IMG/VR virus record: IMGVR_UViG_3300030329_000927
Span: 1 to 30,223 of that record
Length of the DNA: 30,223 nt
From: a virus
Direction: 5' to 3' (one strand)
A program made the translations under genes and the position numbers. The notes below the pieces were generated by a model. It ran no database searches, was not told where the DNA came from, and saw only the letters and a program-made list of their open reading frames with translations. This document shows positions 1 through 30,223 of this stretch, piece by piece (the first letter of the stretch is position 1; each line of letters begins with the position of its first letter).

Positions 1-95
1 AAGAAGTTACCAAATCCAATGTAGATGCAAAATCAGTATTAAAAACATTAGACGGATATAGAAATACAACAACACAATCGGGAGTATTTTTCTAA
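1..95 (+). CDS. Head-tail/neck protein, C-terminal fragment
   Basis: The reading frame beginning at base 3 runs open to a TAA at 93-95, giving about 30 C-terminal residues that end in QSGVFF. The stop overlaps the ATG of the next gene (TAATG), so it belongs to the same operon. Its position before a gp10-like gene suggests a head-completion or stopper protein, but too little remains to assign a family. The start lies outside the window. Confidence 0.6.
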   Translation, partial: EVTKSNVDAKSVLKTLDGYRNTTTQSGVFF

Positions 96-490
96 TGTCT
101 GTAACTATTAGAACAACTGGTCCGCTTTTTACTGGAGGGGCTGAAAGGTTAGAAGAGGCTGTTAATAAAGGGCTATTAGATATAGCTGTTGCTGGTGGCG
201 TAAAAGTTCAGGAGCAATTATATTCTGGTCATGGGAGAGTAACAGGATTTTTAAGAAGTAGAGTTGCAGGAAATACTATTGGCAATCTTCACATACAAAT
301 AGATGCTGGAGAAAAACGTTTTGGTAAAAATGTAATTTATGCTAACTGGGTTGAAGGTATAAGCCAAAGGAATCGAACTAGCACATTTAAAGGCTACTTC
401 ATGTTTAAAAATGTATATGACTGGTTAAAAAGACAACCAAAAGAAGTAGATGATATGTTAAAAAATGCGATAAAAGAGGCATTTGAATGA
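95..490 (+). CDS. HK97 gp10-like neck/tail-completion protein
   Basis: 131 residues. Size and position, between the head-tail connector and the tail terminator, fit the HK97-gp10 family of siphoviral neck proteins, which act at the joining of head and tail. A central segment reading IYANWVEGISQRN and then FKGYFMF resembles the conserved C-terminal half of that family. The start overlaps the preceding stop and the end overlaps the next start by four bases, so translation is probably coupled. The function rests on family resemblance and order. Confidence 0.65.
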   Translation: MSVTIRTTGPLFTGGAERLEEAVNKGLLDIAVAGGVKVQEQLYSGHGRVTGFLRSRVAGNTIGNLHIQIDAGEKRFGKNVIYANWVEGISQRNRTSTFKGYFMFKNVYDWLKRQPKEVDDMLKNAIKEAFE

Positions 491-921
491 GTAGAAGTGC
501 AATTATGGACAGGATAGATGCATTATTAGATGGCGTATCTGACCCTAATTTTACAGAGGTAATGCGAGGCGAACCCCTAGGCATTGCTGGAACTCCTTGT
601 GTAGCATTTTGGCTTACATCAAGAGATGTTGAATTTAAAACATTAACTGGCGTAACAAGTAATTGTAACTTTACAATTAGAGCATATTTCAGAATGCAAA
701 CATCTAAAGACATACGAGAAACAACAGAATTAGATGTTTGGGATGCAATGGTAAATATAGATACTGCATTAAGGGCAGATTCTGATTTAAGTGGTAACGC
801 AATTGACACAGATATAGGAACTGCAACAACTGGATATACCGAAATATCTGGAGTTGCATTTAGAACAGTAGACATTCCCTATTCAGTAATGTTAGGGAAT
901 GAAGTAACAATTACACCATAG
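487..921 (+). CDS. Putative tail terminator protein
   Basis: 144 residues, starting inside the last codons of the gp10-like gene. Position directly before the tail-tube genes and a length near 140 fit the tail terminator, which caps the tube and docks the tail on the head. No strong motif is visible; the call is from synteny with other siphoviral modules. The N-terminal helix (residues 1-17) followed by beta-rich sequence agrees with that fold but is not proof. Confidence 0.5.
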   Translation: MSRSAIMDRIDALLDGVSDPNFTEVMRGEPLGIAGTPCVAFWLTSRDVEFKTLTGVTSNCNFTIRAYFRMQTSKDIRETTELDVWDAMVNIDTALRADSDLSGNAIDTDIGTATTGYTEISGVAFRTVDIPYSVMLGNEVTITP

Positions 922-930
922 GAGAATATT

Positions 931-1659
931 ATGGCGATACAAACAGGATTAAATACAAGGTTATATGTTGAAGGATATGACTTATCTGGAGATGCTAATT
1001 CTTTAGATGGTGCTGGATATTCTCAAACATTATTAGATACTACTGCTTTAAATACAGAGGCTATGAGTAGAACTACTGGTCTTGTAGAAGGCACAATCAG
1101 TTTTAATGGGTTTTTTAATAATGCTACTGGTCAATCACACCCTGTATTAAGTAGCAATAGTGGGAAACTTCCTGCAGATGACCAAATAGTTTTAATCCCT
1201 TTGGGAGCTGATGTTGGCGACCCTTTTGCTGGATTAGTTTCTAAAGAAGGGGAATACAACGTATCAAGAGGTTCTGGTTCTGTAATTACATTGACTGCTA
1301 CTTATGCAAGTGAAGGAATTGGTACAGAGTTTGGCGATATGCTTACAGCTCATGAAGATACACACTCCTCTGCTGGCTCAGGAACTGTATTAGATGGTGG
1401 GGCATCAAGTTCAAATGGAGCATCTGGATATTGTCAAATATTTAGTCTTGCCTCTGGAACTGTAACTGTAAAGATACAGCATGCAACATCCTCTGGCGGA
1501 ACTTATTCCGACTTGATTAGTTTTACTGCTACTGGAACAGGTGCTGTTCCAATGGCTGAAAGAGGTACTGCCTCTGGGACTGTAAATCGGTATGTAAAGG
1601 TCACAACAACTGGCACTTTTTCAAATGCCGTTATAGCTGTTGGGCTTCATAGGTTATAA
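931..1659 (+). CDS. Major tail tube protein paralog with C-terminal extra domain
   Basis: 242 residues with a ribosome site (GGAG) just upstream. Residues 1-140 resemble the next gene: both begin MAIQTGL, both carry an LLD(T/S)T segment, a (S/T)(F/L)NG(F/I)F segment with a following SH, and a YN(V/I)SRG segment. They are therefore tandem tail-tube paralogs. Residues about 150-242 are an additional Ser/Gly/Thr-rich beta domain, Ig-like in character, absent from the paralog; such domains often project from the outside of siphoviral tails. It may be a minor or decorated tube subunit. Confidence 0.65.
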   Translation: MAIQTGLNTRLYVEGYDLSGDANSLDGAGYSQTLLDTTALNTEAMSRTTGLVEGTISFNGFFNNATGQSHPVLSSNSGKLPADDQIVLIPLGADVGDPFAGLVSKEGEYNVSRGSGSVITLTATYASEGIGTEFGDMLTAHEDTHSSAGSGTVLDGGASSSNGASGYCQIFSLASGTVTVKIQHATSSGGTYSDLISFTATGTGAVPMAERGTASGTVNRYVKVTTTGTFSNAVIAVGLHRL

Positions 1660-1686
1660 AAATAATTTTTATATAGGAGGATTGTT

Positions 1687-2103
1687 ATGGCAATTCAAAC
1701 TGGATTAGGCGATTACGTTGCTGTAGATGACAGCGGTGGTACTGCCAGAGATATATCAGATAATATCGTTAGCTACGAGATTGGCAATAGTCAAAACTTG
1801 TTAGATAGCACAACTGTTAGCAAGTCTGCTTTGCAAAGACTTATTGCATTAGGAGATTTGTCAATTACGTTAAATGGTATTTTTGATAAGGCATCAAATA
1901 AGTCTCATGACGTTTTTAAAACTAAGTCAGGAACAAGAACTGTTACTATCGCAATAGGTGGTAATACTTCTGGATATCCAAAACTAGAAGCAGAAATGTT
2001 AGTAGCTGACTATAATATTTCACGAGGTACAGATGGTGGACAAAACTTTACTGCATCCTTAATGTTGCAGAGTGGAACTGTCCCAACATGGGGTACTGTC
2101 TAG
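1687..2103 (+). CDS. Major tail tube protein paralog, short form
   Basis: 138 residues, preceded by an excellent ribosome site (AGGAGG at about 1676). It is the minimal version of the upstream gene (same MAIQTGL start, LLDSTTV and YNISRG segments) without the extra C-terminal domain. The strong ribosome site and immediate proximity to the tail chaperone make it the likely main tube subunit. Which paralog forms the bulk of the tube cannot be decided from sequence alone. Confidence 0.65.
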   Translation: MAIQTGLGDYVAVDDSGGTARDISDNIVSYEIGNSQNLLDSTTVSKSALQRLIALGDLSITLNGIFDKASNKSHDVFKTKSGTRTVTIAIGGNTSGYPKLEAEMLVADYNISRGTDGGQNFTASLMLQSGTVPTWGTV

Positions 2104-2456
2104 TGGTATCGATAAAAGAAAAAAAAGGAGACTCTTTTGTTTTATCTCGCCGAGACGCAGTATTAACATTTCCTGAAGGGCATGAATACGAAGGTGTTGA
2201 AATAAGAGCCAAGCTGGATGTATCGCTAAGGACATTCCTAGATTTACAAAAAATAGGTACTGATTCGACACCAGAAGAAACAGCAGAAATATTTAAAACT
2301 TTTGGCGAAGTTATTATCATAGAATGGAATATTTTAGATGAAGACCGTAGCCCTGTACCCCCAACAGGAGAAGGGTTTTTGGAATTACCTCCAGCAATAT
2401 GTACTGCAATAATTGAGGCGTGGTCAAGCCAGATAACTACTGCGGGGGAAGCCTAG
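2088..2456 (+). CDS. Tail assembly chaperone, short (G-like) product
   Basis: 122 residues from the ATG at 2088, which lies inside the end of the tube gene; a GTG at 2103 overlapping that gene's stop is an equally reasonable start. It sits between tail tube and tape measure, the place of lambda G and GT. Near the 3' end the frame passes through a GGGGGAA heptamer at 2444-2450, shortly before the TAG, and the open -1 frame continues to 2665. The product is expected to coat the tape measure during tail assembly. Confidence 0.65.
   Translation: MGYCLVVSIKEKKGDSFVLSRRDAVLTFPEGHEYEGVEIRAKLDVSLRTFLDLQKIGTDSTPEETAEIFKTFGEVIIIEWNILDEDRSPVPPTGEGFLELPPAICTAIIEAWSSQITTAGEA
2444..2450 (+). promoter_or_regulatory. 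Probable -1 programmed frameshift site
   Basis: GGGGGAA lies in the zero frame as G GGG GAA, two codons before the short product's TAG. A -1 slip keeps Gly pairing in the P site and opens the downstream frame to 2665. A-site re-pairing would be GAA to GGA, which is imperfect, so the exact slip point is not certain. Confidence 0.55.
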
Positions 2457-2665
2457 AGGCTGACATTATAAAGTGGAAACACGTTAAAGGTGGAACTGAT
2501 AGAGATGGTAAAGTTGTATCTCAACCATTGCAACTTTACCAAGCTGAAATCATTGATGGCATATGTCAAAGATACGGACAGTTGCCATCAGCTGTCTTAA
2601 ATGAAGATGCCAGCCTATTAAAACTTTTGCACATAGTTTCTTTAAACGAGGAGAAGCCTGAATAA
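2450..2665 (+). CDS. Tail assembly chaperone extension (GT-like), reached by -1 frameshift
   Basis: This open frame is -1 relative to the upstream chaperone and has no convincing start of its own: a GTG at 2420 lacks a ribosome site. Slippage on GGGGGAA at 2444-2450 would fuse about 121 residues of the short product to about 71 residues beginning SLEADIIKWKHV and ending EEKPE. That matches the G/GT scheme of siphoviruses. The stop abuts the tape-measure ATG. The arrangement is seen; the slippage itself is inferred. Confidence 0.65.
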   Translation, partial: SLEADIIKWKHVKGGTDRDGKVVSQPLQLYQAEIIDGICQRYGQLPSAVLNEDASLLKLLHIVSLNEEKPE

Positions 2666-4771
2666 ATGGCAAATACAGTAAACATAACTGTCGGTGCAAA
2701 TACAGCAAAGGCAGAACAGAATATAGGTGGCTTGCGAGGCAAAATCGGTGGTCTTGCTAAGCCAGTTGCAGTTGCGTCTGCCGCAGTAACTGGTATGGCA
2801 GTTGCCGCCGTTAAATTAGGCGATGAATTCAAAGAGGCTGAAAATACTATTAGGGCTGGAACTGGGGCTACTGGAAAAGACCTAGAAGAATTAAATGACT
2901 CATTCATGAAAGTATTTGAAGGAGTGCCAAATGATTCTCAGACTGTATCAACTGCAATAGCTGATTTAAATACTGAACTTGGTTTACAAGGTAAAGAGTT
3001 GGAAAATGCCTCAAAAGCATTTTTGGATTTATCTAGAGTAACGGGTAGTGATGTTGCTCCTATGATTAAATCTGTATCAGACGCAATGGTTCAATTCGGA
3101 ATCCCTGCTAATGAAGTAGAAGGTCAATTAGATAAACTGACTGTTGCATCTCAAGCCGTTGGTGTCCCAATAGGGCAATTATCAGATATGGTTGGCAAGT
3201 TTGCTCCGCAGTTAAAAACTATGGGCTTATCAATGGATGAGTCAACTGCATTAATAGCAAGCATGGAGGCGGCAGGACTTGAAACCACTCGAATGTTCCC
3301 CGGACTCAACACAGCAATGAAAAAAATGTCTGATGCGGGCGTTACGGATTTATCTGCTGGCTTATCTGAATTAATGGCTGACATTAAGAATACTGAAAGT
3401 GATACAGATGCACTTGCTAAAGCCCAAGAAGCATTTGGAGCAAGTGCTGGTATTAGATTTGCAGATGCTATCAGGTCTGGAGCAATGGAAATTGATGACC
3501 TATTAGTTGCTATGAATAATGCTGAAGGGACAGTAGATGACTTAGGGAAAAGTACACTAACCACTTCTGATAAATTTGACATGATGAAAAATCGTGTTAA
3601 AGGAGCATTAGCGCCTATTGGTGGATTTGCTACGAATATAGGTCCATTAATTATGATAATCCCTGCTGTTACTACAGCAGTAACTGGATTAACTGGAGCA
3701 ATGGCTGGATTAAATATAGCAATGGGTCCAATTTTAATTGGAATACTAGCTGTAACTGCCGCAATAATAGCTGGAATTATTATTTGGAAAAATTGGTCAA
3801 GGATTACAGAATTTATAGCTCCTGTTATAGATTTTATAAAATTAAAATTTCAAGAATTAAAAGATATATTAACTGTTGTTGGAGAATTTTTTATTGAGAT
3901 TTGGACAAATGTAAAAGATACATTTATGACAATCGCTTCAGCTATTTTTGATGCGTATAACTCTAATTTAGGTTGGCTTTTGCCCGGCGGGGCTTTGATA
4001 AAAGCCATCGAATATATTTGGGAACGATGGGACCATATCTGGGCGGCGATATCAGTAATTGCGCAAGTTATATTTGAAAAATTAACAGAACTATTTAAAG
4101 AACATTTTGGATGGTTACTTCCAGATGGAGCATTGCATAATGCTTTAAAAGCAATCAGAGATGTATTCATTCAGGTCTGGGATAAAATATCGGAACATTT
4201 TTCTACTATAGTAGAAGGCATAGAAACTGTTGCAGATAAAATTTTAGAGGCATTTAATGTCATTAAAGAACCATTAATAGAAATTTTTGATACTATTTCT
4301 GAAAAATTTTCTGATTTATTTGATAAATTACTTGAAATTGTTAATCCATTTTTGGAGAAATTTAAAGATGCGTGGGGAGTTATTGCAGACGCAATGACAA
4401 CTCCATTAAATGCAGTTATTGGTTTAATTAATAAATTAATTGAAAAACTAAACAACTTTAAATTTGAAGGTAAATTTTTAAGAGGCGTTCAAGTTTTACC
4501 TTCATTTGACCCTTTTGATTTTGCAAAAATTCCAGAATTAGCAGAAGGAGGCATAGTCAATAAACCTACTTTGGCAATGATAGGAGAAGCTGGACCAGAG
4601 GCAGTTGTCCCTTTAAGTGGTAGGGGAAATGCTATGGGTTCAATAACAGTTAATGTACACATGCCTGCTGGCGGTACAGTTATATTAGACGATGAACAGA
4701 CTGCTCAAAAATTTGGAGATTTTATCACTAATCAAGTTAGACAAGTGTTGAGAACTCAAGGAGCATTTTAA
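2666..4771 (+). CDS. Tail tape measure protein
   Basis: 701 residues, the longest gene of the tail module, placed directly after the chaperone. The N-terminal third is Ala/Gly-rich with the PhageMin_Tail type pattern (residues about 75-300). A hydrophobic segment spans about 317-371, followed by amphipathic helical stretches. The C-terminal LAEGGIVNKPTLAMIGEAGPEAVVPL motif is typical of phage tape measures. Two similar segments (NLGWLLPGGALIKA and FGWLLPDGALHNA) mark an internal duplication around residues 433-495. By the usual 0.15 nm per residue the tail would be roughly 100 nm. Confidence 0.92.
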   Translation: MANTVNITVGANTAKAEQNIGGLRGKIGGLAKPVAVASAAVTGMAVAAVKLGDEFKEAENTIRAGTGATGKDLEELNDSFMKVFEGVPNDSQTVSTAIADLNTELGLQGKELENASKAFLDLSRVTGSDVAPMIKSVSDAMVQFGIPANEVEGQLDKLTVASQAVGVPIGQLSDMVGKFAPQLKTMGLSMDESTALIASMEAAGLETTRMFPGLNTAMKKMSDAGVTDLSAGLSELMADIKNTESDTDALAKAQEAFGASAGIRFADAIRSGAMEIDDLLVAMNNAEGTVDDLGKSTLTTSDKFDMMKNRVKGALAPIGGFATNIGPLIMIIPAVTTAVTGLTGAMAGLNIAMGPILIGILAVTAAIIAGIIIWKNWSRITEFIAPVIDFIKLKFQELKDILTVVGEFFIEIWTNVKDTFMTIASAIFDAYNSNLGWLLPGGALIKAIEYIWERWDHIWAAISVIAQVIFEKLTELFKEHFGWLLPDGALHNALKAIRDVFIQVWDKISEHFSTIVEGIETVADKILEAFNVIKEPLIEIFDTISEKFSDLFDKLLEIVNPFLEKFKDAWGVIADAMTTPLNAVIGLINKLIEKLNNFKFEGKFLRGVQVLPSFDPFDFAKIPELAEGGIVNKPTLAMIGEAGPEAVVPLSGRGNAMGSITVNVHMPAGGTVILDDEQTAQKFGDFITNQVRQVLRTQGAF

Positions 4772-6988
4772 ATGGCTCAAGCATATGCACAAGTTTTAGT
4801 TGATTGGGATGATGATGATAATTTTACTGGGACATATGATGATATAACTTCTGACATTAAAACAATGTCATTCAATCATACACGACAACCTGAAAGTGGG
4901 TACATGAATGGGGCTATATTAAATATACAAGTTAATAATAATGATAATAAGTATTCCCCTCCTTACGCTTCATCTCCATTAGCAAATAAATTAGTATCTG
5001 GTCATAAGTTAGTATGCAGAGTTTGGTATCCATATGACCATTTTAATGATACAGCTGATACAAATTTAACTTCACATACTATCCCTTATGACTCGAATTT
5101 TTCTTGGACTGCTAGTACTGGGGCAATCATCTGTCACGCAACTTCTAACTCATATGCAAAAAATACTGGTGGTGCTAACGCAATCTATACAACTGATATG
5201 GGCGAAAGTGAATTGGATATAGCAATGACAGCTACTACATCATCATCAACAGCGTCTGCTAATGACTGTGGCTTAATTCTCAGATATGTAGATGCGAATA
5301 ATTATGCTTACGCCACGATTGATACATCAGCTAATACCATTCATGTAAACAAAGTCATATCTGGTAGTACTACATCTATTGGAACAGCTTCGTATAGTTG
5401 GGGAGCATCTACCAAGCATACATTATCAATTAGAATGCACGGAACATCTTTTAAAATATTTGTTGACGATGTATTACAAGGCACAGTTGGTTTAGATGAC
5501 TCTGCTATAAATTCAGCAACCAAGCATGGAATATTTATAAACGCATCTGGTTCTGATGTCAGAATACACGATTTTGGTGGGTTAAAGCCCCTTTTTAGAG
5601 GGAAACTGAAAGAGATACGCCCAAGACCCTCTAAGGGTCTACAATACGCCTATTTGAAGGGATTTGATACATTTGAAGATTTTAAATTAATACAATCATA
5701 TGCAAGAATCGCTGAAGGGACTGATACACGCACAGCTGGCTCTGCAACATCTCCGTTTAGGCGAATATTAACTATTGGAGAACAAACAGATAATCACGCA
5801 GAAGATGCTAATACCGATTATCAAATAGTGACAAAAGCTGGATATACTGCTCAGTTTTTTAGTCAAGTCAATTTATTAGATGGGCTTTATAGGGTACAAG
5901 ATACAGAAGATGGATTTATTTATGTAGATGGACATGGCTACTTTCATTTTGAAGGCAGATTCCATAGGTCTTCTGCACCACATACTACAGCAGTTGCAAC
6001 ATTTAGAGACAGTTATAACGGCACAGATGCAGGCTATCATAATTACGCTTATGATGATGGGATTAATGGAGTTTTCAATGTCATTGAATGTGGATACAGA
6101 GTTGGAAACGATTTAAGAACTGCCTCAAGTAATCCCCCAAGTGAACGATATACAGATGGGTGGACAGCTATGGATACTGACAACGCAGGATATGTAGATA
6201 GTTCAGCTGGAGCTGGTATACCCATAAAGGCTGGAGAACAAAAAACATTTTTATGCAAATCGAAATTTCAATCTGATGATGAATATGGGGTTTATTTAAG
6301 AATCCCCGGAGGGGTACAAAATATTGCCAGAGCATCAGTTACTAGTAATGACGCTATACAAATTTGGACAGGGTCAGATGCAACTGGCACGCAATTAGCA
6401 ATTAAAGTTTATTATGATGAAAACGATAGCACAGCTGATACTTCAGGAAAGTTTGGTGGTAATTGGCAACAAGTAACAGTAACGAATAATGACACATCTG
6501 ATGGGTATATTACTCGGTTCTTTTTAGCGCAAGCTGGTTCTTATCTTTTGTATCAGCAATCTATGGCTCAAGCCAAATCTACATATTCTGTTAATAAATA
6601 TGGAGAACGTAAACTGACATTACCAGACACTATTTTCTCTTACTATGGGGACAGTTCATCACAATTAACTGGAACAGGAGCTATTGGCTCTGCTATAAGA
6701 AAGTTAGAAAAATTAATTGAGCCTATAGTTCGAATGCGTGTTGATATGGTTAATCAAGATAAACCAACTTTAATGAATCAAGTTCATAGAAAATTATCTG
6801 ACAGAGTTGATGTAATAGAATCAGATATGGGAATGAATTTCCCTGCTTACATAAATGGATATACTTATAATTTTTCAAATGGAAATACAGTACTAGAAAC
6901 AACTTTTGACTTAACTATGGAAGGAGTTGGGCTTGGTATTTCTGGTGTATGGAATACAGCAAAATGGAACTTTTTTTCATGGTCTTAG
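4772..6988 (+). CDS. Tail tip/baseplate protein with LamG-like insert
   Basis: 738 residues, beginning immediately after the tape-measure stop, the usual position of distal tail or tail-hub proteins. Residues about 1-95 and 270-390 look like a tail-hub scaffold. Between them residues about 95-265 form a Ser/Thr-rich beta region containing GLILRYVDANNYAYATID and FKIFVDDVLQGTVGL segments, typical of concanavalin/LamG sandwiches that bind carbohydrate. A second beta-rich region lies at about 450-590. I infer a host-contacting structural protein; I do not recognise a named family for the whole chain. Confidence 0.6.
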   Translation: MAQAYAQVLVDWDDDDNFTGTYDDITSDIKTMSFNHTRQPESGYMNGAILNIQVNNNDNKYSPPYASSPLANKLVSGHKLVCRVWYPYDHFNDTADTNLTSHTIPYDSNFSWTASTGAIICHATSNSYAKNTGGANAIYTTDMGESELDIAMTATTSSSTASANDCGLILRYVDANNYAYATIDTSANTIHVNKVISGSTTSIGTASYSWGASTKHTLSIRMHGTSFKIFVDDVLQGTVGLDDSAINSATKHGIFINASGSDVRIHDFGGLKPLFRGKLKEIRPRPSKGLQYAYLKGFDTFEDFKLIQSYARIAEGTDTRTAGSATSPFRRILTIGEQTDNHAEDANTDYQIVTKAGYTAQFFSQVNLLDGLYRVQDTEDGFIYVDGHGYFHFEGRFHRSSAPHTTAVATFRDSYNGTDAGYHNYAYDDGINGVFNVIECGYRVGNDLRTASSNPPSERYTDGWTAMDTDNAGYVDSSAGAGIPIKAGEQKTFLCKSKFQSDDEYGVYLRIPGGVQNIARASVTSNDAIQIWTGSDATGTQLAIKVYYDENDSTADTSGKFGGNWQQVTVTNNDTSDGYITRFFLAQAGSYLLYQQSMAQAKSTYSVNKYGERKLTLPDTIFSYYGDSSSQLTGTGAIGSAIRKLEKLIEPIVRMRVDMVNQDKPTLMNQVHRKLSDRVDVIESDMGMNFPAYINGYTYNFSNGNTVLETTFDLTMEGVGLGISGVWNTAKWNFFSWS

Positions 6989-6997
6989 GAGGCTAAT

Positions 6998-7804
6998 ATG
7001 GCAAATTCAGGAACAGTCAGTAGTGGAGATACAGCGACAGCGGCACAATATAATAATTTACGAGAAGATGTATTGGATACATCAACTGGTCATAATCATG
7101 CTGGCACTACAGATACTGGCAGAACAGTTTCAGTAAATAATGACAATTGGTCTGGGACTGATTTATCAGTTGCTAATGGAGGGACTGGAGCATCTAGTTT
7201 AACTGCTAATGGAGCATTAATAGGCAATGGTACTTCAGCAGTTGCATCAGTTGATATGTCTACAAAAGGTGGGATATTAACTGGAGATGGCTCTGGTAAT
7301 CCCCAAGTGACAGCAGTTGGAGCAAACGATACTATATTAACTGCTAACTCTGGAGCAACTACTGGTATTGAATACAGAGCATATGTTGCATGGGATTCAA
7401 CCCCTGCTGATACAACATGGAGTGGGGATACAGCTTACTTTACAGCAGGAGAGGCTCTAGTTGCTGGAGAGGTATGTTATTTAAAAGCATCTGACGGCAA
7501 AATGTGGAAAGCTGTTGCAACTGCGGCAGGCACTATGCCAGTTAGGGCGATGGCAACTGCGGCAATATCAGCAGATGCAAGTGGATTATTTTTAACTAAA
7601 GGTTATATAAGGCATGATTCAAATATGCCTACTTGGACTGTAGGGGCTACAACTTATGCTCCAGAAGCAGAAACCAGTTCTCAAAACGTTCCAGAACAGA
7701 CTGCACCAGATTCAGATGGAGACCAAGTACAAACTTTGGGCTACGCTGTAAATGCCAATGTTCTTTACTTCGACCCATCAGGAACAGTAATAGAGGTCGC
7801 ATAA
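6998..7804 (+). CDS. Putative tail fibre protein
   Basis: 268 residues with a ribosome site (AGGAGG just upstream). The sequence is low in charge and rich in Gly, Ala, Ser and Thr, with the phrase NGGTGASSLTANGALIGNGTSA followed by GGILTGDGSGNPQV, a repeat pattern commonly found in trimeric phage fibres. The C-terminal half (about 125-268) is a compact beta-rich domain. The stop overlaps the ATG of the glycine-rich protein, suggesting the two are co-translated parts of one host-recognition apparatus. Confidence 0.6.
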   Translation: MANSGTVSSGDTATAAQYNNLREDVLDTSTGHNHAGTTDTGRTVSVNNDNWSGTDLSVANGGTGASSLTANGALIGNGTSAVASVDMSTKGGILTGDGSGNPQVTAVGANDTILTANSGATTGIEYRAYVAWDSTPADTTWSGDTAYFTAGEALVAGEVCYLKASDGKMWKAVATAAGTMPVRAMATAAISADASGLFLTKGYIRHDSNMPTWTVGATTYAPEAETSSQNVPEQTAPDSDGDQVQTLGYAVNANVLYFDPSGTVIEVA

Positions 7805-8748
7805 TGGCTGATATACAGAAGGTAAATGGCGTTGATGAAAGTAATATTGAGAAAGTAAACAATATTGCTAAATCTAGTATTGAATCAATTAATGGTTTAG
7901 ATATGACAGCTGTACAATTTGTTGCCGCTACTGGTGGGACAATTACCACCGATGGGGACTATAAGGTGCATACATTCACGGGTTCTGGGACATTCCAAGT
8001 AACGGCAGTTGGTCCTGCAGGCGTTGGTAATCAGATTGATTTACTTATGCTTGGAGGGGGAGGAGGAGGCGGAGGTGGCTCTGCCAGTTCAAACCACGGA
8101 GGTGGTGGAGGTGGAGCAGGTGGTTATATTAATCTAACTGGTCAAACAGTTAGCGTACAAAGTTACAGCATCTCAATTGGTGGAGGTGGAAACGGAGGGG
8201 CTAATCATACATCAAATGGTTCAGTCGGTTCAGATTCAACATTTTTTAGCCAAACTGCTGGTGGGGGTGGCTATGGTGGAGAATCATCAAGTGGAGCAAC
8301 TGGTGGAGCAGGTCGACCAACAAATGGTAATGGTGGAGGTGGAACTTCAACATCTAGTGGAGGTTCTGGCAACGGCTCTGGAAATTCTGGTGGTAATGGA
8401 GGTGGAACAAACTCTGGTGGAGGTGGAGGGGCTGGTGCATCAGGCAACGGTTCAAATGGTAGTGGGATTTCAGGTGGACAAGGTGGTAACGGAACAGCTA
8501 ATAGCATAACTGGTTCATCTGTTACACGAGGTGGTGGCGGCGGTGGAGGTGTTTATTACCCCGGAGCTTCTGCGGCTTCAGGAGGTACAGGGGGAGGCGG
8601 TAATGGGAATACAGGTACTGCTCAACCAACATCTGGGTCAGCTAACACAGGAGGTGGAGGGGGAGCATCAGGTTGGGTTTCTGGTGCTACGCATGCAGGT
8701 GGAAATGGTGGCTCTGGCGTTGTTATTGTAAGATATAAATTCCAATAA
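7804..8748 (+). CDS. Glycine-rich tail fibre/adhesin
   Basis: 314 residues from the ATG at 7804, which overlaps the previous stop. Residues 1-35 carry repeated phrases of the type IEKVNN and SIESINGL. A beta domain follows (about 40-80), then from about residue 85 to 305 a glycine-dominated region, closed by GVVIVRYKF. That architecture is frequent in marine phage fibre proteins and recalls the polyglycine-sandwich adhesins at fibre tips of some myophages. Function as receptor-binding tip is inferred. The glycine codons make this stretch compositionally unlike its neighbours. Confidence 0.7.
   Translation: MADIQKVNGVDESNIEKVNNIAKSSIESINGLDMTAVQFVAATGGTITTDGDYKVHTFTGSGTFQVTAVGPAGVGNQIDLLMLGGGGGGGGGSASSNHGGGGGGAGGYINLTGQTVSVQSYSISIGGGGNGGANHTSNGSVGSDSTFFSQTAGGGGYGGESSSGATGGAGRPTNGNGGGGTSTSSGGSGNGSGNSGGNGGGTNSGGGGGAGASGNGSNGSGISGGQGGNGTANSITGSSVTRGGGGGGGVYYPGASAASGGTGGGGNGNTGTAQPTSGSANTGGGGGASGWVSGATHAGGNGGSGVVIVRYKFQ
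8055..8730 (+). repeat. Low-complexity GGT/GGA glycine-codon tract
   Basis: This stretch of the adhesin gene consists largely of GGN codons in irregular clusters (for example around 8055-8080, 8395-8430 and 8530-8550). It is the only long low-complexity coding region in the window and a likely site of length variation by slippage or recombination. Confidence 0.7.
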
Positions 8749-8757
8749 GAGGTATTA

Positions 8758-9114
8758 ATGGCACATTTTGCAGAGATAGATGAGAACAACATAGTCACGA
8801 GAGTGATAGTTGTTAATAATAATGAATGTTTAGACGATAACGGAGATGAATCCGAATCAGTCGGTATAGCACGTTGTGTTGAATTATTTGGTGGTACATG
8901 GGTACAAACCAGTTACAACGAGCGTATTAGAAAAAATTATGCAGGAGTTGGTTATACATGGGACAGTAGCAGAGATGCATTTATCCCTATGAAGCCATAC
9001 GCAAGTTGGACATTAAATAATACAACTTGCAAATGGGAAGCCCCTGTAGACTTCCCAGATGATGGGAATAATTATGAATGGGATGAATCCTCTACATCAT
9101 GGAAACAAGTTTAA
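8758..9114 (+). CDS. Conserved hypothetical protein downstream of fibre genes
   Basis: 118 residues, starting MAHFAEIDENNIVTRVIVV and containing NYAGVGYTWDSSRDAFI and PYASWTLN. This protein type recurs in tail or fibre modules of marine phages and is usually annotated as hypothetical. It is rich in aromatic residues (Trp and Tyr in the second half) and has no membrane segment. Its place directly after the adhesin suggests a structural or fibre-assembly role; this is inference from context. Confidence 0.65.
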   Translation: MAHFAEIDENNIVTRVIVVNNNECLDDNGDESESVGIARCVELFGGTWVQTSYNERIRKNYAGVGYTWDSSRDAFIPMKPYASWTLNNTTCKWEAPVDFPDDGNNYEWDESSTSWKQV

Positions 9115-9129
9115 TATTATGAGGTGTTT

Positions 9130-9318
9130 ATGGATGAACATGAACAGCAAAGGATTAAAAATAAAGTAGACGACATAGAAAAATTTATCAGAGGCATTAA
9201 AAAGGAGATTTATAGCACCATGATAAATGCAAGAAATTTAGGAGTTTTAGGAATATTAATAGGTTGTGCCAGTTTAGGCGTTAGTGCCTTTATGGCAGTC
9301 AAATTATGGGGAGAATAA
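9130..9318 (+). CDS. Small single-pass membrane protein
   Basis: 62 residues from the ATG at 9130, chosen over a GTG two codons earlier because GAGG lies just upstream. Residues 1-35 are charged and helical (EQQRIKNKVDDIEKFIRGIKKE); residues about 37-58 are one membrane span (LGVLGILIGCASLGVSAFMAV). With its neighbours it forms a run of small membrane proteins at the end of the late operon, where holin or spanin-type lysis genes are often found. No endolysin is recognisable nearby, so a lysis role is only possible. Confidence 0.6.
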   Translation: MDEHEQQRIKNKVDDIEKFIRGIKKEIYSTMINARNLGVLGILIGCASLGVSAFMAVKLWGE

Positions 9319-9319
9319 T

Positions 9320-9646
9320 GTGGCAGATAAACCTATCAAATCTTTAGAAGAACAACTGCTTGAAGCAAAAGCAGAAATAGTGGAACTGCGTGCGTCAACC
9401 AAGACCACGCTGACGGGTTCCCAGTTCCTAACCATAGTTTTGGTAGGACCTTTGTTCCTAGCCTTCGTAACTTTAGGAGTTTTAATAGTTTGGAAAACCA
9501 CATCAAAGCCAGCTGAGATAGCACCGCATCTGGATATTATATTAGTAGCCTTTGCAATCTTTGCAAATCCAGTCACGGCGGCGGCAGGGGTCATAGTAGG
9601 CTTGATGGGGGATGAAGCAAAAAAGAAAAACAAACAGGAGGAATAA
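9320..9646 (+). CDS. Small two-pass membrane protein, holin-like
   Basis: 108 residues starting at a GTG at 9320 with GGGGAGA about seven bases upstream. The N-terminus is a charged helix (KSLEEQLLEAKAEIVELRA), followed by two hydrophobic segments at about 36-58 and 70-96, and a strongly basic/acidic tail (DEAKKKNKQEE). The two-span topology with charged ends is compatible with a class II holin, but no family signature is visible. Confidence 0.55.
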   Translation: MADKPIKSLEEQLLEAKAEIVELRASTKTTLTGSQFLTIVLVGPLFLAFVTLGVLIVWKTTSKPAEIAPHLDIILVAFAIFANPVTAAAGVIVGLMGDEAKKKNKQEE

Positions 9647-9647
9647 A

Positions 9648-10502
9648 ATGAAGGATAGAAAATTCAATATCCCTAAAATTTCTATGAAGTTGCCAAAATT
9701 CTGGAATTTCAGAGTACCAATAGGTGGTGGAATTCATCTGGGTGGTGGCAAATTAATAGTTGGTTCATTATCTGTAGTAGCTTTAGGCTTTGTAGCGTCA
9801 ATGTTTTTGTTGATATCTACAGGCGAGCAACAGATAACTTTCCCTCAGACAGGTGCATCATATACTGCTCCTAATCATGTGGGTAATAGAATAGTTGACC
9901 CAGAGTTCCCTGCAGATAGAAGCCAAACTTTGCAGATAAATATGCCAGCTGGTATAAGAATGGATGTTGTTAAATTTGAGAACATCTCATTGGGTAAAGC
10001 TGGACTGACAGATGCTTTCCAACTCTCTGGAACTAGCACGACTGATGTAATAACTGTAGATGAATTAATTATTCGTAACTCAGAGTTCCCAACAATGGAT
10101 TGGGCTAACGGAGATATATATAAAATTAATGCGACAAGTAGTGTAGTAGTTGCGGGTCACACTTTCTCTCCTACTATGAGTAGCACAACTAATGACGTTG
10201 TTATTGGAAGTGGTCGTGGTGCCACGAGTTATGAAGCAAAGGACATGGTTGTTGACCGTATTCTATTAATACAAACTACATCAGGTGGAGATGTCATTAT
10301 TGATAAATTAATACTTGATGGAGTGCGTGCTTGGACAGGAGCATTTAATGCTGATTACTTTGAAATAGGAACTCTAACTTTAGAGAATGTCAGGATTGGA
10401 GATGACGGGGATATTAATTCTGCCGATTTAATAATTAACACTAGCGTCAAAGTGAACTCTGTCGCTGACGGAGTCGTTGAAGAACCAGTCTTTATAAGAT
10501 AA
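9648..10502 (+). CDS. Membrane-anchored beta-repeat protein, unknown function
   Basis: 284 residues from the ATG at 9648 (AGGAGG about seven bases upstream). A basic N-terminus is followed by one hydrophobic segment at about 36-57. The remaining 220 residues are beta-rich with a recurring rhythm of short strands, such as VDELIIRNSEF, VDRILLIQTT, IIDKLILDGVR and EIGTLTLENVRI, suggesting a beta-helix or solenoid outside the membrane. I do not recognise the family. Possible roles include a surface-exposed moron protein, an exclusion factor or part of the lysis apparatus; none is shown. Confidence 0.55.
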   Translation: MKDRKFNIPKISMKLPKFWNFRVPIGGGIHLGGGKLIVGSLSVVALGFVASMFLLISTGEQQITFPQTGASYTAPNHVGNRIVDPEFPADRSQTLQINMPAGIRMDVVKFENISLGKAGLTDAFQLSGTSTTDVITVDELIIRNSEFPTMDWANGDIYKINATSSVVVAGHTFSPTMSSTTNDVVIGSGRGATSYEAKDMVVDRILLIQTTSGGDVIIDKLILDGVRAWTGAFNADYFEIGTLTLENVRIGDDGDINSADLIINTSVKVNSVADGVVEEPVFIR

Positions 10503-10529
10503 CCCTATGTATATATAAAGGAGATAATT

Positions 10530-10715
10530 ATGAATATATGGGAAGGTATGAGTCGATTCATGGGGAAAATAAGACCCCAGATTATGGTTTCAATCGTGAT
10601 TCTTGGCACGATTGCTTACTATGGAATTGAAAAAGAATTAACAGAAATTACAGTTGGTTGTATTGCAGGTATTATTGCATTGGCGAAAGATGTTCTGCAA
10701 TCGGATGCAGATTAA
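10530..10715 (+). CDS. Small membrane protein, possible holin
   Basis: 61 residues with a strong ribosome site (AAGGAGAT). Hydrophobic segments lie at about 18-31 (IMVSIVILGTIAYY) and 41-53 (VGCIAGIIALAKD), with an acidic tail. It is small and two-span like many holins and resembles DUF-type holin-like proteins of other phages. Its stop overlaps the following ATG. Confidence 0.55.
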   Translation: MNIWEGMSRFMGKIRPQIMVSIVILGTIAYYGIEKELTEITVGCIAGIIALAKDVLQSDAD

Positions 10716-10915
10716 TGTTTAAAAGGTCAGCATATTGTACTTCATGCAAGCAACAAAGGTTTGTGTTAAATCATTCATTTGAAACAGTTAAAACGCCAAA
10801 AGGTCATCCAAGGAAAGTGATAAAAGGTAACTGTGTTGATTGTGGTGCAAGTATCTACCAATTTATTAAAAATGGTGGTAAATTTAATACGTTATTGAAG
10901 ATATTTGACTGGTAG
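10715..10915 (+). CDS. Zinc-ribbon protein, DUF5679-like
   Basis: 66 residues from the ATG at 10715 (TAATG overlap with the preceding stop). Two Cys pairs, CTSC at 8-11 and CVDC at 40-43, flank a basic stretch with a TPKGHPRKVIKG segment. The pattern YC..CK...F....V....G....G.C..CG....F matches small DUF5679-type zinc ribbons common in phages. It probably binds nucleic acid or protein; no precise role is known. It is the last gene of the plus-strand late unit. Confidence 0.65.
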   Translation: MFKRSAYCTSCKQQRFVLNHSFETVKTPKGHPRKVIKGNCVDCGASIYQFIKNGGKFNTLLKIFDW

Positions 10916-10944
10916 GGATTTTGTCTCCTTTCGCCCTACCAGTC
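10907..10944 (+). terminator. Hairpin at end of plus-strand late operon
   Basis: An 11-base perfect inverted repeat (GACTGGTAGGG at 10907-10917 with CCCTACCAGTC at 10934-10944) begins in the last codons of the zinc-ribbon gene. There is no clean T tract after it, so factor-independent termination is uncertain. Its place between convergent operons favours a terminator. Confidence 0.5.
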
Positions 10945-10946
10945 GT

Positions 10947-10987
10947 TAGTGCATAAGTGAAAACACAATCAAAACACCTATGCACTA
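10947..10987. terminator. Second convergent-intergenic hairpin
   Basis: TAGTGCATAAGTG at 10947-10959 pairs with CACCTATGCACTA at 10975-10987, with one mismatch. On the plus strand it is followed by a T-rich stretch (GGTTATTTTA). With the adjacent hairpin it fills the 84-base gap between the convergent operons and probably acts as a bidirectional stop. Confidence 0.5.
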
Positions 10988-10999
10988 GGTTATTTTACA

Positions 11000-12271
11000 C
11001 TATAATGACAAATTCTCCCATTTCTCTGCTTTATGGTTAAAGAGAAATCTGTTATCTTTGTTTAACTCGTGTTCTACAGATTCTGCGTCTGTATCGAGGT
11101 GCTTTGCTATATCTACTATTGTGAAGTGTGAGTTGTTTTGTAACGCACGTTCTATTCTGTCTGCTAGTGGAGCATCTATACTAAATGTAGGATGTGCTAA
11201 CGTGTCTAATGATTTTATTTCAATAGAGCCTTCAAGCCATTTAATTTTGAACCCTATCGGTTTTAATAATGGGTCTAAATTAGATTTAGTATGTATTAAC
11301 TGAACATCAATCTCATTAGTCGCTGATTGTTGTTCTGATTTAAATTCCCATATACTTCGTGGACCATTACGCCATACTGTAGAACCAAATGGACCGCCTG
11401 ACGTATCGTTTGCTTTTGTAGTATGTCCAATAATTAATGATGCAACTTGTTTCTCTGATGTTGATAACGAACGTAAAGCATTAAAAAAGTTTGCTACATT
11501 AGAAGCATCTAATGCATCTCCACACGCTGGTATAGCTGAGTCAACAATGACACATTCGGCATTTATTTCCCTAACGTATCTAAATAAAACATCTGCTTCT
11601 TCTACTAAAGGGACAGAGCAATGCCTGTAATTAATTGATACTAAACTTGGGTCAATACCTAAGCCTCTGGCAATTTGATTACATCTATATTTAGATTCTG
11701 ATGGGTCTGCTTCATAATCTAAATACAACACGTTCATCTTTTTTGGCTTTAGCCTACCGTGACTAGTACCAGTTTGTAGTAATACCGAAAGATATAAGCA
11801 AAACAAAGATTTACCAACGCCCCCTCTGCCAAAAATAGTTGTAGGGTTACCTTCGTATATAAATGGGGCTAATATATGTGGTTTTTTACCTTCTTCTGAC
11901 ATAGTTGCCAAATTAATTAACGGCTCGCCCATTCTGTATCTATCTATTACAGCGTTGGACATTTGCTTAAACATAATTTTCCAATCTTTATCTGTAACAA
12001 TAGAAGGACCAAAGTCAATACAATCTGATATTAATGTGCGAAAAGTGGACAATAAGTTCTGTCTACCTCTTACAATATGCCCTTCGCCTTTTGGGGCATC
12101 TGAAATATCTACAGTTATCTCAGCTGTAATGTTTTTTCTTCTATCTGTAGCAAATCTGTCTACAGTCATTTTAATATTTTTGTCTTGCCACATTAGCGTA
12201 AAAATATCTGAGAATTGTTCTACTAATGGTGGATTAGGGTCGCCTACAAATTCAAAATCTTCTTGAGTCAT
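11000..12271 (-). CDS. RepA-like AAA ATPase (RecA-fold replicative helicase or loader)
   Basis: 423 residues. The Walker A motif GRGGVGKS lies at about 148-155, followed by strands VLYLDYEAD and a Walker B-like ECVIVDSAIPACG at about 233-246, then SLIIGHTTK and the GPFGSTVWRNGPRSIWEF region. This order is that of the RepA/AAA_25 hexameric ATPases of plasmids and phages. An N-terminal region of about 130 residues and a C-terminal winged-helix-like end follow no clear family. It is the only recognisable replication enzyme here, so the phage probably borrows the host polymerase. The start overlaps the preceding gene by four bases. Confidence 0.8.
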   Translation of the reverse strand: MTQEDFEFVGDPNPPLVEQFSDIFTLMWQDKNIKMTVDRFATDRRKNITAEITVDISDAPKGEGHIVRGRQNLLSTFRTLISDCIDFGPSIVTDKDWKIMFKQMSNAVIDRYRMGEPLINLATMSEEGKKPHILAPFIYEGNPTTIFGRGGVGKSLFCLYLSVLLQTGTSHGRLKPKKMNVLYLDYEADPSESKYRCNQIARGLGIDPSLVSINYRHCSVPLVEEADVLFRYVREINAECVIVDSAIPACGDALDASNVANFFNALRSLSTSEKQVASLIIGHTTKANDTSGGPFGSTVWRNGPRSIWEFKSEQQSATNEIDVQLIHTKSNLDPLLKPIGFKIKWLEGSIEIKSLDTLAHPTFSIDAPLADRIERALQNNSHFTIVDIAKHLDTDAESVEHELNKDNRFLFNHKAEKWENLSL

Positions 12272-12627
12272 GATAATCTTATCCCTCCACTTCTATTATT
12301 TGTGTTTTTTCCCGTCTGTGCGTCTGTTTTAGCGATTTTCTGCACGCTTGCGTGTGTTTTACTATCAATACCATCTAGTACGCCCTCTATGATTGCATTG
12401 CGTAGTATCTCGATATCGGATAAATAAAACTTTGCTTCTATTGCGTCCATACGCAGTCTTTGTATCTCATCCATTAACTTGCCAATTGTATCTATTTGGT
12501 TTCTGGCAAATTTATGAGAACTGCAATCGACTGTACAGCCACAATCTAAAATCTTTTGGTTAATAGATTGAATATCTTTTGTTTGTTGATTTATCAACCT
12601 ATTAACCTTATCTGCTCTGTCTGTCAT
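12268..12627 (-). CDS. Hypothetical protein of the replication operon
   Basis: 119 residues, with single-base overlap upstream and four-base overlap with the ATPase gene downstream, so translation is coupled. Cys residues cluster at 28-35 (CGCTVDC), followed by helical sequence with heptad-like spacing (about 45-85) and a polar C-terminus. I do not recognise the family. The context suggests an accessory factor for the ATPase. Confidence 0.6.
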   Translation of the reverse strand: MTDRADKVNRLINQQTKDIQSINQKILDCGCTVDCSSHKFARNQIDTIGKLMDEIQRLRMDAIEAKFYLSDIEILRNAIIEGVLDGIDSKTHASVQKIAKTDAQTGKNTNNRSGGIRLS

Positions 12628-13445
12628 TACAGAGACTCGGTATCTTTTATCTGTAATAACTGTACAAGCAAATCTTTATATGACCCTTTGCCTTCTTGAA
12701 CATAATCTGTTGACTTGGCTATACCAAGATTTTGGTATTGACTTAGAACCCATTGCTGGTCTAAATTGTTCTCCTCGCAAGCCTTCTTAAATTCTACGCC
12801 GTCAGATATCATAGGTGGTATAGCCCAAGTGGATTTATCTTTAATCTCTTGTATCTTTGCACCCTCTGCTTCTAGCATTTCTACCATAGATGTTTTAGGT
12901 GTATCAATATCCATCTTAGTATTTAAGTATTCAAATATTAAATCTGAGTCTTCAAATACTGGGTCAAGAGTTGTTGCAATAAATTGTCCGTTCTCTATAT
13001 GTTTAGACATCGCTTGCATTAGTGCTGTTCTGGCATTGGTGCAAAGTTGTTGCCATTTCTGTGTTGAAGTTACCTCGTATTTAGTAGAAGATGTATTACT
13101 TAACTCTACTGATTTAGTCGGTGTTACCTCTACCTCTGGCAAGGTAAAGTCATCTAGTTGCCACCACCAATTCCATTTGAGTTCTAGTTCCTCTGGCGAT
13201 TTAGCACTCTCGTCCCTATTCTTTTTTGGATTACTAGGTTTAAATTTGGCTACAATTTCCTTACCTATAAGTGAATCTAACTCGTATATTTTTTTATCAG
13301 CTAGCATATTTTTGTCGACACTTATGTTTTTAGTATCGGGTACTTTTTTACTACCTAACTCTATACAAGTCACTGTGATTTTTTTTGCCCAACCTATATC
13401 CGAATCTATTGATTTGATTATTGCGGGCGCTATTACATTGTCCAT
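12627..13445 (-). CDS. Hypothetical protein of the replication operon, possible ssDNA-binding role
   Basis: 272 residues. I start it at MDNVIAP because a perfect AGGAGG lies a few bases before that ATG; the longer frame to 13538 would overlap the HTH gene. The N-terminal 125 residues are beta-rich with a WNWWWQLDDF cluster. Helical sequence then runs to the end, with a C-terminal stretch of the type found in small helical DNA-associated domains. No family is recognised. A single-strand-binding or recombination role would fit the operon but is a guess. Confidence 0.55.
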   Translation of the reverse strand: MDNVIAPAIIKSIDSDIGWAKKITVTCIELGSKKVPDTKNISVDKNMLADKKIYELDSLIGKEIVAKFKPSNPKKNRDESAKSPEELELKWNWWWQLDDFTLPEVEVTPTKSVELSNTSSTKYEVTSTQKWQQLCTNARTALMQAMSKHIENGQFIATTLDPVFEDSDLIFEYLNTKMDIDTPKTSMVEMLEAEGAKIQEIKDKSTWAIPPMISDGVEFKKACEENNLDQQWVLSQYQNLGIAKSTDYVQEGKGSYKDLLVQLLQIKDTESL

Positions 13446-13467
13446 ATCGAACCTCCTTTGGTTTATA

Positions 13468-13692
13468 TTATATATGGATTGCTTTTGTTTTTCTTGGTTG
13501 TCCGACTGGTTTTTTCTTATAATCGTTAGGGAAACCAATCATCCAAGCCCCATTAAAATTTAATTCTTTTGCATATTTTTTATATGCCATTGTGCCAAAT
13601 CTGCCTTCTCTTGCTAGCTTGCATACCCTTTGCTGTGATACGCCTAACATTTGCGCAGTTTCTTTAGCTGTTTTCCATACCGTATCTGTCAT
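13468..13692 (-). CDS. Helix-turn-helix DNA-binding protein (AlpA/excisionase-like)
   Basis: 74 residues with an AGGAG ribosome site. Residues 5-35 (VWKTAKETAQMLGVSQQRVCKLAREGRFG) match the winged-helix fold of AlpA/Xis-type excisionases and MerR-like regulators, and AWMIG with following basic residues completes the wing. In a phage without an integrase it is more likely a transcription regulator than an excisionase, and it is a candidate for the factor that recognises the shared operator sites. Confidence 0.7.
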   Translation of the reverse strand: MTDTVWKTAKETAQMLGVSQQRVCKLAREGRFGTMAYKKYAKELNFNGAWMIGFPNDYKKKPVGQPRKTKAIHI

Positions 13693-13701
13693 AACTTCTC
13701 C

Positions 13702-14064
13702 TTAAAAAAGTTTCATCTGGTTAAATTTATTATGTGTCCAATAATGCAATAAACATCTATATTGTTGTTGGTTTTTATTTTGTCTCCAGTTGACCAACTC
13801 TGCTTTATCCAAAAAATGATTAAAATCAATTGAATACCTGAGATTTGTGTCAGTTGTCTGAATTACCAAACGAGTAACAGCATTATCACGATTGTCTCGG
13901 TTATATTTCAATATCTGTTCAATAATGTTTTCATCATATGTCCAAGCAGGTGGTGTACGCAGTTGGTGTGTCATTTGCTGAACGGACTTATATGCAATCC
14001 TCTCTACAGTATCAATATGTCCAATCGCCCTGTAATCGTTTGTAAATAATGCTATTTGTGCCAT
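13702..14064 (-). CDS. Hypothetical protein
   Basis: 120 residues, sharing one base with the DUF932 gene's stop (TAATG). Rich in Asn, Gln and aromatic residues, with no membrane segment or metal motif. I do not recognise a family. Tight packing between the DUF932 and HTH genes makes it a real member of the early operon. Confidence 0.6.
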   Translation of the reverse strand: MAQIALFTNDYRAIGHIDTVERIAYKSVQQMTHQLRTPPAWTYDENIIEQILKYNRDNRDNAVTRLVIQTTDTNLRYSIDFNHFLDKAELVNWRQNKNQQQYRCLLHYWTHNKFNQMKLF

Positions 14065-15032
14065 TACACGCTCCCTGTTAAATACTCAAAGGCTTTTTGT
14101 CTTAATTGATTACCTGCGTTCCTAGAAGAAGATAAAAGTGAATTGTACTGTCTTACTTCTACAGTCTGCATTACATCGCTGTTTGCGCTTTCCATCTTAT
14201 TTCCAACGGGCTTCTGGTGGTCGATATATTCGCATATTGCGTTATATGCTTCCCATGTTGTTTTACCATATAGTTCACGCCCACCCATAAAGTTGGCGTG
14301 TATCTGCTCGTATAAATAATCATTGGATTTTCTGTTTTTATCTTTTGGTGTTCTAGGGGTATCAAAGACATGCTCTATCAACGCATCTAAATTAGAATTA
14401 TAAAACACCATTTGTGCCATGTTTTCTATAGCTTTCTGATAGTTTTCAAAATAGTTCTCTGCGCTATTTAAAATATCGCTGACAGCTGAATAAGTTAATA
14501 AACTATCTTTTTGCGCAGTATGTCTTGATATGCTTGGGGCTTGTTTAATAAGCCCACCAACGATATTAAAACAATGTACCCTAAATGGCATCCAGTTGAC
14601 TCTGATAGACTGACTTGCATCATGACTTGTAGATACAACTATCCCACGTTCGATTGTCTCTCCTGTGGACATTGTGATTGCAATCGGTTGTTTAATTAAC
14701 ATGTAAACTTTGCGACCACGATTAAAATGTCCTGCACGCCAAAACTGTCCACCCTCTTGTATTAATTTATCAACCCAACCAAATGCCTGCTGATTTTGTA
14801 CCAGCTGATATCTTTTGGTTACATGGGCAAATTCCTCTTGCGTATCTTCTCGCAATATAGCAACGTATTTGTCGGACTCTACGTTTTTCTCCCATGTAGA
14901 GAAGCCTTTGAGTAAAGGTTTTATTGTACGTTTGTACATCGTTGGAGTTGTCTTAACTTTCCAATTAAGTTGTGCTATCTCTAACGCCTCTGCTACTGTA
15001 GTAGCTGTGCTTATATCATATCCGATATTCAT
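14064..15032 (-). CDS. DUF932 family protein
   Basis: 322 residues with the DUF932 (phage/plasmid-like TIGR03299) layout. The N-terminus is MNIGYDISTATTVAEALEIAQLNW; then come HVTKRYQLVQNQQAF, a VYMLIKQP strand, GIVVSTSHDASQSIRVNWMPFRVHCFN, and a helical C-terminal half ending with RQYNSLLSSSRNAGNQLRQKAFEYL. Family members are widespread in phages and plasmids with replication genes, but their biochemical role is not established. It overlaps the upstream gene by four bases. Confidence 0.8.
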   Translation of the reverse strand: MNIGYDISTATTVAEALEIAQLNWKVKTTPTMYKRTIKPLLKGFSTWEKNVESDKYVAILREDTQEEFAHVTKRYQLVQNQQAFGWVDKLIQEGGQFWRAGHFNRGRKVYMLIKQPIAITMSTGETIERGIVVSTSHDASQSIRVNWMPFRVHCFNIVGGLIKQAPSISRHTAQKDSLLTYSAVSDILNSAENYFENYQKAIENMAQMVFYNSNLDALIEHVFDTPRTPKDKNRKSNDYLYEQIHANFMGGRELYGKTTWEAYNAICEYIDHQKPVGNKMESANSDVMQTVEVRQYNSLLSSSRNAGNQLRQKAFEYLTGSV

Positions 15033-15274
15033 AATGACACCTCTTGGTCTTTTGCTAATTTAATTCCGTGGGTTTCTACTAAATCATTTACTGTATCGGC
15101 TAGCATATTTTTTGCCGATTGTAGTAGTTGATTAGCATTTTCTAGTTCTCCTGCGAGTTCAATTGTGCAATCAATCTGAATCTCTCCCTTAGCATTAGTT
15201 TTAAGATTCATTTTGCCTCGGAAGTGGTTCATTGTAGTTTCCACTTTTTGAATATTTTCTGTTTCAGTAACCAT
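15029..15274 (-). CDS. Small hypothetical protein
   Basis: 81 residues with a strong AAAGGAGA ribosome site. Beta-rich N-terminal half (FRGKMNLKTNAKGEIQIDCTIELAG) and a helical C-terminal half (ANQLLQSAKNMLADTVNDLVETH). No recognised family. It is translationally coupled to the DUF932 gene by a four-base overlap. Confidence 0.6.
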   Translation of the reverse strand: MVTETENIQKVETTMNHFRGKMNLKTNAKGEIQIDCTIELAGELENANQLLQSAKNMLADTVNDLVETHGIKLAKDQEVSL

Positions 15275-15300
15275 AAAATTTCTCCTTTTGAAATTTATTT

Positions 15301-15522
15301 TTAATAAGGTTTGCCGTGACTTTGTATGTTGTAAAGTGCGTCTATCTGTCGTTTAAATACAGATATTTTTTCTTCATATCTATTAATTAAAATCCTAACT
15401 TCTTCACGAGTTATAAAATTATCTTGAATTTCTTTTTTTGAAAAATATTCAGAACTTTCTAACTCATCAATCCTAAATTCTAAATTGGATATATTTTGTT
15501 CTAAATCTCTGTGGCTACTCAT
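15301..15522 (-). CDS. Small coiled-coil protein
   Basis: 73 residues from the ATG at 15522, chosen because AAGGAAAGG lies about eight bases before it; a GTG three codons earlier is the alternative. Residues 4-65 are charged with heptad-spaced hydrophobics (LEQNISNLEFRIDELE, then VRILINRYEEKISVFKRQIDAL), suggesting two helices of a coiled coil. It overlaps the end of the amidotransferase gene by a few bases. Function unknown. Confidence 0.55.
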   Translation of the reverse strand: MSSHRDLEQNISNLEFRIDELESSEYFSKKEIQDNFITREEVRILINRYEEKISVFKRQIDALYNIQSHGKPY

Positions 15523-16351
15523 AACTAACACCTTTCCTTTCTAATTGTGTAAATATTGGGACAATTTCTTTAATAGTGGGTCTTGCTCCCCACTTATAGG
15601 TTTTTAAAAATGCCATTTCTTTGTTTTGGAATGTATCTACAGTATCTTTTGATACTCTTGCTATGGATTGTGCGTGTAGCAGTTTAGGCTTACTGCTACC
15701 AATGTGAACTCCCCCTGAACGCATTATTTCTCCAGTAGAAGCTATCCATAAAACGTTATCTTTGCAATTATGGGAATACACTAATGGGTTTTTGCTATCT
15801 CTTGCGAGATATACATTTTTAGTTTGTTTAATATCTGCTAAAACTACAGCAAACTTACCTCGTAATTTTTTAAGAGTTTCTGCAATTACTTCAGTACTTA
15901 ATTTGCCGTTATTCATGCTGTCTGCGTCAACCCTAAGGCTGTCTAATATTGCTTGTGAGTCAACTTCTACATCAGTTGTTTTGAACTCTTGATAATTACT
16001 TATGATGCCGTTATGAACCCCAATAATATTTTGATTAATTAAGGGGTGGTTATTTTCATTAACAATAGGGTCACCATGAGTTGCCCATCTAACATGACCA
16101 ATTACTGCTATTGTATCGTTAGTGACTTTTGCCATAACTTCTTGCCAGCTGTCAGTATCGATGGCTTCTTCTGCAGATAGTGGCATTTTTGTGGTAATAA
16201 TTCCATCTGGGTTTACTATGTAAACACCAGTTGCGTGTCTGCCTCTGATTGTGCAGGCTACTGTTAAATTATTAAAATCATCTATTAAATTGTCTAATTC
16301 TTTTTTTGTTCTGTTCTTGTTACCAAAAATCATTCCTGTAATTCCACACAT
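15515..16351 (-). CDS. Stand-alone class II glutamine amidotransferase (GlmS-N-like Ntn hydrolase)
   Basis: 278 residues starting at MCGITG, so Cys2 becomes the catalytic N-terminal nucleophile after Met removal; a longer frame upstream would bury it and lacks a better ribosome site. Family motifs appear in order: RGRHATG (36-42), GHVRWATHG (85-93), NNHP (100-103), GVHNGIISNY (111-120), VEVDS (128-132) and an ARDSKNPLVY strand. These bind glutamine and release ammonia. The SIS domains of GlmS are missing, so ammonia must go to a partner. The amidoligase in the same operon is the obvious candidate. Confidence 0.85.
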   Translation of the reverse strand: MCGITGMIFGNKNRTKKELDNLIDDFNNLTVACTIRGRHATGVYIVNPDGIITTKMPLSAEEAIDTDSWQEVMAKVTNDTIAVIGHVRWATHGDPIVNENNHPLINQNIIGVHNGIISNYQEFKTTDVEVDSQAILDSLRVDADSMNNGKLSTEVIAETLKKLRGKFAVVLADIKQTKNVYLARDSKNPLVYSHNCKDNVLWIASTGEIMRSGGVHIGSSKPKLLHAQSIARVSKDTVDTFQNKEMAFLKTYKWGARPTIKEIVPIFTQLERKGVSYE

Positions 16352-16355
16352 AATC

Positions 16356-16775
16356 TTATTGCCCCCTGTCTTTCTTAGCAAGACGACCCATGATTCGGTG
16401 TACTACTATTTCTTTTTTAGTAAATGATTCAATTAATGATTGTATTAATTTGCCACTACCAAGTCTTTCAAGTCTGTATGAAACAAGCTCTTTTAATTTA
16501 CGAACTACTTGGAATAATTCTTCTTGTTGTTCTGTTGTAAGTTCGTTAATTATCCAATCTTCAACATATTCCATTCCTGATGTGTCGTATCCACCATCTA
16601 CGAGGGATGGGCAACAAATTAATTCAAAATTTATATCCAAGAAAAAATGTTTGCCTATACTTTCCATTTCTCTAAAATTTGTAAAATATATAATCCCATC
16701 TTCTGTTGTAGATGTTTTTACTTTATGTGGGGACTCCACAATGTTTTCTTTATGTCTTTCTACTAATTTACTCAT
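16356..16775 (-). CDS. Hypothetical protein ending in Gly-Gln
   Basis: 139 residues, four bases upstream of the amidotransferase start, with an AAAGGACA ribosome site. The central part (about 28-55) is beta-strand-like (GIIYFTNFREMESIGKHFFLDINFELICCP) and the second half is helical (TTEQQEELFQVVRKLKELVSYRLERLG). The C-terminus is RLAKKDRGQ. No family recognised. Its place between the amidoligase and the GATase suggests it is part of the same cassette, as substrate, carrier or adaptor; this is inference. Confidence 0.6.
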   Translation of the reverse strand: MSKLVERHKENIVESPHKVKTSTTEDGIIYFTNFREMESIGKHFFLDINFELICCPSLVDGGYDTSGMEYVEDWIINELTTEQQEELFQVVRKLKELVSYRLERLGSGKLIQSLIESFTKKEIVVHRIMGRLAKKDRGQ

Positions 16776-16825
16776 AACTTGTCCTTTATCCTTTGGGGGA
16801 GATTGCTCTCCCCCTGATTGTGTGT

Positions 16826-17020
16826 TTATTGCCAGCTGTCTGCTCTATTATCTAAAGCAGTTTCCATTTCTTTGAATGTGGGTTTTCTGCCGTATTTTTC
16901 ATATAAGTCATCTAGCATTTTTTCTACTACTGCGTCTGAATACCCATACTGGATATAGTCGATAACTTCTTGTTCTACTTGAACTTCTGGGGTCTTGTAT
17001 TTCTGCTCTGTATTTGCCAT
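16826..17020 (-). CDS. Small acidic protein ending in Gln
   Basis: 64 residues from the ATG at 17020 (AAGGAG about ten bases upstream; the longer frame to 17041 would begin before that site). The chain is helical and acidic: VEQEVIDYIQYGYSDAVVEKMLDDLYEKYGRKPTFKEMETALDNRADSWQ. It follows its own promoter. No recognised family. The free C-terminal Gln, small size and position next to a GS-fold ligase recall Pup-like ligation substrates, but there is no GG motif before it. Confidence 0.6.
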   Translation of the reverse strand: MANTEQKYKTPEVQVEQEVIDYIQYGYSDAVVEKMLDDLYEKYGRKPTFKEMETALDNRADSWQ

Positions 17021-17043
17021 ACTTTTTATTCTCCTTGTCAAAT

Positions 17044-17088
17044 GTTTATACCTTTAAATATTATATACTAATTTTTGTGCAATGTATA
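17044..17088 (-). promoter_or_regulatory. Minus-strand promoter with operator, before the 64-residue gene
   Basis: Read on the minus strand: -35 TATACA (17083-17088), 17-base spacer, -10 TATAAT (17060-17065), then directly adjoining it the site GTTTATACCTTTAAAT (plus-strand orientation, 17044-17059). The site has near-palindromic GTTTA/TAAAT ends and would cover the transcription start, so it is well placed for repression. It matches two other promoters in the window. Confidence 0.7.
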
Positions 17089-17090
17089 CC

Positions 17091-17609
17091 TTATGATTGC
17101 TTTAATTTTCTTCTGATATTTTTGCCGTTTGAGTCTTTTAGCCCACACATTTTTACTTTGTGTTTTTTTGCTATTGATTTAATTTGACTCATTGATAATT
17201 CTGTAAATCTTGCAAGTAATGTTGCAAATATTCTCATGAAGATTTTGCCGTGAGTTGCGTCACATCTAAATTCTTTGCGTGTTGACCTGCCAATAATATA
17301 GTGGGTTAATTCATGCAATAAAGTTTCTTTATGTTTACCCCAGTATCTTTTAATATAAATTGTATTATTTTTAGGTCGATACCAAGAAGTACCACCAGAC
17401 CCATTTGTAAATTTAACTGGAACTTCAGCTAACTTATTTTCAATATCTGTGTACCACCACCTGTGGGCTTTATTAATAAACTTGATACATTCTTCTTCTG
17501 TTTCGATTTTGTCATTTATGAGGCTTTCAATTTCCCAACCAAATCTATAAACTTTTAGCTTTTGCGTATCTCTTGCTGTTTTGTATTTTTTATAATTCCT
17601 TCTGCGCAT
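17091..17609 (-). CDS. HExxH zinc metallopeptidase-like protein
   Basis: 172 residues. The metal-binding HELTH lies at 99-103 inside TLLHELTHYIIG, and a third ligand candidate is H120 in ATHGKIFMRIF, a spacing like that of SprT-like and phage 'putative metallohydrolase' families. The N-terminus is basic (MRRRNYKKYK). A segment TNGSGGTSWYRPKNNTIYIKR precedes the active helix, as in those families. It lies between the amidoligase and the small Gln-ending gene. It may be a protease acting on the cassette's product, or a DNA-repair-like SprT function; substrate unknown. Confidence 0.7.
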   Translation of the reverse strand: MRRRNYKKYKTARDTQKLKVYRFGWEIESLINDKIETEEECIKFINKAHRWWYTDIENKLAEVPVKFTNGSGGTSWYRPKNNTIYIKRYWGKHKETLLHELTHYIIGRSTRKEFRCDATHGKIFMRIFATLLARFTELSMSQIKSIAKKHKVKMCGLKDSNGKNIRRKLKQS

Positions 17610-17646
17610 TTTCTTTTTTCCTTATTCCTTTTTTTGTGTTTTTTTT

Positions 17647-17681
17647 GGGGGGGGTACAACGTATAGGAATTGCTGTACCCC
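17647..17681. repeat. Homopolymer-flanked hairpin between amidoligase and metallopeptidase genes
   Basis: GGGGTACA at 17651-17658 pairs with TGTACCCC at 17674-17681. The left arm is preceded by a run of eight G and a run of T. On the plus strand the hairpin is followed by TTTTATTT and resembles a terminator; on the coding (minus) strand it is not followed by a T run. Possible roles are mRNA processing, attenuation, or stopping antisense transcription. Confidence 0.4.
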
Positions 17682-17687
17682 TTTTAT

Positions 17688-18620
17688 TTAACTTTGTTGA
17701 TTAGCAAATCTCTTGATATTTGCCTTCATTTGGCTAAATGCGTTTGTGTAAACTTGTGCTTGCTCTGCATCGACGTGCTTTGTGTAGGAGTGTGCTACGT
17801 TTAAAGTTCTGAGAAAGTTTCTCCACTGTCCTGTCTTGTAGTCTGGCTTAGGTGCTACCCATGTGAGTTTGTGCTGTACAAATCTCTCGATGATTGCTTG
17901 AGTTACTAATACCCAACTGATAATTTTCTTTGCGTTTAAAGTACCTTGATGTTGTCTGAACTCGATTGTGCCGTGCTTTGCTAATGATTGTAGATTTACT
18001 GTTGAGTGATATCTGTTATTTCTAACATTGGCTTTATTTGTCATGTCACATAAATCTTGTAATGCTGGGGTATTTGCCCAATGCTTAACTTGATTATATC
18101 TTGGCTTGTTCCATGCTTTTGCATTTTTATTTTGCTCTGGCAAATTGTGGTAAATTTCTGGTCTCATGAACTGTGCGTTAACTCTTCTGGATGGTGCTAA
18201 TGATGAAGAGATAAGTGTCTGGAAACTTGCGTATGTCCCATAAATATGACCGAGTTGCCTAACTGTTAAATCGTTAGCATCGTGATGTACATGTAATCCA
18301 CAATTCACATCAATTTTGCTGTTCATATTCTTAAGGGTTTTTGTGACAATTTCTATTTGTCTGAAACTTTCTGGTGTTGCTGGTAGTGGTGGGGAAATTA
18401 GTTCTCCCCCTGATTGTTGTAGTGAACCATCTGTAGTCATTTTCCAGTAGCTTACTGTGTTCTCATTAGACATTCCCCATGATAAGAACTTACATGCTTG
18501 TTCTGGGAATTCTCTTCTTAATGCTGAGGTAAGGACTGTGGCTAATTCTTGTAGCCCGTAGTAGGTATTAACGAATTCTATCTCTACTCCGAAGGTTCTA
18601 TTTGTGTTTACTATTGTCAT
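17688..18620 (-). CDS. Amidoligase of the GS-like COOH-NH2 ligase fold (Amidoligase_2)
   Basis: 310 residues with an AGGAG ribosome site. Motifs match the Amidoligase_2 family: FGVEIEF (10-16), TDGSL (63-67), GGELISPPL (71-79), CGLHVHHD (107-114) and, near 206-240, YHSTVNLQSLAKHGTIEFRQHQGTLNAKKIISWV. The Glu and His residues form the metal/ATP site known from glutamine synthetase and glutamate-cysteine ligase folds. The family is predicted to join a carboxylate to an amine using ATP and often sits beside class II GATases in phage genomes. The substrate (peptide, protein, cell wall or nucleotide) is not known. First gene of the minus operon. Confidence 0.85.
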   Translation of the reverse strand: MTIVNTNRTFGVEIEFVNTYYGLQELATVLTSALRREFPEQACKFLSWGMSNENTVSYWKMTTDGSLQQSGGELISPPLPATPESFRQIEIVTKTLKNMNSKIDVNCGLHVHHDANDLTVRQLGHIYGTYASFQTLISSSLAPSRRVNAQFMRPEIYHNLPEQNKNAKAWNKPRYNQVKHWANTPALQDLCDMTNKANVRNNRYHSTVNLQSLAKHGTIEFRQHQGTLNAKKIISWVLVTQAIIERFVQHKLTWVAPKPDYKTGQWRNFLRTLNVAHSYTKHVDAEQAQVYTNAFSQMKANIKRFANQQS

Positions 18621-18647
18621 TTGTTAATCTCCTATAATTAACTTAAT

Positions 18648-18693
18648 GTTTATACCTTGAAACTATTATAGAGTGCCTAATATCAAAAGTAAA
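18648..18693 (-). promoter_or_regulatory. Minus-strand promoter with operator, before the amidoligase
   Basis: On the minus strand: -35 TTTACT (18688-18693), exactly 17 bases, -10 TATAAT (18665-18670). One base later comes GTTTATACCTTGAAAC (plus-strand orientation, 18648-18663), overlapping the expected transcription start. This is the best consensus promoter in the window and would drive the whole early operon. Confidence 0.75.
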
Positions 18694-18744
18694 CCCCTTG
18701 GAGTGGTTATTTTCAAAAGAAAAAAAGAACCAAAAAAAGAAATT

Positions 18745-18771
18745 TATATACCCCCCTAAAGGGGGTATATA
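18745..18771. terminator. GC-clamped hairpin in the divergent intergenic region
   Basis: TATATACCCCC (18745-18755) pairs with GGGGGTATATA (18761-18771) around a five-base loop. On the minus strand it is followed by an AT-rich stretch and a run of T (within about 18721-18740). It lies upstream of the amidoligase promoter, so it may block antisense readthrough from the plus operon region or serve as an operator between the divergent units. Confidence 0.45.
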
Positions 18772-18816
18772 TAAACTAAATATTATTAAAATAAAATAGT
18801 GTGGTATTTTATATGC

Positions 18817-19254
18817 ATGACATATCAATTTATTGACATATCACACACGATTTACTCTGTCCCAAAATCGCTAACGAAAAATGGGAGAGCTAGAAGTCAT
18901 TGGCGAACTCAACACCGAGAAACCCAAGAACTAAAAGAAACTGCAATGTTTGAGTTGTTAAATAAAAAGAATATTTTAGAACAAAAATATTTACATTCTG
19001 ATTTCCCTTTAGAACTCCCAATAACCGCAACAGTACATCAGACTTGGTGTGGGAAACCATTAGATTGGGATGGGTTAGCATCTGCTGTAGCACCTATAGT
19101 TGACGCCTTTACAGAAGTAGGAATTATTAAAGATGATTCCCCACAATACATTACTGATTATAAGATGACTGCTGAACGTACCGCTCACAGAAAGGACGCC
19201 AAAATTACTGTAACTATCAACGGCAGTATTTGTGAATATAATGCCGAAAGCTAG
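18817..19254 (+). CDS. rusA: RusA-like Holliday junction resolvase
   Basis: 145 residues from the ATG at 18817; a GTG at 18799 is possible, and neither has a clear ribosome site. The hallmark is the central segment KPLDWDGLASAVAPIVDAFTEVGIIKDDSPQYI, the RusA acidic active site (Asp in WDG, then Asp-Asp in KDD) and dimer region. RusA enzymes cut four-way junctions and are used by phages to resolve branched DNA before packaging. It starts the plus-strand operon that ends with the terminase genes, in keeping with that role. Confidence 0.85.
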   Translation: MTYQFIDISHTIYSVPKSLTKNGRARSHWRTQHRETQELKETAMFELLNKKNILEQKYLHSDFPLELPITATVHQTWCGKPLDWDGLASAVAPIVDAFTEVGIIKDDSPQYITDYKMTAERTAHRKDAKITVTINGSICEYNAES

Positions 19255-19378
19255 CACGAAAATCTGTAAACATCATTGGATTTTAGAAACTCCGAACGGA
19301 AAATACGCCAAAGGCTTTTGTAAAAAATGTAAAACAAAAAGGACAGACTTTTTGAACGGATGGCAAAAGTATTTTTAA
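19241..19378 (+). CDS. Small zinc-ribbon-like protein
   Basis: 45 residues from the ATG at 19241, overlapping the RusA stop. Residues C9 and H12 (CKHH) and the pair C27/C30 (CKKC) could bind one zinc; the rest is basic (MPKASTKICKHHWILE, KCKTKRTDF). It is too short for family assignment. Nucleic-acid binding is plausible. Confidence 0.55.
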   Translation: MPKASTKICKHHWILETPNGKYAKGFCKKCKTKRTDFLNGWQKYF

Positions 19379-19401
19379 TGAACACTATATGGAAGTAAAC
19401 A

Positions 19402-19692
19402 ATGAAGGCTAAAAGTATCAGAGTTAAAGGCATGAATTGTGGTATACATTTACCATGTGAAGTTGAGGTGTCTTTATTAACTGATGACATAAACCATGTG
19501 GAATTAATTACAGGAGCATTTGAAGGATATTTGAATTCTATCGGATGCACTATGTGTGCCGCTGAATCTATTGATACTGATATTGAAACTTACGTTGGCA
19601 TTTTTATTGATAAATTTATTCCTATTATCTCTACATTAGATATTAAAGCAAAAATTAATCTGGTTAATTTAAAACCCCTTTCATACGGTTAA
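19402..19692 (+). CDS. Small hypothetical protein
   Basis: 96 residues between the zinc-ribbon and ParB-like genes. Contains four Cys (in MNCGIHLPC and CTMC) that are unlikely to form a classical ribbon, and alternating beta/alpha sequence. No recognised family. The next gene's ribosome site (AAGGAG) lies directly after its stop. Confidence 0.55.
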   Translation: MKAKSIRVKGMNCGIHLPCEVEVSLLTDDINHVELITGAFEGYLNSIGCTMCAAESIDTDIETYVGIFIDKFIPIISTLDIKAKINLVNLKPLSYG

Positions 19693-19701
19693 GGAGACAT
19701 T

Positions 19702-20337
19702 ATGAATAAAGACCGAATCAAAGAATTAAAACGTGTTAAGGCGTCTGAGTTAATACCAAATCCCAAAAACTGGAGAACTCATCCAATAGCACAGAAAAAT
19801 GCATTATCTACTATTTTGGATTCTATTGGATATGCAGATGCAGTATTAGCGAGGGAGACCGATGATGGATTAATGTTAATTGACGGTCACATGCGTGCAG
19901 AATTAACACCAGAAGATGAAATACCAGTTTTAGTATTAGATATTAATGAACAGGAATCTGATTTACTTCTCGCAACTCACGACCCAATATCTGCTATGGC
20001 AGGTAAAGATGATTTAATTTTAAAAAATTTATTATCTGATATAACAGCACAATCTGAGCCGTTAAATGATTTGTTGACAGAACTCGCTGGCAAGCCCCCT
20101 GAAATTCCAGACCCAGATAGTTGGGAAGATCATTGGAAAGGGATGCCCGAATTTGAACAAGATGATTTAAGCCCTTACAGGAGTTTGAATATACATTTTA
20201 GAAATCAAGAGGACATGGATGACTTTGCAAAAATCATGAATCAACAAATTACTGATAAAACTAAAAGTATGTGGCATCCAATTTTAATTAAAAATAATTA
20301 CGATGATGATGTTTATATAGATGAGCCAGAATTATGA
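19702..20337 (+). CDS. ParB/sulfiredoxin-fold nuclease-like protein
   Basis: 211 residues with an AAGGAGAC ribosome site. Residues 11-110 have the ParB N-terminal pattern: VKASELIPNPKNWRTHPIAQ, then GYADAVLARE and the LIDGHMRAEL motif (DGHMR at 61-65). The C-terminal part MPEFEQDDLSPYRSLNIHFRNQEDMDDFAKIMNQQI followed by TKSMWHP is a domain often attached to phage ParB-like proteins that sit next to base-modification genes. Its stop overlaps the glycosyltransferase ATG. It probably guides or assists modification rather than partitioning. Confidence 0.75.
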   Translation: MNKDRIKELKRVKASELIPNPKNWRTHPIAQKNALSTILDSIGYADAVLARETDDGLMLIDGHMRAELTPEDEIPVLVLDINEQESDLLLATHDPISAMAGKDDLILKNLLSDITAQSEPLNDLLTELAGKPPEIPDPDSWEDHWKGMPEFEQDDLSPYRSLNIHFRNQEDMDDFAKIMNQQITDKTKSMWHPILIKNNYDDDVYIDEPEL

Positions 20338-21284
20338 AAATAATTTTATTTTGGTCAACTTTTAACGATTCAAATATTGACGTTAATGAATGGGTAAATT
20401 CAACGGCTAAATTGTCCCCTTTTCATTTTTTAACTTTGAAATCTCACGAAAAATTTGGCAATGAAGTTGAATTGTACACATATCAAAAAATTGATAATAA
20501 AAATATACCCCAAAATATTGTTATAAAAAATGCTGATAACATTTTTCCTGCTAAGTACGCGCATAATGCTTTAATGAGAGGACATAGTATTGCACATATC
20601 GCAGATGCCGTTAGATTAAAAGTTGCGTCTGAAAAAACAGCCGTTGTGTTAGATATGGATGCCGTAGCATTAAAGGAATTTCCACAAGGCGATGATATCG
20701 GCTGGTTTGCGTCAATGCCTGCAAAAAAAACAGGAGGCTTTGCTCCAAAATGGGGAAAAAGCCACCCACCTTTGACAATTCACGACCAGAGTTGGGATGG
20801 AAAACAGTTGGGTGCTTTCCCTATAAAAGTTAATACTGTCACTAAATCACATATAAATAATTTATCAAATAAAATTTTGAAAACGTTAGCGAGCAATCCC
20901 TCTAAAAATTCCAATGCGTGGAATTACGTTATATGGACATTAAAGGACATTATGAAAGTTAATAAAAACTTGACTATATATCAGCCTAATATTTTTTGTC
21001 CTGTTCCCTCATGGCTTTTATCTGGAAAATGTTATTCACTAGAATCGCCATCAAGGCTTGACGGGCAACACAAGTTGTTTGGTTACACGTTACCTGCGAT
21101 TGATACCATTATGAATAGCAGTATTACAGTACAACATTTTTTTGAATCAGCTTTTCAGAAATCAAGTCAAGTTAAAACAGATTTTTGGCTAACTGTAAAA
21201 GATGGAAGTCTTGTCAGTAAAGAGGCTCAATTTATCTTAGGAGAAAATTGGAAACGGGAGTTAAACGATTATGCCAAATCCTAA
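20334..21284 (+). CDS. DXD-type glycosyltransferase (GT32/TcdA-TcdB-like)
   Basis: 316 residues. The nucleotide-sugar site is visible as HIADAVRLKVASEKTAVVLDMDAVALKEF (about 88-116): an Asp-x-x-Arg helix followed by DMD (107-109), the DXD motif that holds the metal and the sugar diphosphate. No membrane segment, so it acts in the cytoplasm. It overlaps both neighbours, the ParB-like gene by four bases and the TAGT gene by fourteen, so it is part of one co-translated unit. It may add a second sugar to a base or modify a phage protein. Confidence 0.75.
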   Translation: MKIILFWSTFNDSNIDVNEWVNSTAKLSPFHFLTLKSHEKFGNEVELYTYQKIDNKNIPQNIVIKNADNIFPAKYAHNALMRGHSIAHIADAVRLKVASEKTAVVLDMDAVALKEFPQGDDIGWFASMPAKKTGGFAPKWGKSHPPLTIHDQSWDGKQLGAFPIKVNTVTKSHINNLSNKILKTLASNPSKNSNAWNYVIWTLKDIMKVNKNLTIYQPNIFCPVPSWLLSGKCYSLESPSRLDGQHKLFGYTLPAIDTIMNSSITVQHFFESAFQKSSQVKTDFWLTVKDGSLVSKEAQFILGENWKRELNDYAKS

Positions 21285-22158
21285 ATATCCTGTATATATT
21301 ATTTCTAAAAATCGACACGAAGTTCGGTTAACAAGTGATGCGCTGAATAAAATAAAAGTACCGCATTATTTAGTTGTTGAAGAACAAGAATATAATCTAT
21401 ATGACAAAGCCTTAAAGGAAAATAATATAGAATACGCAACTCTTTTGATTCTTGATAAAAAATATCAAGATGAGTATGACCCTTGTACTGATGAGGAATG
21501 GAAATCAAATGGTCCCGGAGCGGCAAGGAATTTTTGTTGGGATCACTCTATTAAATTAGGAGCAGAATCTCATTGGGTCATGGATGACAATATTAGGGCG
21601 TTTGGTAGGGTTAATAAAAATAAATATGCAAGAGTACAATCGGGAACTATTTTTAGAGCGGCAGAAGATTTTGTTGATAGATATCAGAATGTTGCGATAT
21701 CTGGTCTGCAATATTTTATGTTTATGGTCTTTAAAGAAAAAAGACCAGCATTTATAAAAAATAGTCGGATATATTCCTGTTTATTGATTCGCAATGATAT
21801 TCCTTATAGATGGCGAGGTAGATATAACGAGGATACCGACTTATCATTACGGGCGTTAAAAGATGGATGGTGTACGATACAATTTAATGCTTTTATTCAA
21901 GAAAAGGCTACCACTCAAACAATCAAAGGCGGCAATACAGAGGCGTTTTATGCTTTTGAAGGCACAATGAATAAATCAAAGATGTTGGCTGAGATGCATC
22001 CTGACGTTGCTCGAGTGCAATGGCGTTATGGTAGATGGCATCATTTTGTAGATTACACTCCATTTAAAAAAACCAAATTGATTTTAAAAGATGGAATTGA
22101 CATTGATAAATTAAATAATAAATATAAATTGAAAAAAGTAAAAAAAGCCAATGCCTAA
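21271..22158 (+). CDS. TET-associated type glycosyltransferase (TAGT-like)
   Basis: 295 residues. Motifs in order: YPVYIISKNR (6-15), HYLVVEEQEY (32-41), GPGAARNFCWDHSIKLG (81-97), HWVMDDNIRAFGR (101-113), SGTIFRAAEDFVDRY (125-138), IYSCLLIRNDIPYRWRGRYNEDTDLSLRALKDGW (167-200) and GGNTEAFY. This is the fold and motif set of the TAGT family, glycosyltransferases predicted to decorate hydroxymethylated bases in phage DNA. MDDN is the DXD-like metal site. It overlaps TerS by eight bases, tying modification to packaging. Confidence 0.82.
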   Translation: MPNPKYPVYIISKNRHEVRLTSDALNKIKVPHYLVVEEQEYNLYDKALKENNIEYATLLILDKKYQDEYDPCTDEEWKSNGPGAARNFCWDHSIKLGAESHWVMDDNIRAFGRVNKNKYARVQSGTIFRAAEDFVDRYQNVAISGLQYFMFMVFKEKRPAFIKNSRIYSCLLIRNDIPYRWRGRYNEDTDLSLRALKDGWCTIQFNAFIQEKATTQTIKGGNTEAFYAFEGTMNKSKMLAEMHPDVARVQWRYGRWHHFVDYTPFKKTKLILKDGIDIDKLNNKYKLKKVKKANA

Positions 22159-22627
22159 ACAAAACGGAACAGAAATAGAACGTCAACAAAGGCGATTTAG
22201 AATATTACAAGCTAAAGTTGCTGGGGCATCTGTTAGGCAAATAGCAGACCAAGAAAGTATATCTGTTGGTATGGTTCAAAAAGATGTACAGCGAGCGTTA
22301 GGCGAATTAGCTCGTGAACACGTTGGTCATGCTGACCATGTTAGAGCATTACAAATGGAAAGGTATAATCAATTATTATTGCGTTGGTATAACAGAGCCT
22401 TAGGGGGAGAAACGGAAGCTGTTAAAGTTGTTTTAAATATTATGGATAAAATTAGCCAGATAAACGGAGTCATACCAGATAAATCATTAATATCAATTCA
22501 AAATTCATTTAATGTAGATAAAACCCCTGTAACATTTATTATTGAGGGAGCAAATGACAACTCAGACGATACGATACAAAAGACCCCAACTATACTCGAA
22601 GCAGGAACAAGCGATATTCAGTCATAA
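22151..22627 (+). CDS. terS: Terminase small subunit
   Basis: 158 residues. An N-terminal helix-turn-helix (about 8-45: RQQRRFRILQAKVAGASVRQIADQESISVGMVQKDVQRAL) is followed by a helical oligomerisation segment with LQMERYNQLLLRWYNRALGGETEAVKVVLNIMDKISQINGV. That is the usual TerS layout for recognising the packaging site. Its coding end overlaps the TerL start by about 70 bases in another frame. It also overlaps the glycosyltransferase gene upstream. Confidence 0.82.
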   Translation: MPKQNGTEIERQQRRFRILQAKVAGASVRQIADQESISVGMVQKDVQRALGELAREHVGHADHVRALQMERYNQLLLRWYNRALGGETEAVKVVLNIMDKISQINGVIPDKSLISIQNSFNVDKTPVTFIIEGANDNSDDTIQKTPTILEAGTSDIQS

Positions 22628-23741
22628 AAGATACGCTGTTATTGAAGGTGCAACTAAAAGTGGTAAAACAGTTGCTTGTTTATCGTGGATAATAGAGCAG
22701 GCATTGCGTGGCAAAGACGGACAAATATATTGGTGGGTAGCGCCAGTATATCCCCAAGCCCGTATCGCATTTAGAAGATTAAAAAGAGGCTTTGACAGAA
22801 GATTCTTTACTGCTAACGAATCTGAATTAACTATCAATCTGATTAATGGGGCAACCGTTGCGTTTAAGTCTGGAGAAAAAGCTGACAACTTATACGGAGA
22901 AGATGTTTATGGAGTTGTAATTGACGAGGCGACAAGACTGCGTGAAGAATCATGGCATGCTATTAGGTCAACAATGACAGCGACCCGTGGTCCAGTAAGA
23001 ATAATTGGTAACGTAAAGGGCAGAAAGAATTGGGCTTATGTATTAGCAAGGAAAGCTGAAAGTGGAGAGCGTGATTGGCATTATGCAAAACTGACAGCTT
23101 ATGACGCATCAGATGCTGGCGTTATAGATGAAGATGAAATTATGCAAGCTAAAGGAATGTTACCAGAACATGTATTCAAAGAGTTATATCTCGCAGAACC
23201 ATCAGAAGATGGAGGTAATCCTTTTGGGCAACAAGCGATAATGGATTGTATATCGCCAATGTCTAATGAACAGCCAACAATATTTGGAATTGACTTAGCA
23301 AAGTCTGTTGACTGGACAGCAATAGTTGGTTTGGATAATAATGGATATGTATGCGTATTTGATAGATTTCAACTGCCGTGGGAGGAGACTGTACAAAGAA
23401 TAAAAACTTTGGTGGGAAATAACTCAGCTGTCATAGATTCTACGGGAGTAGGCGACCCTATTGTTGAAAAGCTACAAAGAGATTTATCAAACATTCAAGG
23501 CTTTAAATTTTCTGCAACATCTAAACAGATGTTGATGGAGGGATTATCTTTGGCAATACAAACTCAAGCTATCAGATATCCAGATAATGAAATCGTAAAT
23601 GAGTTATCTTCATTTGCATATGAATATACCAAAACAGGTGTTAGATATTCTGCTCCTTCTGGATTACATGACGATTGTGTTATGGCTTTAGGCTTAGCTG
23701 TACACGGTATGAGTAACGTAGCAGGACAAGGTATATGGTAG
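22554..23741 (+). CDS. terL: Terminase large subunit
   Basis: 395 residues from the ATG at 22554 (a TTG four codons earlier is the longer option; GAGGGAG lies just before). Walker A is GATKSGKT (32-39) and Walker B VYGVVIDEAT (118-127). The RNase H-like nuclease has Asp247 in FGIDLAKS, Asp295 in VIDSTGVGD and Asp373 in HDDCVMAL. At 395 residues it is a compact TerL. It pumps DNA into the prohead through the portal. The Com-like gene overlaps its final codons. Confidence 0.92.
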   Translation: MTTQTIRYKRPQLYSKQEQAIFSHKRYAVIEGATKSGKTVACLSWIIEQALRGKDGQIYWWVAPVYPQARIAFRRLKRGFDRRFFTANESELTINLINGATVAFKSGEKADNLYGEDVYGVVIDEATRLREESWHAIRSTMTATRGPVRIIGNVKGRKNWAYVLARKAESGERDWHYAKLTAYDASDAGVIDEDEIMQAKGMLPEHVFKELYLAEPSEDGGNPFGQQAIMDCISPMSNEQPTIFGIDLAKSVDWTAIVGLDNNGYVCVFDRFQLPWEETVQRIKTLVGNNSAVIDSTGVGDPIVEKLQRDLSNIQGFKFSATSKQMLMEGLSLAIQTQAIRYPDNEIVNELSSFAYEYTKTGVRYSAPSGLHDDCVMALGLAVHGMSNVAGQGIW

Positions 23742-23848
23742 AGAATAAAGAGTTACGCTGTTCTAATTGCAATAAATTACTTGCTGAGTTAGCAGGCAAG
23801 GGAACTGTGATTGTCTGTTCAAGGTGTAAGAAAAAAAATTCAGTATAA
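23735..23848 (+). CDS. Com-like zinc-finger protein
   Basis: 37 residues, overlapping the TerL end. It has CSNC (9-12) and CSRC (28-31) separated by a short beta hairpin (KLLAELAGKGTVIV), a pattern close to phage Mu Com (RC.NCNKLL...CPRCK). Mu Com is an RNA-binding protein that activates translation of the DNA-modification gene mom. Small Com-like genes beside terminases are common in marine phages. Here it accompanies DNA-glycosylation genes, so a translational-control role is attractive but unproven. Confidence 0.7.
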   Translation: MVENKELRCSNCNKLLAELAGKGTVIVCSRCKKKNSV

Positions 23849-23873
23849 AAAAAAAGGGAGCATTTCTGCTCCC
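23847..23873 (-). terminator. Intrinsic terminator for the lone minus-strand gene
   Basis: GGGAGCA (23856-23862) pairs with TGCTCCC (23867-23873) around a four-base loop. Read on the minus strand the hairpin is followed by a run of nine T (the A run at 23847-23855). It stands just after the stop of the gene at 23900. On the plus strand it could also end the terminase operon, less efficiently. Confidence 0.8.
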
Positions 23874-23899
23874 CTTAATTACTCCTTTAGTGTGTTTTA

Positions 23900-24454
23900 T
23901 TATTCTGGGCTATAAAATTCGTAGTAGCTATCTGAATACATTTCTGGCATTTCGATTTTTGTACCACTATCAAGGGTTACTTTTTGATTACTAATTGGCT
24001 GAGTACCTTCAAATTTTATTGGTTGATAAGTAAATGTGATTTTAGGTACTTCGTTAAAAGCATGTCTCATAATGTATCTGTTACTAACCATAATTCCAAG
24101 AATGCTTTCTCTGTCTGCAGTATCGCATTGGATATTATTCATAATAGTGGCAATTGCTTGCCACTCCCATTTACAATCGTCAGTAACTTCATTTATCTTT
24201 TTAGCTGAAATCTCGATTAGTAAGGACTGAAGTGCTTTTGCAGTTTTGAGTTCGTTTCTATCTAAATCTGGATTATCATTCCCCTCTTCTGCGTAGTATT
24301 TCTTTAACCAGTCTTTAGTATCTCTTTCCCATTTAGCTAATTGCATAACAGTTGCTTGTACTGACTGTAAAGTACTGTTTTTGAACTCTGGTAATGTATA
24401 CTCAGTATGCTCTGGATGCTCTTCATTTGTCTCTATTGTGACTTTGGTAGTCAT
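23900..24454 (-). CDS. Hypothetical protein encoded by a lone minus-strand gene
   Basis: 184 residues, acidic, with an AAGGAGA ribosome site. Its helices are charged, including VQATVMQLAKWERDTKDWLKKYYAEEGND, LKTAKALQSLLIEISAKKINEVTDD and WEWQAIATIMNNIQ; the C-terminal third is beta-rich. No recognised family. It has its own promoter/operator and its own terminator, and interrupts the plus-strand terminase-portal order, so it behaves like an inserted cassette controlled with the early genes. Confidence 0.65.
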   Translation of the reverse strand: MTTKVTIETNEEHPEHTEYTLPEFKNSTLQSVQATVMQLAKWERDTKDWLKKYYAEEGNDNPDLDRNELKTAKALQSLLIEISAKKINEVTDDCKWEWQAIATIMNNIQCDTADRESILGIMVSNRYIMRHAFNEVPKITFTYQPIKFEGTQPISNQKVTLDSGTKIEMPEMYSDSYYEFYSPE

Positions 24455-24479
24455 GGTATCTATTCTCCTTTATCTTTTT

Positions 24480-24524
24480 GTTTATACCTGTAAACAGTAT
24501 ATACCCCTTGAAACAATAAGTAAA
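24480..24524 (-). promoter_or_regulatory. Minus-strand promoter with operator, before the lone gene
   Basis: On the minus strand: -35 TTTACT (24519-24524), 17-base spacer, -10 TATACT (24496-24501). Directly adjoining is GTTTATACCTGTAAAC (24480-24495), whose ends GTTTA/TAAAC are perfect inverted repeats. The -35, the spacing and the site match the amidoligase promoter. Confidence 0.75.
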
Positions 24525-24557
24525 GGGGTAATTTAAAGGATATGGTATACTGATGTT

Positions 24558-24851
24558 GCTTGCGTTGGTGTTTATACCTAAACAGGCGACTGCTTTAACA
24601 ACTGAATAAGAGGACTATAACGCATCTTAATCAATGTAGAATTTCGTTACTTTTGGTTTTTATTTATTAATTTTTTAGTTACTAGCTTTATTCTGTAGTG
24701 GATATCAGTTTCATGGATTAGCTCATAGGACATGCGTTTATTCAGATAACCTCCTTTAAAATTTTAGTTATTTGTTCCTAATACAGTCCTCTTTATGAAT
24801 ATACGTTGACTTGTCCGTATCTTCTCCTCATTGCATTGTCACAACGCAAGC
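24558..24851. ncRNA. Non-coding region with nested complementary segments, possible structured RNA
   Basis: Between 24455 and 24941 there is no convincing gene. Three nested perfect complements are present: GCTTGCGTTG (24558-24567) with CAACGCAAGC (24842-24851); AAGAGGACT (24608-24616) with AGTCCTCTT (24785-24793); and AACGCAT (24619-24625) with ATGCGTT (24732-24738). CTGAATAA (24602-24609) can also pair with TTATTCAG (24738-24745). This pairing crosses, and shares two bases with, the AAGAGGACT helix, suggesting a pseudoknot or a switch. It could be a 5' leader of the head operon, a small RNA, or a packaging or replication site. No known RNA class is recognised. Confidence 0.4.
24570..24583. 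promoter_or_regulatory. Fourth operator-like site
   Basis: GTTTATACCTAAAC is a shortened form of the operator: inverted GTTTA/TAAAC arms with a four-base centre. It lies 75 bases beyond the lone-gene promoter. No promoter in the same geometry adjoins it; it could be an auxiliary binding site allowing looping or cooperative binding. Confidence 0.5.
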
Positions 24852-24941
24852 GTTATTCTTTTGTGGTATTATTTCTTTTATTAATTCTCAAATATATTGT
24901 GGTCTAGGCATGTACCCAAAGCCGAAAGAGGTTTTGTCTTT

Positions 24942-27413
24942 ATGGGTATATTTCCGAATTGGTTTCAAAAGCAAGTAACTGATACAGATATCGCCGCAAC
25001 TGTTCCTCTTGTAACTGATTTAGCATCTATTCAATATCCAGAAGATAACTACAAAAATTTCTCTAAAAATGGTTATGGTAGAAATGAAATTGTCTATGCT
25101 TGTATCAGAGAATTGGCACAAGGCGTTGGCTCTGCAAGTTATTATGTAGGCTTTACAGATGCAGATGGTGGTATTACAAGAGATGAAACTTCTCCAGTTG
25201 CCCAATTATTAGAAAGACCAAATGCTAATCAAGATTGGCACATGTTTCTTGCAGACCTTGTAACTTTCTTACAAGTTTCTGGAAATGTTTATGTATTAAA
25301 AGAACGTGCAAGAAATAATCAAGTTACAGCAATGTGGCTATTGCGACCAGATAGAGTTGCGATTCAGCCATCTGAAAGAGGCGTACACAGATACACTTAC
25401 GAAATAGATGGACAAGAATATGAACTTGACCCAAATGATATTGGGCATATGTCATTACCTAATCCGTCTGGAGATGTATATGGATTAAGCCCTCTGCATA
25501 TATTAGCTAAAACAGTTAATCTCGATATATCAATGACTGACTTTGCAAAAGCATATTTTATGAACGCTGGTGTGCCTTCTGGATTATTAAAAGTAAAAAG
25601 AAGGCTAAACAACCAAGAAGAAGCTACAAGAATTAGAGCAAGATGGCGTTCATCGTTTGGTGGTGCTAGAAATGCCCATAGCGTAGCGATACTAGATGAT
25701 GATGCAGAGTATCAAGCTATGGCAGACGCTCCAGAAAAAATGGCACTTAGAGATTTACATGATTTAACTGAATCAAGAATCTGTGCTGTATTTGGTGTGC
25801 CACCAATATTAATATCAGCTAATGTCGGACTACAAAGGTCTACATTCTCTAATTATAGAGAAGCTAGATTTTCATTTCATTCTGAAACATTAGAGCCATT
25901 AATAAATGACATTGTCAGATTTTTAAATCATTGCTTCTCATATGAGTTTAATGACAACTCAAAAATCATGGCTGATTTTACAGAGATGCGGTCATTCTTA
26001 GATGATAAAGATACAGTAACCACTAGGGCTACTGCATTATTTCAAGCTGGAATAATTACACTTAATGAATCACGAGCATTAGTAGGCTTAGACGGAATGG
26101 ATGACGGAGATGTACGCAGAGTACCAATGTCTATTATAGAAACTGATTCTGTAGAAAACGCACAGCTTTCATTGACTGGTACGACTACTAAAGCCTTAAC
26201 AGAAGAAGAAAAGGCTCCGAGATTAACTTCTGGAGCTGTTCAATTAAAAAGAAATCTTTTAAAAAATCGTGAAGAATTAACCGATGACATGGAAAAACGC
26301 ATGAGCCGATATTTAAGGCGTGTAAAAAATCGTGCAGATGGAGTTATCGGTAGATATCTTGAAAGGACAGACCCTTTAACAACTAAGAACTTTCCATTTG
26401 TATGGAGACAGTTAATTCCTGATGAGGAAGCTGGCGAATTAGAAAATGCGTTGCGTATATCTTATACAGCAATAATTAAAGATACATTTAGGGAAGTTAA
26501 TGATTCTAATGTAGCGGGTAGTTTGGTTTATTCTGAAAAACTCCCAGAAGTACAGAGAATATTAACCCAATCATCAACAAGAGCAAAATTAATTCACTCT
26601 ACGACACAGAAGCACGTTGAAAGAACCATAGAGTTAGCTATTGAACGTGGATACACAATAAGTGATTTAGCTAATGGAGTTTCAGGAGATAATTTTAAAG
26701 GTATCAAGCAGGTACTAGGAGAAACAGAAGTACGTTCAAGATTAATCGCAAGAACAGAAGTAATGAGAACTCAAAACTTATCATCTCTTGCCCACTTTAA
26801 AACTCAAGGCTTTGAATATATGAGAGCCGATGATGGTGGAGAAGGCGAGAATGATAATTACATTGCCGCTGGCGACCCTTACGGCTTTACTTGTGCTGAA
26901 AGAAACGGGCAAGTTTATCATGTAGATGATGCCAGAAATATAGACGACCATCCTAATGGAACTTTGAACTGGTCTCCAATGCCTAGAAATTATAGACCTG
27001 ATACGGAGTTATCTGGATGGAAATCTAAAAATCCAAATATTATAGAACGTATCGCCAAAGTTGATGCGCCAGATTTTTTAAGAAAAAATGCCAGAAAAGG
27101 CATTGAGTATTACGAGGACGGCAAAGGCGGAGGTGGATTAACTGCTAAAACAATAAGAGAAGCACGAGAAATAGCAGGTGGCTTTGTATCAGAAAGCAAA
27201 GTAATTAGAATGAACGCTTGGTTTAAAAGACATAAAGTTGATTTAAATGTACCAAGAAACTCAAATAGAAGCCATGAAGATTTCCCCGGAGCTGGTGCAG
27301 TCGCTTGGTATTTATGGGGAGGCAGTCCTACAAATCCTGAACAAGCTATGAATTGGGCAGAAAGAACTGCCGAAAAAATTAGAAATAATGAATATTCAAG
27401 GAGTACGGTATGA
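24942..27413 (+). CDS. Portal-MuF fusion protein with C-terminal accessory domain
   Basis: 823 residues from the ATG at 24942 (AGAGG upstream; an in-frame TTG at 24897 is less likely). Residues about 30-395 are an HK97-type portal (RNEIVYACIRELAQGVGSASYYV, MWLLRPDRVAI, FGVPPILISANVGL). Residues about 435-700 hold a MuF head-morphogenesis domain with ARTEVMRTQNLSSLAHFK, the CAERNGQVYHVDDA segment and NWSPMPRNYRP. Residues about 730-815 are a third domain: TIREAREIAGGFVSESKVIRMNAWFKRHKVD, then PGAGAVAWYLWGG, which I have seen in other phage head proteins but which has no known job. Fusion of portal and MuF is unusual; normally two genes. The stop overlaps the protease start. Confidence 0.85.
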   Translation: MGIFPNWFQKQVTDTDIAATVPLVTDLASIQYPEDNYKNFSKNGYGRNEIVYACIRELAQGVGSASYYVGFTDADGGITRDETSPVAQLLERPNANQDWHMFLADLVTFLQVSGNVYVLKERARNNQVTAMWLLRPDRVAIQPSERGVHRYTYEIDGQEYELDPNDIGHMSLPNPSGDVYGLSPLHILAKTVNLDISMTDFAKAYFMNAGVPSGLLKVKRRLNNQEEATRIRARWRSSFGGARNAHSVAILDDDAEYQAMADAPEKMALRDLHDLTESRICAVFGVPPILISANVGLQRSTFSNYREARFSFHSETLEPLINDIVRFLNHCFSYEFNDNSKIMADFTEMRSFLDDKDTVTTRATALFQAGIITLNESRALVGLDGMDDGDVRRVPMSIIETDSVENAQLSLTGTTTKALTEEEKAPRLTSGAVQLKRNLLKNREELTDDMEKRMSRYLRRVKNRADGVIGRYLERTDPLTTKNFPFVWRQLIPDEEAGELENALRISYTAIIKDTFREVNDSNVAGSLVYSEKLPEVQRILTQSSTRAKLIHSTTQKHVERTIELAIERGYTISDLANGVSGDNFKGIKQVLGETEVRSRLIARTEVMRTQNLSSLAHFKTQGFEYMRADDGGEGENDNYIAAGDPYGFTCAERNGQVYHVDDARNIDDHPNGTLNWSPMPRNYRPDTELSGWKSKNPNIIERIAKVDAPDFLRKNARKGIEYYEDGKGGGGLTAKTIREAREIAGGFVSESKVIRMNAWFKRHKVDLNVPRNSNRSHEDFPGAGAVAWYLWGGSPTNPEQAMNWAERTAEKIRNNEYSRSTV

Positions 27414-28099
27414 CTATTACCAAAACTTTTAAAACAGAGGTCAAAGTATTAGACGAGACACAAGGAATTGTTACTGCGTTTGTAAATACTATGGGCAGAA
27501 AAGATGCAGACGGAGATATTATTACTCCTACTGCATTTGATACGTCTATTAAAAGCAATTTGCCAATTCCAGTATTAGCTGGACATGACCAATCTAAAAT
27601 AGTCGGTAAAGTTTTATCTGCTTACCCAATGGCTATTGATGATGAAGAATACAGACTGCATGCTACTATGCAGATGAATCTTGAAACAGAAGCGGGTAGA
27701 GATGCCTTTTCTAACGTGAAAGGAAACTTTGTAAAAGAATGGTCAGTCGGTTTTAACATTCCTGAAGATGGAGTGGTTATGGAGCGTAACGGCAATGAAG
27801 TTACAAGACGCATTAATAATCTTGACTGGGTAGAAACCTCTTCAGTTATAAGAGGCGCTTCCCCAGATACAGGAACTCTATCAGCAAAATCTATTGATAG
27901 GGGCTGTGATTGTGTATGCACTTGCGAAACATCAATTAAAGAAGAAAATGTACCAGAGGAAAAAGTTGCCTCAGATGCGGGAGAAGATACTGCCTCAGAC
28001 ACGACTGAAAATCCCTTAGTACAAGTTGCTAGAACCAAAATTGATTTGCTTAGAGCAAAATTGGATTTGGGAAAGCGAAGAAAGAAACCTAAGTATTAA
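27410..28099 (+). CDS. HK97-type prohead protease (peptidase U35)
   Basis: 229 residues. The catalytic His59 lies in VLAGHDQ and Ser112 in EWSVGF, preceded by the DGDIITPTAFD segment typical of U35 proteases. The C-terminal 60 residues are acidic then basic, with a Cys-rich RGCDCVCTCE stretch at about 163-172, unusual in this family. The enzyme processes scaffold and capsid N-termini during head maturation. It overlaps the portal gene by four bases. Confidence 0.9.
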   Translation: MTITKTFKTEVKVLDETQGIVTAFVNTMGRKDADGDIITPTAFDTSIKSNLPIPVLAGHDQSKIVGKVLSAYPMAIDDEEYRLHATMQMNLETEAGRDAFSNVKGNFVKEWSVGFNIPEDGVVMERNGNEVTRRINNLDWVETSSVIRGASPDTGTLSAKSIDRGCDCVCTCETSIKEENVPEEKVASDAGEDTASDTTENPLVQVARTKIDLLRAKLDLGKRRKKPKY

Positions 28100-28113
28100 T
28101 AAGGAGGACAGTT

Positions 28114-29430
28114 ATGTCCACGAAACAAATGAGAGAGGAAGCCCAAGCATTACTTGCTAAAGCTGAAGAAACTCTTACAGATGGAGATGTAGAAGCATCT
28201 ACCAAAATGATTCAAGACGCACAAGCTACTATGGAAAAAGCTGACGCTATTGATGCAACTAATTCACAGATAAAGGCTCTTAAAGGCGACTTTAACAAGC
28301 CATTAAATAGTGTTCCAGTTGCTTCTAGTGACGTTGCTGAATATAACCCTAATGACACTACAGCAAAAATAAAAGGCAACTACAAGCCTGCTACATGGGT
28401 CAAGGGTCTACCAGCTATGTCTCAGCCAATCTGGGTGCAAGAGCAAATGGGAGATAACCACAAAGAGATAGCAAAAGTACAAAAAGATGCTTTTATTAAA
28501 TGGATGAAATCTCCATCAGATACCATCTTCTGGAAAAATGCTACACCTGATGAAACTAAAGCTATGCAAGAGGACACCGATTCAGAAGGTGGATACTTCG
28601 TGCCTGAAGAGTTCATCAATCAAGTCATCCACGACCCCGGAGTTCCCGGCAGTCAGCTTCGACCTTTAAGCACAGTTGTTCGAGTTGCTAGCAAAGACGG
28701 ATATGTTCCAACTATCGCTAGTGCATCTTGGGCGGCAATCGCTGAAGAAGGAGCATTTTCTGACCAGACTCCAACAGTCGGTCAAGTAGCTTTCTCAATA
28801 GAGAAATCTGGTGGACTTGTAAAAGTTACACGAGAACTTCTTGACGATAGTGCAATAAACTTACCAGCTCTACTTTCCCAAATCTTTATGGAAGCCGCAG
28901 GCAGATTTGAAGATGCAGGAATACTAAATGGTAACAATACTGCACAGTATGATGGAATTCTTGGTTCTGGTGTTGCTGACTATGTAGCCGCTTCTGCAAC
29001 AGCTATAACTACAGCAGACCTAACTGGAATATTCTACACACTACAGAGTCAGTTCAGGCAGAACGCCACATGGGTAATGCCTTCATTGATTACTAAACAA
29101 GTAAATTCAATACAGGCAACTGCCGCAGGTGTTACTGGTATTGAAAGTTTGACTGCAAGTCCAGACACCAACCTGCTAGGTAAGCCTGTAGTAAATGCAG
29201 ACGATACTAGCAATAACGGATTGGCAACAGCTTTATCGGCTAACAATGAGATTGCTGTTCTTGGAGATTTCAAGAACTACATGATTTTTGACCGAGTAGG
29301 AATGTCAATACGCAGAAATGATTCACTTTACATGGGTAACGACCAAGTCGGATTCTTTGCTACACGCAGAGGAGATGGACAGATTGGACTCGAGAGTGCA
29401 TTCAAGATTTTGAAAATGGCTGCAAGCTAA
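28114..29430 (+). CDS. HK97-fold major capsid protein
   Basis: 438 residues with an AAGGAGG ribosome site. The N-terminal 1-60 is a charged helical delta domain (MREEAQALLAKAEETLTDGD, then MIQDAQATMEKADAID) expected to be cleaved by the adjacent protease. From about 155 the HK97 fold is clear: GGYFVPEEFINQVI, LRPLSTVVRVASKDGYVPTI, ISFSIEK-type strands, LLSQIFMEAAGRFEDAGILNGN, and near the end IAVLGDFKNYMIFDRVGMSIRRND. It is followed by a terminator, so it is likely the most abundant product of this operon. Confidence 0.92.
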   Translation: MSTKQMREEAQALLAKAEETLTDGDVEASTKMIQDAQATMEKADAIDATNSQIKALKGDFNKPLNSVPVASSDVAEYNPNDTTAKIKGNYKPATWVKGLPAMSQPIWVQEQMGDNHKEIAKVQKDAFIKWMKSPSDTIFWKNATPDETKAMQEDTDSEGGYFVPEEFINQVIHDPGVPGSQLRPLSTVVRVASKDGYVPTIASASWAAIAEEGAFSDQTPTVGQVAFSIEKSGGLVKVTRELLDDSAINLPALLSQIFMEAAGRFEDAGILNGNNTAQYDGILGSGVADYVAASATAITTADLTGIFYTLQSQFRQNATWVMPSLITKQVNSIQATAAGVTGIESLTASPDTNLLGKPVVNADDTSNNGLATALSANNEIAVLGDFKNYMIFDRVGMSIRRNDSLYMGNDQVGFFATRRGDGQIGLESAFKILKMAAS

Positions 29431-29440
29431 ATTCATAATT

Positions 29441-29470
29441 GTGGGGGAGATTAATTTCTCCCTCACTTTT
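29441..29470 (+). terminator. Intrinsic terminator after the capsid gene
   Basis: GTGGGGGAGA (29441-29450) pairs with TCTCCCTCAC (29457-29466), ten pairs with one G-T wobble, a six-base loop, followed by TTTT and then A-rich sequence. Partial termination would keep downstream head-tail genes below capsid levels. Confidence 0.75.
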
Positions 29471-29483
29471 AAAAGGAAATAAA

Positions 29484-29678
29484 ATGACTAAGGTTAAATG
29501 TATTAAAGATGTATCACTAGGGTCACTAGGCATGGATTTTACAGCTGGCGAGGAATATGACATACCAGCTAAAGAGGCTAGTGCTTATAGTGAGTACTTT
29601 CAAAAGAAAGCTACACCAAAAGCTAAAAAAGCAGATGTAGAAGAAGATAAACAATCTACTACAGAGGAAAATAAATAA
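29484..29678 (+). CDS. Small post-capsid protein, paralog 1
   Basis: 64 residues from the ATG at 29484, preceded by AAGGA; an earlier in-frame start at 29439 would lie inside the terminator. The chain begins MTKVKCIKDVSLGSLGMDFTAGEEYDIPAKEASAY and ends in a charged Lys/Glu tail. It resembles the next gene, so the two are tandem duplicates. Small proteins at this place in HK97-like phages can be head decoration or connector accessories; no direct evidence here. Confidence 0.65.
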   Translation: MTKVKCIKDVSLGSLGMDFTAGEEYDIPAKEASAYSEYFQKKATPKAKKADVEEDKQSTTEENK

Positions 29679-29855
29679 ATGAAAGTTAAATGTATTCAGA
29701 GTATTGCAATAAAAGAACTCGAGCAGACATTCCTAGAAGATGAGGAATACAACATACCTGCCAAAATTGCTAATGAACATACAGCTTTTTTTAAAAAATT
29801 ATCTTCTACTAAAGATGTTGAAGAAACAGAAGCAGAAGAAGAGGAGACTAAATAA
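29679..29855 (+). CDS. Small post-capsid protein, paralog 2
   Basis: 58 residues starting one base after the previous stop. It begins MKVKCIQSIAIKELEQTFLEDEEYNIPAKIANEHTAFFKKL, sharing KVKCI, (G/D)EEY(D/N)IPAK and the aromatic-Phe ending with paralog 1, with an acidic EETEAEEEETK tail. The stop overlaps the start of the adaptor gene (TAATG). It is too short to appear in a standard ORF cutoff but is clearly in register with the operon. Confidence 0.65.
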   Translation: MKVKCIQSIAIKELEQTFLEDEEYNIPAKIANEHTAFFKKLSSTKDVEETEAEEEETK

Positions 29856-30223
29856 TGGTAACTCGCCATACATACGCATCTATTGATGATTTAAGGGATT
29901 ACCTAGCTGGAACAACTTATTCTTCTGGTTGGACTTCTGACGCTGTAATTTTAAGGCGTATTTTGGAAACAGCATCTCTTAGGATAGATGATTATGTAGG
30001 CATGCAATCTTTTGGAGCTAGAACTGACACAAAATATTTTGATATTGGAACTGGTTCTTCAAGAGATACTGTTCAACTTTACGAATATGCTGGCAATAAT
30101 ACTGATATAGGCGTTGGAGATAGACTTGTCCAGTCTATACCACTAGGGGCATGGCTTGTGTCGCCCTCCACAGTTACTAGCTATAGTGGAACGGATAGAA
30201 CAACATCAGAAACATTAACAGAA
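29855..30223 (+). CDS. Head-tail connector/adaptor, N-terminal part
   Basis: The first 123 residues, open at the window end. The opening MVTRHTYASIDDLRDYLAG, then WTSDAVILRRILETASLRIDDYVG, matches the helical core of gp6-like head-tail connectors that bind under the portal. A beta segment with TKYFDIGTG and a polar stretch follows. The C-terminus is beyond the window. The 30-residue fragment at base 1 is not its direct continuation. Confidence 0.7.
   Translation, partial: MVTRHTYASIDDLRDYLAGTTYSSGWTSDAVILRRILETASLRIDDYVGMQSFGARTDTKYFDIGTGSSRDTVQLYEYAGNNTDIGVGDRLVQSIPLGAWLVSPSTVTSYSGTDRTTSETLTE

Follow-up and report, generated by a model that had tools for sequence, protein, structure and literature searches.

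The locus raises the question of whether five neighbouring genes in a virus of bacteria serve one pathway, as an initial annotation of this DNA had proposed, or whether a smaller unit lies among them, and what reaction such a unit might carry out. Within the window (i.e., the whole stretch of 30,223 nucleotides that was analysed), the five ORFs were confirmed where they had been placed, at 15515–18620, all co-directional on the minus strand. The features are as follows:

18645–18693, minus strand: promoter-like site before the amidoligase gene, TTTACT-17-TATAAT, then AGGTATAAACATT
17688–18620, minus strand: amidoligase (Amidoligase_2, PF12224), a predicted GS-fold ATP-dependent carboxylate-amine ligase, 310 aa, core gene 1
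17091–17609, minus strand: HELTH protein, possibly a SprT-like/minimal zincin, 172 aa, outside the conserved unit
17041–17088, minus strand: promoter-like site before the genes for the 71-aa protein, the 139-aa protein and the GATase, TATACA-17-TATAAT, then AGGTATAAACATT
16826–17041, minus strand: small ORF, 71 aa as listed, no family above cutoff
16356–16775, minus strand: small protein, 139 aa, no assigned function (phrog_13427, phrog_38109)
15515–16351, minus strand: stand-alone class II (Ntn) GATase, GlmS-N-like (PF13522), 278 aa, core gene 2

An exact 13-nt element with TATAAT immediately 5′ of it precedes the amidoligase gene and is repeated before the 71-aa gene, and the five-gene block therefore probably has at least two transcription starts. 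The sequence AGGTATAAAC has four copies across the window against 0.13 expected, each of them on the minus strand. The description of the block as an operon is to be qualified accordingly. No Rfam elements were found in the window, and no near DNA match was found among named phages.

The amidoligase matched Pfam Amidoligase_2 (PF12224; E = 9.8e-30, 104.6 bits, cutoff 22) over positions 2–244 of the 245-position profile and contained the motifs FGVEIEF, TTDGS, GGELISPPL, CGLHVHHD and TIEFRQH. Loss of the metal and ATP residues had been named as one of two findings that would refute the initial proposal; E13, E15, E73, H110, H112, N209, E220 and R222 are instead near-invariant among 86 homologues, and the protein, which keeps these conserved Glu/His/Arg positions, is predicted to be an active ligase. 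Its AF2 model (pLDDT 83.6, pTM 0.86) resembles YbdK, GCL, Dop/PafA and GS with Z scores of 11–13.5 (VIA Z of 13.5 for the YbdK-type 1tt4, 12.4 for Dop 7oy3 and 12.0 for PafA 4bjr), and the predicted fold is thus of the glutamine-synthetase/YbdK/PafA-Dop type. The motifs that were initially called intact (EIE, DGS, GGELISPPL and CGLHVH) are all present, but in CGLHVH the Cys varies: it is Thr in three relatives (L016, L017 and L029) and mixed among the GATase-linked proteins, so that this stretch does not count as intact where catalysis is concerned. The same variation ruled out this Cys as a catalytic residue.

The GATase matched Pfam GATase_6 (PF13522; E = 1e-14, 55 bits, cutoff 27), and its true start is the ATG at 16351, which gives an N-terminus of MCGITG; the TTG start in the ORF list lies further upstream. 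Residues C2, H86, R88, N114, G115 and D131 are invariant in all 47 homologues, and this conservation of the predicted nucleophile, glutamine-binding and oxyanion residues is that expected of a class II (Ntn) GATase. The closest solved structures are the glutaminase domains of GlmS/GFAT, and the protein scored 79.5 bits against GlmS compared with 28.8 bits against EgtC. Identity with GlmS (glucosamine-6-phosphate synthase) itself was rejected because no SIS domain was found with Pfam in this ORF, which ends at 278 aa; the 79.5 bits compare with an NCBIfam equivalog cutoff of 418. The earlier description as a GlmS-N-like GATase lacking SIS domains was therefore borne out. Neither the GATase nor the amidoligase had a match in PADLOC, which covers known anti-phage defence.

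The amidoligase and the GATase also recur together. Among viral contigs selected by their GATase, the amidoligase was present in 63 of 76 loci, or 36 of 43 after removal of redundancy, and in 28 of these 36 it lay directly upstream, on the same strand and within 600 bp. The control consisted of TerL (terminase)-selected loci, since a DUF932-selected scan yielded only two loci; the amidoligase was found in 1 of 54, and this single locus (L164), the closest relative, carries both enzymes side by side, 86 bp apart. Adjacency of the two genes is thus non-random and far beyond chance, as the proposed recurrence of the pair had implied, so that the other refuting finding named beforehand, a lack of co-occurrence, did not materialise either. 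Only these two genes form a conserved unit. The two proteins also co-vary in a mirror-tree comparison of 35 pairs (r = 0.80; none of 2000 permutations as high), a correlation that may also stem from common phage ancestry.

The initial annotation had assigned all five genes to a single pathway, with the HELTH metalloprotein acting to process or release its product. The close packing and common direction of the genes are consistent with such a pathway, but the three nearest pair-carrying relatives (L164, L016 and L017) have neither the HELTH protein nor either of the small proteins at the corresponding spot, no SprT-like match was found in the records of 18 relatives, and the second promoter-like site divides the block. 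The five-gene cassette was therefore dropped, and the three middle genes are lineage-specific inserts or hitch-hikers between the genes of the pair. The HELTH protein itself has a HELTH motif and a later HG..F stretch, and it matched SprT-like PF10263 below cutoff (E = 6e-4, 20.1 bits, cutoff 25.6), a phrog_87 metallo-protease (E = 4e-5) and capP (E = 0.001); its single-sequence AF2 model was uninformative (pLDDT only 45), and no convincing relatives were found by tblastn and pattern scans. A further argument for the larger pathway comes from nine related loci in which a small protein of a different family, with the motif HEFRH, lies ~300–500 bp upstream of the amidoligase and resembles the HELTH protein over 41 columns, with the common stretch G.Y.P..N.I...TLLHE..H. 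These nine loci are, however, one related group, and their apparent third ligand differs from that of the HELTH protein. The five-gene pathway is highly improbable. For the 71-aa ORF, the likelier start is an ATG near 17020 (MANTEQ), giving about 64 aa, and phmmer found no relative among the fetched loci. The 139-aa protein matched phrog_13427 (E = 1.7e-11) and phrog_38109, and its N-terminal half resembles a hypothetical protein of Prochlorococcus phage P-SSM4.

For the reaction of the pair, the co-transcribed but separate ligase and glutaminase genes murT-gatD are a real precedent (PMC3267633). At a probability of roughly 45%, we propose that the two proteins would form a split, two-subunit glutamine-dependent amidation enzyme of the same logic, in which the GATase would hydrolyse glutamine to ammonia, and the GS-fold amidoligase would use ATP to activate a carboxylate and convert it with that ammonia to an amide. 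The pair thus probably attaches glutamine-derived nitrogen to a putative target molecule. We know of no GS-fold enzyme that obtains its ammonia from a GATase partner, and the ammonia used by glutamine synthetase is free.

The neighbours of related amidoligases bear on this proposal. Among 47 such proteins, 24 had only a GGCT nearby, 8 only a GATase, 2 both and 13 neither (Fisher p = 0.028). The majority thus lack a nearby GATase, which is found at 10 of the 47, and glutamine-derived ammonia is therefore generally dispensable. In many other lineages of this amidoligase, GGCT takes the place of the GATase and sets free an amine or amino acid that is bound to a gamma-glutamyl carrier, so that the general rule would be a ligase accompanied by an enzyme that releases the amine that the ligase uses. 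New here, and suggestive only, is the tendency of amidoligases of this family to have a single gamma-glutamyl-amide enzyme downstream, either GGCT or GATase, and rarely the two together.

The same pattern could be read in the opposite direction, with the amidoligase joining gamma-glutamyl, or something similar, to an amine. The GATase would then be a gamma-glutamyl-amide hydrolase that trims or removes this group, as GGCT would in sister lineages. GATase and GGCT both cleave gamma-glutamyl-N bonds, one tends to stand in for the other downstream of the amidoligase, and the amidoligase of the window falls in a small GATase-linked group among mainly GGCT-linked proteins. Against amidation and in favour of this reading, the GAT-fold proteins AtdA2/NpaA2, encoded beside GS-like ligases, are reported to hydrolyse the ligase product, gamma-glutamylanilide or gamma-glutamylated naphthylamine (PMC11335346). 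A further precedent for removal is EgtC, which, although named a glutamine amidotransferase, releases glutamate (PMC4621440). On the other hand, GATase and GGCT occur together in several phages (e.g., gp97–99 of Arthrobacter phage Salgado), the GATase of the window is far nearer to GlmS than it is to EgtC, and the tree-controlled test of the alternation found three supported independent pairs, too few to reach significance. We regard removal of the group by the GATase as somewhat unlikely. Quite unlikely is the further proposal that GATase and GGCT are interchangeable partners which handle the same gamma-glutamyl-N bond, so that a host molecule would be subject to gamma-glutamyl tagging (or an amine-carrier system) that the phage could reverse, in some lineages with a dedicated partner protein of ~80 aa. 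As a separate candidate, this ~80-aa protein was considered as the carrier of a peptide tag and rejected, its C-terminus being unconserved.

It is improbable that the substrate of the pair is phage DNA or a nucleic acid precursor instead of a peptide, even though the same genome encodes a TET-associated glycosyltransferase (PF20691 TAGT; 21271–22158, E = 1.2e-42), ParB-like genes lie near amidoligases in 31 of 85 loci, and the ParB-to-TerS slot of relatives is occupied by other DNA-modification genes. In L164 and L017, this slot has a DNA methyltransferase-like gene, and no TAGT was detected, yet both keep the pair, which is therefore independent of the DNA-modification genes. The companions of amidoligases in other loci, GGCT and ATP-grasp, also indicate peptide or amino-acid chemistry.

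For ~15 years, the amidoligase modules of phages have been on record as predicted modifiers of cell walls or peptides, and in the papers cited here their function is still a prediction. The window and L164 carry a minimal form of two enzymes, which lends itself more readily to purification and testing than the versions of five to seven genes, and the GATase/GGCT pattern turns the matter into a cheap and concrete biochemical question of whether the partner supplies the amine or removes the product.

The module was reportedly described by Iyer et al. in 2009 and Hardies et al. in 2013. The pairing itself is already in the literature, within a predicted phage peptidoglycan-modification module to which later papers refer (PMC5498523, PMC3890496, PMC11945000), and the pair of the window is therefore a reduced form of a known phage gene pair, whose biochemistry is predicted only. 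The published guess for the target is host peptidoglycan or another surface peptide, and action on peptidoglycan and superinfection exclusion are likewise predictions. Like the window, the module has Amidoligase_2 and a class II GATase close together in early or accessory regions of phages, whereas the window is reduced to these two enzymes; no match to GGCT (PF06094) or ATP-grasp (PF08443) was found in its record, which is possibly a fragment, and COOH-NH2_lig was not found there in a search run without a positive control. Arthrobacter phages Ottawa (gp65–66) and Salgado have the amidoligase with a stand-alone GATase directly after it, in the same order, but their amidoligase, at about 32–34% identity, has an extra N-terminal HTH-like segment, and Salgado additionally has GGCT. 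OM43 phages MEP401/402, from a different phage lineage, also combine PF12224 and PF13522, which were reported as auxiliary metabolic genes with an equally putative role (PMC10580990).

Among bacterial systems, MurT-GatD works like the proposed pair, although the enzymes are not homologous. MurT has a Mur-ligase fold and GatD is a class I GATase. The likeness lies in the separate ligase and glutaminase genes, which in S. aureus serve the amidation of peptidoglycan Glu (PMC3267633). AtdA1/A2-type pairs (PMC11335346) and GmaS/MgsA (PMC6237917) also encode a GS-fold glutamyl ligase together with a GAT-like partner, but they belong to catabolic bacterial operons in which the partner acts on the gamma-glutamyl amide.

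The window's record (30,223 bases, linear by record class) carries tape measure, major tail, terminase, portal and major capsid genes, which identify the virus as a tailed phage. The initial annotation had proposed a five-gene cassette at 15515-18620, consisting of an amidoligase, an HELTH protein, two small proteins of 71 and 139 aa and a class II GATase. When the ORF coordinates were rechecked, all five genes were found at that position on the minus strand. The features of this region are:

17688-18620, minus strand: amidoligase (PF12224, E 9.8e-30)
true start ATG at 16351 (MCGITG), minus strand: GATase (PF13522, E 1e-14), whose ORF ends ahead of any SIS domain
minus strand: HELTH protein of 172 aa, with a SprT-like match only under the curated cutoff
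downstream of the five genes, overlapping the GATase stop: 76-aa gene
downstream of the GATase, past the 76-aa gene: 81-aa gene, then DUF932 protein
farther downstream than the DUF932 protein: AAA/primase-type protein
17044-17053, 18648-18657, 24480-24489 and 24570-24579, minus strand: AGGTATAAAC
18745-18771: strong hairpin TATATACCCCC-TTT-AGGGGGGTATATA, then a T-rich run

Family searches gave no known function for the 71-aa and 139-aa proteins. The four copies of AGGTATAAAC are the only ones in the window (0.13 expected), all lie upstream of minus-strand genes and at least two immediately follow a TATAAT; judged by sequence, the element looks like a phage promoter, start region or operator shared by these genes. 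The hairpin sits in the divergent region from the amidoligase to a RusA-like gene.

Scanning IMG/VR with a GATase alignment yielded 76 new loci, 63 of which had an amidoligase in the fetched flank. After the GATases were collapsed at 70% identity, an amidoligase was near the GATase in 36 of 43 loci, and in 28 of those 36 it immediately preceded the GATase on the same strand, no more than 600 bp away; one further record had amidoligases elsewhere. Conversely, a GATase was found in 24 of 80 amidoligase-selected loci, downstream and on the same strand every time. For comparison, control loci were gathered by scanning with the terminase of the window: of the 54 obtained, many of them from the window's own phage lineage, only one contained a GATase, and the same locus was the sole one with an amidoligase. 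The recurrence of the two genes together, the main association claimed initially, is thus borne out (36/43 vs. 1/54). Pairwise distances of ligases and GATases were correlated (r 0.80, 35 pairs; 0 of 2000 permutations as high), to which shared phage ancestry contributes. Among 50,697 records of named phages, 70 amidoligase and 339 GATase matches were found, and the two genes adjoin in Arthrobacter phages.

The association does not extend to the genes in between. In L164, the closest relative (terminase 77% identical), 86 bp without any gene separate the amidoligase from the GATase, while in L016 and L017, whose amidoligases are the nearest to the window's in the amidoligase tree, the gap holds small genes different from and unrelated to those of the window. 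The HELTH, 71-aa and 139-aa proteins were not found in these three loci. Given that the middle genes are absent and the gap contents differ among relatives, the core consists of two genes, not five, and the gap is a site where genes come and go. A PF10263 search was negative in the records of 18 relatives and positive in 7 of 14 control genomes. One observation speaks, with reservations, for the initial proposal: a different small protein with HEFRH lies ~300-500 bp upstream of the amidoligase in nine related loci (L090, L094, L101, L105, L119, L120, L123, L124 and L149), which count as one event because many genes are common to them. This family, which has E.DAR.WSLSLY and no Pfam match above cutoff, is a probable zincin; a single comparison with the HELTH protein gave a 41-column common stretch around the HExxH site (probability 75%, E 2.6e-5).

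The ParB-like-to-TerS slot also varies, with DNA-modification genes that differ among relatives:

window 19702-22158 and L016 7421-9136: TAGT glycosyltransferase (PF20691, E 1.2e-42)
L166 5158-9584: queuosine/7-deazaguanine-type genes (by eye)
L164 6478-9290 and L017 7364-8605: cytosine methyltransferase-like genes (by eye)

In the window, a 316-aa protein (20334-21284) without a family match adjoins the TAGT gene; it has a DMDA (DxD-like) stretch and is perhaps a second glycosyltransferase.

In the GATase, the Cys2 nucleophile, H86, R88, N114, G115 and D131 are invariant among 47 GATases. Residues E13, E15, E73, H110, H112, N209, E220 and R222 of the amidoligase are near-invariant among 86 amidoligases, in which the Cys of the CGLHVH motif, initially called intact, varies. 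The AF2 model of the amidoligase, built from an alignment of 58 sequences, was rated good (pLDDT 83.6, pTM 0.86) and resembles the GS/GCS superfamily, matching YbdK-type 1tt4 (Z 13.5), glutamate-cysteine ligase 2gwc (12.7), Dop (12.4), PafA (12.0), and GS and GmaS (~12). No convincing sequence-level relative was found among solved structures. Several lineages have HTH-like extensions (by eye) fused to the amidoligase, N-terminal in L012 (7809-8783), L013 (7755-8768), L015 (5794-6747) and L225 (9800-10744) and C-terminal in L006 and L009; the window has none.

The amidoligase also has another partner. The 47 non-redundant amidoligase-selected loci contained GGCT (PF06094) in 24 cases, GATase in 8, both in 2 and neither in 13. 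The avoidance is nominally significant (Fisher p 0.028) but depends on a small number of independent switches (3 supported pairs). The amidoligase tree places the window in a GATase-linked group of five rows, which is close to GGCT-linked rows and separate from the large GATase group; a Pfam search found neither GGCT nor RimK-type ATP-grasp in the window's record. A further companion, a protein of ~80 aa that lacks annotation, is encoded downstream of the amidoligase in 27 of 85 viral loci, at times overlapping its stop (e.g., L019 1381-1620, L029 15134-15385 and L229 10701-10982), and on contigs of Hymenobacter, Pontibacter, Capnocytophaga and Brasilonema that are probably prophages; it had no match in the window.

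GATase and GGCT can both release the amine side of a gamma-glutamyl-N bond. On the simplest interpretation, the partner would supply the amine for the ATP-dependent ligase: ammonia taken from glutamine by the GATase in the window's lineage, and an amino acid or other amine in the GGCT lineages. In the main rival reading, the partner strips off what the ligase adds, for which AtdA2 (reported) and NpaA2 (proposed; PMC11335346) and EgtC (PMC4621440) are precedents. The GATase/GGCT pattern fits both, but the kinship of the GATase to GlmS favors amine supply: its nearest solved relatives are GlmS/GFAT glutaminase domains, and its NCBIfam scores, all far under the equivalog cutoffs, are 79.5 bits for glmS and 28.8 bits for EgtC.

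That phages pair an amidoligase with a GATase has been published, and the window's pair is a previously unreported, reduced version of this arrangement. Four points are new to our knowledge: the magnitude of the association as measured against a control, the two-gene core revealed by L164, the way in which GATase and GGCT nearly alternate, and the ~80-aa companion. Peptidoglycan modification that excludes other phages has been suggested repeatedly (PMC5498523, PMC10580990, PMC11945000). The proposed amine supply by the window's pair would resemble MurT-GatD, in which the ligase and glutaminase are likewise encoded separately and are co-transcribed (PMC3267633).
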